Both the position numbers and the translations under genes were made by a program. Shown here piece by piece: positions 1-64,000 of a stretch of DNA of 64,000 nucleotides. The stretch's first letter is position 1. The number at the start of each line of letters is the position of its first letter. The stretch is from an uncultured Neglectibacter sp. (GTDB lineage Bacteria; Bacillota; Clostridia; Oscillospirales; Acutalibacteraceae): positions 62,001 to 126,000 of the forward strand of contig CAJFSY010000003.1 of NCBI GenBank assembly GCA_904419785.1, in the 5' to 3' direction. The notes under the pieces are model-generated. The model did no database searches. It was given only the letters and a program-made list of their open reading frames with translations, and was not told the origin of the DNA.

Positions 1-1
1 C

Positions 2-436
2 GGTTCCAAGTTGGGCTACAAGTTCATTTCCGCTGGTGATGTAAACCCCGAAACCGGTGTTCTGTATGCCCCCACCATGTGGGATTCTTACGCCGAACTG
101 ACCACCAACCCGGCCATGGAAAAATGGAAAGAGCACATGGGCGCTGAAAATGCCATTGATTTCCTCACTCAGAAAAATGAGCTGATGGTATCTCCCGGTA
201 TTTCCTTTGCTCCCGAAGCCGACTCTACTGAGATTGCCACACTGCGTTCCCAGGTTGGTTCTGTAATCGTGGAAAACACTTGGAAAGCTATCTTCGCCTC
301 CACGGATGAAGAGTGCGAGCAGTATATCCAGGCAATGATCGAAACCGCCAAGGGCCTTGGTTATGACGACGTTTACGCTGTAGACGAAGCAAACGCTCAA
401 GCCAAACGCGACGCTTGGAAAGCAGTATTGGAATAA
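2..436 (+). CDS. Extracellular solute-binding protein, C-terminal part (5' end outside window)
   Basis: The reading frame is open from the first complete codon and ends with TAA at 434-436, so only the last 144 residues are present. The composition (acidic, Trp/Tyr-rich, ending in a long helix with YDDVYAVDEANAQAKRDAW) resembles the C-terminal lobe of family 1 (sugar-type) ABC solute-binding proteins of Firmicutes. These are lipoproteins that deliver oligosaccharides to a membrane permease. A YesM-type sensor kinase lies convergently just downstream; such kinases often control sugar uptake genes of this type. The assignment rests on overall character rather than a single diagnostic motif, and the substrate cannot be told. 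Confidence 0.65.
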   Translation, partial: GSKLGYKFISAGDVNPETGVLYAPTMWDSYAELTTNPAMEKWKEHMGAENAIDFLTQKNELMVSPGISFAPEADSTEIATLRSQVGSVIVENTWKAIFASTDEECEQYIQAMIETAKGLGYDDVYAVDEANAQAKRDAWKAVLE

Positions 437-472
437 TGAAACATTACGCGTGAGTTTTCCTCACGAAATCAG

Positions 473-512
473 AAGGACCACCTTCCCAATTTGGAAAGGT
501 GGTCTTTCTTTA
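473..512. terminator. Intrinsic terminator between convergent genes
   Basis: A GC-rich stem (GGACCACCTT with AAAGGTGGTC around a short AATTT loop) is followed by TTTCTTT on the plus strand. It lies 36 bp after the solute-binding protein stop and 11 bp after the end of the convergent histidine kinase, so it may serve both. Confidence 0.8.
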
Positions 513-523
513 TGTCTTATCAG

Positions 524-2323
524 TTACACGGGCTGTAAAGGAAATGTCAATGTAAAACGGGTTCCCTGTCCCTCCCGGCTTTCTAAAGTCATGCCGTACT
601 CTCCTCCATAGAACAGCTTGATACGCTGGTAAATATTGAACAAACCAATATTAGAGGTGACCATTTCCCCGTCTTTTCCGGCAATATGGTTGCGCAAGTC
701 CTCTACTTTTTCCTGGGGGATGCCCACGCCGTTATCCTCAATGCGGATCACCAGCCGCCGCTCCTCTTCTTGAGGCTCCACAGAAATACGAATTATCCCC
801 TTACGAGGACTCTCTTTGATTCCGTGGGAAATGGAATTTTCCACAATAGGTTGCAACAGCAGCGGTAAAATCTGATATTGGGCCGGTGAAAAAGAATCTG
901 GTATTTCCAGCGTATAATTCACTTTTTCATCAAACCTCAATTTTTGAATAGCCAGGTAATTCTCGATATATCCCAGCTCCTTATCCAAAGTGGTTTGGGT
1001 TGTGCCGGTGTTTTCCAACACATAGCGCATGGTTTTCCCAAACAAGGCAGTAGCGCTGGCCACATCCTTGGCGCCTTCGCACAAGGCCATCATGCGAATA
1101 GTCTCCAACGTGTTGTAAATAAAATGCGGGTTGATCTGACTGGCCAACAACTTGAATTCCATTTTTTGCTGTCGGTTTACAAGCTCTTGTTCCTTTAGCT
1201 GAGATCGGTAAATTTTGGCTTGCTGTTCCCGCACGTTGGCAATCATATTCTGCAAGTCTACAAAAATAACAGAAAGTTCGTCATCCCCCTTAAAGGGACC
1301 TATAGTGTCAAAATCCCCTTGGGCAGCGTCGTGCATGGCGTTTTTCAAATGAGCAATGCGTTTGGTAAAGTAGTTTGTAAACATTAAAATCACCATGTAC
1401 GGTACCACAATGGCAATCACCAGCACCAACACGCTCAGCAGCCAGAAATTTGTGATATATCCAGGGGCGTCAAAGTCTAAAGAAGTAAAATACAAAAATG
1501 TGTTTTCCGCTTTGTAAGGAATAAAACTGGAAATATACGAAAAGGCCTGTTTCCCCTGATATTCCAGTTTTCCGCTGCTTTGAAACAGCCGTGTATCATA
1601 GTCGATGGGGGCCGTCTCCAACGTCCCTTGCAAAGAACGCTGGGTGCAGAAAAAGATGGGCTGCTGGTTCAGCGAAAGAGAAATAAAAAGCTGGTTATTC
1701 TGGATACGGTTCTTCACATAGTTATTGCTCATGCGTATTACCAGAATAGCGGAATATTCCCGATCGGTAAAAGGGAAAGAGCGCACCATTGTCAGTTCCG
1801 ATTCACCTGTCCCGGATTGTTCCGAAACACTGGTCTCCCAATAAACGCTTCCCGGAATCCGAACCTGCTGGAACCAGTCCTTTACTTGTTCGGAATTTGC
1901 GGATTGAATCTGCCCCTCCACTGGGAACGTATCGTTTTCCGTATACACGCAAATAGAAGAAATAGAAGCGTTGTTGGAAAGGGTTGTAGCCAAACGGCCA
2001 TAAGATTCACGGGCAGACCGAGCTTCCGCCGCGGAAGCGTAATCTTTCTGCAAAATGCTTTTCAAAGTACTGTCGGCAATGATATCATCTGAGATACTGT
2101 AAAAGTTTAAAGTGACATCAAACAAAACGGATTTCGCTCTGGTATTGTCCGATTCTAGCTGCTGATAGGCCCGGTCATACAGGATTTCCGCCGTATGCCG
2201 GATGGTAAAAAAGCCTAAAAGCATCACGGGGAATACGACTGTCAAACAAAAAACGAAGTAAATCTGGTTTTTGATCTGCATCCGGCTGAGAAAGGGGATT
2301 CTCCGGATCTTTTTTTGAAACAC
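524..2323 (-). CDS. YesM-type sensor histidine kinase
   Basis: A 599-residue membrane sensor kinase. A first membrane helix lies at about residues 21-40, an extracellular sensing domain at 41-290, a second helix at about 293-318, a HAMP segment at 318-370 and a His_kinase domain (PF06580 type) with the phospho-acceptor H400 in ASQINPHFIYNTLE. An HATPase follows, with the N-box around LQPIVENSISHG and the G-box EDNGVGIP. Start is GTG at 2323, chosen because GGAGGG lies 8 nt upstream; this RBS sits inside the tail of the upstream response-regulator gene, as in normal yesM/yesN operons. The family senses extracellular sugars or envelope signals and phosphorylates an AraC-type regulator. Here that partner is only a fragment, so the kinase may be orphaned. 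Confidence 0.93.
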   Translation of the reverse strand: MFQKKIRRIPFLSRMQIKNQIYFVFCLTVVFPVMLLGFFTIRHTAEILYDRAYQQLESDNTRAKSVLFDVTLNFYSISDDIIADSTLKSILQKDYASAAEARSARESYGRLATTLSNNASISSICVYTENDTFPVEGQIQSANSEQVKDWFQQVRIPGSVYWETSVSEQSGTGESELTMVRSFPFTDREYSAILVIRMSNNYVKNRIQNNQLFISLSLNQQPIFFCTQRSLQGTLETAPIDYDTRLFQSSGKLEYQGKQAFSYISSFIPYKAENTFLYFTSLDFDAPGYITNFWLLSVLVLVIAIVVPYMVILMFTNYFTKRIAHLKNAMHDAAQGDFDTIGPFKGDDELSVIFVDLQNMIANVREQQAKIYRSQLKEQELVNRQQKMEFKLLASQINPHFIYNTLETIRMMALCEGAKDVASATALFGKTMRYVLENTGTTQTTLDKELGYIENYLAIQKLRFDEKVNYTLEIPDSFSPAQYQILPLLLQPIVENSISHGIKESPRKGIIRISVEPQEEERRLVIRIEDNGVGIPQEKVEDLRNHIAGKDGEMVTSNIGLFNIYQRIKLFYGGEYGMTLESREGQGTRFTLTFPLQPV

Positions 2324-2325
2324 GC

Positions 2326-2472
2326 TCAGCCCTCCTTCATCTGTCTGCGATATTCCGCAGGGCTGACCCCTTCGTATTTTTTAAATTTGGTAGAAAAGTG
2401 ATCTACATTGCTGTAACCTACTTTTTCCGCTACCTCATAAATCTTTAAATCGCCCTGCTGAAGCGGGCATAT
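2326..2472 (-). pseudogene. AraC-type response regulator, 3' remnant only
   Basis: Reading the minus strand, 48 codons ending in TGA (2326-2328) encode the last part of an AraC-family HTH. It includes IYEVAEKVGYSNVDHFSTKF and the ending SPAEYRRQMKEG, which is the canonical second HTH of YesN-type regulators. An in-frame TAG at 2473-2475 ends homology, and nothing upstream encodes the receiver domain or first HTH. A full-length partner would need about 1.5 kb more. This is either a deletion in the genome or an assembly junction near 2475. The tail overlaps the RBS of the histidine kinase gene, matching the intact family operon. Confidence 0.85.
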
Positions 2473-2560
2473 CTATTTCTTAGAGGTCGGTAAAAAATCA
2501 TCCCAGGGCAGCAAGAAATATTTTTTTAACAAAAGTTTGATAGATTTCTTGTTTTGGACC

Positions 2561-2569
2561 TGCTATACT
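2561..2569 (+). promoter_or_regulatory. Extended -10 promoter element TGCTATACT
   Basis: TGC followed by TATACT, an extended -10 for sigma-A. A TTGATA at 2537-2542 is too far away (21 bp) to be a good -35. It would start transcription near 2576, at the head of the structured leader described next. Confidence 0.5.
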
Positions 2570-2575
2570 AAAACC

Positions 2576-2732
2576 AGACCTTTTGCAAGGGGGTGCGCGC
2601 CAATGGCCGCGTTTTTCATCTGGACCCGCCAACAAGCGGGCACCGTATCCGCCCGCAAAACTCAACAGCCGCCTTACCGGGGATCCGTGCGCTCCAACGC
2701 CAGTTTCCGGTAATGGACGGCTGTTTTTGTTT
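2576..2732 (+). ncRNA. Candidate structured leader RNA or small RNA ending in a terminator-like hairpin
   Basis: Between the extended -10 and the small gene at 2755 the sequence is GC-rich and rich in stems. GCGGGC (2636-2641) pairs with GCCCGC (2651-2656). A long terminal hairpin pairs CAGCCG, CC and TTACCGG (2666-2680) with CCGGTAA, GG and CGGCTG (2707-2723), and is followed directly by TTTTTGTTT. This has the form of an intrinsic terminator placed before an RBS, so it could be an attenuator or the end of a roughly 155-nt small RNA. I do not recognise a known riboswitch class. No long reading frame with an RBS occupies it. Confidence 0.4.
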
Positions 2733-2754
2733 GCAAAGAAAGGAGAATACCATT

Positions 2755-2949
2755 ATGATTCCCTGCCAGTCCACATGCAACCGCTACTGCGAAGGCTGCC
2801 ACAAGAATTGTGTCAAATGGAAGCTGCTCCAAGCAAAAAACCACATGGAAAACCAAAAGAAAAAAGATTACCTGCAATATTACAACCAACTCAACAGCGT
2901 GATACTCCACCAATTCCTCAGTATGCAGCCTCATGCCTATTACCGTTGA
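2755..2949 (+). CDS. Small Cys-rich protein of unknown function
   Basis: A 64-residue protein starting at ATG 2755, chosen because AAAGGAG lies about 8 nt upstream. Five cysteines cluster at the N terminus (C4, C8, C12, C15, C19; spacing x3, x3, x2, x3) with H16, a pattern able to bind one metal ion. The rest is Lys/Gln/Tyr-rich and probably helical. Short proteins with a GCHxxC motif near the N terminus followed by a charged helix are, to my recollection, scattered in Clostridia, but I know of no assigned function. It follows the hairpin at 2666-2732, which could control its expression. Confidence 0.7.
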   Translation: MIPCQSTCNRYCEGCHKNCVKWKLLQAKNHMENQKKKDYLQYYNQLNSVILHQFLSMQPHAYYR

Positions 2950-2970
2950 ATCCGGTGTACATACAGTTAC

Positions 2971-3011
2971 AAAAAGAGAGCCTTCTCAAAGGAGAGGGCT
3001 CTCTTTTGTTT
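2971..3011. terminator. Bidirectional intrinsic terminator
   Basis: AAAAGAGAGCCTTCTC pairs with GGAGAGGGCTCTCTTTT around an AAA loop, with A and T tracts on both sides. It separates the small Cys-rich gene (plus) from the VOC gene (minus). Confidence 0.85.
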
Positions 3012-3018
3012 TATCCCA

Positions 3019-3423
3019 TTACAAATATTGGTTAAACTCTACTCGTTCCCCATTTGGCCCCAGAATAATGAAATATCTGACGCCATGTTCCCAGAATGGC
3101 AAGGATTCGATGCCATCGCTGACAACGGAATACCCCAATTCTCCCACCAGGGCGTAAACCGATTCCACATCGGTAACATCGATGGCGATATGGTCGATGG
3201 CTCCGGAACACAGCGCCGCTTTCCCGTTTTGATAGACCTCTAAAGTCAAATCCCCTAGCCGATAAAAGGCTACGTCTTCACCGGCTGCTTCATTGCGGGT
3301 GCGATAGACCTCCTCGAAACCAAGGCTCTTGTAAAAAGCATCTGTTTTTCCAAGGTCATTGGTGGGAATACCCACATGCTGCAACCCTTTGCACAACGAT
3401 CTTATCTGTTCCGCAGTATTCAT
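3019..3423 (-). CDS. VOC-superfamily (glyoxalase-like) protein
   Basis: A 134-residue single-domain protein with the paired beta-alpha-beta-beta-beta halves of the vicinal oxygen chelate fold. The first half runs from LQHVGIPTNDLGKTDAFYKSLGFEE and the second from IDHIAIDVTDVESVYALVGELGY to a typical ending, LGPNGERVEFNQYL. Histidines in QHVGI and DHIAI and glutamates near the strand ends are where the metal ligands of this fold sit. Substrate unknown; it could be a lactoylglutathione lyase-like or antibiotic-binding member. It is the last gene of the minus-strand cell-wall cluster, 10 bp after murF, so it is probably cotranscribed. Confidence 0.85.
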   Translation of the reverse strand: MNTAEQIRSLCKGLQHVGIPTNDLGKTDAFYKSLGFEEVYRTRNEAAGEDVAFYRLGDLTLEVYQNGKAALCSGAIDHIAIDVTDVESVYALVGELGYSVVSDGIESLPFWEHGVRYFIILGPNGERVEFNQYL

Positions 3424-3433
3424 CCTGTTCCCC

Positions 3434-4783
3434 TCACTCTTTTAAGGCAGCTACGATTTGGTCGGTCTGCATCCCCCGGGAGCCTTTCACCAACACGGCG
3501 TCCCCTTCTTGGAGCGCTTCTTTCAAATAGGCAATCGCCTGCTGGTTTGTCTCAAACCACAAGCCGCCTTTACCGTATCCCGCCACGATTTCTTTCGACA
3601 AAGGTCCAATGCCTATCAGCAGGTCAACGCCCTTCTCCCGGGCGTACTCTCCCACCTCATAGTGACCCTGTTGGGCGAAATCCCCCAGCTCCAGCATATC
3701 TGCCAGCACTGCCGCCCGCCGTCCGGAGATTTTCCGGCTGGCAAGCACGTCGATGGCGCTGCGCATAGAATCAGGGCTGGCGTTGTAGCTGTCGTCGATG
3801 ATGAGCAAGCCGTTTGCCTCCATCACCTGCTGGCGCATGGCCGGCGCTTTATAGGCAGAAATGGCCCGCACAGCGTCTTCGGCCGGGACCCCCAGATACC
3901 GGGCTACCGCCATAGCCGCCAACGCGTTGCGCACGTTGTGCTCCCCAGCAGCGGGGACAAACAGTTCCGTCCGCTCTCCCGAAGGAGCCTGACAGGTGAA
4001 AAAGGTGCCCCGGTCAGCTTCGTTTAAGCCATAGGCCCGCCAATCGCAGTTGGGCCCCAGGCCAAAGGTGACCACCTTGTTCCCCAGGGTTTCTTTTAAG
4101 GTGGGCAGAAGATCGTCATCCCCATTGACAAACAGCGCACCGCCTATTGGCAGATAATCGGCGATATGGGCTTTTTCCCGCAGGATATTCTCCCGGGTTT
4201 TCATAAACTCGATGTGGGAGACGCCTATGTTCGTCATAACAGCGCAGGTAGGCTTTACGACCGCCGCGATACGGGACATCTCTCCCGGCATGCTCACACC
4301 CATCTCCACCACAGCGGCAGTGTGGTCCTTGCGCAGCCCGCAAACGGTGATTGGCACCCCGACCTGGCTGTTCTGATTTCCGGCGGTCTTCATCACCCGA
4401 AAAGCCGCCGACAAAGCTTGGGCCACCATTTCTTTCGCGGTAGTCTTTCCCACGCTGCCGGTAATTCCCACCACAGGGATCTGGAACTGGTCCCGATACC
4501 AGGCTGCCGTCTTTTGCAGCGCCTCACGGCAATCTTTTACCAACACAATAGGCTTTTCCCCAGTGGGTATCTCATGGTCGGTAAAGGTAGCGGCGGCAGG
4601 CGCTTCCAGCACTGCGGGGATATAATCGTGGCCGTCGGCCCGCTCTCCCCGGATGGGCACAAACATGGCCCCCGCCTTAGCTTGGCGGCTGTCGGTAATA
4701 AAAGAGGTCACCACGACCCCTTCGTCTCCGCACAGAAGTTTTCCTCCTGTAGCTTTCAGGATATCAGAAATTTTAATTCGCAT
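3434..4783 (-). CDS. murF: UDP-N-acetylmuramoyl-tripeptide--D-alanyl-D-alanine ligase
   Basis: A 449-residue cytoplasmic Mur ligase that adds D-Ala-D-Ala to the UDP-MurNAc-tripeptide, the last soluble step of peptidoglycan precursor synthesis. The ATP-binding P-loop GITGSVGKTTAKE is at about residues 106-118. The N-terminal substrate domain contains TDSRQAKAGAMFVPIRG, and the C-terminal domain contains the Mur ligase motif IDDSYNASPDSM. Length is normal for the family. It lies 33 bp downstream of pepC and 10 bp upstream of the VOC gene, in the same orientation as murE, so the cluster likely forms one or two transcripts. Confidence 0.97.
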   Translation of the reverse strand: MRIKISDILKATGGKLLCGDEGVVVTSFITDSRQAKAGAMFVPIRGERADGHDYIPAVLEAPAAATFTDHEIPTGEKPIVLVKDCREALQKTAAWYRDQFQIPVVGITGSVGKTTAKEMVAQALSAAFRVMKTAGNQNSQVGVPITVCGLRKDHTAAVVEMGVSMPGEMSRIAAVVKPTCAVMTNIGVSHIEFMKTRENILREKAHIADYLPIGGALFVNGDDDLLPTLKETLGNKVVTFGLGPNCDWRAYGLNEADRGTFFTCQAPSGERTELFVPAAGEHNVRNALAAMAVARYLGVPAEDAVRAISAYKAPAMRQQVMEANGLLIIDDSYNASPDSMRSAIDVLASRKISGRRAAVLADMLELGDFAQQGHYEVGEYAREKGVDLLIGIGPLSKEIVAGYGKGGLWFETNQQAIAYLKEALQEGDAVLVKGSRGMQTDQIVAALKE

Positions 4784-4815
4784 AAGTCACCCCAGTGGTG
4801 TTTTTTCATCCCCAT

Positions 4816-6150
4816 TCAGGCCAAAGAGCCCATGGGGTCCCAAGGTTCCAGCTCGATAGGCTCTTGCGCCAGTTCGGCTGCCTGCTGGGAACTCAGATAC
4901 TTTTTGTTCACGACCACTTGATATGTATACTCGCTGAACCAAGCGTCGCTCATCACATAATAGCCGTCCTCGCCGGCATCCTTGCCCCAGCTGTTCTCCA
5001 CACGCCACCGCAGGGGCTGGCCGTTTTCATCCAGGTCCACGCCCTGGAACACCATAGCATGGGTCATCAGGCTCTCGCCGTAGTCCAAGCGCTGGGCTTT
5101 GTCCATAGCGAACTCTGTGCCGAAAAGCTCTCCCGCTTTGATCGCGTCCAAATCCATCACGCCGCCTTCCCGCAGGGAGCACTGGCCCACGTCACAACCG
5201 AACCATACAGGATGCCCATCCTGCATTTGGGCGATGGCGGCCTTCTTCAGCTCTTCCACCGGCAGGTTCAAATACTTTACGGGCCGGCCTTCCACCACGT
5301 TGCCCAGCAGCTTTACCGTGTAAGTCTTGTGATAAGGCTTATCAGCGGTGGGAGCGTTGATCAAGCTCACATAATCGGAAAGCTCCCATCCAATGTATTT
5401 TTTAAAGAATTCCTTGCCGGTAAGGTTCTCGTCCCGGATAAACTTCTTTTCTTTGTTCCGAACTTCCAGGGTGAAGGTCTTGGGCGGTTTGCCCAGAGCG
5501 ATGCAGAGCATGTTGTAGATGGTCTCCATCATGGCGTTTTTTTCGCCCCGCAGCTGGTCGATGGTCTTGCCGTTCTGATAGCCGGTGCGCAGCGTGCAGG
5601 CGAACTCCCGCAGCTTCCGGGTCATATAGCCGGTCATCTCCCGGGTGGCGGAGGAACAAGCGGTCTCGGGCATAGCGTCCTTGGGCACTACGCCATATTT
5701 ATCGATGAGGTTGCAGAACATATCCCACTGGCCGCCATCGTTGAGCGGAGCCATCAACAGGTGGGCGATGACCCGCCCGTTGGTGGGCTCATCCATGGTT
5801 TCCAGAATGCTTTCCAAGAAATAGTTGGCCTTTTCCAGCTTGTCATAAAACAAGGTATAGTTCTGAGAAAGCTCAAAAGTATCCAGGTCCAGCTTTTTCA
5901 TCACGGCGAAACGCATGGTATTCAGCGCGGCGAACATCCAGCACCGGCCGCTCTGCTTCTGGTTGGTGATCTTGCCCTGTTCCAGAGAAACCGAGAACTG
6001 GTGGCGGTCCTGGCGGTAAACCTCGCTGTTGGTGGCAGCCTTCACCACACCGCAGTTGGTCACGGCGCGCATAGCCACTTTTTTAGCCAGGTCCCCGTCA
6101 AACGCCTTCTCGTAGGTTTCCAGCTGTTCCAAAGTGATGTTTTTGTCCAT
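4816..6150 (-). CDS. pepC: Aminopeptidase C (C1B papain-like, bleomycin hydrolase family)
   Basis: A 444-residue cytoplasmic cysteine aminopeptidase. The catalytic Cys is C70 in QSGRCWMFA, the catalytic His lies in THAMVFQGVD and the Asn in WRVENSWGKDAGEDGYYV, all in family order. PepC and bleomycin hydrolase form hexameric barrels and trim N-terminal residues from peptides. Length matches the family. The start has an AAAGGAATG ribosome site about 8 nt upstream. It sits between murF and a small unknown gene inside a cell-wall cluster, which may hint at a role in recycling peptides, but that link is only positional. Confidence 0.96.
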   Translation of the reverse strand: MDKNITLEQLETYEKAFDGDLAKKVAMRAVTNCGVVKAATNSEVYRQDRHQFSVSLEQGKITNQKQSGRCWMFAALNTMRFAVMKKLDLDTFELSQNYTLFYDKLEKANYFLESILETMDEPTNGRVIAHLLMAPLNDGGQWDMFCNLIDKYGVVPKDAMPETACSSATREMTGYMTRKLREFACTLRTGYQNGKTIDQLRGEKNAMMETIYNMLCIALGKPPKTFTLEVRNKEKKFIRDENLTGKEFFKKYIGWELSDYVSLINAPTADKPYHKTYTVKLLGNVVEGRPVKYLNLPVEELKKAAIAQMQDGHPVWFGCDVGQCSLREGGVMDLDAIKAGELFGTEFAMDKAQRLDYGESLMTHAMVFQGVDLDENGQPLRWRVENSWGKDAGEDGYYVMSDAWFSEYTYQVVVNKKYLSSQQAAELAQEPIELEPWDPMGSLA

Positions 6151-6185
6151 GTTCCCACATTCCTTTCTCTATGAAAATCTATTTA

Positions 6186-6431
6186 TTATCCATGAAACGG
6201 CCCCAACTGGTCCGTTTCACACAAACTTTCCAAGGGTATTTTCGTTGTGCGTTTCAACACTTTGCCTGTGGAAATTTTTAAGCAGTCCCCGGTTTTGAAA
6301 ACCCTTACTGGAATTGCTCTCCGTCCATTGGCAACTAATATAACTGTTGGCCCATCTTCCAGATCTTCCAGTGACGTGTTCATCTTCCGCAACGCGGAGA
6401 GGACTTGGAAAAGGAGTTCTTTACGTTTCAT
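6186..6431 (-). CDS. Conserved-looking small protein of unknown function
   Basis: An 81-residue protein. I chose ATG at 6431 because GGAGGG lies about 8 nt upstream, and not the in-frame ATG at 6482, which has no good RBS. It begins MKRKELLFQVLSALRKMN and is basic at both ends, with two strand-like segments (PTVILVANGRRAIPVRVF and CLKISTGKVLKRT). I recognise no family. It lies between murE and pepC on the same strand with short gaps, so it is probably cotranscribed with them. Confidence 0.7.
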   Translation of the reverse strand: MKRKELLFQVLSALRKMNTSLEDLEDGPTVILVANGRRAIPVRVFKTGDCLKISTGKVLKRTTKIPLESLCETDQLGPFHG

Positions 6432-6483
6432 TATATATACGCCCTCCACGCGAACGCTGAATTCCTTTGGGGTATTCCACATG

Positions 6484-7953
6484 TTATCCTTGGGGAGTTT
6501 TCCCCATTTCTTCCAGAAGTTCCCGAATTACAACCCGCTCGTCGAAGGGATATTTCTTTCCCTGAATCTCCTGGTAATCCTCATGGCCCTTTCCGGCCAG
6601 GACGATGATATCCCCATCCTGGGCGTTTTCCAAACACCAGCGGATAGCCTCCCGCCTGTCGGGAATCTCGATATACTTGCCGTCGGTTTTGGCCATGCCG
6701 GTCTTGATATCCTCAATAATATCCAACACATCCTCAAACCTGGAATTGTCCGCGGTGATCACCGACAAGTCCGCCAGCCTGCCGCTGGCTTCTCCCATTT
6801 CATACCGCCGCACCTTGGGCCGGTTGCCTCCCGCGCCGAACATGCAGATCAGCCGTTTGGGCTGGTACTCCCGCAAAGTGGTAAGGATATTCTCCATGCT
6901 CACAGCATTGTGGGCATAGTCCAGCAGCAACGTGTAGTTTCCAGGCACAGCCACAGGTTCCACCCGGCCTTTGACCTTCACGGTAGCCAGCCCCTGCTTC
7001 ATGGCCTCTACAGGGATACCCAGTTCATGGCAGCAGCCAATGGCCGCCAAAGCGTTATAGGCGTTGAACCGGCCTGGGATATCCACCTCGGCGGTAAATT
7101 CCTCTTCGCCAGATACATCGAATGCGATCCCCAAAAAGCCTGGGCGGGATAAATGGCGGCAACCCGATCCCCGCAGGTCCGCGGGCTTTTCAAAGCCATA
7201 GGTTTTCACCTGACAGGTATGGCCCCGCAAGATACCTTCCAAGCTTGCATCATCGGCGTTCATCACACCGGTGCGGCACAAAGAGAACAGCTTCGCCTTG
7301 CTTTCCATATATTCTTCCATGTCTTTGTGCTCCACGCCGCCGATATGGTCCTCAGAAAAATTGGTGAACACTCCCACCGCAAAGGGGAAACCATAGACGC
7401 GCAAATCTTTCAGCCCAATGGAAGAAGCTTCCATCACACAGTATTCGCAGCCAGCGTCTGCCATGCGCCGCAAATACATTTGTATATCGTAACTCATGGG
7501 GGTGGTGTTGTCCGTGGGGACCAGTTCGTCGCCGATCAGCACGCCGATCGTACCGATCACTCCAGTCTTATGGCCGGCGGCCTCTAAGATGGAGCGCACC
7601 ATATAAGCGGTAGTTGTCTTGCCCTTAGTACCTGTAATGCCGATCACCGCGATATCCTTTTCCGCCGGATTCCCAAAAAAGGCAGCGCTCATCAGCGCCA
7701 GCGCCTTGCGGGTATCCTCCACCAGCACCACCTGGGCCCCCATAGCCTCCACCGGCTCTTGGGCGATGATAACAACCGTTCCTGCCTCCACAGCGTTCTT
7801 TGCGAACTTGTGCCCGTCCGAGGCGGAACCCTTTATGCAAACGAACGCGCTGCCCGGTCTTGCTTTCCGGGAGTCGTATACAATATCGGAAATCTCACAG
7901 TCCTGAAATCCCTTGGTAATGCCCAAAGGCGACAGCAAAGATGTTAAATTCAT
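6484..7953 (-). CDS. murE: UDP-N-acetylmuramyl-tripeptide synthetase (Mur ligase)
   Basis: A 489-residue enzyme adding the third residue to UDP-MurNAc-L-Ala-D-Glu. The P-loop GITGTKGKTTTA is at 105-116, the carbamylated Lys motif ESKAKLF near K219, and the LLDYAHNA motif at about 343-350. The amino-acid selecting motif reads DNSR (402-405): the Arg fits meso-diaminopimelate enzymes (DNPR), but Ser replaces Pro. The frame extends upstream to 8139. I chose ATG 7953 because it has AAGGAAG upstream and because a near-perfect promoter (TTGACA-17-TATGAT) lies at 8014-8042, inside the longer frame. It heads the minus-strand cell-wall cluster. Confidence 0.96.
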   Translation of the reverse strand: MNLTSLLSPLGITKGFQDCEISDIVYDSRKARPGSAFVCIKGSASDGHKFAKNAVEAGTVVIIAQEPVEAMGAQVVLVEDTRKALALMSAAFFGNPAEKDIAVIGITGTKGKTTTAYMVRSILEAAGHKTGVIGTIGVLIGDELVPTDNTTPMSYDIQMYLRRMADAGCEYCVMEASSIGLKDLRVYGFPFAVGVFTNFSEDHIGGVEHKDMEEYMESKAKLFSLCRTGVMNADDASLEGILRGHTCQVKTYGFEKPADLRGSGCRHLSRPGFLGIAFDVSGEEEFTAEVDIPGRFNAYNALAAIGCCHELGIPVEAMKQGLATVKVKGRVEPVAVPGNYTLLLDYAHNAVSMENILTTLREYQPKRLICMFGAGGNRPKVRRYEMGEASGRLADLSVITADNSRFEDVLDIIEDIKTGMAKTDGKYIEIPDRREAIRWCLENAQDGDIIVLAGKGHEDYQEIQGKKYPFDERVVIRELLEEMGKTPQG

Positions 7954-8013
7954 AAAAAACACTTCCTTTCCCAGGAAACTTTCCTTGGTCTCTGCGTAAA
8001 AAATCACGGAATT

Positions 8014-8042
8014 ATCATACTCTTTTCCCAATATCTTGTCAA
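8014..8042 (-). promoter_or_regulatory. Sigma-A promoter for murE cluster
   Basis: On the minus strand, TTGACA (8042-8037), exactly 17 bp, then TATGAT (8019-8014). Transcription would start near 8007 and give a leader of about 54 nt to the murE ATG at 7953. Confidence 0.8.
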
Positions 8043-8084
8043 TCGCCAAGGGGAATTTACGACGAAACGCAGAAGCTTTCAGCC

Positions 8085-8139
8085 TTAACACAAATTTTAC
8101 ATTTTCAGGCTCCCGCACTTTACAAAGGATGTTTATCAT
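8085..8139 (+). promoter_or_regulatory. Candidate Pho box and -10 for the pst operon
   Basis: TTAACA at 8085-8090 and TTTACA at 8096-8101 begin 11 bp apart, and a third TTTACA is at 8119-8124. TATCAT at 8134-8139 can act as -10, with no good -35. TT(A/T)ACA repeats with 11-bp phasing just upstream of the -10 are the form of the Gram-positive PhoP/PhoB binding site. They precede pstS, and the encoded regulator is downstream in the same operon. Confidence 0.65.
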
Positions 8140-8200
8140 GATGGCCGTAGGTTAAACGAAGAACATACAACTTAGAAAAACCAAAAGGAAGGTCATTACC

Positions 8201-9151
8201 ATGAAAAAAGTTCTTTCGGCTATTTTGGCAATCAGCTTGTGCGCTTCTATGCTGGCCGGCTGCGGCGGCGATAACGGTTCCTCCTCCAGCCAGGGCAGCA
8301 GCTCTGAGAGCAGCGCTTCTCAAAGCACTGCTTCTGAAAGCGGCTCCTCTTCCGAAGCTCAAGCAGAAGGCACTTCTGCCTCCGGCCCCATCACCGTGAT
8401 CTCCCGTGAAGATGGTTCCGGCACCCGCGGCGCTTTTGTGGAACTGCTGGAAGTTACCGACGAGGAAGGCAACGACATGACCACCACCAGCGCTGAGATT
8501 TCCAACTCCACCGAAGTTGTGATCCAGTCTGTGGCAGGCAACACCGGCGCCATCGGTTACATCTCCCTGGGTTCTCTGGACGACACTGTGAAAGGCGTGA
8601 AGATCGACGGCGTGGAACCCACCGCTGAGAACATTGAGAACGGCACTTACACCGTATCCCGTCCCTTCAACGTGGCTACTAAGGGCGAATTGACCAACGA
8701 AGCCGCTAAGGACTTCATGAACTACATCATGAGCACTGAGGGCCAGGCCGTTGTGGAAGAAGAAGGCTACATCCCGGTAGACGGTGCAGAAGCTTTCACC
8801 AGCACCAACCCCTCCGGCTCTGTGACTGTTTCCGGTTCCACCTCCGTGTCTCCCCTGATGGAGAAACTGAAAGAAGCCTATGAGACTGTGAACCCCAACG
8901 TGACCATCGAGCTGCAGACTTCCGACTCCACCACCGGCATGACCAACACCATCGACGGAATGTGCGACATCGGCATGGCTTCCCGTGAACTGAAGCAGGA
9001 AGAGCTGGACCAGGGCTTGGTAAACACCGTTATCGCTACCGACGGCATCGCTATCATCGTGAACAACGAGTCTCCCATCGACGAGCTCACTTCCGAGCAG
9101 GTGCGTGACATCTACCTGGGCAACATCACCGATTGGTCCGAACTGGGCTAA
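8201..9151 (+). CDS. pstS: Phosphate-binding lipoprotein PstS, circularly permuted
   Basis: A 316-residue lipoprotein: signal peptide with lipobox LAGC (C21), then a Ser-rich linker to about 60. The phosphate-binding fold is present, but its halves are swapped. SREDGSGTRG (68-77), normally in the middle of PstS, comes first. SGSTSVSPL (211-219), STTG and DIGMASREL (256-264), normally N-terminal, come after it. The protein ends with DIYLGNITDWSELG, which in ordinary PstS runs directly into the SREDGSGTRG segment. Residues about 195-210 bridge the old C and N termini. It captures phosphate for PstCAB outside the membrane. A strong RBS (AAGGAAGG) and Pho-box repeats precede it, and a hairpin follows. 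Confidence 0.93.
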   Translation: MKKVLSAILAISLCASMLAGCGGDNGSSSSQGSSSESSASQSTASESGSSSEAQAEGTSASGPITVISREDGSGTRGAFVELLEVTDEEGNDMTTTSAEISNSTEVVIQSVAGNTGAIGYISLGSLDDTVKGVKIDGVEPTAENIENGTYTVSRPFNVATKGELTNEAAKDFMNYIMSTEGQAVVEEEGYIPVDGAEAFTSTNPSGSVTVSGSTSVSPLMEKLKEAYETVNPNVTIELQTSDSTTGMTNTIDGMCDIGMASRELKQEELDQGLVNTVIATDGIAIIVNNESPIDELTSEQVRDIYLGNITDWSELG

Positions 9152-9181
9152 CGTTTCCCCGGCAAACAACGAATCACATAG

Positions 9182-9229
9182 AAAGGGGCTGCAGGCCGGC
9201 GTTCACCGCCTGGTACAGCCCCTTTTCTG
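9182..9229 (+). terminator. Stem-loop between pstS and pstC
   Basis: AAAGGGGCTG (from 9183) pairs with CAGCCCCTTTT (to 9226), with further GC pairing inside. A weak T tail follows. Placed after the binding-protein gene, it probably lowers transcription of pstC-phoR or protects the pstS message. Confidence 0.7.
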
Positions 9230-9250
9230 TAGGAGGGCAGTGAATTATCT

Positions 9251-10135
9251 ATGAACGAAAAAACAAAAGAGCACCGCAGCGGACGGATACGCGAAAGAGT
9301 GATGCAGATCGTCTTTTTGATCGCTGCGTGCATCTCTATTCTGGCTGTGGCCCTGATCTGTATTTACCTGTTCGCCAACGGCCTGCCGGCTATCTTTGAG
9401 ATCGGCCCCCTGAATTTCCTTTTGGGTACCGATTGGCGCCCCAACGCCGATCACTACGGTATCTTCCCCATGATTTTGGGAAGTATTTACGTCACAGCGG
9501 GAGCCATCATCGTAGGAGTTCCCCTGGGGCTTCTGGCCGCTATCTTTATGGCTAAGTTCTGTCCCAAGCCGCTTTACAAATTCTTAAAACCTGCTGTGGA
9601 TCTGCTGGCAGGTATCCCTTCTATCGTATATGGCTTCTTCGGCCTGATGGTGGTGGTCCCCCTGATGCAGCAGCTTTTCCCCAACACCAGCGGCAAAAGC
9701 ATCCTCACAGCGTCCGTCCTTTTGGGAATTATGATTCTGCCCACCATCATCGGCGTATCCGAAAGCGCTATCCGCGCCGTCCCCGACAGCTACTACGAGG
9801 GCGCTTTGGCTTTGGGCGCCAGCCATGAACGCAGCGTGTTTTTCGTCACGGTCCCCGCGGCGAAATCGGGCATTATGGCAGGCATTATCCTTGGCGTGGG
9901 CCGGGCTATCGGCGAAACCATGGCTGTCATTATGATCGCCGGCAACCAGCCCCAGATCCCCGATAGTCTTTTAGACGGCGTGCGGACACTCACCGGCAAC
10001 ATCGTCATGGAAATGGGTTATTCCACCGGCCTGCACCGTGAGGCTTTGATCGCCACCGGCGTTGTGCTCTTTGTGTTCATTCTCATCATCAACCTGCTGT
10101 TTTCCATCATCAAGCGGAAGGAGCGTAAGGCATGA
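9251..10135 (+). CDS. pstC: Phosphate ABC transporter permease PstC
   Basis: A 294-residue inner-membrane permease with about six membrane helices and the binding-protein-dependent transport fold. Landmarks are TDWRPNADHYGIFPMILGS after helix 1, [16 protein letters not shown], and the EAA cytoplasmic loop (YYEGALALGASHERSVFFVTVPAA). Length is normal. It is preceded by TAGGAGG about 13 nt upstream of ATG 9251. The last codons overlap the pstA start (ATGA), so the two are translationally coupled. Confidence 0.95.
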   Translation: MNEKTKEHRSGRIRERVMQIVFLIAACISILAVALICIYLFANGLPAIFEIGPLNFLLGTDWRPNADHYGIFPMILGSIYVTAGAIIVGVPLGLLAAIFMAKFCPKPLYKFLKPAVDLLAGIPSIVYGFFGLMVVVPLMQQLFPNTSGKSILTASVLLGIMILPTIIGVSESAIRAVPDSYYEGALALGASHERSVFFVTVPAAKSGIMAGIILGVGRAIGETMAVIMIAGNQPQIPDSLLDGVRTLTGNIVMEMGYSTGLHREALIATGVVLFVFILIINLLFSIIKRKERKA

Positions 10136-11046
10136 GCGATTATACCGAAAAAGCGGAAAAGAAAGGGCGTGCCAGCCAAATCGCGGCCATCAACAAGCCC
10201 ACTTTTCAGCAGGCCTTGAAACAATACAAGAAATCACCCTTTTCTCTGTTTCTCCGGGTGGTTGTGACCTTGGCCACAATCATCACTGTGGCCGTGCTGC
10301 TGTTCCTGGTAGCCTACATTCTGGTGATGGGCGTACCCAACCTGAAGCCCTCCCTCTTTGAACTGGAATACAACAGTGAAAACGCCTCCCTGCTGCCGGC
10401 GCTGATCAACACCGTGATCATGACCTTCCTTTCTCTGATCGTCGCGGTTCCTATCGGCATTTTCTCCGCCATCTACCTGGTGGAATACGCCCGGCGGGGC
10501 AACAAGCTGGTGGGGGTGGTGCGCATCACTGCTGAAACGCTTTCCGGCATCCCCTCCATCGTTTACGGCCTGTTCGGATTCCTGTTCTTCGGCGTTTCCT
10601 TTGGCTGGGGATACTCCATGCTGGGCGGCGCTTTGACCATGGCCATCATGATCCTTCCCCTGATCATGCGCACCACGGAAGAAGCCTTGATGAGCGTACC
10701 CGATTCCTTCCGGGAAGGCAGCTTCGGCCTGGGCGCCGGAAAACTGCGCACCGTGTTCCGCATCATTCTGCCTTCGGCTATCCCAGGCATCCTTTCAGGC
10801 GTCATCCTGGGCGTGGGCCGCATTGTAGGCGAGACAGCGGCTTTGATGTTCACTTCCGGCACGGTAGCCCAGGTAGCCGTCAATCCCATGGATTCCGGCC
10901 GGACCTTGGCGGTGCATATGTACAACCTGTTAAACGAAGGTTTGGCCCGTGAGGCCGCTTACGCCACAGCCGTGGTGCTGCTGATACTGGTGGTAGGCAT
11001 CAACGCGCTCTCCTCCTTTGTGGCTAAAAAATTCACCAAAACGTAA
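10132..11046 (+). CDS. pstA: Phosphate ABC transporter permease PstA
   Basis: A 304-residue partner of PstC. A cytoplasmic N-terminal tail of about 35 residues is followed by six membrane helices. [18 protein letters not shown] and the EAA loop ([25 protein letters not shown]) are diagnostic. It overlaps pstC by 4 bp. The ATPase gene follows after about 80 bp. Confidence 0.95.
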
Positions 11047-11128
11047 AACCAATAACGACGGGACGGGGCCTTTCCATGTATATGCGGGCCGCTCCCGCGA
11101 TGAACTAAAGGAATGGATGGTTTCTCTT

Positions 11129-11878
11129 ATGGATAAAATCACGGTCAAAAACCTGGACCTTTATTATGGGGACTTCAAAGCGCTGAAAACAGTGAACATG
11201 AATATTGCCCCCAACGAAGTGACCGCTTTCATCGGCCCTTCGGGATGCGGTAAATCCACCCTGCTCAAATCCTTAAACCGCATGAACGACCTGGTGGAAG
11301 GCTGCAAGATCACCGGCGAGATCCTGCTGGATGGGGAAGATATTTACGGGAACATCGACGTGAACCAGCTGCGCAAGCGTGTGGGGATGGTGTTCCAAAA
11401 GCCCAACCCCTTCCCCATGAGCGTCTATGATAACATCGCTTACGGCCCCCGCACCCACGGGATTCGCTCCAAGGTGAAGCTTGATGAGATTGTGGAAAAA
11501 TCCCTGCGGGGGGCGGCCATTTGGGACGAATTGAAAGACCGGCTGAAAAAAAGCGCTTTGGGCCTCTCCGGCGGCCAGCAGCAGCGGCTTTGCATCGCCC
11601 GGGCCTTGGCGGTAGAACCAGAAGTTCTGCTCATGGATGAGCCCACTTCCGCCCTGGACCCCATCTCCACCTCCAAGATCGAGGAACTTGCAATGGAATT
11701 GAAATCTGATTATACTATTGTCATCGTAACGCATAACATGCAGCAAGCCGCGCGTATCTCTGATAAGACAGCGTTCTTCCTCTTGGGCGAGCTGGTAGAA
11801 TTCGGCCCCACTGAGACCGTGTTCTCTATGCCCAAAGATAAGCGTACCGAAGATTACATCACCGGCCGGTTTGGTTGA
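11129..11878 (+). CDS. pstB: Phosphate ABC transporter ATP-binding protein
   Basis: A 249-residue ATPase: Walker [11 protein letters not shown]-loop in [14 protein letters not shown], signature LSGGQQQR, Walker B VLLMDEP, H-loop VTHNM. Ends with the PstB-typical tail [14 protein letters not shown]. The frame is open further upstream, but the family begins at [13 protein letters not shown]. I took ATG 11129 with GGATGG 8 nt upstream; the in-frame ATG at 11117 (after AAAGGA) is an alternative that adds four residues. Confidence 0.96.
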
Positions 11879-11896
11879 TAAGAAAGGATTTGCACT

Positions 11897-12544
11897 ATGA
11901 GAACGAAATTGGATGAACAACTGGAAAAGCTCAATGTGGCGCTGATCACTACCGGCGCCCTATGCGAAGACGCTATCTCCACCGCTGCCAAAGCGCTTTT
12001 GGAAAACGATATGGAGCTGGCCGCGAAAGTGAAACCCATTGAACTGGAGATCGATCAGCGGGAACGGGAGATCGAGAGCCTGTGCATGAGGCTGCTTTTG
12101 CAGCAGCAGCCTGTAGCCGGCGACCTGCGGCAGATCTCTTCCGCTTTGAAGATGATCACCGATTTGGAACGCATTGGTGACCAGACCTCTGATATTGCCG
12201 AGCTGCTGCCTTACCTTCAGCAGGGAGACATTACTTTCAGCAAAGTGCACATCAAAGAGATGGCGGAAGCTACCATTAAAATGGTAACGGATTCCATCGA
12301 GTCTTTTGTGCGTCAAGACTTGCCCTTGGCCCACAGCGTCATGGAGTATGACTCTGTAGTGGATAACCTGTTCACCAAAGTAAAGAACGAGCTGATCCAG
12401 CTTATCGCTGAGAACCGTGAGAGCGGCGAGTTCTGCCTGGATCTGCTGATGGTGGCCAAATATTTCGAGCGCATCGGCGACCATGCGGTAAACGTGGCCG
12501 AGTGGGTGCAATATTCCCTTACAGGCACTAAGGAAAAAGCATAA
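11897..12544 (+). CDS. phoU: Phosphate signalling/transport regulator PhoU
   Basis: A 215-residue all-helical protein with the two PhoU repeats; each carries a metal-binding E/DxxxD-type motif, in ITDLERIGDQTSDIAE and AKYFERIGDHAVNVAEW. PhoU links the Pst transporter to the PhoR kinase and represses the Pho response when phosphate is plentiful. Good RBS (AAAGGA). It lies between pstB and the two-component genes. Confidence 0.96.
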   Translation: MRTKLDEQLEKLNVALITTGALCEDAISTAAKALLENDMELAAKVKPIELEIDQREREIESLCMRLLLQQQPVAGDLRQISSALKMITDLERIGDQTSDIAELLPYLQQGDITFSKVHIKEMAEATIKMVTDSIESFVRQDLPLAHSVMEYDSVVDNLFTKVKNELIQLIAENRESGEFCLDLLMVAKYFERIGDHAVNVAEWVQYSLTGTKEKA

Positions 12545-12591
12545 TCTTCGTTTTGAGAAAGGACGGTCCGGCCCCAGAGCCGGGATGGGCT

Positions 12592-13269
12592 ATGATCTAT
12601 TTTTTAGAAGATGACAACAGTATCCGCGAACTGGTAGTATACACCATGAACTCCACCGGTTACGACGCGGTCGGTTTCGCAAAACCCGCCGAATTTTGGG
12701 CGGCTATGGAACAAGAGATGCCCAGCCTGGTGCTTTTGGACATCATGCTCCCCGAAGAGGACGGCTTGCAAATTCTTAAAAAGCTGCGGGCAAACCCTCT
12801 CACCAAAAAACTGCCGGTAATGATGCTTACCGCTAAAGACAGCGAATATGACAAGGTGCTGGGACTTGACAGCGGCGCGGACGATTATGTTCCCAAACCC
12901 TTCGGCATGATGGAACTGATGGCCCGCATCAAAGCGCTGCTGCGCCGGGCCGGGCCCCAAGAGCCCGACGACAAAGAGTACATCCTGGACAAGTTGTACG
13001 TATCCCCCTCCCGACATCTGGTAAAAGTAGACGGCAAGGAAGTTTCGCTGACTTTGAAAGAGTTCGAGCTGCTTTGCTTCCTGCTGGAAAACGACGGCAT
13101 GGTGCTCACCCGTGATAAGATATTGGCCCGGATATGGGGCTACGACTTTGACGGCGAGACCCGTACTGTAGACGTTCACGTGCGCACGCTCCGCCAAAAG
13201 CTTGGGGAGTGCGGCGCTTTTATCGAAACCGTGCGGGGCGTGGGATATAAAATCGACCGCCGGGATTAA
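12592..13269 (+). CDS. phoB: Phosphate regulon response regulator (OmpR/PhoB family)
   Basis: A 225-residue regulator: receiver domain with acidic pocket (D7, D8), phospho-acceptor D50 in LVLLDIMLP and the conserved Lys in VPKPFG, then a winged-helix OmpR-type DNA-binding domain ending in TVRGVGYKID. Start ATG 12592 fits the family N terminus (MIYFLEDD). A TTG 39 bp upstream is in frame, but would add a non-family extension. It should bind the TTWACA repeats upstream of pstS. Could equally be named phoP as in Bacillus. Confidence 0.93.
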   Translation: MIYFLEDDNSIRELVVYTMNSTGYDAVGFAKPAEFWAAMEQEMPSLVLLDIMLPEEDGLQILKKLRANPLTKKLPVMMLTAKDSEYDKVLGLDSGADDYVPKPFGMMELMARIKALLRRAGPQEPDDKEYILDKLYVSPSRHLVKVDGKEVSLTLKEFELLCFLLENDGMVLTRDKILARIWGYDFDGETRTVDVHVRTLRQKLGECGAFIETVRGVGYKIDRRD

Positions 13270-13308
13270 GATTCCAGCGCAGAGCGCCAAGAAAGGAATT
13301 GACCACCT

Positions 13309-14970
13309 GTGAGAAAAAAGATCTTTAACAATATGTGCCTGCTGGCGTTGGTGACCATCCTCCTCTCCTCACTGCTTATCACCTTCGTTTACTATGGCAA
13401 CTCCGATGCCCGCATGAAAGCAGAGGTGCGGGAAGAGGCCCGGTATATCCGCGGCGCGGTAGAGCTTTCTGGAAAAGACTATTTGGAAACGGTGAAAAAC
13501 ACCCCCAACCGCATCACATTGATCGACACAGACGGCACTGTGCTTTTCGACAACCAAGCTGACCCAGCCGCTATGGAAAACCACTCTGACCGCCAGGAAG
13601 TGAAGCAGGCCGTTACCGCCGGGGCTGGCGAAGCCACCCGCATGTCGGGCACACTGTCTGAAAAGAAGTTCTATTATGCCATAAAGCTTGAAAACGGCCA
13701 GATCCTCCGCATAGCCAGCGAAACCGCCTCCGTATTTGCCGCGGTGCTCTCCATGCTGCCGTGGATCATCGGCATCGCGGTTTTGGTGGCCGTCATCACG
13801 GTGCTGTTTTCCAATTTCCTCACCAAGAAGATCGTAACCCCCATTAACCGCCTGGACCTGAACCATCCCGCCGACAATGTGGTGTATGACGAGCTTTCCC
13901 CTTTGCTGAGCAAAATCAACCGGCAGAACGAAGTGATCGACCAGCAGATTCGTTCCCTGCGGGAAAAGCAGGAGGAATTCACCTCTATCACCGAGAACAT
14001 GAGCGAAGGCTTTTTGGTGCTGGATAAAAACACAGATATCCTCTCTTACAATACCAGCGCTTTACGGCTGCTTGGAGCGGACGCCGCCCCAGCCGAAAGC
14101 CATGAAAGCGCTTTGGCCTTGAACCGCAGCGCCGGGTTCCGCAGCGCCGTGGACGCCGCTCTCTCCGGCAGCCGCAGCGAACAGCTGGTACGCCAGGGCG
14201 GGCGCTGCTGCCAAGTTATGGCTAACCCCGTTCTGCGGGAAGGCGAAGTGGAAGGCGCCGTGGTGGTGATTTTGGATATTACCGAACGGGAAGAACGGGA
14301 TAACCTCCGCCGGGAATTCACCGCCAACGTCTCTCACGAACTGAAAACTCCTTTGACTTCTATCTCCGGATTTGCCGAGATCATCCAAAACGGCATTGTG
14401 AAACCGGAGGATATCCCCCGGTTCGCCGGAAATATCTATGTGGAGTCACAGCGGCTGATCTCCCTGGTAGATGACATCCTGAACCTTTCCCGTTTGGATG
14501 AAGCAGACGTTCAACTGGAACGGGAGGATTTTGACCTGGCGGCTCTGGCCCGGGATGTAGCCGGACGCTTGAAGGACTCCGCCAAGAAAAACGGCGTGGT
14601 GATCACCGTTATTGGCGACAAGACCATGATCAACGGCGTAAAGAGCATTGTGGATGAAATGCTCTACAACCTGTTGGACAACGCGGTAAAATACAATAAA
14701 AAGAACGGCCGGGTGACCGTCACCATAGAGAATGACCAGAACGGGCCCACCCTGGCCGTAACAGATACCGGAATCGGCATTCCCCAAAGCGATGTTGACC
14801 GGGTATTCGAACGTTTCTACCGAGTGGATAAGAGCCATTCCAAAGAGGTCGGCGGAACTGGCCTGGGGCTTTCCATCGTAAAGCATGGAGCCGCCTTCCA
14901 CAACGCCAAGGTCTCTCTGGAAAGCACGGAAGGCAAAGGCACAACCGTGCGTCTGGCCTTTCCCAACTAA
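13309..14970 (+). CDS. phoR: Phosphate regulon sensor histidine kinase PhoR
   Basis: A 553-residue membrane kinase. Helix 1 at about 9-28, an extracellular domain at 30-140 (PAS-like, with RITLIDTDGTVLFDN), helix 2 at about 148-168, a cytoplasmic PAS at about 225-328, HisKA with H343 in SHELKTPLT, then HATPase with N-box LLDNAVKYN and TDTGIGIP. GTG start at 13309 has AAAGGA upstream. It is the last gene of the pst-pho operon and is followed by a strong terminator. Confidence 0.93.
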   Translation: MRKKIFNNMCLLALVTILLSSLLITFVYYGNSDARMKAEVREEARYIRGAVELSGKDYLETVKNTPNRITLIDTDGTVLFDNQADPAAMENHSDRQEVKQAVTAGAGEATRMSGTLSEKKFYYAIKLENGQILRIASETASVFAAVLSMLPWIIGIAVLVAVITVLFSNFLTKKIVTPINRLDLNHPADNVVYDELSPLLSKINRQNEVIDQQIRSLREKQEEFTSITENMSEGFLVLDKNTDILSYNTSALRLLGADAAPAESHESALALNRSAGFRSAVDAALSGSRSEQLVRQGGRCCQVMANPVLREGEVEGAVVVILDITEREERDNLRREFTANVSHELKTPLTSISGFAEIIQNGIVKPEDIPRFAGNIYVESQRLISLVDDILNLSRLDEADVQLEREDFDLAALARDVAGRLKDSAKKNGVVITVIGDKTMINGVKSIVDEMLYNLLDNAVKYNKKNGRVTVTIENDQNGPTLAVTDTGIGIPQSDVDRVFERFYRVDKSHSKEVGGTGLGLSIVKHGAAFHNAKVSLESTEGKGTTVRLAFPN

Positions 14971-15012
14971 CTTGCGAGTATAAGTTCTTCTCTGAAATAT
15001 TTCCCCGAAAAC

Positions 15013-15051
15013 GGAAAGGACCTCCACCCCCGGAGGTCCTTTCCTCTTTTT
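15013..15051. terminator. Strong intrinsic terminator after phoR
   Basis: A perfect 13-bp stem (GGAAAGGACCTCC with GGAGGTCCTTTCC, loop ACCCCC) followed by TCTTTTTAT on the plus strand. It ends the pst-pho transcript and sits against the convergent VOC gene. Confidence 0.92.
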
Positions 15052-15238
15052 ATTTCCAACGGTAATCCGGGTCCTCGAACAGGCAGAAAGGGTGCCCTGT
15101 TCCTCCCTTGGGGTCACGCATCAGCACCCAGCCCGGCTCCTGGGCGGTGATCTCCCATCCCAGCAGCTTAGCATAAAACGCGGACGTGGCCTGGGCATCC
15201 TGGCAATCTACCACAACTGTGCGAAGCTTGAGTTTCAT
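15050..15238 (-). CDS. Shortened VOC/glyoxalase-like protein
   Basis: A 62-residue protein starting at ATG 15238 with GAGGAGAG upstream. Its first 33 residues (KLRTVVVDCQDAQATSAFYA, LLGWEI) are the N terminus of the glyoxalase-like family (PF18029 type, usually about 120 residues). Its last 25 (WVLMRDPKGGTGHPFCLFED) are the C terminus of the same family. The middle, about 50-60 residues, is missing without a frameshift. It is either an internally deleted, non-functional copy or a half-size protein that must dimerise. It follows the YhhN-family gene by 15 bp on the same strand. Confidence 0.75.
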   Translation of the reverse strand: MKLKLRTVVVDCQDAQATSAFYAKLLGWEITAQEPGWVLMRDPKGGTGHPFCLFEDPDYRWK

Positions 15239-15253
15239 CTGCGGTCTCTCCTC

Positions 15254-15904
15254 TTACCACAGTGTTGCCGCAATCAGGTACAGTGCCAGCCAATACAACA
15301 CCATCACCCATTTATGATATTTTTTATTCAATCCTGAAAGCTGCCCTTTCGCCACCATCATATCTGAAATGAAAAAGCTCAGGGCACCTACAGCCGTAGG
15401 CAGATAGGCCATCCCCAGCAGGAACGGCAAAGGCAGCGCCAGCGCAAGGCTCGCTCCCAGCAGCGCCGGATATAAACAGAAGGGGACCGTCTGCTTCCCC
15501 AGGGTAGGCAGTTCTTTGCGGAACAGTACAGCCACCACAGCATAAGCCAACACCCACACCGCCAAACTCCACCAGGTAGGAGGCGTCACATTCCACAGCC
15601 ACACCACCAGGCAAAGATGAGCCGCGCCAAATACCAGCATCCCGCTGACGAAATGAATCTCCAGCAAAGCGTCCGCAATGGTACACAGCACGAAGAACCA
15701 GAACACCAAGGGGACTTCCAGCACTCCACCCTTGGCAATGGAGGCAAACGCCGCGCTGCCCACCGCCAAGAAGCTTCCAGAGCACTTGGCGATCAAGCTT
15801 TCTTTTACCATCCCTGCTCCGCGCAGGTAAAAGTAGAGGGCAAACTGGGCAAACCACAGGGGGATGATAAATGCGGAAAAGGTGAGCAATGTCATGGAAA
15901 ACAC
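15254..15904 (-). CDS. YhhN-family membrane protein (lysoplasmalogenase-like)
   Basis: A 216-residue hydrophobic protein with about eight membrane helices. Motifs in family order: CTIADALLEIHFVSGMLVFGAAHLC, GALSFFISDMMVA, and VMVLYWLALYLIA near the end. YhhN/TMEM86 members hydrolyse the vinyl-ether bond of lysoplasmalogens. Plasmalogens are common in anaerobic Clostridia, so the role is plausible, but the activity of bacterial members is not uniformly proven. The conserved Asp residues in ADALL and SDMM are present. Confidence 0.75.
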   Translation of the reverse strand: MFSMTLLTFSAFIIPLWFAQFALYFYLRGAGMVKESLIAKCSGSFLAVGSAAFASIAKGGVLEVPLVFWFFVLCTIADALLEIHFVSGMLVFGAAHLCLVVWLWNVTPPTWWSLAVWVLAYAVVAVLFRKELPTLGKQTVPFCLYPALLGASLALALPLPFLLGMAYLPTAVGALSFFISDMMVAKGQLSGLNKKYHKWVMVLYWLALYLIAATLW

Positions 15905-16018
15905 CTCCCGAAAGGTTTTCTGGTTCGATTATACCCGGCTTTTTCAAAAAGCGCAATGTGATTTTCCACTTTTCAAATATTGTTTTGTCTGATATGCTGG
16001 AAGAAAAAATAAAATTCT

Positions 16019-16047
16019 TGTAACGAACAAGCTAACAGAGAGTCTTA
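16019..16047 (+). promoter_or_regulatory. Candidate ECF-type promoter (autoregulation)
   Basis: TGTAACG at 16019-16025 and GTCTTA at 16042-16047, 16 bp apart. An AAC-containing -35 and a GTCT-type -10 are the general form of ECF sigma promoters in Firmicutes. The site lies 23 bp before the sigma factor gene, as expected if it drives itself. Confidence 0.5.
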
Positions 16048-16069
16048 TTGACGGAAGCGGGGTGAGGAG

Positions 16070-16543
16070 ATGGATAATTTCGAGAAGATCTACTCGGACT
16101 ATTACGACATGGTATACGGATACTGCCTGCGGCTGAGCCACGACCCATCCTTGGCGGAAGAGGTGACCCAGGAATCGTTCTTTAAAGCGCTGAAAGCTAT
16201 CGATTCCTTTCACGGAGAGTGCCGGCTCAACGTGTGGCTGTGCCAGATCGCCAAAAACACCTACTTCACCCTGCTGAAAAAACGAAAACAAACCGCCCCA
16301 CCTCCCCCAGAGGAATGGGCCGACCCTCAAGACCTGGAAGAACGTCTGGGGGACCGGGAAGAAGCCCTGCAAGTCCACCGGGTCCTCCACACCCTGCCGG
16401 AGCCTTACCGGGAGGTGTTCTGGCTCAGGACCTTCGGGGAACTGAGTTTCGCCCAGATCGGCGGGCTGTTTGAGAAAACCGAAAGCTGGGCCCGGGTGAC
16501 CTACCACCGGGCAAGAATGAAGATCAAGGAGGAATTGGTATGA
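16070..16543 (+). CDS. ECF RNA polymerase sigma factor
   Basis: A 157-residue sigma-70 family protein with only regions 2 and 4. Region 2 is at about 5-70 (YDMVYGYCLRLSHDPSLAEEVTQESFFKAL), with a linker rich in Pro/Glu. Region 4 is at about 100-155, with the HTH EPYREVFWLRTFGELSFAQIGGLF. It should direct polymerase to its own promoter and to envelope-stress targets. The start ATG has GGTGAGG just upstream. It overlaps the next gene by 4 bp (ATGA), the usual arrangement of a sigma/anti-sigma pair. Confidence 0.93.
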   Translation: MDNFEKIYSDYYDMVYGYCLRLSHDPSLAEEVTQESFFKALKAIDSFHGECRLNVWLCQIAKNTYFTLLKKRKQTAPPPPEEWADPQDLEERLGDREEALQVHRVLHTLPEPYREVFWLRTFGELSFAQIGGLFEKTESWARVTYHRARMKIKEELV

Positions 16544-17322
16544 AAGTCCCTTGTTCTGTGATACGAGACCTGCTGCCCCTGTACCACGACAGCGTGTGCT
16601 CCCCGGAAAGCTGCACCCTCGTGGAGGAACACTTGAAAGACTGCGAAGCCTGCCAAGAGGAGTTCCACAAGCTGGAGGAAAGCCCTTTGCCCCAGGCTGT
16701 AAAGGAAGAAGAGGAACACAAATCCCAAGGGTTGAAAAAGGTAAAACGGACTCTTCGCCGAAGATGGGTGAAAATTGGGATTGCCGCGCTGGTGGTAGTG
16801 ATTCTCTTGGGATTCGTGGGCAATATTGTGATGAGAATGCCGCTTTTAAGCCAGCCCATTGAGTCTGTGAAGAGCATTTCAGTGGAAAATGACCGTCTAG
16901 TCTTAGAAATTGTGGCTCCTGGTGGGATAGGATCTTTCCCGGCCCCTGTCACGGAAAACTCCACGGAAGACGGCACTTTGCTGGTCTTCGCTTCCGTAGA
17001 TAGCCTAGAAAACAGGCTCAATCAGATTCTTTGGGGTGGCGGTGTGAATGACAATGCCATGTCCTATTTTACACCTTTGACTCCGGAAGCATATGTAAAC
17101 TACGGCTATGAACCTTTTGCCCCAAAACGGGAAATGGACAAAGAAACAGAGACGCTCCTCTATGAGGAAGCAGAAAGTTCCTTCCCCGGCGGCGATGTTG
17201 TGGAAGCCTATTATTACACAGGCAATCCCCTGAAATGGGGAGACCAGGACTATGTCCTTTCCCACTTAGAAGACCAGTGCACGTTGATTTGGACCGCCGA
17301 GGACGGAGCGGTCTACCCCTAA
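16540..17322 (+). CDS. Membrane anti-sigma factor with zf-HC2 domain
   Basis: A 260-residue single-pass membrane protein. The N-terminal zinc-binding anti-sigma domain has H31, C35 and C38 (HX3CX2C) plus upstream C20. One membrane helix lies at about 77-98, followed by a 160-residue extracellular domain of no recognised family. It is expected to hold the ECF sigma inactive at the membrane until an envelope signal releases it. ATGA overlap with the sigma gene supports coupling. Confidence 0.88.
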   Translation: MKVPCSVIRDLLPLYHDSVCSPESCTLVEEHLKDCEACQEEFHKLEESPLPQAVKEEEEHKSQGLKKVKRTLRRRWVKIGIAALVVVILLGFVGNIVMRMPLLSQPIESVKSISVENDRLVLEIVAPGGIGSFPAPVTENSTEDGTLLVFASVDSLENRLNQILWGGGVNDNAMSYFTPLTPEAYVNYGYEPFAPKREMDKETETLLYEEAESSFPGGDVVEAYYYTGNPLKWGDQDYVLSHLEDQCTLIWTAEDGAVYP

Positions 17323-17335
17323 AGACACAAAATGA

Positions 17336-17370
17336 AAAACCCCCGAACCAGTAATGGTTCGGGGGTTTTT
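17336..17370. terminator. Intrinsic terminator after anti-sigma gene
   Basis: AAACCCCCGAACCA pairs with TGGTTCGGGGGTTT around GTAA, followed by TTTTT. The 119 bp that follow before the convergent GH13 gene show nothing else. Confidence 0.92.
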
Positions 17371-17489
17371 GCGCAATTCAACAAGAGCGTGGACAGGATA
17401 TTTTCCTCTTCCACAGAACGATACCGTCCAAAAGTGGCCGGCGGATTATCCCGCACAGTCATGCCCTGCAAACCAACCTGAGCACCCTG

Positions 17490-18818
17490 TTATCCCATCT
17501 TGTAGATCTTCACCTCATAGCCTTTCAATTCTACGGTGCCGTTGAGACTGGTTTTCTCCCCGGTAAGCAATTCGGTGGTGGGGCCGTGATAGGCGCACTC
17601 CATCTGGCAGGGATTCTCCTCGGCGTTCACCGCCAAAATGACTGTTTCTTCCGGGCACTGCCGCACCATGATCCACTGCTTGTTCCGCAGGGTAAGATTC
17701 TTAAAGTCGCCGTCTCTTAGTGCTTTGCTCTCCGTTTTGATGCGGGAAAGCTTGCCGATAAATTCTGTCAATTCATTTTCCTGAGGTTTCTCAAAGCAGG
17801 GACGCAGCGCCGGGTCGCCTTGATGCTTTTCGCCCTCAGCGCCCCACTCGCTGCCGTAATAGATGCAAGGGATACCAGGCATACAGAACAGCACGGCGTA
17901 CAGACCGAAGATCTGTTTCTTATTCTGCAAAATGCTGTAAAGCCGGGTCACGTCATGATTATCGGCGAAGGAAAACAAGTGCATTCCCTTGTAGAGAGTC
18001 CACTGCTCCGGGCCGAACTGCCGGGCCAGGGAATGGGCGATCTCAAACATGTTCATAGAATTAAAAGCGGAATACAACCCTTTATAGCACTCGTAGTTGG
18101 TGGCGCTGTCCAACATCTCCGGGTTGACGATGCGCTTATAGTCCCCGTGGATCATCTCCCCCAGCAGGAAGAAGCCCTCGTCCTTTGCCCGCACATAGCT
18201 GTGAAGCCGCCGCATAAAGTTCTCGTCCAGCATGTAAGCCACGTCCAGCCGCAGGCCGTCGATGGAAAATTCCTCTATCCACTGGCCTACACATTCCAGC
18301 AGATGGTCCACCACCGCCGGGTTTTGCAGGTTCAGTTTCACCAGCTCGAAATGGCCTTCCCAGCCCTCGTACCAAAAGCCGTCGTGATAGCCGCTGTCGC
18401 CCCCGAAATTGATGTGGAACCAATCTTTATAGGGGGAAGCTTCCCGCTTTTCCTGCACGTCCCGGAAAGCCCAGAAACCGCGGCCCACATGATTGAACAC
18501 ACCATCCAGCACCACGCGGATGCCCGCCTGATGCAGGGCGTCACAAACTTCTTTAAAATCCTCGTTCGTGCCCAGGCGGCAGTCGATCTTGCTGTAATCC
18601 CGGGTATCATAGCCATGAGAATCGGATTCAAACACCGGAGAGAAATACACCGCGCCAATCCCCAGCTTCTGCAGATGGGGAATCCATTCTTTCACTTTGG
18701 AGATACGGTTGGCGGAAACGCCGTCGTTCTGAAAAGGCGCGCCGCAGAACCCCATGGGATAAATCTGATAGAACACCGTGCTTTCCGCCCAGTTTTTCTG
18801 GGCCTTACCCTGTAACAT
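17490..18818 (-). CDS. GH13 alpha-amylase-family glycosidase (cytoplasmic)
   Basis: A 442-residue TIM-barrel glycosidase without a signal peptide. The conserved regions are present: DGVFNHVG (105-112), nucleophile D192 in DGLRLDVAY, acid/base E221 in FFLLGEMIHGD, and stabiliser D289 in FADNHDVTR. The short N terminus without an extra beta domain, and FYQIYPMGFCGAP, suggest a maltodextrin-degrading or alpha-glucosidase-like intracellular enzyme. The exact bond specificity cannot be read. It lies downstream of the M18 peptidase gene on the same strand. Confidence 0.93.
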   Translation of the reverse strand: MLQGKAQKNWAESTVFYQIYPMGFCGAPFQNDGVSANRISKVKEWIPHLQKLGIGAVYFSPVFESDSHGYDTRDYSKIDCRLGTNEDFKEVCDALHQAGIRVVLDGVFNHVGRGFWAFRDVQEKREASPYKDWFHINFGGDSGYHDGFWYEGWEGHFELVKLNLQNPAVVDHLLECVGQWIEEFSIDGLRLDVAYMLDENFMRRLHSYVRAKDEGFFLLGEMIHGDYKRIVNPEMLDSATNYECYKGLYSAFNSMNMFEIAHSLARQFGPEQWTLYKGMHLFSFADNHDVTRLYSILQNKKQIFGLYAVLFCMPGIPCIYYGSEWGAEGEKHQGDPALRPCFEKPQENELTEFIGKLSRIKTESKALRDGDFKNLTLRNKQWIMVRQCPEETVILAVNAEENPCQMECAYHGPTTELLTGEKTSLNGTVELKGYEVKIYKMG

Positions 18819-18919
18819 ACAGTATCCTCCTTTGGAAAATATCGCTTACAGCCATCGAGCGCCGCAAAAACCCCGATGCCGTTTCACTGCCAGCATCCCG
18901 TTGTGTTTGTTCCAGGCCG

Positions 18920-20206
18920 TCATACGATCTGATAGGTGTCACGCCCCTGGCAGGTGACGACGCTTTGATAAAAAGCTTTCATGGCCCGGATCATGTACTC
19001 CAGATCCTTAGCGCCCGCCGTCTCATAAGGGGAGTGCATAGACAGCTGGGGCAAGCCGATATCCACTGTGGGCAAAGCCACATGGGAGCCGGACAGGTTC
19101 CCCAGCGTTCCGCCGCCGGGGATTTTGGAATGGTTATAATACACCTGCACCGGTACATCTGCCTGCTGGCAAATGCGCTGGAACACCCCGGCAGTCAAAG
19201 CGTCCGTAGCGTAACGGGGACTGTGCTTCACCACCACGCCGCCGTTTAAGTAGCAGCGGTTGGTAAGGTCGGATTTTTCCGGGCTGTCGGGATGGACGGC
19301 GTGGGCGTTATCCGCGGAGAGCATCATGCCTCCGGCGATAGCCCGCAGCATCTCCTCCCTATCTTTCCCACAGGCCAGGCAGACGCGTTCCAACACGTCA
19401 GAAAGGAAGGTGGAATCCGCGCCCTGGCGGGTCAGGCTGCCGATCTCCTCATTGTCAAACAAGGCGCACACCGTCACGTTTTCCGGGTTCTCCCCTTCCA
19501 AAAACGCTTTGGCCGCTGAGAACACGCATTCCAAATCATCCAAGCGGGGGGCTGCGATAAATTCTTCTTCCGCCCCAAACACCGTGCCCCTCTGGCGGCT
19601 GTACAAATACAGGTCCCAGGAAAGGATATCCTCCGGGGAAACCTGGGCGCTTTCGGCAACTAACTTTAACAAGTCAGCCTCGCTGCCCCCCAGCAGGGGA
19701 AGGGTATCCTTTTGGGTATCCAGCTTCACTCCATCGTTGACGCCACGGTTCATGTGGATAGCCACACCGGGGATCACCAACAGGTCCCGGCAGATATCCG
19801 CCAGCACCCCTTTCACTCCGGAATCGGTGCGCACCGCCAGCCTTCCCGCCACAGAGAGGGGCCGGTCTGTCCAAAGGGCCAGCTGCATCCCGCCATAAAC
19901 TTCGGTATTCAGCTTGGTATACTGGTCATCCACCCGCAGCTCAGGGCTTTCCTTTACTTTGAAGCAAGGGGAATCACCATGGGGCGCCACAACAGAAAAG
20001 GCTTTAAAATCCTTTTTCGGCACCTTGAACGCCATCAGCGCGCTCATGCCCCGGGTCACGAAATACTTTCCACCGGCGGTAAGTTTCCACGAATCCGTTT
20101 CCAAAAGCTCCTGAAACCCTTGCGCTTCCAGCATATCCCGCACCGCGGCAACCGTATGGCTGGCTGTGGGAGAGCGTTGGATGAAGTCAAATAATTGATG
20201 AATCAT
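18920..20206 (-). CDS. M18-family zinc aminopeptidase
   Basis: A 428-residue cytoplasmic metallo-aminopeptidase of the aspartyl aminopeptidase family. Metal and catalytic motifs in order: APHGDSP (His ligand), FDNEEIGS (catalytic and metal Glu), SADNAHAVHPD (Asp ligand) and the C-terminal SMHSPYETAG (last His ligand). It forms a large tetrahedral dodecamer in characterised relatives and removes acidic or neutral N-terminal residues. AGGAGG lies upstream of the ATG at 20206. A 209-bp gap separates it from the GH123-like gene. Confidence 0.94.
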   Translation of the reverse strand: MIHQLFDFIQRSPTASHTVAAVRDMLEAQGFQELLETDSWKLTAGGKYFVTRGMSALMAFKVPKKDFKAFSVVAPHGDSPCFKVKESPELRVDDQYTKLNTEVYGGMQLALWTDRPLSVAGRLAVRTDSGVKGVLADICRDLLVIPGVAIHMNRGVNDGVKLDTQKDTLPLLGGSEADLLKLVAESAQVSPEDILSWDLYLYSRQRGTVFGAEEEFIAAPRLDDLECVFSAAKAFLEGENPENVTVCALFDNEEIGSLTRQGADSTFLSDVLERVCLACGKDREEMLRAIAGGMMLSADNAHAVHPDSPEKSDLTNRCYLNGGVVVKHSPRYATDALTAGVFQRICQQADVPVQVYYNHSKIPGGGTLGNLSGSHVALPTVDIGLPQLSMHSPYETAGAKDLEYMIRAMKAFYQSVVTCQGRDTYQIV

Positions 20207-20370
20207 AGCAGCCTCCTTTTATAAAATTCCAACGTATTTTTTCGAAAATATAAGCGTTAAAAAGCCCATCTGCACTCTGTCCATGGTAAACATCCGCCGT
20301 TTGCTGCATGTACCACGGAAGAGCGGTCCTATCTTTAAAACTCCGAATTTTTCCGTCCGCGAATGCTGAA

Positions 20371-20417
20371 AGAGCCAAAGCCGCCCCCTTACAGACAGAT
20401 TTGGCTCTCTTTTTTTA
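20371..20417. terminator. Intrinsic terminator at end of GH123-like gene
   Basis: AGAGCCAAA (20371-20379) pairs with TTTGGCTCT (20400-20408). The longer T tract (CTTTTTTTAC) lies on the plus side, while the minus side has TTTC. It ends the minus-strand GH123-like gene and overlaps its stop codon region. The rest of 20207-20370 shows no gene. Confidence 0.65.
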
Positions 20418-22043
20418 CAAACGCTTCTCGATCAAGCTGTTCAGCTGCTCCCGGGCCAAAAGCAGTTCTTCCGCCTTTTTAGGATATTGAGAGAACGTCA
20501 TCTCTCCATAACCAGGCAGCACACAGGCGCCGGGGTCCTCCCCGGTCAAAGAACAGGCCAGCTCCAAAGCCCGCATGTCTTGCAGCCCGTGATGGAACAC
20601 CTTCATCCGCAGGGACTGGACAGGCCCGTCCTCTCCCGGATACACGGAGAAGGGGTCGCCTCCAGGAAACGCCCCCAGGGCGTCCGTCACACGCCAGGGG
20701 TCCAGCTTTTTGCGGGAATTCTGGCTGTACCAGAAGTTATATCCCCAATGGAGGAAACCGGATATCTGGAATTTATGCAGCTGCCATCCCGTGATGCGGT
20801 TGCGGGCAGAGGGCATGGCCAAAAACCGGTTGGCCACATCCAACCCCTGGGCGCAGCAATAATACGCCCAAAGACCGGGAACTTCCCGCTCTAAAAACGG
20901 CCCGATATGGTTGGTAGCCACAACCGGGTGATCCACCAGACCCTTGTCGTAAAAAGCGGGGTCCGACAAAGCATCGTACAAGGGGAACTCTCCCAGATAA
21001 GGCGTTACCAGTTCCCTAGCCCGGCGGTAAGAATCCAAATGCTCCTCTCCCGGCTCATCGGAAATATGGAACACCGCTTTCCCGGAAAGCCCTTGCTTAC
21101 GCAGGAAAGCTGTAAGCTCCGGCAAAAGCTGGCTCAAAAACCCAGCGTATTCCTCCGAGGCCGCAGGAGTATCCCAGCCAAAAAGCCTGCGCTCCACGCC
21201 ATGCTCTGTCCCATAAACCGCCGGAGCGGATTTTGCTCCCCACTGGGTAAACAAATGGGACATTTCAAAATGCTCTACGCCGCAGCGGCGAGCCATAGCG
21301 ATAAACCGCTCCAGCAGGGAGAAATCGAACCGGTACTGCTGCCCCTCTTTTTCCACGCCTACCAGCTGGGTGCAAGGCCGGGTCTTTCCCGGCTCCGTAT
21401 CCAGGGGCGGGGTAAAGATGGGGGTAAGCACCATGTTCATGCCTTCCTCAGACGCCGCTTTCAAAAAGCGTTCCCAAAGCTCCCAATGCTTTTGAGAATA
21501 CACCGGCGTGTGGTAATAATCGGCTAAACAGTCCCCGTGGAACCACTGTGTATACAAAAGCTTCTGCTCCGGCAAATCCGCCCCCACAACATGGAGTTCC
21601 ACCGTGCAGGCTGCTTCCTCATTCCCGCCGGAAAACCGCAGCGTCACCGGGTAATCCCCTGCGGGGAACCCTTTGGGGATCTTCCCGTTTACCCACAGCA
21701 CAGTGGGAAAGAAAGAGCTCAACTCCACCGTATTGCCGTCCACAGGCAGCAGCGGATCAGGGAAAATCCCCGGCTGAACCGTAATGTAGTTCCCATCTTG
21801 GGCATCGGTGGGGTAAGCGGGCAGGGAGCAAGGCACCTGGCCCACTTGGAATACTTCCACAAAATCCGCCAAGGGCGACTCCACCTGAATCTCCACCGGC
21901 ACATTTCCCCAGCCTTCCCGCTGGAGCACCACCTGCCAGGCGAACTCTTCGCCGCCCAAGCAGCTGGCTTTCCGCCATGGAGATACCTCGATCTGCTGTC
22001 CTAGAAAGATTTTTTCCAGTGAGGAATACGCTTCCGCCTTCAT
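20415..22043 (-). CDS. GH123-like glycoside hydrolase (DUF4091 domain)
   Basis: A 542-residue protein with an N-terminal beta domain (about 20-155) and a C-terminal TIM-barrel domain of the DUF4091/GH123 type. The family's catalytic Asp-Glu pair is seen as D329-E330 in AVFHISDEPGEEHL. GITGW..HK-like and FLHWGYNFWY segments also fit the family. Characterised GH123 enzymes are exo-beta-N-acetylgalactosaminidases using substrate-assisted catalysis, so host glycan or glycolipid breakdown is plausible. There is no signal peptide, so it probably acts on imported sugars. Confidence 0.85.
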   Translation of the reverse strand: MKAEAYSSLEKIFLGQQIEVSPWRKASCLGGEEFAWQVVLQREGWGNVPVEIQVESPLADFVEVFQVGQVPCSLPAYPTDAQDGNYITVQPGIFPDPLLPVDGNTVELSSFFPTVLWVNGKIPKGFPAGDYPVTLRFSGGNEEAACTVELHVVGADLPEQKLLYTQWFHGDCLADYYHTPVYSQKHWELWERFLKAASEEGMNMVLTPIFTPPLDTEPGKTRPCTQLVGVEKEGQQYRFDFSLLERFIAMARRCGVEHFEMSHLFTQWGAKSAPAVYGTEHGVERRLFGWDTPAASEEYAGFLSQLLPELTAFLRKQGLSGKAVFHISDEPGEEHLDSYRRARELVTPYLGEFPLYDALSDPAFYDKGLVDHPVVATNHIGPFLEREVPGLWAYYCCAQGLDVANRFLAMPSARNRITGWQLHKFQISGFLHWGYNFWYSQNSRKKLDPWRVTDALGAFPGGDPFSVYPGEDGPVQSLRMKVFHHGLQDMRALELACSLTGEDPGACVLPGYGEMTFSQYPKKAEELLLAREQLNSLIEKRL

Positions 22044-22164
22044 CGTATATCCCAGCCTTTCCGGCCCCTTTTAAACAGGAGCGCCAAAATGTTTGATATG
22101 GTATATCTCAACGCGCACTCTCTCCCCCAGGGAAAGAGCCGCGCTTTTGCACTAACTAGGAACA

Positions 22165-23040
22165 CTATTCGAATGAATGGAAGTCCGGAATATACTGCCG
22201 GCCTTTGGCTGCCCTCCCCTGGGTAAAGCCGTCCAGCCCCAGGTCGAACAGGGCGTCCTCCACCTTTTGCTGTTCCCGGCGGGTGATGGGCCTTTGCAGT
22301 TCGGGAAAACCGGACAAATCTCCGCAGGGAGTGTACTGTGCCATCAAGCTCACAGGGATGCCCGGAAACTCCCTTTTGATGCGTTCCAAAGCGGCAATGG
22401 AATTTTTCGTGTGGCCGGGCAGGATCAAATGGCGGATGATCACACCGCGTTCCATCATGCCGTCCTCCCCATATGCGGGAGCGCCTGCCTGCCGCACCAT
22501 CTCGTGGATGGCCGCCCGGGCTGTTTCTGGATAATCCCTGGCCCGGGAAAGCCGGAAAGCCAGTTCCGGATCGTCATATTTATAATCGGGCAGGTAAATA
22601 TCCACCAAGCCCTCTAACATGCGCAGTGTCTCCACCCGCTCATAACCGGAAGTATTATACACCACCGGCACAGGAAGCCGTTTTATAAGCAGCGCTTCCC
22701 GTATCTTGGGTACAAAATGGGTGGGAGTCACAAGGTTGATATTGTGAGCGCCCTGCTCCACAAGGGAGAAGAAAACGGCGCTCAATTCCTGGGGAGTGAC
22801 TTCTTTTCCCCGGTTGGGGCCATGACTGATCTCCCCGTTTTGGCAAAAGACGCAGCCCAGCGTGCAGCCGGTAAAGAACACCGCCCCAGAACCCCTCTCC
22901 CCACTGAGGGGAGGCTCCTCCCAAAAATGGAGGGCAGCCCGGGCTATGCGGGCGGTTTCCCCGCTGCGGCACACACCGTTCCCAGTTTCCTCCCGGGGGA
23001 CGCCGCAATTTCTGGGGCACAAACGGCAAGCGGCAATCAT
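22165..23040 (-). CDS. Radical SAM protein, PflA-related
   Basis: A 291-residue [4Fe-4S]/S-adenosylmethionine enzyme. The radical SAM motif is C59-x3-C63-x2-C66 (GCTLGCVFCQN). A second N-terminal Cys set (C5, C8, C12, C24: CRLCPRNCGV...GVC) may bind another cluster or zinc. DIYLPDYKY and LMAQYTP are typical of the YraX/PflX group of pyruvate formate-lyase activase-like proteins, whose substrate is mostly unknown. It overlaps the upstream fused gene by 4 bp on the same strand. Confidence 0.88.
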   Translation of the reverse strand: MIAACRLCPRNCGVPREETGNGVCRSGETARIARAALHFWEEPPLSGERGSGAVFFTGCTLGCVFCQNGEISHGPNRGKEVTPQELSAVFFSLVEQGAHNINLVTPTHFVPKIREALLIKRLPVPVVYNTSGYERVETLRMLEGLVDIYLPDYKYDDPELAFRLSRARDYPETARAAIHEMVRQAGAPAYGEDGMMERGVIIRHLILPGHTKNSIAALERIKREFPGIPVSLMAQYTPCGDLSGFPELQRPITRREQQKVEDALFDLGLDGFTQGRAAKGRQYIPDFHSFE

Positions 23041-24728
23041 AAAGCGCCGCCTTTAAGGGCCAGCATGGCGCAGTTGCTGCCCCGCTGCCCACGGGTTTTC
23101 CGGTGGGAGAAGATCAAGTCGCTTTCGCACATGGTGCACACGCCGCCAATGGTGATGTTCTCAGCCTTTACGCCGGCGCCCAGCAGGAACTGCCGGTTGC
23201 ACTCCCACAAATCCACATGATATTTCTCCCGCTCCGGGCCGGCCACGAATTTCTCCGCTCCGTCAAGCTTCAAAAATTCCGCCGCCACCGGCTCATCTAC
23301 TTCAAAGCACTCTTTGCCAATAGACGGCCCTACAGCCACTTTCAGGCTTTCCGGCCTGGTGCCGAACTCCAAGGCCATGCGCTCCACCATGGCTTTCGCC
23401 ATCCCCGCGGCGGTTCCCCGCCACCCGGCATGGGCAAGGCCAATGGCCTGGTGTTCCTCGTCCACAAAGTAAAGCGGCACGCAGTCGGCGCAATAGATCA
23501 CCAGCGTGACTGCCGGGTCGTTGGTGCAAAGTCCGTCGATAGATTCCATATCCTTTTCCCGCCAAATGCCGATCCCTCGCTGGGCGCTGTCCACCCGGCG
23601 GATATTGATATGGTGGTCTTGAGCGCCGCACACCAAAGATTCCGGGTCAAACCCGGCGGCCCGGCAGAAGATCCGGTAATTTTCCGACACACGCTCCGGG
23701 TCATCGCCCCGGCCGAAACCCAGGTTCATCGAGGCGAATTCCTTTTCGCTCACTCCGCCGATCCTGGTGGTAAAAGCGTGGTTTACAGTAGAAAGTCCCT
23801 TCCAGGCGGAAAACCGAAGCACACCCACCCCTTGGGGAAGTTCCAGCTCCATGCCGCCCAAGGAACCTGCTACAGCTTGGCGGGGCTGTTCAATATCGGG
23901 CAATGGGAACGTTTTTTTATTCACGGTCAATCCCTCGTATTTCTGTTTGATGGTAAGCCGCCCGGCAAACAAATGGCCGCAGCGGGTACAGCGGAAATCC
24001 GCCCGGAAGCTTTTATTTTTCAAGCTCCAACGGGTAAGCCGCTGGCTCTCTTCGCCGCATTTGGGGCATGGAAACCGCAAATGGCTCTTTTCCACCAAAG
24101 GACTGTGTAAATCGCAGACATAAGTGGTCTTAAAGGTAATGCGCCGGTAGAATTCCTTGTCGCAGCTGTCGATATACGGGACAATAGCCTTTGCGTCATA
24201 GACTTTCCGCAAAACCGCCAAAGTCATCAGGCTGTCATCCAGCGCCCGGTGATGGTCCATACCGGAGACATCCAGCCCTAAAAGCTCCGCCGCCCGGAAA
24301 AGCCCCACCTGCTCTTTCCTTCCCAAACCGATACGGTCTTGGGTGAACGCCTGCAAATCGCAGTAACGTGAAAGAAACGGCACGGTCTCATCCCCGTTGA
24401 AATAGCGGCAATTCTCGATCAGTGTCAAAATGTCCGAAGTGCCCCAGGTCATCACCACACATTCCCCGGCCCAGCGCTTAAACCGACTCACCGCCTGCAT
24501 GAACGTCATACCGTTGGTAAGGTTCTCATCAGTGATGCTGGTCAGGTTCGCAATGGTGCTGCTGATATGCTTTGCCACCTGAGGCTTGACAAAACAAGAA
24601 AAGGTGGACTTCTCCACAAGGCCGGGGCCGCACTTCACGGCGCCGAACTCAATGATCTCGTTGATATAACCCTTGAGCCGCCGGCTGTAGGTGCCGTTCC
24701 ACTCAAGGTCCAAAATGACGATATCCAA
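23037..24728 (-). CDS. Fusion: DEDDh 3'-5' exonuclease, zinc ribbon, PgeF-type nucleoside enzyme
   Basis: One uninterrupted 563-residue frame with three parts. Residues 1-190 are a DEDDh exonuclease (KapD/RNase T type): D7 and E9 in ILDLEW, D99 in GTSDI, H160 and D164 in HHRALDDS. Residues 221-250 hold a zinc ribbon (CPKCG and CTRCG). Residues about 300-563 are the YfiH/PgeF/LACC1 domain with its zinc ligands in QDHHINI, YCADCVP and LAHAGWRGTAAGM. Start is TTG 24728, chosen because AAAGGAGA lies 8 nt upstream; the GTG seven codons earlier has no RBS. PgeF proteins act on nucleosides and correct muropeptide errors. The fusion suggests coupled nucleic-acid end trimming and nucleoside processing. 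Confidence 0.9.
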   Translation of the reverse strand: MDIVILDLEWNGTYSRRLKGYINEIIEFGAVKCGPGLVEKSTFSCFVKPQVAKHISSTIANLTSITDENLTNGMTFMQAVSRFKRWAGECVVMTWGTSDILTLIENCRYFNGDETVPFLSRYCDLQAFTQDRIGLGRKEQVGLFRAAELLGLDVSGMDHHRALDDSLMTLAVLRKVYDAKAIVPYIDSCDKEFYRRITFKTTYVCDLHSPLVEKSHLRFPCPKCGEESQRLTRWSLKNKSFRADFRCTRCGHLFAGRLTIKQKYEGLTVNKKTFPLPDIEQPRQAVAGSLGGMELELPQGVGVLRFSAWKGLSTVNHAFTTRIGGVSEKEFASMNLGFGRGDDPERVSENYRIFCRAAGFDPESLVCGAQDHHINIRRVDSAQRGIGIWREKDMESIDGLCTNDPAVTLVIYCADCVPLYFVDEEHQAIGLAHAGWRGTAAGMAKAMVERMALEFGTRPESLKVAVGPSIGKECFEVDEPVAAEFLKLDGAEKFVAGPEREKYHVDLWECNRQFLLGAGVKAENITIGGVCTMCESDLIFSHRKTRGQRGSNCAMLALKGGAL

Positions 24729-24745
24729 CCGGTCGTCTCCTTTCC

Positions 24746-24842
24746 GCACAGTGCCTGTGCTCTCGATTCGCGCCTGGGGGCGGTGGGCTAACGCCCACGC
24801 CTATGCAGGCCGTTTCCTCGCGTCCGCGCATAGTGCCTATGC
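24746..24842. repeat. Two imperfect direct repeats, each containing a small covarying palindrome
   Basis: Unit A (24745-24776) and unit B (24827-24857) share about 28 of 31 positions. Each begins with a palindrome: GCACAG-TGC-CTGTGC (24746-24760) and GCATAG-TGC-CTATGC (24828-24842). The two differences are compensatory, so pairing is kept. Another stem, GTGGGC-TAAC-GCCCAC (24783-24798), lies between them. All sit in the 187-bp gap between typA and the fusion gene. Confidence 0.65.
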
Positions 24843-24915
24843 TCTCGATTCCCGCCTATGCCAACCGTTCACTCGTGTCCACTCGAGGCGCCACGTGTCC
24901 AGCCCGGTCACGGGA

Positions 24916-26739
24916 TTATTTTTTCCTGCTTGCCTGCTTCATCCGCAGCTCTTTGGAAAGAATGGCCTTGCGCATACGGATGTTCTTGGGTGTGACCTCC
25001 ACCAGTTCGTCGTCGGCGATGAACTCTAAGCACTGTTCCAGGCTCAACACGGAATGGGGAGTCAGCTTCAAAGCGTCGTCAGAACCGGAGGCACGGGTAT
25101 TGGTGGCGTGCTTTTTCTTGCACACGTTCACCACAAGATCTTCGTTTTTGGGGTTGGCACCTACGATCATGCCTTCATAAACGTCCACGCCGGGCCCGAT
25201 AAACAACCGGCCCCGATCCTGGGCGTAGAACAAACCATAGGCGGTAGATTCTCCGGTCTCGTGGGCGATGATGGAACCCTGCACCCGCTGCTGGATGTCC
25301 CCCTTATAGGGCTCGTAGCTGTCAAACACGTGGTTCATGATGCCGTTGCCGTTGGTATCGGTCAAGAATTCCGAACGGTAGCCCATCAGTCCCCGGGCGG
25401 GAATCTTGAACTCCAGATGGGTGGTGCCGGATTCGCGGGAGCCCATGTTCAAAAGCTCCGCTTTCCGGGAACCGATCTTCTCCATCACGGCGCCCACGTA
25501 GTTGTCGGGAACTTCGATCATCAGCAGTTCCATGGGCTCTAAACGCTTGCCGTCTTTTTCCTTATAGATCACCGTGGGGCGGGAAACCTGGAACTCATAC
25601 CCCTGGCGGCGCATTTGCTCGATGAGGATGGACAAGTGCAGTTCGCCACGGCCGGAAACCTTATAGGTATCGGAAGAATCGGTCTCTTCCACCCGCATAG
25701 CCACGTTGGTCTCCACTTCCTTGAACAGCCGGTCGCGCAGGTTCCGGGAAGTGACGTATTTTCCTTCCCTTCCGGCAAAGGGGGAGTTGTTTACCATGAA
25801 CATCATGGACACAGTAGGCTCGTCGATCTTCACAAAGGGCAAAGGCTCCACACAGTCGGTGGCGCAGGCGGTCTGGCCGATATTCAAATCGGAGATACCC
25901 GACACGGCAATAATATCCCCCAGCTGGGCAGACTGGGCTTCCACCCGCTTCAAACCCTCAAACTGGTAGAGCTTGGTAATGCGGGCGTTTTGGGTACCCT
26001 CTTCCCCGCCGCCGCAGATGGTCACGGTCTGCCCCACCTGGATGGAGCCCCGCTCCACACGGCCAATGCCGATACGGCCCACATACTCGTCATAGTCGAT
26101 GTTGGAAAACAGCACCTGGGTAGGGCCATCCAAATCACCTTCCGGAGCCGGCACTTCTTTCAAAATCATCTCGAACAGGGGGCCCATGTCCGTACCGGGC
26201 TCGTTGGGGTCCAAAGTGGCATAGCCGTCACGGGCGGAAGCGTAAGCCACAGGGAATTCCAACTGGTCGTCGTTGGCTCCCAGTTCAATGAACAAGTCCA
26301 GAACCTCGTCCACCACTTCCGCGGGACGGGCGCCGGGCCGGTCGATCTTATTGAGCACCACCAAAGGCTTTTTGCCCAGGGCCAGCGCTTTTTTCAGCAC
26401 GAACCGTGTTTGAGGCATGCAGCCTTCAAAGGCGTCTACCAAAAGGAGCACGCCGTCCACCATCATCAGCACGCGTTCTACTTCGCCGCCGAAATCCGCG
26501 TGGCCGGGAGTGTCCACAATATTGATCTTGGTGTCATGATACATCACTGCTGTATTCTTGGAGAGGATGGTGATGCCCCGTTCCCGCTCCAGGTCGCCCG
26601 AGTCCATCACCCGCTCGGCCACAGCCTCGTTCTGGCGGAACACGCCGCTTTGCCGAAGCAGCTGATCCACCAAAGTGGTCTTGCCGTGGTCTACGTGGGC
26701 GATAATGGCCACGTTGCGTAAATTCTCTCTCTTTGCCAT
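24916..26739 (-). CDS. typA: Ribosome-associated translational GTPase TypA/BipA
   Basis: A 607-residue GTPase of normal length. G1 HVDHGKTT (15-22), G2/switch RERGITI, G3 [10 protein letters not shown]4 NKIDRPGA and G5 SARDG are all present, followed by EF-G-like domains II, III and V and the BipA C-terminal domain. It acts on the ribosome in stress and assembly. ATG 26739 is preceded by AAAGGAACG. A promoter-like TATAAT lies upstream on the minus strand. Confidence 0.97.
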
Positions 26740-26840
26740 GGTATCCCATCGTTCCTTTCTTCATCGCGCCTCCCCCATGGGGAAGCTGTCCCAGCCTTTC
26801 TCGGGACGTTCCAAAATTTCTCGTTGTCATTAACCGATTT

Positions 26841-26869
26841 ATTATACCACCAAACACAGCGCTTGAAAA
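26841..26869 (-). promoter_or_regulatory. Candidate promoter for typA
   Basis: TATAAT on the minus strand at 26846-26841 within GGTGGTATAATAAAT. A TTTTCA lies 17 bp upstream as a weak -35. It gives a leader of about 95 nt. Confidence 0.5.
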
Positions 26870-26877
26870 GAAAAAAC

Positions 26878-26906
26878 TTGAGGAAATCCCCGAAAACTGC
26901 TAAACT
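26878..26906 (+). promoter_or_regulatory. Promoter for MATE gene
   Basis: TTGAGG at 26878-26883, 17 bp, TAAACT at 26901-26906 with the extended TGC just before it. It diverges from the typA promoter. Confidence 0.7.
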
Positions 26907-26980
26907 TAAAAATTAAGAAACATATTGCATTCCCCTCTGCCCTGCCAGAGGCTTTTCAGAAAGGAGCCGTGCCCCATCCC

Positions 26981-28366
26981 ATGACAAGCGCCCAGACCAG
27001 CGATTTTTCAAAAGGAAGCGTCCCCAGCAACATCCTGCGGCTGGCCATCCCCATGACGGTAGCCCAGCTGATCAACGTCCTCTACAGCGTAGTGGACCGA
27101 ATGTATATCGGGCACATCCCCAACGCCGCCGCTCACGCCCTTACCGGCGTCGGCCTTACTTTCCCCATCATTTCCATCGTCACGGCCTTTGCCAACCTGT
27201 TCGGCATGGGCGGCTCGCCCCTGTTCTCCATGGAACGGGGCAGGGGCAACGTGGACAAGGCCCGGAAGATCATGGGCAACACGTTTGCACTGTTGGTGGG
27301 GACAGGCATACTGCTCACCGTGGTGATCCTGCTTATCAAACGGCCGCTGCTTTACGCTTTTGGCGCCAGCGATGTCACCTATCCCTATGCGGACGGCTAT
27401 GTCACCATATATCTGTGCGGCAGTATTTTTGTGATGACGGGGCTCGGCATGAACAACTTTATCAACGCCCAGGGCTTTGGCCGCAAGGGCATGATGACGG
27501 TGCTGCTGGGAGCAGTGACCAACATCGCCCTGGACCCCCTATTTATTTTCGTGTTCGGCATGGGAGTGCGGGGCGCTGCCTTAGCCACGGTGATCTCTCA
27601 ATTCATCTCCGCTGTTTGGGCCGTTTCTTTCCTGTGGGGGAAAAAGACTTTGATCCGTTTGGAATGGCGCAGCATGGCGCTGGATCTCAAGCTTGTGTGG
27701 AAGATCGTCGCTTTAGGCTTTTCCAGTTTCATCATGGCTGTTACAAACAGCATCGTGCAGATCACCTGCAACTCTACGCTGCAAACCTTCGGCGGCGACC
27801 TTTATGTGGGTGTGATGACCATCCTCAACTCGGTGCGGGAAGTGGTCTCTACCCCCATCAACGGCGTAACCAACGCTGCCCAGCCGGTCATCGGCTTCAA
27901 CTATGGCGCCCAGGAATACCGGCGCGTGCGGGCCGGCATCCAATTCACCAGCGTTCTCTGCGTCATCTACACCACCCTGGTCTGGCTTCTGCTGTTCCTG
28001 TTCCCCCAATTCTTTATCGGCCTGTTCAGCAGCGAGGAAGCTCTGCGGGAAGCGGCGGTGCCTTCTATGCACATCTACTTTTTCGGCTTTTTCATGATGA
28101 GCCTGCAAATGGCGGGACAAGCTGCCGCGGTAGCGCTGGGCCGTTCCAAACAGGCAGTATTCTTCTCGCTGTTCCGCAAGGTCATCATCGTGGTGCCCTT
28201 GACACTGCTGCTGCCCAATCTGTTTGGGCTGGGAGTCAACGGCGTGTTCCTGGCGGAACCCATCTCCAATTTTATCGGCGGCGGGGCTTGTTACATCACT
28301 ATGCTGCTCACTATCTGGCGGGAGATGGTGCGCAAAGAGAAAGCACAAAACGCCTCGGCCAAATAA
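26981..28366 (+). CDS. MATE-family multidrug/organic cation efflux transporter
   Basis: A 461-residue integral membrane protein with twelve predicted helices in two similar halves. The N-terminal half carries LAIPMTVAQLINVLYSVVDRMYIG and the second half VTNAAQPVIGFNYGAQEYRRVR, both family hallmarks. MATE proteins exchange Na+ or H+ for drugs or metabolites. I chose ATG 26981. GTG at 26969 is in frame but only 2 nt from the AAGGAG site, and the ATG is 14 nt away, so the exact start is uncertain. A promoter lies 75 bp upstream. Confidence 0.93.
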   Translation: MTSAQTSDFSKGSVPSNILRLAIPMTVAQLINVLYSVVDRMYIGHIPNAAAHALTGVGLTFPIISIVTAFANLFGMGGSPLFSMERGRGNVDKARKIMGNTFALLVGTGILLTVVILLIKRPLLYAFGASDVTYPYADGYVTIYLCGSIFVMTGLGMNNFINAQGFGRKGMMTVLLGAVTNIALDPLFIFVFGMGVRGAALATVISQFISAVWAVSFLWGKKTLIRLEWRSMALDLKLVWKIVALGFSSFIMAVTNSIVQITCNSTLQTFGGDLYVGVMTILNSVREVVSTPINGVTNAAQPVIGFNYGAQEYRRVRAGIQFTSVLCVIYTTLVWLLLFLFPQFFIGLFSSEEALREAAVPSMHIYFFGFFMMSLQMAGQAAAVALGRSKQAVFFSLFRKVIIVVPLTLLLPNLFGLGVNGVFLAEPISNFIGGGACYITMLLTIWREMVRKEKAQNASAK

Positions 28367-28382
28367 TTTTTTATATAATGCA

Positions 28383-28416
28383 AGAAGTCCCCAGGAAAAT
28401 ACTGGGGACTTCTTTT
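28383..28416. terminator. Bidirectional terminator between MATE and HTH genes
   Basis: AAGTCCCCAG pairs with CTGGGGACTT around a GAAAATA loop, followed by CTTTTG on the plus side and CTTCTTG on the minus side. Confidence 0.85.
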
Positions 28417-28426
28417 GCGCTTAAGG

Positions 28427-28639
28427 TCAATTTTCACCGTCATCCGGGAAATGCTCCATGATATCCTCTACCTTACAGCCTAAAATATTGCACAACCGAT
28501 CAATCGTGCGAACTTCCACATTCTTGTTGTGCCGCAGGCGATTGATCTGGGAACGGTTCACGTTATAATACGTATACAGTTTATATTCCGAAAGCCCTTT
28601 TGCTTTCAACGTTTGCCAAAGCTTGTCGTATTTGATCAT
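28427..28639 (-). CDS. Small HTH (Cro/C1-type) regulator
   Basis: A 70-residue protein made of a single XRE helix-turn-helix domain: KLWQTLKAKGLSEYKLYTYYNVNRSQINRLRHNKNVEVRTIDRLCNILGCKVEDI. It has no sensor domain. ATG 28639 is preferred over an in-frame TTG at 28651, because GAGAGG sits just before the ATG. It probably represses the divergent small gene at 28756 and itself through the ACACT half-sites in the intergenic region. Confidence 0.88.
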   Translation of the reverse strand: MIKYDKLWQTLKAKGLSEYKLYTYYNVNRSQINRLRHNKNVEVRTIDRLCNILGCKVEDIMEHFPDDGEN

Positions 28640-28711
28640 ATTTCCTCTCAACTTGTCGAACAGCTTTTCTTGCTTTTTCTGTATTATGCCGCTAAAATTG
28701 AGTTGGAAACA

Positions 28712-28741
28712 GTGTCTTTATAAACACACTATCATACACTA
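28712..28741. promoter_or_regulatory. Candidate operator: AGTGT/ACACT half-sites
   Basis: AGTGT at 28712-28716 faces ACACT at 28727-28731, and ACACT recurs at 28737-28741, all within the 116-bp divergent intergenic region. Spacings of 10-15 bp are compatible with binding of a small HTH dimer on one DNA face. Confidence 0.4.
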
Positions 28742-28755
28742 AGGAGGTACTCGCT

Positions 28756-28920
28756 TTGGACCCATATCAAAAAATGTACACTACACTATTTAACTCCATT
28801 ACGGATATTCTTAACCTGATGGACACCACCCCTTCCCTCACCGTGGAACAGATAACCGAGCTTTTGAAGCAAGCCCAAGCCCAGACGGAAGCGATATACA
28901 TACAAAACGGCCTATTTTGA
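28756..28920 (+). CDS. 54-residue protein of unknown function
   Basis: A short gene with a TTG start at 28756 preceded by a perfect AAGGAGGT 7 nt upstream, and a stop at 28918-28920. The protein starts MDPYQKMYTTLFNSITDIL and is mostly helical: an aromatic N-terminal helix, a TPSLTVEQI turn, and a second amphipathic helix rich in Gln/Ala. The strong RBS is the main evidence that it is real. I recognise no family. It diverges from the small HTH regulator, an arrangement seen with regulator/target pairs. Confidence 0.7.
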   Translation: MDPYQKMYTTLFNSITDILNLMDTTPSLTVEQITELLKQAQAQTEAIYIQNGLF

Positions 28921-28999
28921 AATCTTGCCGCTCAGCTGCCGCCAGCAGCCGGCTGCTTCACTTTATCTTTGACAATTTTTTATTTATCCCGTGCATCTC

Positions 29000-29028
29000 T
29001 TGCTACTTGCCTTTTTTTCGGTTACAAT
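29000..29028 (+). promoter_or_regulatory. Promoter for the rnf operon
   Basis: TTGCTA at 29000-29005, exactly 17 bp, TACAAT at 29023-29028. Transcription would start near 29035, leaving a leader of about 77 nt that contains a CCGCC/GGCGG stem before rnfC. Confidence 0.7.
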
Positions 29029-29111
29029 GAAACACGAGAAAACTCCGCCTGCATTTTTAAGCTGGGCGGGGCTTTTCAGCGACCGAACAAACGAAAGGCT
29101 GGAATGAAGCA

Positions 29112-30455
29112 ATGGAGTTTCCAAAACGTCCTTTCCGCACCCACGGCGGAGCGGCGGTGCCCCATCATAAAAACACATGGGCCATCCCTACCGCGACCAT
29201 GCCGCCTCCGGAAAAGATCATCCTGCCAATGCAGCAGCATATTGGCGCCCCATGTGTCCCCACGGTAAAGAAAGGGGACCATGTTTTTGTGGGCACTATA
29301 GTAGGCGATAACGACGCCTACGTTTGCGCCCCTGTACATTCTTCCGTCTCCGGCACGGTGACGGAGATCACCAGCGTCATGCTCACCGGCGGCCAAATGA
29401 CCCAAGCCGTGGTCATCGAATCCGACGGGAAAATGGAGCATGACCCCAACATCGCCCCTCCCACCGCCATCACCTCCAAAGAGGAACTGGCCGCGGCGGC
29501 GCGATCTGCCGGCTTGGTAGGCTTGGGCGGCGCGGGCTTCCCTGCCCACGTAAAATTGAACGTGCCTGAGGGCAAAACCATCGACACCCTCATCGTCAAC
29601 GTGGCGGAATGCGAGCCTTATGTCACCTCCGACCACCGGGAAGCCCTGGAAAACGGCCGGAACGTGCTGGATGGGATCTATAAGGTAAAAGATATCTTAA
29701 GCGTGCAGCGCGTCATCATCGCCGTGGAAAACAACAAGCCCGACGTCATTGAAAAGCTGACCGAGATCGCCGATGACCCCAAGCGGGACCCGCTGGACCA
29801 AGTACGGGTTCTGCCCTTGAAGAGCCGCTATCCCCAAGGCGCGGAAAAAGTGCTGGTACAAGCATGTACCGGCCGCCGTGTACCGGAAGGGAAGCTTCCC
29901 GCGGATGTGGGATGCCTGGTGATGAACATCGCTTCCATCTCTTTTCTGGCAAGCTACATGCGCACCGGCATGCCTTTGACTTTAAAGCGGGTCACCATTG
30001 ACGGCTCTGCCATACAGAACCCCCAAAACGTCATCGTGCCCATCGGCACACCCATCAAAGACGTGGTGGCTTTCTGCGGCGGGTATAAGTCTGAACCCAA
30101 AAAGCTGATCATGGGCGGCCCCATGATGGGTGTGGCCATCACCAGCGATGAGCTCCCCATTTTAAAGCAGAACAACGCCATTCTGGCCTTTGACGCGAAA
30201 GAAGCAGCTTTGCGCCAGCCCACCGACTGCATCCGCTGCGGACGGTGCGTGGCGGCATGTCCCATGCAGCTGATGCCCACCAAGCTGGAGCAGGCCTCTC
30301 AGCGCAAGGACGTGGAAACACTTAACTCCTTGAACATCATGACCTGCATGGAGTGCGGCTGCTGCTCGTTCTCCTGTCCCGCGGGACGGAGACTGGTTCA
30401 GGCTATCCGCCTGGGCAAAAGCTATGTCAGAAGGGCGGCCCCAAAGAAGGCGTAA
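29112..30455 (+). CDS. rnfC: Rnf complex subunit RnfC (NADH/ferredoxin site)
   Basis: A 447-residue peripheral subunit of the Rnf complex, which oxidises reduced ferredoxin, reduces NAD+ and pumps Na+ or H+. It has an N-terminal barrel-sandwich segment (KGDHVFVGTIVGDNDAYVCAPVHSSVSG), a Rossmann-like flavin/NAD-binding core (GLGGAGFPAHVKLN) and two [4Fe-4S] ferredoxin motifs near the C terminus (CIRCGRCVAACP and CMECGCCSFSCP). First gene of the operon; the order C-D-G-E-A-B matches acetogenic and other Clostridia. Confidence 0.97.
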   Translation: MEFPKRPFRTHGGAAVPHHKNTWAIPTATMPPPEKIILPMQQHIGAPCVPTVKKGDHVFVGTIVGDNDAYVCAPVHSSVSGTVTEITSVMLTGGQMTQAVVIESDGKMEHDPNIAPPTAITSKEELAAAARSAGLVGLGGAGFPAHVKLNVPEGKTIDTLIVNVAECEPYVTSDHREALENGRNVLDGIYKVKDILSVQRVIIAVENNKPDVIEKLTEIADDPKRDPLDQVRVLPLKSRYPQGAEKVLVQACTGRRVPEGKLPADVGCLVMNIASISFLASYMRTGMPLTLKRVTIDGSAIQNPQNVIVPIGTPIKDVVAFCGGYKSEPKKLIMGGPMMGVAITSDELPILKQNNAILAFDAKEAALRQPTDCIRCGRCVAACPMQLMPTKLEQASQRKDVETLNSLNIMTCMECGCCSFSCPAGRRLVQAIRLGKSYVRRAAPKKA

Positions 30456-30583
30456 GCTCTTTCCGCTTCTGGGAAAATCCTTTTCCGTTCCCGCTTTTGC
30501 GCGGGGACGCGGCGGCTTTCAGCCCGGGATATTTTCAGAGCACATACAATTCCGTATGCTTTCTGGAAAGGATGTAATGTAAA

Positions 30584-31549
30584 TTGGACAAGCTGATCGT
30601 ATCTTCTTCCCCCCATTTCAATGGTGGAAAGACTACCCAAACTATTATGCTGGACGTGATCATCGGCCTGGCCCCGGCCATGATCGCTTCCGTGATCTTA
30701 TTCGGGCCCCGGGCCGCGGTGGTGATCGTGACCTGCGTGGCCGCCTGCGTGCTCAGTGAGTATTTGTCCCGCAAAGTGATGAAGCGTCCCCAGACCGTGG
30801 GCGACTTGAGCTGCGTGGTCACCGGTATCCTGCTGGCGCTGAATCTGCCGGTCACCATCAACCCCCTCATTGCCGTATTCGGCAGCGTGGCGGCTATCGT
30901 GGTGGTCAAGCAGATGTTCGGCGGTATCGGCCAGAACTTTGTAAACCCCGCCCTCACCGCCCGCATCATCCTCTTGAACTCCTTCCCCTCCCGGATGACC
31001 CACTGGGTGCAGCCCTTTGATTATTCCGCCACCGCCGATGCTGTGACCACCGCCACGCCTTTGGGCATTTTGAAAGAAGGCGGCGGGGCTTTGCCTTCTT
31101 ACATGGACCTGTTTTTGGGCAACACCGGGGGCTGCCTTGGGGAGACCTGCGCCCTGGCACTGATCCTGGGCGGGGTGTACCTGATCGTCCGGCGGGTCAT
31201 CAGCCCGGTGATCCCGGTGACATATTTGGCCACCGCGGCGCTGTTCTCTGCCCTCTTTGGCCGTGACCCCTTATTCGACCTGCTTTCCGGCGGCCTGCTG
31301 CTGGGCGCTTTCTTCATGGCCACCGATTACACCACCAGCCCCTTGTATTTCTGGGGAAGGGTCGTGTTCGCCTTTGGCTGCGGCCTGATGACCATGGTCA
31401 TTCGTGAGTTCGGCTCCCTGCCTGAAGGCGTTTCCTATTCCATCATCTTGATGAACATCCTCACCCCGCTGATCGAGCGGTATATCAAGCCCCGGCCCTT
31501 TGGCGCCATGAAAAAAGCGAAGAAAGGGGGCGCCAAAAATGAAGCTTGA
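30584..31549 (+). CDS. rnfD: Rnf complex membrane subunit RnfD
   Basis: A 321-residue membrane subunit with about ten helices and the covalent-FMN site TTATPLG (T158 is the likely attachment Thr). Start is TTG 30584, with AAAGGATG about 11 nt upstream. The 128-bp gap after rnfC is the largest in the operon and contains no gene. It overlaps rnfG by 11 bp. Confidence 0.96.
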   Translation: MDKLIVSSSPHFNGGKTTQTIMLDVIIGLAPAMIASVILFGPRAAVVIVTCVAACVLSEYLSRKVMKRPQTVGDLSCVVTGILLALNLPVTINPLIAVFGSVAAIVVVKQMFGGIGQNFVNPALTARIILLNSFPSRMTHWVQPFDYSATADAVTTATPLGILKEGGGALPSYMDLFLGNTGGCLGETCALALILGGVYLIVRRVISPVIPVTYLATAALFSALFGRDPLFDLLSGGLLLGAFFMATDYTTSPLYFWGRVVFAFGCGLMTMVIREFGSLPEGVSYSIILMNILTPLIERYIKPRPFGAMKKAKKGGAKNEA

Positions 31550-32093
31550 CGCGAAAAGCATCTTGAAGCCCACAGCGGTATTGTTCATCATCTGCGTAGT
31601 GGTTTCCGCCGCTCTGGCAGGCACGAACATGCTCACCGCGAATCGCATCGCCCAGCAGGAAGCGCAGAACGCCGAGGGATCCCGGATGATCGTGCTTCCC
31701 ACTGCGGATTCCTTTGAATCCCAGGAGGATGGCGCCTACTACACCGGTCTTTCCGGCAGCGAACTGGTAGGCTATGTGTTTGAAACCGAGGCCAGCGGCT
31801 ATGGCGGCAAGGTTGGCGTTATGACCGGCATTGATACCGAAGGCAACATCACCGGCGTGGTCATCCTCAGCCACAACGAGACTCCCGGCCTGGGAGCCAA
31901 CGCCCAAAAGCCCGACTTCCTCAACCAATACTTGCAGCCTGCCCCGGAAGGCGGCCTCTCCGTCATCAAATACCAGGCGCCCGCCGAGGGACAGATCGAG
32001 GCTATGACCGGCGCTACGATCACTTCCACCGCTGTCACCAACGCGGTGAACCAAGCTATCGAACAATATTATTCCGTGAAAGGAGGAGCGTAA
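31539..32093 (+). CDS. rnfG: Rnf complex subunit RnfG (covalent FMN)
   Basis: A 184-residue protein with one N-terminal membrane helix (about 12-30) and an extracytoplasmic FMN-binding domain. The flavinylation motif TGAT is at 157-160 (T160 as attachment site by family analogy). It carries electrons between RnfD and the other subunits. AAAGGGGG lies 8 nt before the ATG, inside the end of rnfD. Confidence 0.96.
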   Translation: MKLDAKSILKPTAVLFIICVVVSAALAGTNMLTANRIAQQEAQNAEGSRMIVLPTADSFESQEDGAYYTGLSGSELVGYVFETEASGYGGKVGVMTGIDTEGNITGVVILSHNETPGLGANAQKPDFLNQYLQPAPEGGLSVIKYQAPAEGQIEAMTGATITSTAVTNAVNQAIEQYYSVKGGA

Positions 32094-32094
32094 C

Positions 32095-32793
32095 ATGGAG
32101 AAGAAAAAGCGTTCCCTGCTTCACGAGTTTACCAAAGGCATCATCAAGGAAAATCCGGTGCTCCGCCTGGTTCTGGGCTGCTGCGCCACTTTGGCCGTCA
32201 CCACTGCCGCTTCCAACGCCATTGGCATGGGCGCCGCCACCACCTTCGTGCTGGTGTGCTCTAACGTGGTGATCTCTCTGCTGCGCAAGGTCATTCCCGA
32301 CAAAGTGCGCATCCCCGCATTTATCACCATTGTGGCGGGCTTCGTCACCATTGTGCAGCTGTTCATTCAGGCTTTCTCTCCTGCCCTGGACCAAGCCCTG
32401 GGCGTGTTCCTTCCCCTGATCGTGGTGAACTGCATCATCCTGGGCCGCGCGGAGATGTTCGCCAGCAAGAATAAAGTGCTCCCGTCCCTGCTGGACGGCC
32501 TGGGCATGGGCGTTGGCTTTACCGCCACCTTGCTTGCCATGGGCATCATCCGGGAACTTCTGGGCGCCGGCACCGTGTTCGGCATCCCTGTCCTCTCAGG
32601 GTTTATGGAGCCCATCATCATCTTCCTGCTGCCTCCCGGAGGTTTCTTCGTGTTCGGCATGCTCATCGCTTTGGCGGGCAAGCTCTCCAAAGAGGGCAAA
32701 GCGCCGGAATCCACCGGCTGCGCCAGCTGCCCTCTGGCAGCTTCCTGCACCAAACTGCAGCAGAAGGATAACGGAAAGGAGGCCGCTCACTGA
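32095..32793 (+). CDS. rnfE: Rnf complex membrane subunit RnfE
   Basis: A 232-residue protein with six membrane helices, homologous to RnfA. FTKGIIKENPVLRLVLGCCATLA at the N terminus and LGRAEMFASKN are family hallmarks. The C-terminal tail is unusually Cys-rich (GCASCPLAASC), which may bind metal. The start follows rnfG by 1 bp with GGAGGA as RBS; it overlaps rnfA by 1 bp. Confidence 0.96.
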   Translation: MEKKKRSLLHEFTKGIIKENPVLRLVLGCCATLAVTTAASNAIGMGAATTFVLVCSNVVISLLRKVIPDKVRIPAFITIVAGFVTIVQLFIQAFSPALDQALGVFLPLIVVNCIILGRAEMFASKNKVLPSLLDGLGMGVGFTATLLAMGIIRELLGAGTVFGIPVLSGFMEPIIIFLLPPGGFFVFGMLIALAGKLSKEGKAPESTGCASCPLAASCTKLQQKDNGKEAAH

Positions 32794-33410
32794 TGGACGC
32801 GCAAACCATAAAATCTCTGGTTGCCATTTTCCTGGCGGCCATTTTGACGGAAAACTACGTGCTCAACAAATTCCTGGGCATCTGCCCCTTCCTGGGGGTC
32901 TCGAAGAAACTGGACACCGCTGTAGGCATGAGCTGCGCCGTTACCGTGGTGATGGTGATCTCCACCGCTGTGACCTGGCCCCTTTATATGTACCTTCTGG
33001 TACCCAACGGCCTGGCCTATCTGCAAACCATCGTGTTTATCCTGGTGATCGCGGCGCTGGTGCAGCTGCTTGAAACTGTCTTGCGCAAGTATATGCCCCC
33101 GTTGTATAACTCCCTGGGTATTTACCTGCCCCTGATCACCACCAACTGCGCCGTGCTGGGCGTAACCATGCTGGTGCTGGAAAAAGGCGCCGAGGACCCC
33201 ACTTTCGGCTATCTCCAGTCTTTGGTGAATGCGTTTGGCTCTGGCGTAGGCTTTTTGGTAGCCATGGTACTGTTCGCCGGGGTGCGGGAGCGTTTGGAGA
33301 ACTGCGACATCCCCGAAACCTTTAAGGGCCTGCCCATCACTCTGGTGGCCGCTTCTTTGGTGGCGGTCAGCTTCCTGGGCTTCAACGGCGTGGTCGACGG
33401 CTTGCTGTAA
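32793..33410 (+). CDS. rnfA: Rnf complex membrane subunit RnfA
   Basis: A 205-residue six-helix subunit that, with RnfE, forms an inverted-topology pair around a membrane iron-sulfur site. TENYVLNKFLGICPFLGVSKK carries the conserved Cys, and TTNCAVLGV the second one. Length normal. Confidence 0.96.
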   Translation: MDAQTIKSLVAIFLAAILTENYVLNKFLGICPFLGVSKKLDTAVGMSCAVTVVMVISTAVTWPLYMYLLVPNGLAYLQTIVFILVIAALVQLLETVLRKYMPPLYNSLGIYLPLITTNCAVLGVTMLVLEKGAEDPTFGYLQSLVNAFGSGVGFLVAMVLFAGVRERLENCDIPETFKGLPITLVAASLVAVSFLGFNGVVDGLL

Positions 33411-33424
33411 GGGAGGAAACTGCT

Positions 33425-34216
33425 ATGGAAATTATCACACCCATTCTCATTGTGGGCATCATCGGCTTGCTGGCCGGTGTCATCCTGGCGGTGGCTTCCA
33501 TCGTCATGGCGGTGCCCAAAGACGAAAAAGCCGAGGCCCTTGAGGAAGTCCTGCCTGGCGCCAACTGCGGCGCTTGCGGTTTTTCCGGATGCCCCGGTTA
33601 CGCCGCGGCCATGGCCAAAGGCGAAGCCCAGCCCGGACTTTGCTCTCCCGGCGGCGCGGATGTGGCCCAAAAGTGCGCCGAAATCCTGGGTGCCGGCGAC
33701 GTGAGCGTGGAATATAAAACCGCTTTGGTCCACTGCTTGGGCAGCTATGACAACACCACCGATAAAATGGTCTACGATGGCATTCAAAGCTGTTCTGCGG
33801 CGGCTTTCCTTATGGGAGGCATCACCAGCTGCCGCTATGGCTGCATGGGCCTGGGCGACTGCCAGCGGGCTTGTGAGTATGGAGCCATCGAGATTTGCAA
33901 CGGCCTGGCCCGGGTAGACCCCTCCAAGTGCAAAGGGTGCTCCAAATGTGTGGCGGCTTGCCCCAAAGGCATTATCAGCCTGGTGCCGCTCAAGGTGCAA
34001 GCTGTGGTCCGATGCTCCAACTGCGACAAAGCCAAGGGCACCATGGCCGTGTGCAACATTGGCTGCATCGGCTGCGGAAAATGTGCCCGTACCTGCGAGT
34101 TCGGGGCAGTCACCGTAGAAAACGGCGTGGCCAAGGTGGACCCCACCAAATGCACCGCCTGCGGCAAGTGTGTGGAAGCTTGCCCCCGCCATGTTATCAC
34201 TATGGTGGAATCTTAA
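33425..34216 (+). CDS. rnfB: Rnf complex iron-sulfur subunit RnfB
   Basis: A 263-residue ferredoxin-type subunit that accepts electrons from reduced ferredoxin. N-terminal membrane helix (about 5-27), then a four-Cys Fes domain (NCGACGFSGCPGYA...GLC), then at least two dicluster regions with CX2CX2CX3C motifs (CKGCSKCVAACP, CIGCGKCARTCE, CTACGKCVEACP). Last gene of the operon, followed by a terminator. Confidence 0.97.
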   Translation: MEIITPILIVGIIGLLAGVILAVASIVMAVPKDEKAEALEEVLPGANCGACGFSGCPGYAAAMAKGEAQPGLCSPGGADVAQKCAEILGAGDVSVEYKTALVHCLGSYDNTTDKMVYDGIQSCSAAAFLMGGITSCRYGCMGLGDCQRACEYGAIEICNGLARVDPSKCKGCSKCVAACPKGIISLVPLKVQAVVRCSNCDKAKGTMAVCNIGCIGCGKCARTCEFGAVTVENGVAKVDPTKCTACGKCVEACPRHVITMVES

Positions 34217-34225
34217 AGTTACGCG

Positions 34226-34259
34226 CAAAAAAAGCCTACCAAACGGTAGGCTTTTTTAT
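34226..34259. terminator. Bidirectional terminator after rnfB
   Basis: AAAAAAAGCCTACC pairs with GGTAGGCTTTTTT around AAAC. It lies between rnfB and the convergent MATE gene and can serve both. Confidence 0.93.
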
Positions 34260-34262
34260 TGC

Positions 34263-35636
34263 TCATTTCGCGGTTTTCGGCGCTGGACCGGACCGCTCTT
34301 TCAAGATTTTTCCCATGCAAAGGAAGTAAACCACCACTGTGACGAGGGGCCCCAATATATCGGAAAGGGGCTCGGCATAAAAGGCCGATCTGGCGCCAAA
34401 AGCTGCGGGAAGAAGGAAAATAGCTACAAAATACACCAGCTTGCGCCAGAAAGATAACGGCAGCGACAGCCGCACTTGACCAATCCCTGTAAAACCGTCT
34501 ACAAGTTCATACTGTACACCCAGCGGGATAATGGCAAGCGTACATATCTTAATGGCGTCAAAGGCTTCCCCTGCCAGTTGGGGGTCTTGGGTAAACAGCC
34601 GCACAAACAGCGGTCCGGCTATGCGGGCCAGAACAAACAAAATCGTGGTATAGCCCGCGCACAGCCCCACGATATATTTTTGTGCCTGCCGTACCCGCTC
34701 TACTTGCCGGGCGCCATAATTATACCCTAAAATCCCCTGTGTTCCGCCGCTGATGCCTCCCAAGGGCATGGTCACCACCAGCATAAAGCTTTGCACAATG
34801 GTGTTGCATGTCACCAGCATGTCACCTTCCGGGCCGCCGGTACGCTGCAAAACGGCGTTCATAGCGATGATCATCACATTGTCAATGGCGATAATCAGGA
34901 ACGGCGTGAATCCCATAACCAATACCCGTCCCATAATACGCAGATCATATCCGCCAAAGGTGATCGGCACCATCACCCGCTTTCCAAACAGGAACAACAC
35001 CACATACGCGGCACTGGCCGCTTGGGAGATGACCGTGGCAATAGCCGCTCCCCGCACTCCCATATCAAACACAAAAATAAACAGGGGGTCCAACACAATG
35101 TTCAGCGCCGCTCCCAGCATTACCGAGGCCATTCCGATTTTGGCGAAACCTTGGCAAATCACAAATTGATTCAGTCCCGTAGCTGCTAAAGCAAACAATG
35201 TCCCGCAGAGATAGGCGGTAAAATAGGCTTCGGCGTAAGGGTATGTAGCGTCGCTGGCGCCGAACAGACGCAGCATAGGCTCACGCAAAGGCAAAATCAC
35301 CGCAATCAGCAACGCTGAGAACACACACAGCATCAAAAAGCAGTTGGCCAACACCCGTTTTGCCTCTTTAAGATTTCCTTCCCCCATGCGGATACTGACT
35401 AGCGGCGCTCCGCCTACGCCTACCAAAAAAGCCACCGACCCTACCAAGGTCACTACCGGTCCGCAGACTCCTACACCGGCCAACGCCACATCCCCTACCT
35501 GGGGGATATTTCCGATATACATCCTGTCCACAATGCTGTAAAGCACACTGACAAACTGTCCCAGCATACTGGGGATAGCAATACGCCACACCAGCCGGCT
35601 GACTTTGTCTTTGCCCAAATCATTTTCCGCCGCCAT
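34263..35636 (-). CDS. MATE-family efflux transporter (second copy type)
   Basis: A 457-residue membrane protein with twelve predicted helices. LAIP-like IAIPSMLGQFVSVLYSIVDRMYIG at the N terminus and GGTQGILGYNYGARQVERVR in the second half place it in the same family as the protein at 26981, but the two are clearly diverged. Substrate unknown. It is convergent with the rnf operon and has its own upstream region (35637-35740) without a recognised site. Confidence 0.93.
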   Translation of the reverse strand: MAAENDLGKDKVSRLVWRIAIPSMLGQFVSVLYSIVDRMYIGNIPQVGDVALAGVGVCGPVVTLVGSVAFLVGVGGAPLVSIRMGEGNLKEAKRVLANCFLMLCVFSALLIAVILPLREPMLRLFGASDATYPYAEAYFTAYLCGTLFALAATGLNQFVICQGFAKIGMASVMLGAALNIVLDPLFIFVFDMGVRGAAIATVISQAASAAYVVLFLFGKRVMVPITFGGYDLRIMGRVLVMGFTPFLIIAIDNVMIIAMNAVLQRTGGPEGDMLVTCNTIVQSFMLVVTMPLGGISGGTQGILGYNYGARQVERVRQAQKYIVGLCAGYTTILFVLARIAGPLFVRLFTQDPQLAGEAFDAIKICTLAIIPLGVQYELVDGFTGIGQVRLSLPLSFWRKLVYFVAIFLLPAAFGARSAFYAEPLSDILGPLVTVVVYFLCMGKILKERSGPAPKTAK

Positions 35637-35740
35637 GCTCTCACACCTTTTCCCTCAAAACTCCGGCTTTCGCCAAGCATCCCTTATCTTACACCATTTT
35701 CACGCAAAAGCAAATATTTTTCATCACAGCTTTGGCAATA

Positions 35741-35778
35741 TAAAATGAGGTCCCGCCGAAAAGCGAAACCTCATTTTG
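35741..35778 (-). terminator. Terminator after sugar isomerase-like gene
   Basis: AAAATGAGGT pairs with ACCTCATTTT; on the minus strand the right arm runs into TTTTATATT. It lies just after the stop of the gene at 35789. Confidence 0.8.
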
Positions 35779-35788
35779 CATAAGATTT

Positions 35789-36613
35789 TTATTTTTTACC
35801 CAGCTGTTCTTTTACCCAAGCCACTGACTGTCTCAGATAGTCTAACGTCATGTTGGAACCGTAGTGCTCAATGGTATAAATCCCATCGTAACCGTCCCGT
35901 TTCAGCAAATCCATAAGCTTTTCCAAAGGCAGGTCGCCGCCCCCTACAGGAGCGGGATACATGGGCACGCCGTCCACAGCCATTTTGGGCTCTTCCCCGT
36001 TGGACTGGCTGTAAGCCCGGTCCTTCAAATGGACATGGGCAATACGGTCTTTTAGCAGGTCGTACGCCTCCAGTAAGTCCTGGGCGGCAAAACGGAAATT
36101 CCCCGAGTCAAAAGCCGCGGAAAGGCCAGGGCACCGGTCCAAAAACCGCCGTACTCCTTCCATCGTGGAATAAGGAGCCAACTCGCTGTCATATTCCTCC
36201 ATCACCAGAGAAACCCCATACCCGGCGGCCAACTCCGCCAGCTTGTTGACGCCTTCTTCCATGCACACCAACTGGGCTTCCCGCTGTTCCGGAGAATCCT
36301 CTTCCGCGAAAAATCCGGGAATCACCAAAAGCTTATCCGCCCCCAAAAACCGGGCCGCTTCCAAAATGGGGGTGGCTTGGCGCTCTACATCCCCATCCCT
36401 TCCAAAGTCGAAATAAGCAGGCACAGTGGAAATGGCCATATCCGCCATGGCCAACTCTTGACCCATCTCATCTTCCCGGCCTACGATATTATTTCCAGAA
36501 GCTTCTACCGCTTCCACTCCCATTTCACGGGCAAGCTTTAAAGCTTCCACTGTGGATATCCCCTCTTGCCGGGAAATATCGAGAATATGGTCATAAAAGG
36601 TCGCGATTTTCAT
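35789..36613 (-). CDS. Sugar phosphate isomerase/epimerase family protein
   Basis: A 274-residue TIM-barrel protein of the AP endonuclease 2-like (xylose isomerase-like) superfamily. Metal-ligand segments are seen at ALVMEEYDSEL (Glu), AAFDSGNFRF (Asp), HVHLKDR (His) and the final IYTIEHYGSN (Glu). The likely role is an isomerisation or epimerisation of a sugar or inositol derivative; the substrate cannot be told. It lies downstream of the nucleoside phosphorylase gene by 28 bp on the same strand, so the two may be cotranscribed. Confidence 0.88.
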   Translation of the reverse strand: MKIATFYDHILDISRQEGISTVEALKLAREMGVEAVEASGNNIVGREDEMGQELAMADMAISTVPAYFDFGRDGDVERQATPILEAARFLGADKLLVIPGFFAEEDSPEQREAQLVCMEEGVNKLAELAAGYGVSLVMEEYDSELAPYSTMEGVRRFLDRCPGLSAAFDSGNFRFAAQDLLEAYDLLKDRIAHVHLKDRAYSQSNGEEPKMAVDGVPMYPAPVGGGDLPLEKLMDLLKRDGYDGIYTIEHYGSNMTLDYLRQSVAWVKEQLGKK

Positions 36614-36641
36614 TACAAGTCATCCCCTTACAAAGATTGTA

Positions 36642-37409
36642 TTACAACTCTTTCAAACGCCTGCCTGTTTCTACTGCCACGGCAATACATTTGTCCGCCA
36701 TGCTCGCTCCTTGCCGGCCCAGCACTCCAGCGTCCCATACCGGGCTATCAAGGTTATCCGTGACGTAAAAAAATTCCGCAAACCTCACACCCCGGAACTT
36801 GGCCACCGCCGCCAAGGAAGCGCATTCCATCTCCACGCAGACACAGCCCTGCTTCCGGCGGCGTTCTACTTTCCCCCGGGTCTCCCGGTAAAAAGCATCT
36901 GTTGTCCAGGTTTTGCCTTCTGTAAACGGCAGACCCAAACTCCTCATTGCTTGCCGGCATACCTCCACACAGGCGGGATCAAGTTCCACCTCATCCGCTG
37001 GGGGAAGATAGTGGTAGGAAAGCCCCTCGTCCCGGACAGCAGCGGTAGGCAGGATGAAACTGTTGAATGGGATATCCCGATTCAAAGTACCAGCCGCGCC
37101 AAAAAACACGAAATACTTTCCGCCCATAGCGCGCACTTCTTCTATAAATGGGGAGGCGGAGGGTCCGCCCACATGGGGCATCCCCAGGGTAAGCGTTACA
37201 CCGTTGATTTCCATGCGATAGAGCGGTTCTCGTCCTGTGCAAAAAGCCACATGTGCGATCTCTTCCCCTCCATAACGGGAAAGGCAATTCTGAACGATAC
37301 GTTTGGAAAAGGGAAAAACACAAATCTCCGGGAACCCTGGAACAGCGGCGATACACTCCTCCGGATTTATAACTGCTTTCCGGTCCGGGTCAAAATCGTC
37401 GCAGAGCAT
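36642..37409 (-). CDS. Nucleoside phosphorylase (PNP_UDP_1 family)
   Basis: A 255-residue protein. FFGAAGTLNRDI matches the phosphate-binding Gly loop, TTDAFYRET the substrate region, and CVEMECASLAAVAKFRGV the ribose-binding Met-Glu motif of uridine/purine nucleoside phosphorylases. It splits a nucleoside into base and ribose-1-phosphate. Base preference cannot be fixed, but the closest look is to uridine phosphorylase-like members. The partner TIM-barrel gene downstream could act on the sugar product; that is inference. Confidence 0.87.
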   Translation of the reverse strand: MLCDDFDPDRKAVINPEECIAAVPGFPEICVFPFSKRIVQNCLSRYGGEEIAHVAFCTGREPLYRMEINGVTLTLGMPHVGGPSASPFIEEVRAMGGKYFVFFGAAGTLNRDIPFNSFILPTAAVRDEGLSYHYLPPADEVELDPACVEVCRQAMRSLGLPFTEGKTWTTDAFYRETRGKVERRRKQGCVCVEMECASLAAVAKFRGVRFAEFFYVTDNLDSPVWDAGVLGRQGASMADKCIAVAVETGRRLKEL

Positions 37410-37494
37410 GAAAAAACCTCCTCAAGAAAAGATTTTGTCCATTGTAGGCCAAAACCGAAAGAGAGTCAAGCCCTGCCCTTTAAATCGTTGACTT

Positions 37495-40400
37495 TTACGC
37501 GAAATACCAGCTATCGAACAATTCCAGGGCGTTGGCATACTCCCGGGTAGTGGGAGAACCGGAGATCACGGGGAAATACACGGCAAACAACACCAGGCAT
37601 GCCCCGGTAAAAGCCACCATGAGCAGCGTGGAAACAGAACATTCTATCCCCCCTGGAAGCGCCAGCCGACGGGCAAAAGGCCCACGGCAGGAAACCACCG
37701 AGAACACCCCGCACAGGGCCACCACCAAAAACGGTACCGCGGTAAAATAGTGATAAATAAACGTAAGCCGGGGCACCAATACCCAAGGCAGATACACCGA
37801 ACCAAACCCGGCCAGCACCACGCCGGCCCAGCGGCGGCGCTCCCTCCACCAAAGCCAGGCTGTCCCTATCAGGGCAGGGATTCCCGCCCACCACAGCAGG
37901 GGATTCCCAAACGCTGAAATGGTACTGTAGCCCTCCTGGGTGTCCCCGGCGAAATACCAAATAGGCCGGGCATCCACAGGCCACTCATACCAAGGGGAAG
38001 CGAAAGCGTGCTCTGCCACCAGATGGGCATGGTAATTGAACATGGTGGTTTGATAGTTCCAAAAAGCCCAAAGGAGCTTCCCGGCGTTATGGGGCAGCGT
38101 AGTAATAGGCAAAAACGCGGCAAAATAGATGGCGAATGGCACCACAATGAAAAACAGGCAGCACCAAAGGCACAGCTTGCCATATTTCATCATCACAGGC
38201 TTAAGTTGCCCATTTTTGCGGGAGACTTCCAAGGCGGTGAACGCCAGCTTTCCGAAAAACAGAACCGCCAGCCCCAACGCGCCATAGGCCGCCGTCCATT
38301 TAGAGGCCACGCCCAATCCGGTGAACACGCCGCAAGCGGCCAGCGGTGGCAAAAGCTTTCTCCAGCCATCCGCCAGCAGATCCCGGTTCAAGAACATCAC
38401 CATAGCGTCGTACATCAGCAGCAGGAAAAACACCGCGTAGGTATCGATGGTAGCAATACGCGTCTGGGTAAAGTGCATAAAGTCGAAGGCGAACAGCACC
38501 GTGCCCATCACGCAAAGGCGTGTTCTTCCAAAAAGCTGTTTGAGCAGATGATATAAAACCGGCAGCATCAGCACGCCGAACAACGCCCCCACACACCGCC
38601 AGCCAAAGGGGTTCATTCCAAAAACACGGATTCCCAAGGAGATGAACAGCTTTCCCAAGGTGGGATGGGTGTTCTCATAAGGCTCCAAACCCAAAATGTG
38701 TTCGTATGCGGTGCGGGCGTGATAGATCTCGTCAAAATAGGTGGAATTCTCATAGGTGGTCTTTAGGGGGACCACTTCCTGTTCGTCCGTAAGGGCCTGG
38801 GCTCCCGGGCCTTCTCCGGTGACGGAAGCCACCACCGGTGCCCCGGCGTACTTTAAGGAAACCTCGTTCAGCGTGACGTTTTCATCCAAAGCGGTGAGCC
38901 TTACATACCGGCCCAGCGCAGGAAGGGAAAACTGCTTCCAGGCAAACACGCTGCCATCCGTCAAAGTGCCGCAGTCTACCCAGGCGGTACCATCCTCACT
39001 GGTCTCCACCTGCACATTCACCCCTACCCGGGCGGCATAGTGGGCCTGGTCTGGGGCAATGCCCGGCAAATAGATCAGGGTATCGCATTCCCCGTCCGCT
39101 GTGATGACCACACTGTCTCCAGCATCCGGGGTCCAGGAGGTAACAGCTGTTTGGGTATCGCCCAAATGGTAAAAAGCAAAACACGCGTACACAATGGTGA
39201 CCACCGCCACCGCCACCCAATCCTTTTGAAAAAAACGGCGGTCCACAACCGTATGGTCTATAACAGGCCGGGGATCGGCCGCCGTCCCCAAACGCACTTC
39301 CCCTTTTAAAAACACGCGGTATCCCGCCCAACATAAATATCCAATGGCAAAAAGCTGCAAAGCAGAAAGGGCCATGGTCAGCCAGGTGTTGGGATTATAG
39401 CCCCCGAAAAACTCTTGGAACAAATAAAGGACATACGCCACGTTCACATAGTTGACCGTCGCCAGCAAAGCGAACGCCCGCAGCAGGCGTTTATCCTGGG
39501 TGAATACAAAGGCCAGGATGGAAAACAGCAGCGCCGGGAACAAATACCGCTCGTGCATTTTTACGGAAAAAGCATACATCACCGCCATGAGCAGCGCCGG
39601 GCAGTAGTACAGCACTTCCTTTCTTTTGGAACGGAAAACCGCCACACCACAGAACACCGTGGCGATTATTGGGCCCACAAAGTCCATCAGGCTGCCCAGA
39701 AGGCCCTCCGGCAAGGTTTTCCAGTTCCAGCCGATAAGCCCCCAGAAGTTGTAAGCGTTTACCGAATAATAATTGTAATATTCCAGCGTGGCTTGATAGC
39801 GCTGCAACAGCCACATAAAATTGAACCCCTGGGTAAAGGGCAGCGCCACCAAAAGCACCGTGCCCAACGTGACAACTATCCCCAAAATGAGCTTCAGCCA
39901 TTTTTTCCGCTGCCATGTGATAAACAAATATAACGGCGCGAACACCAGCATCTGGGGCTTGCACACAACAGCAACGCCATACAGCGCCGCCGATGGAATA
40001 TACCGCTCCTTGTCAAGCAGCAATACAGAGCCCAAAAGCACCGCCGTGCAGAAGGAATCCACCTGGCCCCATTGGGCAGAATTCAGGAACACCGCCGGAC
40101 AGAACAGGTAGGCTCCCGCCAAAAACAGAGCGCTTTTTTCCCCAAGCCTCCGCCGGGCCAGGAACAACACCGCGCCCGCGCAGAACAAGTCTGAAAAAAC
40201 AGAAGGCAGCTTCAATAAAAGCGTATACCCCTGGGATTCTGCGGGAAGCCCCAACAGCAGGCGCAGTTTCTCCAAAAACACCAGCACATACAAATATCCC
40301 GGCGGATAATCCAGAAAGATATTCTCGTGATAAATCTGCTGGAACCCCACCGTGTTGGTCAGATAAGCCCAAGATTTAAAAGTATCGGTATCGGTGGTAA

Positions 40401-40572
40401 ACCCCTCCGAATAATATCCCAAAAAAATGCGCAGCAAAAGCCCCGCCGAAAATAACAAAACAGACCATAAGGCAAACCGGTTTTCTTCCAGGGAATCCCG
40501 TGAAAACCGGCGGCCTGCCCAGAAGAGCACCGCGCCGCCAAACACACCGGCAGTCAATGCCTCTACGCCCAT
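37495..40572 (-). CDS. Double GT-C glycosyltransferase with a beta-sandwich insert
   Basis: A 1025-residue membrane protein in three parts. Residues 1-430 form a GT-C fold with about ten helices and an early acidic motif (TTDTDTFKSWA), similar to polyprenol-linked mannosyl/glucosyltransferases. Residues about 450-590 are a soluble region with VETSEDGTAWVDCGTL and GRYVRLTA, like a discoidin (F5/8) carbohydrate-binding sandwich. Residues about 610-1025 are a second GT-C of the PMT family, with the catalytic FDEIYHARTAYE and the HPTLGKLF motif. It probably moves sugars from a lipid carrier to a surface acceptor. The PMT-like half alone would be a complete enzyme. Confidence 0.88.
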   Translation of the reverse strand: MGVEALTAGVFGGAVLFWAGRRFSRDSLEENRFALWSVLLFSAGLLLRIFLGYYSEGFTTDTDTFKSWAYLTNTVGFQQIYHENIFLDYPPGYLYVLVFLEKLRLLLGLPAESQGYTLLLKLPSVFSDLFCAGAVLFLARRRLGEKSALFLAGAYLFCPAVFLNSAQWGQVDSFCTAVLLGSVLLLDKERYIPSAALYGVAVVCKPQMLVFAPLYLFITWQRKKWLKLILGIVVTLGTVLLVALPFTQGFNFMWLLQRYQATLEYYNYYSVNAYNFWGLIGWNWKTLPEGLLGSLMDFVGPIIATVFCGVAVFRSKRKEVLYYCPALLMAVMYAFSVKMHERYLFPALLFSILAFVFTQDKRLLRAFALLATVNYVNVAYVLYLFQEFFGGYNPNTWLTMALSALQLFAIGYLCWAGYRVFLKGEVRLGTAADPRPVIDHTVVDRRFFQKDWVAVAVVTIVYACFAFYHLGDTQTAVTSWTPDAGDSVVITADGECDTLIYLPGIAPDQAHYAARVGVNVQVETSEDGTAWVDCGTLTDGSVFAWKQFSLPALGRYVRLTALDENVTLNEVSLKYAGAPVVASVTGEGPGAQALTDEQEVVPLKTTYENSTYFDEIYHARTAYEHILGLEPYENTHPTLGKLFISLGIRVFGMNPFGWRCVGALFGVLMLPVLYHLLKQLFGRTRLCVMGTVLFAFDFMHFTQTRIATIDTYAVFFLLLMYDAMVMFLNRDLLADGWRKLLPPLAACGVFTGLGVASKWTAAYGALGLAVLFFGKLAFTALEVSRKNGQLKPVMMKYGKLCLWCCLFFIVVPFAIYFAAFLPITTLPHNAGKLLWAFWNYQTTMFNYHAHLVAEHAFASPWYEWPVDARPIWYFAGDTQEGYSTISAFGNPLLWWAGIPALIGTAWLWWRERRRWAGVVLAGFGSVYLPWVLVPRLTFIYHYFTAVPFLVVALCGVFSVVSCRGPFARRLALPGGIECSVSTLLMVAFTGACLVLFAVYFPVISGSPTTREYANALELFDSWYFA

Positions 40573-40631
40573 GGAACCACTCCTTTCTCATATTGTGAAA
40601 AACCGCCAAATATTTTACGTTTTTCTCAAAA

Positions 40632-43747
<3,116 letters not shown>

Positions 43748-43760
43748 GGAGGCTTCCTTC

Positions 43761-44570
43761 ATGGCGGTTTCCTCTGGGGTCATATGGATGTTCCTGATGG
43801 CGCTGTTTATGACCTTGCTGTTCCCTATCCTGCTGCTCATCGTTTTGGGCGTGAAGAAAAAGATCTCCGCCCGGCCTCTGGGACTGGGGTTCGCCTCGTT
43901 CTTCCTGTCTCAGATCCTGCTGCGTATCCCTTTGCTCCAGTGGTGCTCTGGTCAACAGTGGTACCAGGACCTGGCCGCTTCGGCGCCCATTGTCGTTGGG
44001 CTCGTTCTGTGCTTTACCGCCGGACTTTTTGAAGAATCCGCCCGGGTGGGAGGCGCGGCCCTGCTGGGCCCAGGGAAACCGGCCTATCCCGGGGGACCGC
44101 CCCGTCCCGGCTACCGCACATGGCAAGGAGCCCTTTCCTTTGGGTTGGGCCACGCTTTTTGCGAAACCATCCTGTTGGTGGGGCTGACCCACGTCAACAA
44201 CCTGATTCTCTGCGTGTTGCTTGGGTTGGGCCAAGACACTTTGGCAGCTTTCCTTCCAGCAGACCAGCTGGACTTGGTGCTGGAACAGTTCGCCTCGGTA
44301 ACGCCGTCTTTGATTCTGGCGGGAATCCTGGAACGTTTCTCGGCAGTCTTGTTCCATCTATTTGCCACCAGCTTGGTATTTCTGGCCGTGGCACAAAAGC
44401 GATGGCTGCTGTATCCGGCAGCGATCTTGTGCCACACCTTGTTTAACTGTGTGGCTCTGCTCCCCTTGGGCGTGTGGCCCATGGAAACACTTCTTTTCCT
44501 GCTGGCCCTGGGGTGTGCGTTCCTCTTTTGGAGGAGCCGCAGATGGTTTCCCGCTGTAGCAAACACTTAA
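43761..44570 (+). CDS. YhfC-family intramembrane protease-like protein
   Basis: A 269-residue protein with about seven membrane helices. Family motifs: FTAGLFEESAR, GLGHAFCETILL and ILERFSAVLFHL, giving conserved Glu/His residues in three helices as in the glutamic-type (CPBP-related) intramembrane proteases. Function in bacteria is unknown. It is probably cotranscribed with lacZ (13 bp gap, AAGGAGG RBS), although no functional link is evident. Confidence 0.85.
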   Translation: MAVSSGVIWMFLMALFMTLLFPILLLIVLGVKKKISARPLGLGFASFFLSQILLRIPLLQWCSGQQWYQDLAASAPIVVGLVLCFTAGLFEESARVGGAALLGPGKPAYPGGPPRPGYRTWQGALSFGLGHAFCETILLVGLTHVNNLILCVLLGLGQDTLAAFLPADQLDLVLEQFASVTPSLILAGILERFSAVLFHLFATSLVFLAVAQKRWLLYPAAILCHTLFNCVALLPLGVWPMETLLFLLALGCAFLFWRSRRWFPAVANT

Positions 44571-44581
44571 ATTCTCAAACG

Positions 44582-44620
44582 AAAAGAGCTCTTCCGATGC
44601 CTTCGGAAGAGCTCTTTTTA
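44582..44620. terminator. Strong bidirectional terminator
   Basis: AAAAGAGCTCTTCCGA pairs with TCGGAAGAGCTCTTTT around TGCCT, with T tracts in both directions. It separates the lacZ-YhfC transcript from the convergent alr gene. Confidence 0.93.
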
Positions 44621-44635
44621 AATCTATACTATATT

Positions 44636-45826
44636 TTATCCCAGCAGAGCGTTGTAAATGCTTTCCACTTTGCCGTGCTTTAAATAGACACGGGGCACAC
44701 GTTTGGAAAAACCGCACACCACTTCATAGTTGATGCTGCCTTCCTTCTCCGCCAGTTCATCGGCGGTAATTTCCTCCGAGCCGTCCCGACCGATCAGTGT
44801 CACCAGGTCGCCCACTTTTACATCTTCCAGGGCGCTCACGTCCGCCATGAGCTGGTCCATGCAGATGCGCCCCAAAATCGGGCATCTCTTCCCGCCGATG
44901 AGCACCTGGACTCCACGGGAAGCTAAAATCCTGGGGTAGCCGTCTGCGTAGCCCACAGGGACGGTTGCCACTTTCATTTCCCGGTCTGCTGTAAACATGC
45001 GGCCATAGCTGATGGTAGCCCCTGGCTTCACCGTTTTCACATGGGAAACCACCGAACGCAAAGCCAGCACCGGGGCAAGCTCCGGACGGTTGCGCAGTTC
45101 GCCGGAGGGATACAACCCATAGATGACGATGCCCGCCCGGACCATATCCAAATGGGAAAGAGGATAATCAAACACCGCGGCGGAATTGGCACAGTGCCGC
45201 ACCTCAAAGGAAACATCCTCCCGCAGCAGGGATTCGATCATTTCTTTAAAGCAGCCGAACTGCCGCATGGTGAAGGCGTCGCCTTCTTTTCCCTCATCAG
45301 AAACGGCGAAGTGGGTGAAGATCCCTTCGGGATAAAGTCCAGGCAGTGTGCAGGCTGTTTTGACCTCCTCCACCGTTCCCTCATCCCGGCTGATATCTTG
45401 ATAATAGAATCCCAAGCGGCTCATACCTGTATCGATCTTCACATGGATCTTTACGGTGACCCCGGCTTCTTCCGCATAGTGGGAAAGTTCTCGGGCATAG
45501 TCCAAACTATAGACGCACTGAGAAACGTGATGCTTTGAGAGAGAAGCCGCCTCTTCAGGGGGGGTATATCCCAGCACCAGTATGGGCTTCTCGATGCCCC
45601 CCAGCCGGAGCTGCAACGCCTCTTCCAAATTGGACACGGCAAACCAGTCCGCCCCCAGAGATTCAAATTCCTGGGCCATGCGCACAGCCCCATGGCCATA
45701 GGCGTCCGCCTTGACCACACAGCACACCTTAGCGTTTTTGTCCGCAGCCCGGCGCACCGCGTTAAAATCATGAGCCAGAGCGTCAAGATCGATCTCCGCC
45801 CAGGTCCGACGTAATATTTCTTTCAT
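44636..45826 (-). CDS. alr: Alanine racemase
   Basis: A 396-residue PLP enzyme making D-alanine for peptidoglycan. The PLP lysine is K39 in VVKADAYGHG; the catalytic Tyr is in ATISYGRMF of the C-terminal beta domain. ATG 45826 has AAAGGAGG upstream. Length normal. It lies downstream of purL in the same orientation, 142 bp away, so its own promoter is likely, but I see no clear one. Confidence 0.96.
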   Translation of the reverse strand: MKEILRRTWAEIDLDALAHDFNAVRRAADKNAKVCCVVKADAYGHGAVRMAQEFESLGADWFAVSNLEEALQLRLGGIEKPILVLGYTPPEEAASLSKHHVSQCVYSLDYARELSHYAEEAGVTVKIHVKIDTGMSRLGFYYQDISRDEGTVEEVKTACTLPGLYPEGIFTHFAVSDEGKEGDAFTMRQFGCFKEMIESLLREDVSFEVRHCANSAAVFDYPLSHLDMVRAGIVIYGLYPSGELRNRPELAPVLALRSVVSHVKTVKPGATISYGRMFTADREMKVATVPVGYADGYPRILASRGVQVLIGGKRCPILGRICMDQLMADVSALEDVKVGDLVTLIGRDGSEEITADELAEKEGSINYEVVCGFSKRVPRVYLKHGKVESIYNALLG

Positions 45827-45951
45827 AAAAACGTATATCCTCCTTTCCCGCCCCTAAAAAGGGACGGCAAAGAACACACTTTCTCCCCATGGGCCTGCAC
45901 TGAAAGCACGGTCAGCACAGGCCTTGACCCGCCCTTCAAGGCGCGGATGGG

Positions 45952-45970
45952 AAGCCCAGCCACTGGGCTT
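45952..45970 (-). terminator. Short hairpin at purL stop codon
   Basis: AAGCCCAG pairs with CTGGGCTT around a CCA loop, overlapping the purL TAA. There is no T tract, so termination is doubtful. Confidence 0.3.
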
Positions 45971-48900
45971 ATTTAAAATACTTCACACCAGACTCAAACA
46001 ACAGCTGGTCTTTCTCGCCGGGGACATTCTTATACAGATTCACGCCCTTGCGCTCAGAATGGCCCATCTTGCCCAGCACACGGCCATCGGGGCTGGTAAT
46101 GCCCTCGATCGCGCAGACAGAGCCGTTGGGGTTCCACAAAATATCGCCGCTGACAGTGCCTTCGTGGTCCACATACTGGGTGGCGATCTGGCCGTTCTCG
46201 ATAAGCTTCTTCAACGCCTTTTCATCGGCCACGAACCGGCCTTCGCCGTGGGACACGGGAACAGCGTGGATATCCCCCGCATTGACGCCCGCCATCCAGG
46301 GAGATTTCACACTGGTGATACGGGTATACACCATCCGGGACACATGGCGGCCTAGAGTGTTGAAGGTCAGGGTGGGGTCATCCTCCTTGGGCTCGGTGAT
46401 CTTGCCATAAGGCACCAGGCCCAGCTTGATCAGCGCCTGGAAGCCGTTGCAGATGCCCAGCATCAAGCCGTCACGGGCTTCCAGCAGATCAGTAACTGCC
46501 TGGGCGATCTTGGGATTGCGGAAGGTGGTGGCAATGAACTTGCCAGAGCCTTCCGGCTCGTCGCCGCCGGAGAAACCGCCGGGGATCATGATGATCTGGG
46601 CGCGGCGGATGGCTTTCTCCATCCGGTCGATGGTCTCCTCAATATCCTTGGCGGACAGGTTCTTCACCACCAAAATCTCGGTCTCGGCGCCGGCTTTCTC
46701 AAAAGCACGGGCGCTGTCCACCTCACAGTTGGTACCGGGGAAGGCGGGAATAAACACCCTGGGACGGGCGGTTTTGATAGCGGGGGCTTTGTTTTCCCGC
46801 TGGGTATACAGAGGCACATCCGCAGTTACAGGCACAGTTTCCGCACCGTTGGGGAAAATCTTCTCCAAAGTACCCATCCAAGCGCCGATCAGTTCGTCGA
46901 GGGCGATCTTCTCCCCATCCAGTTTCACATCCTCTTTGCTGGTGGTATGGCCCAGCAGCACCGGGGACAAGGCAGGGTCGGTAGAGAGATCTGCTTCGCT
47001 GGAAAGCTCAACCACCAGCGCGCCTTCCTGGGGAGCATACAGCGTTTCTTTGGAAAGGCCCTTGGCAAACCGGAAGCCTGTCTTGCTGCCAAAGCACATC
47101 CGCAGTACGGCAGCGGCGGCGCCGCCTTCCCGCACCACGCCGGCGGAGACGATGTCTCCCAATTCTATATGCGCCAGCACTGCTCGATAATACGCTTTCA
47201 AAGCTTCCCAACGAGGCATACCCTCTTCCGTTTCGGGAATGGGGAGCAGCATCAAAGTAGAGCCAGGTTCTTTCACGCTGGCGGAAAGAGTCTTGCTGGC
47301 TTTTGTCATGGCCACTGCAAAACTGACCAAGGTGGGCGGTACATCCAAGTTTTCAAAAGAGCCGGACATACTATCCTTACCGCCGATAGAAGGCAGGCCC
47401 ATGCCCAACTGGGCTTCCAAAGCGCCTAAAAGAGCGGCGGCGGGCTTGCCCCAGCGCTGGGGCACATCATGGAGCCGTTCAAAATATTCCTGGAAGGTGA
47501 GCCGGGCCTTTAAGGGGTCAGCACCTATAGCCGCCAGTTTGGAAAGGCTCTCCACTACGGCGTAAGCAGCTCCCGCAAAGGGGGAATACCGGGCCACGCC
47601 GGGGATATAACCATAGCTCATGGCGGTAGCGTCGTCCGTCTCGCCCTTTTCCAGCGGGATCTTAGCCACCATAGCTTCTTCAGGGGTGAGCTGATACTTG
47701 CCGGCAAAAGGCATCAACACCGTGGCAGCGCCAATGCTGGAGTCAAACCGCTCGGAAAGGCCCTTCTGGCTGCAAACTTCCAACCGGGCCATATTGGCTT
47801 TCAAAGCCTCTACGCCCTCTTTGCCTGCCAAAGCTTCCGGCACGGACTTCCGATAATCGCAGCCCTGGGGCGCGGTGATCTCCGCCTCCGCGTTCTGGGT
47901 AACGCCATTGGTATCCAGGAAGGCCCGGGACAGGTCTACCACCTGGTCGCCCCGCCACTCCATACGCAGCCGGGGCTCTTCTGTGACAATCGCCACCACC
48001 TGGGCGTCCAGGTTTTCTTCCCCAGCCTTCTCGCAGAACTCCGCCACGTCTTTGGGGTCCAGCACAACGGCCATGCGTTCCTGAGATTCAGAAATGGCCA
48101 GTTCGGTGCCATCCAAGCCCTCGTACTTCTTGGGCACTTTATTCAAATCGATTTCCAAACCGGGAGCCAGCTCGCCAATGGCCACGCACACACCGCCAGC
48201 GCCAAAGTCATTGCAGCGCTTGATCAGGCGGGCAACAGAGGCGTTCCGGAACAGCCGCTGGATCTTCCGCTCGGTGGGGGGATTGCCCTTTTGCACCTCG
48301 GCGCCGCAGACTTCCACGGATTTCTCCGTATGGGCCTTGCTGGAACCGGTAGCGCCGCCGATACCATCACGGCCAGTAGCGCCGCCCAACAGCACGATCA
48401 CGTCTCCGGGCACAGGCTCTTCACGCTTTACGTTGGCCTTGGGAGAAGCGCCGATCACCGCGCCGATCTCCATGCGCTTGGCAACGTATCCGGGGTCATA
48501 CAGCTCGGTGACCTGGCCGGTAGCCAGACCGATCTGGTTGCCATAGGAGGAATATCCCGCCGCGGCGCCAGTGGTGATCTTACGGGTGGGCAGCTTGCCG
48601 TGAAGGGTCTTGTCAAAGGGAACGGTGGGGTCACCGCTGCCAGTGACACGCATGGCCTGATACACATAAGCCCGGCCGGACAGCGGGTCGCGGATAGCGC
48701 CGCCCAAGCAGGTGGCTGCACCGCCGAAGGGCTCGATCTCGGTGGGATGGTTGTGGGTCTCGTTTTTAAACTGGATCAGCCACGTTTCCGTCTTGCCGTC
48801 AATGGTCACGGGCGCTTCGATAGAACAAGCGTTGATCTCGTCGCTCACGTCCAGGTCCGGGACAAGGCCCTTCTTCCGCAGATACTTGCCGCCGATAGTG

Positions 48901-49727
48901 GCCATATCCATCAAGGAAACAGGCTTATCCTTACCGGCGTACAATTCATCCCGCAAGGAAAGGTAGTTCTTTAGGGCAGCTTCCACAGCCTGGCTCAGCT
49001 TGCCTTTCTCAATGTCGATTTTATTCAACCGGGTAAGGAAGGTGGTATGGCGGCAGTGGTCGCTCCAATAGGTGTCGATCACCCGCAGTTCTGTCACAGT
49101 GGGGTCACGGTGCTCCTGGTCCCGGAAGTAATCCCGGCAGAACGCCAAGTCGGAAAGAGTCATGGCAAAGCCCATGGAATCAAAATATGTTTTCAGTTCC
49201 TGCTCGTTCCAGGTGATGAACCCGGTCACCCGGGCCACGTCGGCAGGCTCGTCGGCTTTCATTTCCAGGGATTCCGGTTTTTCCATAGACGCCACACGGG
49301 ATTCCACCGGGTTTACAAGATACCCTTGGATTTTTTCAAATTCCTGGTCGCTGATGTGGCCTTTCAGAGCCACTACCTTAGCGGAAAGCACTGCGGGGCG
49401 TTCACCCTGGGTGAGCAGCTGCACGCACTGGGCAGCGGAGTCTGCCCGCTGGTCATACTGGCCTGGCAGATATTCCATAGCGAATACCCGGTACTCTTCC
49501 GGAAGTTTATAATCTTCCCCATAGACGCTGTCCATGGTAGGCTCGGAGAGGATGGTCCGGGCCGCCGCCTGGAACTGCTCCTCATTAAGGCCCGCCACAT
49601 CATACCGGTTGAGGATACGCACTTCCTCAAGCCCGGAGATTCTCAGATTCTTTTTCAAATCTGAAAGCATATGCTGGGCTTCGATGTTAAACCCTTTTTT
49701 CTTCTCTACAAATACCCGTGTAACCAT
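45969..49727 (-). CDS. purL: Phosphoribosylformylglycinamidine synthase, single-chain
   Basis: A 1252-residue enzyme of purine synthesis (FGAR + Gln + ATP to FGAM), of the large single-chain type. An N-terminal PurS-like region and linker come first, then two AIRS-like halves (SDHCRHTTF and GGKDSMSGSFENL motifs). The C-terminal glutamine amidotransferase has the catalytic Cys in GICNGFQ and a His/Glu in SHGEGRF. Many Firmicutes have split PurSQL, so the fused clostridial type is worth noting, but not rare. ATG 49727 has AAAGGATG 8 nt upstream. The 260-bp leader shows no purine riboswitch. Confidence 0.96.
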   Translation of the reverse strand: MVTRVFVEKKKGFNIEAQHMLSDLKKNLRISGLEEVRILNRYDVAGLNEEQFQAAARTILSEPTMDSVYGEDYKLPEEYRVFAMEYLPGQYDQRADSAAQCVQLLTQGERPAVLSAKVVALKGHISDQEFEKIQGYLVNPVESRVASMEKPESLEMKADEPADVARVTGFITWNEQELKTYFDSMGFAMTLSDLAFCRDYFRDQEHRDPTVTELRVIDTYWSDHCRHTTFLTRLNKIDIEKGKLSQAVEAALKNYLSLRDELYAGKDKPVSLMDMATIGGKYLRKKGLVPDLDVSDEINACSIEAPVTIDGKTETWLIQFKNETHNHPTEIEPFGGAATCLGGAIRDPLSGRAYVYQAMRVTGSGDPTVPFDKTLHGKLPTRKITTGAAAGYSSYGNQIGLATGQVTELYDPGYVAKRMEIGAVIGASPKANVKREEPVPGDVIVLLGGATGRDGIGGATGSSKAHTEKSVEVCGAEVQKGNPPTERKIQRLFRNASVARLIKRCNDFGAGGVCVAIGELAPGLEIDLNKVPKKYEGLDGTELAISESQERMAVVLDPKDVAEFCEKAGEENLDAQVVAIVTEEPRLRMEWRGDQVVDLSRAFLDTNGVTQNAEAEITAPQGCDYRKSVPEALAGKEGVEALKANMARLEVCSQKGLSERFDSSIGAATVLMPFAGKYQLTPEEAMVAKIPLEKGETDDATAMSYGYIPGVARYSPFAGAAYAVVESLSKLAAIGADPLKARLTFQEYFERLHDVPQRWGKPAAALLGALEAQLGMGLPSIGGKDSMSGSFENLDVPPTLVSFAVAMTKASKTLSASVKEPGSTLMLLPIPETEEGMPRWEALKAYYRAVLAHIELGDIVSAGVVREGGAAAAVLRMCFGSKTGFRFAKGLSKETLYAPQEGALVVELSSEADLSTDPALSPVLLGHTTSKEDVKLDGEKIALDELIGAWMGTLEKIFPNGAETVPVTADVPLYTQRENKAPAIKTARPRVFIPAFPGTNCEVDSARAFEKAGAETEILVVKNLSAKDIEETIDRMEKAIRRAQIIMIPGGFSGGDEPEGSGKFIATTFRNPKIAQAVTDLLEARDGLMLGICNGFQALIKLGLVPYGKITEPKEDDPTLTFNTLGRHVSRMVYTRITSVKSPWMAGVNAGDIHAVPVSHGEGRFVADEKALKKLIENGQIATQYVDHEGTVSGDILWNPNGSVCAIEGITSPDGRVLGKMGHSERKGVNLYKNVPGEKDQLLFESGVKYFK

Positions 49728-49989
49728 GACTTCATCCTTTCTCCAGCGGAAAGCTGGGCAAAGAGTTTTTAGACAGAACTGCCCAAAAAGCAGATATCAA
49801 AGCGATGCGCTCTCCCTGCATCCGTCAAAAAACGCGGACATTCCGTCCGGCGCCACTCTACCAAGGAAATGAGCGCAACATACAGACCCGCGTCTTACCC
49901 ACCGCAGGCGCGAGCCTTGCGTCCAAGCGAAACCTGGCCCCTTGTGTGTACCATTGTAACACAAGGGGCCAGGTTTATAAAGCGTTAAA
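49728..49989. other. 262-bp gap upstream of purL
   Basis: No gene is seen. It contains the perfect inverted repeat at 49930-49976 (listed separately), a GGGCA/TGCCC stem close to purL, and no recognised riboswitch or clear promoter. Purine control of purL, if any, is not visible. Confidence 0.6.
49930..49976. terminator. Perfect 18-bp inverted repeat after glycosyltransferase gene
   Basis: AAACCTGGCCCCTTGTGT (49930-49947) pairs without mismatch with ACACAAGGGGCCAGGTTT (49959-49976) around an 11-nt loop. It lies 14 bp after the end of the minus-strand glycosyltransferase gene. Neither side has a T tract longer than TTT, so it may be a terminator without a classical tail or another type of RNA/DNA hairpin. 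Confidence 0.55.
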
Positions 49990-51285
49990 TCAAAGTTTTC
50001 TGTTTTTGCGGAACTTCCTCAGTTCCTGGGGAGAAACACTGCCCATATCGCCAATAGACAGAGCCACCGAATGCTTGATAGGTTTCCACTCGATGTTGCC
50101 GAACACCGCCACCAGCATGGCGATGCCAAAGCTGAACACGAAGAAGGGGAACGTGAAGGAATAGGCGATCTTCTTGCCCTTGGAGCAGCGGATGTTCTTC
50201 CATTCCGTGGCCAGGGTCATGGCGCCCATCAGGTACATGGTGGCGTAAGAATTCACCGCGGACATTGCCAGCGACATGAAGAACACACCCAATTCCTGCC
50301 GGGCGGAGGTGACGCCCACGACCAGCATGATACCGTTGAGCACCAAGCTGATCACTGTGATGACCACTGCCGGGATGGTGCACATCAACATATCGAAACA
50401 GCCAAAGCTGCCTTCGCTCAGCATTCTGCGGGTCATGCTGCCGCCCCGCTTAGCCACCACTTGCAAATAGCCTTTCACCCAGCGGGAACGCTGGACAATA
50501 GACTGCTTAAAGCTGGTGGGCTGCTCGTCATAAGCCACCGCCGTGCCGCAATAAGCGATCTTCACGCCACGGGACACCAGATCGGCGGTAAATTCCAAGT
50601 CCTCGGTGAGCAGGAAATATTCCCAGCCGCCCAGCTCGTCCAGCAGGTCCTGGGCAAACAAAAACCCTGTGCCGGATACGCTGCAGCTGGTTCCCAGGTA
50701 ATCTCTGGGCCGGTTTAAGTATTCGGACTCGCGCAAAAACCACAAGCCATATCCGGCGGTGATCCAGTTATCGCCAAAGTTCTTGGTATTCCGATAGCCG
50801 GTGACCACCTGGTTCCCATTGGAGAACACCTTGTTCATCTCGGTGACATAATGGGGGTCCAGAAGATTGTCGGCGTCAAAAACGAAATAGCCGTCATACC
50901 GCTCTTCCGGATAAGTCTCTTTGATCTTTTCCAGCAGGAACCGCAGGGCATATCCCTTGCCCACCTGCTCTTTATTCTGGCGCTCAAAGACCCTGGCCCC
51001 GCAAGAAGCGGCGATAGCGGCGGTATCGTCGGTGCAGTTATCCGCCACCAGATACACATCCAGCAATTCCTGGGGATAGTCCTGCCCCCGAATGCTCTCC
51101 AACAGCTGGGCGATCACAGCGCTCTCATTGCGGGCCGCGATCAGCACAGCATACCGGCACAGTTTCTGCGCCGTAAATACCCGATGCTTTTTTAACAGCC
51201 GTACCACAGCGAACACTGCCTGGTAACAGTAACAAGCCACGAACAACGCTGCCATAAGGAAATTGATAGTCGATAAAGTTTCCAT
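49990..51285 (-). CDS. Membrane glycosyltransferase, family 2 (processive type)
   Basis: A 431-residue protein with an N-terminal membrane helix, a cytoplasmic GT-A domain and about four C-terminal helices. Catalytic motifs in order: NCTDDT, DADN (metal), TEDLEF and QRSRWVKG, the D, DxD, ED, QxxRW set of processive enzymes such as NAG transferases. It probably makes an exopolysaccharide or wall-linked polymer. ATG 51285 was chosen because GGGGAGGAGAG ends 4 nt before it; an in-frame ATG 48 bp earlier lacks an RBS. A long leader of about 210 nt separates it from its promoter. Confidence 0.9.
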   Translation of the reverse strand: METLSTINFLMAALFVACYCYQAVFAVVRLLKKHRVFTAQKLCRYAVLIAARNESAVIAQLLESIRGQDYPQELLDVYLVADNCTDDTAAIAASCGARVFERQNKEQVGKGYALRFLLEKIKETYPEERYDGYFVFDADNLLDPHYVTEMNKVFSNGNQVVTGYRNTKNFGDNWITAGYGLWFLRESEYLNRPRDYLGTSCSVSGTGFLFAQDLLDELGGWEYFLLTEDLEFTADLVSRGVKIAYCGTAVAYDEQPTSFKQSIVQRSRWVKGYLQVVAKRGGSMTRRMLSEGSFGCFDMLMCTIPAVVITVISLVLNGIMLVVGVTSARQELGVFFMSLAMSAVNSYATMYLMGAMTLATEWKNIRCSKGKKIAYSFTFPFFVFSFGIAMLVAVFGNIEWKPIKHSVALSIGDMGSVSPQELRKFRKNRKL

Positions 51286-51500
51286 AAATCTCTCCTCCCC
51301 CCGCTTACACAAGCAGGCAAAGAATTTTTTCAATGCTTCAACAAATCTCGTTACACACCAAAGGGTTCCTCAAAACACAACCGCGCCTTGCCATTTAGCG
51401 CCAAAAGCCTTTTGCAACGAACAAAATAAAAAAGTGATTCAGAAATCAGTATGGCAAAAAGTTTTCAAGTTTTTCTAAACGATCTATCTGCTAGGTCTTT

Positions 51501-51529
51501 ATTATAGCACACCTAAATGATATTGTGAA
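51501..51529 (-). promoter_or_regulatory. Promoter for glycosyltransferase gene
   Basis: On the minus strand TTCACA (51529-51524), 17 bp, TATAAT (51506-51501), with TGC immediately before the -10. The message leader would be about 210 nt, long enough for a regulatory RNA. I see no gene and no known riboswitch in 51286-51500. Confidence 0.75.
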
Positions 51530-51618
51530 CGAATTAATAACAACACGACGATTTTCTTAAGAATTCATTAAGCCGACGCCTAAAAATCAAAAAAATTTGT
51601 AGATTTGCAAATTAGGGC

Positions 51619-51647
51619 TTGCAATTTCTCTCAAAATCGTGTAAACT
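51619..51647 (+). promoter_or_regulatory. Promoter for tRNA-Val
   Basis: TTGCAA (51619-51624), 17 bp, TAAACT (51642-51647), about 18 bp before the tRNA 5' end. Confidence 0.75.
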
Positions 51648-51664
51648 TATCTAGCAACAAAAAA

Positions 51665-51741
51665 GGGCGCTTAGCTCAGCTGGCTAGAGCACCTGCTTGA
51701 CGTGCAGGGGGTCAGCGGTTCAAGTCCGTTAGCGCCCACCA
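51665..51741 (+). tRNA. tRNA-Val (anticodon GAC)
   Basis: A full cloverleaf. Acceptor GGGCGCT pairs with AGCGCCC, the D-arm is AGCTCAGCTGGCTAGAGC, the anticodon stem-loop is CCTGC-TTGACGT-GCAGG with GAC, and the T-loop is TTCAAGT. It ends in an encoded CCA. It marks the left edge of an AT-richer region and could be an integration site. Confidence 0.95.
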
Positions 51742-51771
51742 TCTTTACTGGTCAAAAATGAAACCACCCCG

Positions 51772-51799
51772 AAAAAAGCCCGGAATTCCGGGCTTTTTT
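51772..51799. terminator. Terminator after tRNA-Val
   Basis: AAAAAAGCCCGG pairs with CCGGGCTTTTTT around AATT. A second small stem, CCGTCACG/CGTGACGG, lies at about 51833-51850. Confidence 0.93.
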
Positions 51800-51868
51800 C
51801 GCGTTTTCAGGGCCAAAAAAGGCCCGTCACGGCGTGACGGTTTTGAATGAAACCGCACCCGTCTGAAG

Positions 51869-51883
51869 GGATTCGAACCCTTG
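51869..51883 (-). other. Fossil tRNA T-arm, possible att remnant
   Basis: On the minus strand, AAGGG-TTCGAAT-CCCTT forms a perfect T-stem with a canonical T-loop. No full cloverleaf or CCA follows. Such 3' tRNA pieces are left where integrative elements insert. It lies 128 bp beyond tRNA-Val, at the start of the AT-richer island. Confidence 0.5.
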
Positions 51884-51999
51884 TAAATCCATTCCATAAC
51901 CGAATGATCCCAAAGAGCATTAGGATTCTATTTGCGTATTGGGAAATGGATATGAGAGTCATGACTAAATTTACCGTTGTGAACATAAAGGAGTAAATT

Positions 52000-52509
52000 A
52001 TGGAAAACCTTGCTGTAAACGGTTCTTCTTTCTGCTATCATCTTAACCTAAAGCAGAACAAAGTCATAACAGGAACATACAATTTTGCAGCCCTCATGGA
52101 GAAACAAGCTGCATTGGCAAAAGAAGAACCTCAAATCGGAAAGGGGACGGTATCAGAAGCGCTGCTCAAAGAATTGGCAAGGAAATACGACCCTTCTGAG
52201 ATGTCTCAAGACGATTACAACCACTTCATTGAGGACTTGCGCAAGCATGATATCCTTGGAAAAAGCGAGCTCAACGACATTGGACTTGATAGGGTCGTTC
52301 TCGGTCCAAGTCATCTCTGTTCCGGTGGCATTGAACCCAACCTTTCCGAAGATGAAAAAGGAATTCATACGATTGCAGACGCAAACGGAAATGCTCTTAC
52401 TTGGGTTGAAATTGCCCTGAAACGTTGTACAGGTCTTTACGATTCCATAAAAAAGAATGCTCTATTGAAAGTGTCCGATATCCTTAACCAGATAGCCAAA
52501 TTGCAATGA
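52000..52509 (+). CDS. Orphan protein of unknown function
   Basis: A 169-residue soluble protein with a good RBS (AAAGGAG, 7 nt before ATG 52000). The centre contains LLKELARKYDPSEMSQDDYNHFIEDL and a following DILGKSELNDIG, a helical segment seen in small clostridial proteins of unknown role. It has no signal peptide, membrane helix or catalytic motif that I can identify. It is the first gene after the tRNA/T-arm junction and stands alone. Codon use is more AT-rich than in flanking core genes, consistent with transfer. Confidence 0.75.
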   Translation: MENLAVNGSSFCYHLNLKQNKVITGTYNFAALMEKQAALAKEEPQIGKGTVSEALLKELARKYDPSEMSQDDYNHFIEDLRKHDILGKSELNDIGLDRVVLGPSHLCSGGIEPNLSEDEKGIHTIADANGNALTWVEIALKRCTGLYDSIKKNALLKVSDILNQIAKLQ

Positions 52510-52844
52510 ACTCATCAAAAACGGCAATCGTGGCATAACGTATTGCTCAATCTACCTGCTCGCATCCGAATGGGCCAGTAAAAAATCAGACAGTAGAAAG
52601 GCCCGTGATTTTCAGGTTTTAAAGTGACAGAGGCCAAGTCTATATAGGAAGTTGGCCTCCGATGGAGACTGTTTTACTTCGACCAAACCGCGCAGGGGAA
52701 CGCTGGTTTGCATTCAATCAAACACAAGCCCTCCAAGGATTTACTTGGAGGGCTTGTGTTTAATTGATGATATTTACAAAGGAAGATATGCGAAGCTAAC
52801 ACTGTCTCAGAGTATTAGCCGAGACTTCTCCGGATGAGAAATCT
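52510..52844. other. 335-bp non-coding interval in the island
   Basis: Contains a small hairpin (GAGGCCAA at 52630-52637 with TTGGCCTC at 52652-52659) and the strong terminator at 52720-52761. No gene with an RBS is seen; short frames here run across the hairpins. Confidence 0.6.
52720..52761. terminator. Strong intrinsic terminator
   Basis: AAACACAAGCCCTCCAAG pairs perfectly with CTTGGAGGGCTTGTGTTT around GATTTA. T-rich on both sides. Confidence 0.88.
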
Positions 52845-53861
52845 TTACATGGGGTCAGTTGCATTATCGGCCAGTGTTACCAAGCTATCAAAGTAACCTG
52901 CTTTACCATAGTAATTTATAGACGCGCCAGGCTCACCCTCTTTATCATCCAGCTTAACCCCGTCAGACCAGAACTCAAAACCTATCCCACCAGATTCGGT
53001 TTTAAAACCTATATAATAACCGCATCCAGTTGCCGGAGGGATTTTTTGTGAAGCAATATATGTAAAATCATTTACTAATTTTACTATCTCTTCAATTTGC
53101 TTTCGTTCCGTGATTGTGACTTGAGTCAGCTTACTATCACCGTTGTCCACTGTAATTGATATCACTTCCGATGGGTCTATATTAAAAAGTGTTTTCTCTC
53201 CTAAACCGTTTACTACCTTTTCGTGAAAAGATTTCATAACAGCGGCCATGTGAGAACGCTCCGTATTTCCGGCGGGATCTAACAGGTTACTTCCAACCCC
53301 GGAAATGATGCCTTTCCCAATTGCCCAACTAAGAGGAGTAAGCGCATATCTGCTGGCCTGATCTCCATCGGAGAAAGCGAAAACACTTCCCTGCGCGGCC
53401 AAATCATATTGCTTATACCGGGCATACTGATACAGAATGGTAGCCAATTGCTCCCGGGAAACAGGGGCATCCGGGCCAAATTTTCCATCTCCATAGCCGC
53501 TGACGATTCCATTTGCGCTTGCCCAAGCAATTGGAGCCGCATACCATTCATTCGCGGGCACATCTGTAAAAGGCGAGTTGGATACTTCCGGCTTCCCTTC
53601 CATATTGTACAGTATCGTCACCACCATTCCGCGCGTGGCAGCTTCATTAGGAGAGAAATTATTATTGCCAGTTCCACTCATCAAATCATTTTCATAAACA
53701 TATTGAACGGCATCGCAAAACCAATCTGACGTATTTACGTCTTTGAATGGAGATGCTGCTTCGGCAGCCAACGCTGTGCTCTGAAATGCTCCAAAAAGCA
53801 CAGAACAAACAAGCAGAAAACTTAATGCCTTTTTTCTCACTTTTAATAACGCCTCCTTCAT
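52845..53861 (-). CDS. SLH-domain surface protein with a C-terminal module shared with its neighbour
   Basis: A 338-residue exported protein. Signal peptide to about residue 35 (LSFLLVCSVLFGAF...ALA). Three SLH repeats follow: one starts SPFKDVNTSDWFCDAVQYVYEN, the second SPFTDVPANEWYAAPIAWASANG, and the third, less regular, FSDGDQASRYALTPLSWAIGKG. These anchor proteins to pyruvylated wall polymers. Residues about 225-338 are a separate beta-rich module (LTQVTITERKQIEEIVKLVN... FEFWSDGV... GYFDSLVTLADNATDPM) that recurs in the gene at 53948. It has AAGGAGG before the ATG. Function of the module is unknown. Confidence 0.9.
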   Translation of the reverse strand: MKEALLKVRKKALSFLLVCSVLFGAFQSTALAAEAASPFKDVNTSDWFCDAVQYVYENDLMSGTGNNNFSPNEAATRGMVVTILYNMEGKPEVSNSPFTDVPANEWYAAPIAWASANGIVSGYGDGKFGPDAPVSREQLATILYQYARYKQYDLAAQGSVFAFSDGDQASRYALTPLSWAIGKGIISGVGSNLLDPAGNTERSHMAAVMKSFHEKVVNGLGEKTLFNIDPSEVISITVDNGDSKLTQVTITERKQIEEIVKLVNDFTYIASQKIPPATGCGYYIGFKTESGGIGFEFWSDGVKLDDKEGEPGASINYYGKAGYFDSLVTLADNATDPM

Positions 53862-53947
53862 AGTGCATGAGTTTTTAATAGTCCTGCTATATCTCCGTCA
53901 GTTTCTATAGCTTGAAATGTTGTCCCGGGTTTTCTTGCCAATATAAT

Positions 53948-54382
53948 TCACATGGGGTCGGTTGCGTTATCAGCAAGCGTTACCAAGGAATCAAAATACC
54001 CTGTTTTGCCATAATAAAGTATAGATAAACCGTCCTCATTACGCACCCTTACTCCACTCTCCCAGAACTCAAATGATGTCCCACCTTCCAGAATTATAAT
54101 ATAACTCCATCCAGTTGACGGAGGTAATTCTTCTAAGGAAGTATACGTAAAACCATTTACCAATTTTACGATCTCTTCAATTTGACTTTGATCCGTAATG
54201 GTAACTTCAGTCAACTTATCACCATTTTTTATTATAATCGTTGATACTTCTGACGAGTCCATGTTAAAGAGTTTCTTGGGACGGTTAACCATTGTCACTC
54301 CTACACAAGCACCTATGACAACTATAATAGCTACTCCTATCAATACCCATATTATTTTTTTCTTTATAGGTTTAGTATTCAT
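53948..54382 (-). CDS. Membrane-anchored paralogue of the SLH protein's C-terminal module
   Basis: A 144-residue protein with a basic N-terminus and one membrane helix (about 10-32), followed directly by the same module as the SLH protein: LTEVTITDQSQIEEIVKLVN, FEFWESGV and the identical 16-residue end YFDSLVTLADNATDPM. There are no SLH repeats. The pair looks like a tandem duplication in which only the anchor differs. The ending DPM is the same in both, and DNA identity at the 3' ends is visibly high. The module may be a ligand-binding or inhibitor domain; no catalytic residues are evident. Confidence 0.85.
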   Translation of the reverse strand: MNTKPIKKKIIWVLIGVAIIVVIGACVGVTMVNRPKKLFNMDSSEVSTIIIKNGDKLTEVTITDQSQIEEIVKLVNGFTYTSLEELPPSTGWSYIIILEGGTSFEFWESGVRVRNEDGLSILYYGKTGYFDSLVTLADNATDPM

Positions 54383-55128
54383 AGATATTACCTCTTCTTG
54401 TGAAAACCTATAAAATTAAAATTTAATCTCCCAATATTTATCATATTCTGTCCCTCTTTTAAGAAGTGATAGCTCCAAGTACCTACCGCTACGGTTATGT
54501 CCATCAGCAATTTTGATAAAGTGTTTATCTCCCAGGTCGCTGCTTCTCGTCATGCGACTCCATGCATATCCAAGCACACGATGGTTACCATATGGCCCCT
54601 TGCACTCTCTCGGCCTGCTAAACTGTTCATTGGAATCGCCTTGCCTTTCTGGTTAAATCGATACTTGTATAGACGCACAAGAAGAACTATTCAATAATTC
54701 ACATATCCAGATACACTGATTGGATACAAAGAATTATTTTTACAGAAAAGATATAATACCCATCTTGACATCATTTTAATGGTCTTGTCTACATTATCGC
54801 CTGTTTCAGTATATGGTAGCACTGTTTCCGCTATAAGATATAAAGCAGTCATTCTGCGCTTCTGATTTGTCTATATTCTATCACAATATTTATTAACAAA
54901 CAATAATATTGTATAAACCGTATTTATTTTGGTTTATTTTGCCGCTGGAGCAAATCGCAAATCACAGTCTAGCAAAAACAATGCTCCCTGATTGATACAG
55001 AGTGTGGAAACAGGCACAGTGCAGATATGCATATAGAGTTATTTTACGAGAAGTTATAACTTACCAAATACGGTTCCTCTGCGTCTAATGATATAATGGT
55101 TCATTCGTCCGTTTCGGAGGTTTTGCCT
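54383..55128. other. 746-bp AT-rich interval with decayed coding sequence
   Basis: No intact gene with a good RBS. On the minus strand, 54418-54655 is open for about 78 codons and translates to coding-like text ending SLLKRGTEYDKYWEIKF. A second 53-codon frame runs from ATG 54852 to TGA 54691 (MTALYLIAETVLPYTETGD...). Both lack convincing ribosome sites. The right end carries the TATAAT promoter of the next gene. This looks like the remains of a mobile or transferred gene. Confidence 0.5.
55091..55096 (+). promoter_or_regulatory. TATAAT -10 element of the exported protein / ABC cassette
   Basis: A perfect TATAAT, 33 bp before the start codon region. No good -35 lies 16-18 bp upstream, so an activator may be needed. 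Confidence 0.55.
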
Positions 55129-55872
55129 ATGAAGAAGAAAAAAGTTCTTGTAATTTGCGGTGCTGTGGTGCTGTTTGCAATAGCAGCCGTGGTGCTGGTC
55201 AAGCTGTACCCAACCCTGGAACTGTATTACACTGCCAAACGAACTGGCCAAGACGTGATCACAGTCACCAACTCGGAGGGGGAAACCTCCCAAATGCTGG
55301 GTATCCAGGACTACACGCCGCCCACCATTCCACCAGATGCCCTGCAAGAGGGAAGCAAAGGCACCACCCATTCTTTCTCTTTGGCCAGTGGAGGGAGCCT
55401 GGATTATACCCTAAATGACGTTCATTTTTACGATTCGTTTGCGGACTCCGGTATCGACCCATCGGAACTGATGCGCAGCGAAGGTGTAACCCAACTTTTG
55501 GAAGAATATCAATTCTTGGTGGCAGATTTTACAGTAACCAGTCACGGAGCTGTTCCAGACTACGAATTGAACAATGGCTCTCAAGGATTTCTCATGGATA
55601 TTGGCCCATACGAACATCCTGAAGTGGAAGGACAATACACCATACCTGGTGAAGTACTATGCTATTTCAGTGCCCATCCTCCCATTTCAGATACCTCTAC
55701 AGACTACTTTGCATTTACTCTGGAGGATGGAGAATCCCTGGACTTTCAAATTGGCTGCCTGGTGCCCTCGCAGATCGTGGAGGACCAGCGGGTCAGTTTG
55801 ATTTTAGGGCCTACAGATTCCGGCTTGGTCTATGACCTGTTTGACGCGGATTCTGGGGAGGAAACATCATGA
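55129..55872 (+). CDS. Exported protein associated with ABC transporter (DUF5028-like)
   Basis: A 247-residue protein with an N-terminal signal anchor (KKKKVLVICGAVVLFAIAAVVLV) and a soluble extracytoplasmic region of about 215 residues. The latter has an Ig-like pattern (GGSLDYTLNDVHFYDSF, EYQFLVADFTVTSHG, FAFTLEDGESLDFQIGCLV). ATG 55129 is preceded by GGAGG at 8 nt. It resembles the DUF5028/DUF5105-type proteins that accompany bacteriocin-type ABC transporters, but I cannot fix the family. It overlaps the permease gene by 4 bp, so it is part of the cassette. Confidence 0.7.
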   Translation: MKKKKVLVICGAVVLFAIAAVVLVKLYPTLELYYTAKRTGQDVITVTNSEGETSQMLGIQDYTPPTIPPDALQEGSKGTTHSFSLASGGSLDYTLNDVHFYDSFADSGIDPSELMRSEGVTQLLEEYQFLVADFTVTSHGAVPDYELNNGSQGFLMDIGPYEHPEVEGQYTIPGEVLCYFSAHPPISDTSTDYFAFTLEDGESLDFQIGCLVPSQIVEDQRVSLILGPTDSGLVYDLFDADSGEETS

Positions 55873-56744
55873 TGGGAAAAACTGTGAAGTTGGAACTGAA
55901 GAAGGCTTTCTCTAACCCCTGGTTCTTTCTGAGCCTGGCGGTGTTGTTACTCTGCGCCCTGATGAGCACAGCATACAGCATCGACAGCTACCAAAATATC
56001 CTCCGTAATGGCTTCCCCCATTACTTTGAAAATGGGAAGATGACGGTCAACGAGTATTACGCCACCTGGAACTGCTACCAGAAGTGGATCGGTTCGGAAC
56101 TGGTGAGTTTGGCCTCCACCCTGTTTTTCACACTGCTGCCTGTCTGTGCGGTGCTACCCTATGCTTCCGCTTTCCACCAGGAGCGGAAGGCCGGCTATCT
56201 GCGGGTGGTGGTTCCCCAATGCGGAAGAAAGCCTTACTTCTTGGCAAAAACTCTGGCGGTGTTTCTGACAGGAGCTGTGGTGGTCATCCTCCCTCTGGTG
56301 GTGAACTTTTTAGCCGTGTCCGCCTTTGTCCCAGCCACAGCGCCCCAGGTCAACTATAGCTTTTATAATTATGTCCTTTTCGGAGACTTGTGGGCGGACC
56401 TGTTTTTTGATCAGCCGCTGCTGTATGTTCTCCTGTACATCCTGCTGGACGGCTTGTTTGGGGGGCTGCTGGCGTTGTTTGCTTTCGCTTTGTCCTTTCT
56501 GATCCCCAACCGGGTGGTGATCCTGGTGCTGCCCCTGCTGCTTTTGCTGGGGCTGGATTACCTCTCCACCATGGCGGCGGGATTCTGGTCAAGCACTCCC
56601 ATGACCATCTCTCTGCTGGACCTGCTTCGGGCCGCCCACAACGCCACTGCCAAAGGCTGGGTGGTGGCTCTGGAAGCTGGTATCCTGGCTGTGTTCTCTG
56701 GGGCAATCATTTGGCTGCGAGGTGTACGCAGTGAAGTTTATTAA
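55869..56744 (+). CDS. ABC-2 type transporter permease (first)
   Basis: A 291-residue membrane protein with six helices and a large extracytoplasmic loop after helix 1 (SIDSYQNILRNGFPHYFENG). HQERKAGYLRVVVPQCGRK is the typical cytoplasmic segment after helix 2 in ABC-2 permeases of the lantibiotic/bacteriocin immunity and export group. ATGA overlap with the gene upstream. No transport substrate is evident. Confidence 0.88.
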   Translation: MMGKTVKLELKKAFSNPWFFLSLAVLLLCALMSTAYSIDSYQNILRNGFPHYFENGKMTVNEYYATWNCYQKWIGSELVSLASTLFFTLLPVCAVLPYASAFHQERKAGYLRVVVPQCGRKPYFLAKTLAVFLTGAVVVILPLVVNFLAVSAFVPATAPQVNYSFYNYVLFGDLWADLFFDQPLLYVLLYILLDGLFGGLLALFAFALSFLIPNRVVILVLPLLLLLGLDYLSTMAAGFWSSTPMTISLLDLLRAAHNATAKGWVVALEAGILAVFSGAIIWLRGVRSEVY

Positions 56745-57579
56745 ATTTTTTTATCTGGACTTCCGCCGGGGGATGCACACAGTCTGGCGGCTATATCTGT
56801 GTGGAACCATTCTATTCGCCCTCCTGTGCCTGGACTTCTGGAACCGTTCCCGTATTTTTTTAGAACTATATCCCGATGCCTCTCGCAGTCTGGGTGACTT
56901 AGCTCTGTATATTTTTGGCGGCATGAAGAAATTTATCCCCACTCCAGGAGCAGTATTTCCCTTCCCCACGGTTTGGCTGCTGGTGATGGCCCTGGCCTGC
57001 TTTTCTTCCCTGTGGTACCCCTTGGAGGATTTGTACGGGTTTGGGAAAACACTGCTCACCGCCTGCCAAAGTCGCAAACGGTGGTATCTGGCAAAAGCGG
57101 TGTGGTGCGGTGTGACCGTGTCCCTCTATTTTTTGCTGGGATGGGCCGTGCTGCTATTTGGGTGTTTGGCAATGGGAGGAAAGTTTACCTGGACCATTTC
57201 CCCCTATATGATGGAGCTGATGGAGATCACAGACGTAGCCAGCACAGTAGAAGATTGGCAGCTTACCTTGCAGCTGACCTTGTTGCCCTGGCTGGTGGCT
57301 GTAACATTGTCCCAGCTACAGCTGTGTCTTTCTTTGTGGATGCAGCCAGTGCTGGGGTGGGTGATATCCATGGTGGTGCTGCTCAGTTCGGCCTATTATG
57401 CCAGCCCCTTCCTGCTGGGAAACTACGCTATGGCTCTGCGGGACCAACAAGTCCTGACAGATGGGGTAATCTGGCAGGTGGGAGTTTTCTACTGCATGGG
57501 GCTGCTGTTACTTTGCGTAATTGCGGGGCTGATCTCCTTCCAACAAACGGACATCTTGGGAAAAGAGGGGAAATCATGA
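56731..57579 (+). CDS. ABC-2 type transporter permease (second)
   Basis: A 282-residue membrane protein with six helices. The segment PLEDLYGFGKTLLTACQSRKRWYLAKAV is the cytoplasmic coupling region. GTG 56731 is preferred over GTG 56722, because GCGAGG lies 8 nt upstream of the former; both lie inside the end of the preceding permease gene. The two permeases would form a heterodimer with the ATPase encoded next. Confidence 0.85.
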   Translation: MKFIKFFYLDFRRGMHTVWRLYLCGTILFALLCLDFWNRSRIFLELYPDASRSLGDLALYIFGGMKKFIPTPGAVFPFPTVWLLVMALACFSSLWYPLEDLYGFGKTLLTACQSRKRWYLAKAVWCGVTVSLYFLLGWAVLLFGCLAMGGKFTWTISPYMMELMEITDVASTVEDWQLTLQLTLLPWLVAVTLSQLQLCLSLWMQPVLGWVISMVVLLSSAYYASPFLLGNYAMALRDQQVLTDGVIWQVGVFYCMGLLLLCVIAGLISFQQTDILGKEGKS

Positions 57580-58241
57580 GTATCATTTTTGAAAATGTCA
57601 CAAAAACCATCCGTGGGAAAACAGTCTTGCAAGGCGTGACTTTATCCTTGAAAGCTGGCCGCGTTACGGGACTGCGGGGAATCAACGGTTCCGGCAAGAC
57701 CATGCTGCTGCGGCTGTTGGCCGGGCTGATCCATCCCACAGGAGGGAAAATCACCATAGATGGGAAAACGCTGGGAAAAGACATGGAGTTCCCTCCCAGC
57801 ATGGGACTGCTCATTGAAAATCCCGCTTTTCTAGGGCAGTATAGCGGTGCCGAAAACCTAGAAATGCTGGCCTCCCTGCACCAAAATGTAACCAACGAGG
57901 ATGTGCAGGCATTGTTGGAAAAAGTGGGGCTTGCCGCCGATGGGGACACCAAGTACCGAAAGTATTCCCTGGGGATGAAGCAGCGGCTGGGGATTGCCGG
58001 AGCCATTTTGGGAAAGCCGAAACTTCTCCTTTTGGACGAGCCCACCAACGCTCTGGACACCAAGGGTGTGGAACTGCTTCGGGATATTATTGGGGAGGAA
58101 CGGCAGCGGGGAGCCACAGTGGTGGTCGCCTGCCATGACGCTGCTTTCTTGGAATCCGTCAGCGATGAGATCTACTGCTTGGAAAACGGTCAGCTGACAG
58201 ACCACCTGATCTTCCACGAGGAAGGGGGCTCGGAACAGTGA
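57576..58241 (+). CDS. ABC transporter ATP-binding protein
   Basis: A 221-residue ATPase: Walker A GINGSGKT, Q-loop in GLLIENPAFL (E in place of the usual Q), signature YSLGMKQRLGIA, Walker B LLLLDEPTNALD, H-loop VACHD. The LGMKQR signature and ENP Q-loop are typical of bacitracin/lantibiotic exporter ATPases (BcrA-like). ATG 57576 overlaps the permease stop (ATGA). The open frame extends far upstream but belongs to the shadow of the permease gene. Confidence 0.94.
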   Translation: MSIIFENVTKTIRGKTVLQGVTLSLKAGRVTGLRGINGSGKTMLLRLLAGLIHPTGGKITIDGKTLGKDMEFPPSMGLLIENPAFLGQYSGAENLEMLASLHQNVTNEDVQALLEKVGLAADGDTKYRKYSLGMKQRLGIAGAILGKPKLLLLDEPTNALDTKGVELLRDIIGEERQRGATVVVACHDAAFLESVSDEIYCLENGQLTDHLIFHEEGGSEQ

Positions 58242-58858
58242 AAAAGCTGGGAATCCTCACTGGTGCGGTTTGCCTGCTTATGATCGCGGGTCTATGGGTT
58301 TGGCGGTTCCAAATTACGGAGAAAGAGCGGGTGCAGACCACTGACGTGATCTATTCCGCTGGAGAGGCCGTTCCATTTGGGGAGAACTTTTTCTGGAGCA
58401 ACTCGGAAAACGCTAACGGTTACACCATCACTGTGGACAGCGCCCAGACACGCAATGTCCGGGAGTTCTTGGAAGAGAACGGCTCCTCTTGGAAGAAGGT
58501 CTATCCGGAAACAGAAGAGAGCCTGCCTCGCTCAGAAAGGGTCTATCTCGTTACCGCCACTGTGAAAAATGAGAGCAACGAGGACGGCATGGTGCAGTTT
58601 GGCAACTTTATGATGACCAGCGGTTCCATCCTCTTACAACTGGACGGGACATTGAACAACTTCTCTGCCCCGGAGCTTGCCAACGCGGGCTCTTTTGTGC
58701 TGCCGGTGGGAAAAGAACGTACCTTTACCTTTGCTTTTACCCCGGACAGCGCCACAGTGGCGGCAGATGCAAAGGGCTTGTACCGCCGCATGGAGAAGGG
58801 GGATTTTTACTTGTGTATTTCCCAAGTGCCGGAACGGCGTTTGATTGCGCTGCCCTGA
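58238..58858 (+). CDS. Second exported protein of the ABC cassette (DUF5028-like)
   Basis: A 206-residue protein with a signal anchor (LGILTGAVCLLMIAGLWVW) and a soluble domain of about 175 residues. It contains RVYLVTATVKNESNEDG and VGKERTFTFAFTPDSA, a pattern close to that of the exported protein at 55129. GTG start overlaps the ATPase stop (GTGA). The two exported proteins at either end of the ABC genes may bind the substrate outside the cell. That is inference. Confidence 0.72.
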   Translation: MKKLGILTGAVCLLMIAGLWVWRFQITEKERVQTTDVIYSAGEAVPFGENFFWSNSENANGYTITVDSAQTRNVREFLEENGSSWKKVYPETEESLPRSERVYLVTATVKNESNEDGMVQFGNFMMTSGSILLQLDGTLNNFSAPELANAGSFVLPVGKERTFTFAFTPDSATVAADAKGLYRRMEKGDFYLCISQVPERRLIALP

Positions 58859-58919
58859 AAAACCGGATAGGCAAAAAAAGCTACCGTTTCATCAACAAAA
58901 CGGGTCAGTCCAATCTGCG

Positions 58920-58928
58920 TGCTATACT
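58920..58928 (+). promoter_or_regulatory. Extended -10 promoter TGCTATACT before M23 gene
   Basis: TGC followed by TATACT, identical to the element at 2561-2569, 36 bp before ATG 58964. No clear -35. Confidence 0.55.
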
Positions 58929-58963
58929 AAAATGAAAACTTATTGAAAGTGAGGTAGATTCCC

Positions 58964-60218
58964 ATGAAACATACAACATCTTTACGAAAACGGCTGCTGT
59001 GCTCTGCTTTGGCGGTTTTGCTGGTGGGCATCACACCGCTGTCAGTTTCCGCGGAAACGTTGGAGGAAATCCAGGCACAACAAGACCGACTCCAGGCAGA
59101 AAACCAGGAGTTGCAGGCCAAGCTGGATTCTCTCCGGGAGGATGAAGCACAGAAGCAGGCGTATCAGGATACCCTTCAAAATCAGATCGATGTGGTGCAG
59201 GAACAAATCCTCACTACACGGGAAAACATCAACGACCTGAACGGCAGCATCCAAGAATTGACCATGAAACTGGACAAGTCCCAGGAAGCGGTGCAGGATA
59301 CCATCGACAAGTTCAAAGAACGGTTGGTAGCCCTTTACACAGCAGGTAACGTAAGCACCCTGGAAATTCTGTTGGACTCCCAAAGTTTATCGGAGTTCAC
59401 CACTCGGATGACCATGGTGGAGACCATGACCTCTCACGACCAACAGTTAGTCGACGAGCTGGAAGCATACATAAAATCCACCCAAACCGACCGGGAAGAG
59501 CTGCAAGCTCAAAAAGAAGAAGTGGCCAAGCTCCAGGTAACACTGGAAAACAAACAGGATGAGCTAGACGATCTTTATGAGGAAAACAAGGCGGCTTTAG
59601 GAGAAATCCAAGGGCAGATGTACGCCACAGAAAACCAGATGGAGATCAACGAGGAAGAGCTAGCGGAGGGCGAGGCAAAGATTCAGGCCGCCATTGAGGC
59701 ACAGAAAAAAAGCAGAGGAAGAAGCCAAGAAGAAAGCAGAAGAAGCTGCCAAGCAGCAAACAGGCAGCAGTTCCGGAAATTCCTCCTCAGGCCAAAGCCC
59801 TATCGTCAACCCGCCCTCGGATGGGAGTAGTGGGGGTTCTGGATTCCACTGCATCTGGCCCCTGCCGGGAGTGACATACGTTTCCGCCGGTTGGAACGGA
59901 TATCCCGGCCACAAAGGCATGGATATTGCCGGCCCTTGGGGGACTCCCATTGTAGCCGCGGCTGACGGCCAGGTCATTGAAGCTAACGACTACGACAGCT
60001 GGGGCTATTCCTGGGGGTATTATGTGCTGATTTACCACAACGGCACCTACTCCACCCGCTACGCCCACATGAGCTCTGTGGCGGTGTCCACAGGGCAGTA
60101 CGTCACGGCGGGAACCATTATCGGCTATGAAGGGGAAACCGGGAACGCTTTCGGCGCCCACCTGCATTTTGAGGTGTATGAAAATGGCACCCGGGTAGAC
60201 CCAGCGAGATTTCTTTAA
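58964..60218 (+). CDS. M23 peptidase (coiled-coil murein hydrolase/activator), split by +1 frameshift
   Basis: Two overlapping frames encode one protein. Frame 1 (58964-59830) gives a signal peptide (about 1-28, VLLVGITPLSVSA) and a coiled coil (about 30-230, EnvC/CwlO-like). Frame 2 continues it with an Ala/Lys/Glu coil, a Ser/Gly linker and an M23 metallopeptidase domain with HKGMD and HLHFE zinc ligands. The frames meet at a run of seven A (59705-59711), where dropping one A restores EAQKKAEEEAKKKAEEAAK. As it stands, frame 1 ends at 59828-59830 in unrelated text. It is an assembly error, a mutation, or slippage that controls expression. Full length would be about 417 residues. Confidence 0.85.
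59705..59711 (+). repeat. A7 homopolymer at the frameshift point
   Basis: Seven A between CAG and GCAGAGG. Frame 1 reads it as AAA AAA A, frame 2 needs only six. It is a classic site for sequencing error, slippage or phase variation. Confidence 0.9.
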
Positions 60219-60244
60219 TTTTTATGCCTGCGAGGAGAGAAACA

Positions 60245-60568
60245 ATGATTCGTTTAGCGGTGTGTGATGATGAGGCAAACTCGCTCAATCAAGTTGAACA
60301 GCTTGTTTCTGAGTATAACCAGAATAGGACTTCGGAAGGAAAGGTGGTTATCTCCACTTTTCTTTCCCCTAAGGCTTTACTTGCCAACGTAAGTGATGGG
60401 GATGACTACGATGTTTACATTCTGGACATTGAAATGCCCGATATGGATGGCCTGACGTTGGCGCGGGCTATTCAGAAAATTCAGGAACATGCAGTGATTA
60501 TTTTTTTAACATCACACAGCAGTATGTCCTTTACTGTGGAAACAGTGAAACTCGGGGCCATCCGTTAA
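60245..60568 (+). pseudogene. LytTR-type response regulator, truncated to the receiver
   Basis: 107 residues starting at ATG 60245 with GAGGAGAG upstream. The receiver domain has D8/D9, the phospho-acceptor in VYILDIEMPDMDG and FLTSH. It stops after VKLGAIR, where the family has R-Y-x-x-K-P, so the conserved Lys and the LytTR DNA-binding domain are missing. No histidine kinase is nearby. The upstream coil/M23 gene and the ABC cassette would fit a LytTR-type peptide-sensing system that has lost its output. Confidence 0.65.
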
Positions 60569-60629
60569 AGTAAAACCGTCTCCATATAAAGTAAATGCTC
60601 CCGCCGGATTCCCAGCAGGAAGCAAGATA

Positions 60630-60693
60630 AAAAAGGCCCCTTCCCACATTGAGAAAATGCTACTCCATTCTCAACAGTGGGAAAGGGCCTTTT
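60630..60693. terminator. Strong bidirectional terminator
   Basis: AAAAGGCCCCTTCCCACATTGAGAA pairs, with two bulges, with TTCTCAACAGTGGGAAAGGGCCTTTT around a 10-nt loop. It ends the minus-strand GH13 gene and the truncated regulator. Confidence 0.9.
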
Positions 60694-60718
60694 ACAGGCA
60701 GCCACCAATCAAAGCATT

Positions 60719-62368
60719 TTACAGGCGGAAGATCACCGACTCATAAGGACGCAGGGAACCTCCCTGGTATCCGCCCTGCCGGTCATAAGAAGAAAGCAGC
60801 ACCTGGCCTGACTGGGGCAGAAGGGCTTCCGGAACTTCCGCCGGCTCCGCTGAAAAATTATGGAACGAAAGCAGCACCTCTCCCTGATAGCTGCGTTTTA
60901 AGGCAAACAGCGTATCCGTGGGAACAGGGAGGATTTCCAAATCCCCTCTGGAAAGGGCCCGGCTTTCCTTGCGCAGAGCGATCAGCGCTTTGTAACAATG
61001 ATAGATAGAATGGGGGTCCCCTTTCTGGCTCTCTACATTGATTTGCCGGTAATTGGGATTGATTCCCAGCCAAGGCTTTCCTGCGGTAAAGCCGGCGTTT
61101 TCCGTCCCATTCCACTGCATGGGAGTGCGGGCGTTGTCACGGGAGATCATTTGCGCCTGATGCAGCGCTTCTTCGGGCGTAGCGCCTATCAAAAGCTGCT
61201 GGCGGTAAGTGTTTTTCGCGTCGGGATCGTTATATTCCTCAATGGTGGGAAAACGCATATTGGTCATGCCGATCTCCTCCCCCTGGTACACAAAGGGCGT
61301 CCCAGGAAGGAAATGCAGCAGCATGGCCAGCATCTTCGCGGAAACTTCCCAATACTCCTGGTCGTTGCCGTAAAGGGATACCTGCCGGGGCTTGTCATGG
61401 TTGCTGAAAAACCTGGCCCACCAGCCGTCATCCTTTAAGGCGGCGTAATCCGCGGCGATATCCTGCCGCAGCTTTTTGGGCGACCATGTGCTGATCTCCA
61501 CCACGGGGGCCACAAATGGAATGGCCATGTCAAATTCTTCCCGCTGGGTGGCCACATACCGGGCAAGTTCTTCCGTGTCGGGAGCGGCTACCTCCCCTAC
61601 GGTGAGCACGTTATAAGGGGAGAAGATCCTCCGGTTCATGTCCCGGATATACCCGTGAGTTCCAGGGCGTCCGTTGACCAGGCACGCGCTGAAAGAATAT
61701 CCATCGGGCTGGGGCGGTTCCGGCGAATCGGGGAAATCCTGGGGTTTGTCCAGATAACTGATGGCGTCCACCCGGAACCCATCCACTCCTTTTTTCACCC
61801 ACCATTCCATCATGGAAAAGATCTCTTCCCGCAGCTTGGGATTGGCCCAATTCAAATCCGGCTGCTTTTTCGAAAACAAATGGTAGTAATACTGTCCCCG
61901 TTCCGGCACATACTCCCAGGCGCTGCCGCCAAACACAGAAGCCCAGTTATTGGGTTCCTTCCCGTTTTTGGGGTCACGCCAGATATAATAGTCGCTCTTC
62001 TCATTATCCCGGGAAGATTTCGACTCTATAAACCAGGGATGCTCGTCAGAAGAATGGTTCACCACCAAGTCCATGATCACCTTGATGCCCCTCTGATGGC
62101 ACTCCTGGCAAAGCTGGTCCCAGTCCTCCATGGTGCCGAACTCTTCCATGATCTCCTGGTAGCCAGAGATATCATATCCGTTGTCATCGTTGGGCGAACG
62201 GTAAACAGGGGAAAGCCAAAGGGCATTGATCCCCAGATCGGAAAGATGGTCCAGCCGGCAGATGATCCCGGGGATATCCCCTATGCCGTCCCCGTTGGAA
62301 TCCTGAAAGCTTCGGGGGTATACTTGATAGATCACCAAATCCTTAATCCAGTCTTTTTTCAGTTCCAT
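60719..62368 (-). CDS. malL: GH13_31 alpha-glucosidase (oligo-1,6-glucosidase family)
   Basis: A 549-residue cytoplasmic glucosidase. Conserved GH13 regions: DLVVNHSSDEHPW, nucleophile D in DGFRVDAISYL, acid/base E in VGEVAAPD, stabiliser D in FFSNHDKPRQ. RSFQDSNGDGIGDIPGI is the calcium-binding loop of this subgroup. The residue after the nucleophile is Ala, seen more often in alpha-1,4-acting members; oligo-1,6-glucosidases usually have Val. ATG 62368 was chosen for its AAGGAGG 8 nt upstream; the frame extends 90 bp further without one. It should degrade imported maltodextrin or isomaltose. Confidence 0.92.
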   Translation of the reverse strand: MELKKDWIKDLVIYQVYPRSFQDSNGDGIGDIPGIICRLDHLSDLGINALWLSPVYRSPNDDNGYDISGYQEIMEEFGTMEDWDQLCQECHQRGIKVIMDLVVNHSSDEHPWFIESKSSRDNEKSDYYIWRDPKNGKEPNNWASVFGGSAWEYVPERGQYYYHLFSKKQPDLNWANPKLREEIFSMMEWWVKKGVDGFRVDAISYLDKPQDFPDSPEPPQPDGYSFSACLVNGRPGTHGYIRDMNRRIFSPYNVLTVGEVAAPDTEELARYVATQREEFDMAIPFVAPVVEISTWSPKKLRQDIAADYAALKDDGWWARFFSNHDKPRQVSLYGNDQEYWEVSAKMLAMLLHFLPGTPFVYQGEEIGMTNMRFPTIEEYNDPDAKNTYRQQLLIGATPEEALHQAQMISRDNARTPMQWNGTENAGFTAGKPWLGINPNYRQINVESQKGDPHSIYHCYKALIALRKESRALSRGDLEILPVPTDTLFALKRSYQGEVLLSFHNFSAEPAEVPEALLPQSGQVLLSSYDRQGGYQGGSLRPYESVIFRL

Positions 62369-62482
62369 ACAACATTCCTCCTTGCGGCGCTCAAACGCCG
62401 CGTTATATTTTACAAAACCACAGGGTTTTATCTTAAAAAAAGTTCTCCGTGTACCCACACTTTCTAAACGCTTCGCGCCAGA

Positions 62483-63148
62483 TTATAAATGGGCACCCCG
62501 ATGCAGCTGTCCTAAAATCACTTTTCTGCGGAACAGGACTACTGCCAAAAAAGAGCCGACCCCCATGCACATACACAAAAGTGAAGGCCATAACACCCCA
62601 GCGCATCCCGTAAAAAACAGCACGGCAGAAACGACGCTGTAAAGCAAGTCTAACGCCACATACTGAACTATGTGATGGTCTTCCCACCGGAATCCCCAAT
62701 AGTACACAGCCAGCGCCATCATAGAAGCTGTACTGAGCAGTGGCACGCCATACCCGGCGCTCCAACCCCGCCAGCCCGTCAGCAGATCCAGCAGCAAAAG
62801 CAGCGCGCTGAGAAACAGTGTTTGCAAAAAAAGCTGTTTTGGCAGGTTTCCCCGCTTGGTCACAGCGGTTCGTAAGCAAGACCAAAGATACAGAACGCCA
62901 CACAAAACAATCAGGGACCAAAATCCTGTTTGGGGAAAAACCAAATTCACGATACCAGCAGCAACGCAGCAGGCAATGGAAAACAGAAACAACGGAAACA
63001 ACAGTTTTTTATATTTCTTCCGCAACAGAGGCACTTTCGGGTAAATTTCCCGCTCTTCGCCGGGTACTTTCTCCAGAGGTTCTCCGCACAAGGGGCAACG
63101 CCCTCTTATTCCCGCCACTTGAACGCCGCAGTCCTCACACCGCCTCAT
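62483..63148 (-). CDS. Zinc-ribbon integral membrane protein (DUF6320-like)
   Basis: A 221-residue protein. The N terminus is a zinc ribbon (CEDCGVQVAGIRGRCPLCGEPL), then a short linker and about seven membrane helices from residue 48. DUF6320 proteins have this layout and usually sit next to an alcohol acetyltransferase-like gene, as here: the next gene overlaps by 4 bp on the same strand. Function unknown; a role in modifying or exporting the acyl product is inference. Confidence 0.8.
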   Translation of the reverse strand: MRRCEDCGVQVAGIRGRCPLCGEPLEKVPGEEREIYPKVPLLRKKYKKLLFPLFLFSIACCVAAGIVNLVFPQTGFWSLIVLCGVLYLWSCLRTAVTKRGNLPKQLFLQTLFLSALLLLLDLLTGWRGWSAGYGVPLLSTASMMALAVYYWGFRWEDHHIVQYVALDLLYSVVSAVLFFTGCAGVLWPSLLCMCMGVGSFLAVVLFRRKVILGQLHRGAHL

Positions 63149-64000
63149 AACGTTTCCTCCCAGTGGTCTGTAATAATCTCGATCTCTATCCCTTCGCTGG
63201 ACAGCATCCTGAAAAAGCGCCGTTGTACTCCCGGCTCCCGGAAGGGATCGGAAAAGGTAACCATCATAGCATCCTCAAAGGAACACATGCAGATTTGCAG
63301 TTTATCCGTAGCTGTAAACACATCGAACAATCGAATATACGGGCAGAAAGGTTCGGGCATTTTCACCTGCCCCACATTGGAAAGAGCCGCTGTCTCCCCC
63401 ATCCCCGCAAGAAAACCTCCCAAACGCATGAACAGGTTTTTCACACCTAACGGCACCGCCCTGGCCACAGGATTTTTTTCCATGGCAATAAGGGAATTGA
63501 TATGCTCTCCCAATTTTTCTTTGGTAAGCTGCTGCTGGAACTGCTGGGAAACAGAAGCGGCAATCTGGGAAAATTCCGGCGAATTTCGCGAAAAATCATA
63601 CCGTATCTGGATAAGCGTAAAAAAATTACGGGAGCTATCGGAAGGGAAATAGTTTCTCAAATTGACCGGTACGGAAATCACTACAGGCCTTTTGCGGCGG
63701 CTGGCGGGCATTTCCTGATAAATAGCCAGAAGCAGCATAGCCGTGAGCATAACTGTAATCGTTGCCTGTTGCTTCTTCGCCAAAGCCTTTACCTGCCCCA
63801 CCGACATGAGGCCACCAATAGCCCTTACCCGGTGTTCAGGAAGCTTCCGCCCGGAAAGCCGAAACGCCCGCCCTAGCCGTTTGCCTTTTTCCCTGGTTTT
63901 CCCATAATGGGCACTATAGCTGTCCTCCTGCCGGCGGAAAATTGGCGGTGCGCATTCTTCCTTGCGCCATTTATCCCGCAGCTGCGGATGGCTTAAAGAA
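63145..64000 (-). CDS. Alcohol acetyltransferase/condensation-domain-like protein, C-terminal part
   Basis: The frame is open to the right end of the window, so the N terminus is outside. The 284 visible residues fit the C-terminal half of the condensation/AATase superfamily. FRLSGRKLPEHRVRAIGGLMSVGQVKALAKKQ and ISVPVNLRNYFPSDSSRNFFT match the typical linker and the D/N-containing motif; the HHxxxD motif would lie upstream and is not visible. It would transfer an acyl group to an unknown alcohol. The stop overlaps the start of the DUF6320-like gene. Confidence 0.75.
   Translation of the reverse strand, partial: SLSHPQLRDKWRKEECAPPIFRRQEDSYSAHYGKTREKGKRLGRAFRLSGRKLPEHRVRAIGGLMSVGQVKALAKKQQATITVMLTAMLLLAIYQEMPASRRKRPVVISVPVNLRNYFPSDSSRNFFTLIQIRYDFSRNSPEFSQIAASVSQQFQQQLTKEKLGEHINSLIAMEKNPVARAVPLGVKNLFMRLGGFLAGMGETAALSNVGQVKMPEPFCPYIRLFDVFTATDKLQICMCSFEDAMMVTFSDPFREPGVQRRFFRMLSSEGIEIEIITDHWEETL

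Follow-up and report, generated by a model that had tools for sequence, protein, structure and literature searches.

A circularly permuted phosphate-binding protein PstS in the pst gene cluster of an uncultured Neglectibacter sp.

The pstS gene located in the 64 000-nucleotide stretch of DNA analysed here (hereafter the window; contig CAJFSY010000003.1 of an uncultured Neglectibacter sp.) encodes a protein in which the two halves of PstS are swapped, the second half (H2) preceding the first (H1) (Table 1), and this permuted order is real. An earlier note, made from the sequence, had proposed that the PstS encoded here is circularly permuted, that a lipoprotein signal precedes it and that a bridge lies at about residues 195–210. 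The proposal is backed by the sequence, a rotation test and a structure model, and all the motif positions it gave were exact when the translation of the open reading frame was checked. Permuted PstS is neither unique to the window genome nor structurally unknown, as PDB entry 4H1X (SP_2084 of Streptococcus pneumoniae TIGR4, released 2012-10-17) is a permuted member with a solved structure.

Table 1. Features of the permuted pstS gene and of the pst cluster (positions are those of the window).
Feature	Position	Strand	Remarks
Permuted pstS	8201..9151	+	316-aa ORF, ATG start, TAA stop
Lipoprotein signal peptide and lipobox Cys21	8201..8263	+	Sequence LAGC
Ser-rich linker, residues 22-61	8264..8383	+	Predicted disordered
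H2, second PstS half, residues 62-195	8384..8785	+	Residues 62-193 align to 4q8r 118-245
SREDGSGTRG, residues 68-77, within H2	8402-8431	+	
Bridge, old C-terminus to old N-terminus, residues 196-204	8786..8812	+	
H1, first PstS half, residues 205-316	8813..9148	+	Aligns to 4q8r 3-114
SGSTSVSPL, residues 211-219, within H1	8831-8857	+	
DIGMASREL, residues 256-264, within H1	8966-8992	+	
DIYLGNITDWSELG, residues 303-316, C-terminal end of H1	9107-9148	+	
Stem-loop, pstS/pstC interval	9182..9225	+	Perfect arms 9182-9191, 9216-9225
pstC	9251..10135	+	TIGR02138 298.5 bits, cut-off 196.45
pstA	10132..11046	+	TIGR00974 269.8 bits, cut-off 193.45
pstB (start chosen by eye)	11117..11878	+	TIGR00972 426.3 bits, cut-off 343.2
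phoU	11897..12544	+	TIGR02135 199.2 bits, cut-off 130.25
PhoB-like response regulator (start chosen by eye)	12592..13269	+	TIGR02154 219.1 bits, below cut-off 296.2
PnpS/PhoR-like sensor histidine kinase	13309..14970	+	NF046044 PnpS 313.9 bits, below cut-off 400

Both profiles used to recognize PstS matched the window protein in two stretches; the best stretch covers residues 200–314 on positions 4–125 of 267 for Pfam PBP_like_2 and residues 205–316 on positions 39–156 of 295 for TIGR02136, whose whole-protein score, with the match split in two, was 204.5 bits, i.e. below the cut-off of 206.6. Separate alignment of the halves to the standard PDB chains 4q8r and 4gd5 confirmed the swapped order, their first half corresponding to residues 205–316 (203–316) and their second half to residues 62–193, and the standard chains 1twy and 4exl likewise aligned as two swapped pieces. 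Hence both halves are homologous to PstS, and the order N-half before C-half is absent. Chain 4h1x aligned in one piece with residues 57–314 (E 1.1e-59). The predicted structure is one compact fold like 4h1x, which it matched over 253 residues at 1.2 A, while standard PstS structures were matched over one half only (~45% identity within the matched half). The halves are thus predicted to fold into a single two-lobed protein of the PstS type.

The rotation test used a profile built from 42 standard-order PstS. The unrotated core scored as two pieces (153.1 bits on profile positions 115–242 and 137.3 bits on 1–112), whereas each of the twelve best rotations, with cut points from residue 194 to residue 205, gave 302.8 bits over positions 1–242. 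As a control, 94 of 100 composition shuffles scored, with a maximum of 5.1. The rotated form outscored the native one in all 120 permuted homologues in which both halves reached at least 60 bits (medians 268 vs 141), and the score of standard PstS fell on rotation (from 345 to 177).

Because the DNA comes from a draft genome of 38 contigs, an assembly or frameshift artefact might be suspected behind the swapped order. Such an artefact is practically inconceivable given that the same order occurs in many independent genomes and in a crystal structure: all of the best 80 of 542 relatives in named genomes, as ranked by a permuted query, carry it, one-piece matches were found on two plasmid records, and 4h1x has it. 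It is also highly implausible that we are dealing with two independent half-proteins, or with a chain shuffled together from domains of different binding proteins, rather than with one permuted PstS. As such a reading would have it, each half does match a stretch of its own in the same profiles, but the two match 4q8r about equally (102.1 and 100.1 bits), give a single full-length match once rotated, and form a compact single fold resembling 4h1x.

The lipobox cysteine (Cys21) was present in every one of the 25 permuted proteins aligned. The Ser-rich linker that follows it is gapped in many relatives in the alignment of permuted proteins, and in the predicted model the block means of pLDDT were 43–53 across residues 1–60. 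In the whole permuted set the gap separating the two half-profiles measured 9–14 residues (median 11). The distance from the lipobox cysteine to the core did not differ between permuted and standard PstS (medians 21 and 18.5; Mann–Whitney p 0.31; lipobox found in 102 of 118 permuted and 34 of 42 standard proteins). An explanation of tethering by linker length was therefore rejected, and nothing in the linker length points to a compensating change.

Among 25 aligned permuted proteins, the invariant columns included R69, S73, G74, T75, S213, S215, S243, S261 and R262, motif residues which we take, from E. coli PstS, to hold phosphate; the phosphate-site motifs are retained in the window protein. 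The gene heads the order pstS-pstC-pstA-pstB-phoU; next come a PhoB-like regulator and a PnpS/PhoR-like kinase, and all of these genes lie on the + strand. PstC or PstA was the next gene in all 115 permuted relatives with enough DNA. A perfect 10-bp inverted repeat between pstS and pstC (z −1.96 for 9150–9253) possibly sets pstS expression above that of pstCAB. A pattern scan for promoters and terminators gave one promoter-like match, located inside the coding region, and no terminator; its result was set aside. Seven matches of the window protein were counted in its own genome, the full-length one being among the matches listed, and no second PBP_like_2 gene was found at E 0.001 in this 2.23 Mb, 98%-complete genome.

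We consider it very probable that the window gene supplies a complete Pst importer with its phosphate-binding subunit, in a circularly permuted version; phosphate would be held between the lobes and handed to its own PstC/PstA as usual. A role as a sensor, or as a binder of another anion, might be read into the two-component system downstream. We judge this very unlikely, because pstCAB-phoU follows in the window, the genome search found no PBP_like_2 gene besides this one and the phosphate-site motifs are kept. The strongest outside evidence on function comes from S. pneumoniae, for which SP_2084 is given as pstS and SP_1400 as pstS2 (PMC11075461); the PDB name for 4h1x is pstS 2, so the numbering differs between sources. 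The pst1 operon of this species, which we infer carries SP_2084, is described as strongly induced under low phosphate and as contributing to uptake (PMC4913102).

The earlier note had supposed that similar proteins may exist in other gut Clostridia. They were found there, and the family, phylum and named-genome scans extended the range further. In the window's family, 92 of 150 genomes had a match (window genome counted), and at least 29, again including the window's, carried the H2-then-H1 order at one locus each among the matches listed. In the phylum, 291 of 398 genomes matched, with a permuted gene in at least 14 (own genome included) among the matches listed. The 80 best named-genome relatives, whose uniformly permuted order is not a frequency because similarity to a permuted query decided their ranking, comprised 68 Bacillota (two of them Streptococcus), five Spirochaetota, three Actinomycetota, three Thermodesulfobacteriota and one record labelled Accumulibacter. 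The last two groups, like many other records, consist of metagenome bins whose assignment may be wrong. Carriers not marked as bins included Streptococcus mitis, S. hillyeri, Adlercreutzia sp., Paraeggerthella hongkongensis and Treponema saccharophilum. In the last species the permuted gene (L202:5905-6774) lies on the 382-kb plasmid pTS2 within a pstSCAB-phoU cluster and carries no more specific annotation than substrate-binding domain-containing protein. With the window PstS scoring just below the NCBI cut-off and this annotation in Treponema, gut phosphate systems may be under-annotated. A 99%-complete congener (G125) had no PstC-family match over the cut-off (best 22.3 bits); the pst cassette is thus not fixed even among close relatives of one genus and was gained or lost there.

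Among the family loci with the permuted order, L027 (G135) is spread over two reading frames, either because the gene is broken or through an error in sequencing, and L026 is cut by a contig end. A highly divergent permuted homologue (L030:1366-2280; 36% identity to the window protein, flagged as a long branch) had no recognised lipobox. Three adjacent divergent PstS-like proteins with lipobox-like starts are encoded at L170:407-9950 (G118); two of these, in frames of 712 and 739 aa, have a long extension at the C-terminus. Five short unannotated Bacteriophage sp. records from human faeces (H11–H15: MT837530, MT837962, MT838544, MT838145 and MT837061), which may be bacterial DNA, gave one-piece, hence permuted, matches.

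In a PstS tree of 156 units (incomplete or weakly matching units dropped), 115 of 117 permuted rows formed one clade with support 98. The remaining two, L031 (37% identical to the window PstS) and L128, fell outside it with the standard rows L169 and L171, both flagged as long branches. A reduced tree, from which L169, L171 and two more long standard rows were removed and in which 33 of the 117 permuted rows were kept, placed the permuted rows on one side of a branch with a weak support of 43, and a core of 29, without L031, L128, L028 and L029, had support 98. The window PstS lies in the core clade with other permuted PstS (support 98); 4h1x was not a row in these trees.

The neighbouring permease genes argue more clearly than PstS itself for one origin. 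In FastTree trees containing a few flagged long rows, and with permuted rows over-sampled since the searches started from a permuted protein, one branch separated the 115 PstC partners of permuted PstS (L031 and L128 included) from 28 others (support 99), and likewise 74 permuted partners from 11 others for PstA (support 96; set without L031, L028 and L029). Genome G179 has both kinds of PstS, and the PstC proteins of L148 (permuted) and L149 (standard) each sorted with their own type. With the long rows L030, L175 and L176 left out, nine PstC positions set the groups apart, each with a residue shared by at least 85% of the 114 permuted partners but by no more than 10% of the 26 partners of standard or tandem PstS; Cys37, for example, is present in 113 of the 114. 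These positions mark the clade, and contact with PstS is not implied.

Two or more origins, one for the main clade and one for the L031/L128 pair, would accord with the grouping of this pair with L169 and L171 outside the clade of 115 rows, with the support of only 43 for a single permuted side, and with the departure of L028 and L029 from the core. We regard this as unlikely, because L169 and L171 are flagged long branches, the permuted rows fall on one side (support 43) once the four long standard rows are removed, and the PstC proteins of L031 and L128 sit on the permuted side with support 99. Most likely, the permutation happened once, in the ancestor of a pstSCAB cassette that would then have been inherited and passed among gut bacteria as a unit.

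An origin by duplication and fission, as the earlier note suggested, is plausible, and the route may have been a tandem duplication followed by trimming. Fused tandem PstS with halves in the order H1-H2-H1-H2 was detected at L146:1-4001 (G503, 531-aa frame) and L147:1-5001 (G460, 544-aa frame), upstream of pstC in both cases, i.e. in at least two of the 398 phylum genomes among the matches listed. These chains contain an H2-H1 junction, as a duplication intermediate would, but have four halves each, unlike the window PstS. The two genomes are related, one being a single contig, and their tandems are 74% identical in an alignment that crosses three stop codons in G503 and whose query began upstream of the likely start. 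In both PstS trees the tandems branched inside standard-order PstS and not beside the permuted clade. They were therefore rejected as a living intermediate of that clade and assigned to another lineage; their separate branch indicates that such fusions survive and is no proof that one led to the permuted clade. A wider search (family and order, three genomes each) found no further fused tandems. Loci L143–L145, considered as partial duplications, were rejected as such, having extra N-terminal sequence and the standard order.

From the presumed PstS topology and the order of strands and helices in the model, lobe 1 would comprise residues ~160–275 and lobe 2 residues ~62–152 plus 280–316, with a long strand (273–287) and the strand 153–161 as the likely hinge crossings. 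Lobe 1 would hold both old termini and lobe 2 both new ones, leaving the two hinge strands untouched and moving the lipid tether to the other lobe. The altered hinge dynamics envisaged in the earlier note are accordingly unlikely, as the old pair of termini and the new pair each seem to be confined to a single lobe.

Permuted PstS is common, apparently has one main origin and is inherited with its permease, and it offers a clean natural experiment for asking whether docking on an ABC importer depends on which lobe of a Venus-flytrap lipoprotein carries the tether. We offer tentatively the broader possibility, somewhat less likely than not, that permuted PstS and its own PstC/PstA clade form a distinct, co-inherited Pst subtype, in which the anchor has shifted from lobe 1 to lobe 2 and the permease has co-adapted, spanning at least three phyla (four if the metagenome bins are trusted) and undescribed as permuted in the literature found.

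Term searches of the open-access literature pointed to no paper on the permuted order of 4H1X/SP_2084 and brought up none describing the PstS order as permuted, widespread and permease-linked; 'permut' occurs nowhere in the text of PMC4913102. Compared with standard PstS (4Q8R, 4GD5; TIGR02136, PBP_like_2), both halves of the window protein are homologous and stand in the opposite order, and standard-order relatives also sit before pstC. 4H1X, although from a different organism, matches the window PstS end to end in permuted order, in both sequence and fold. Another circularly permuted, lipid-tethered binding protein of the ABC type is the glucose-binding MglB-2 of Treponema pallidum, which was absent from the 50 fold matches listed for the window model and whose topology its authors considered possibly suited to membrane anchoring (PMC4990184). 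MglB-2, which stands for the permuted binding proteins of type Ic/cluster Bc with a glucose/galactose-type fold, is a type I/cluster B protein in which the permutation is reported to add a fourth hinge crossing (PMC4990184), whereas in the window PstS none appears to have been added.
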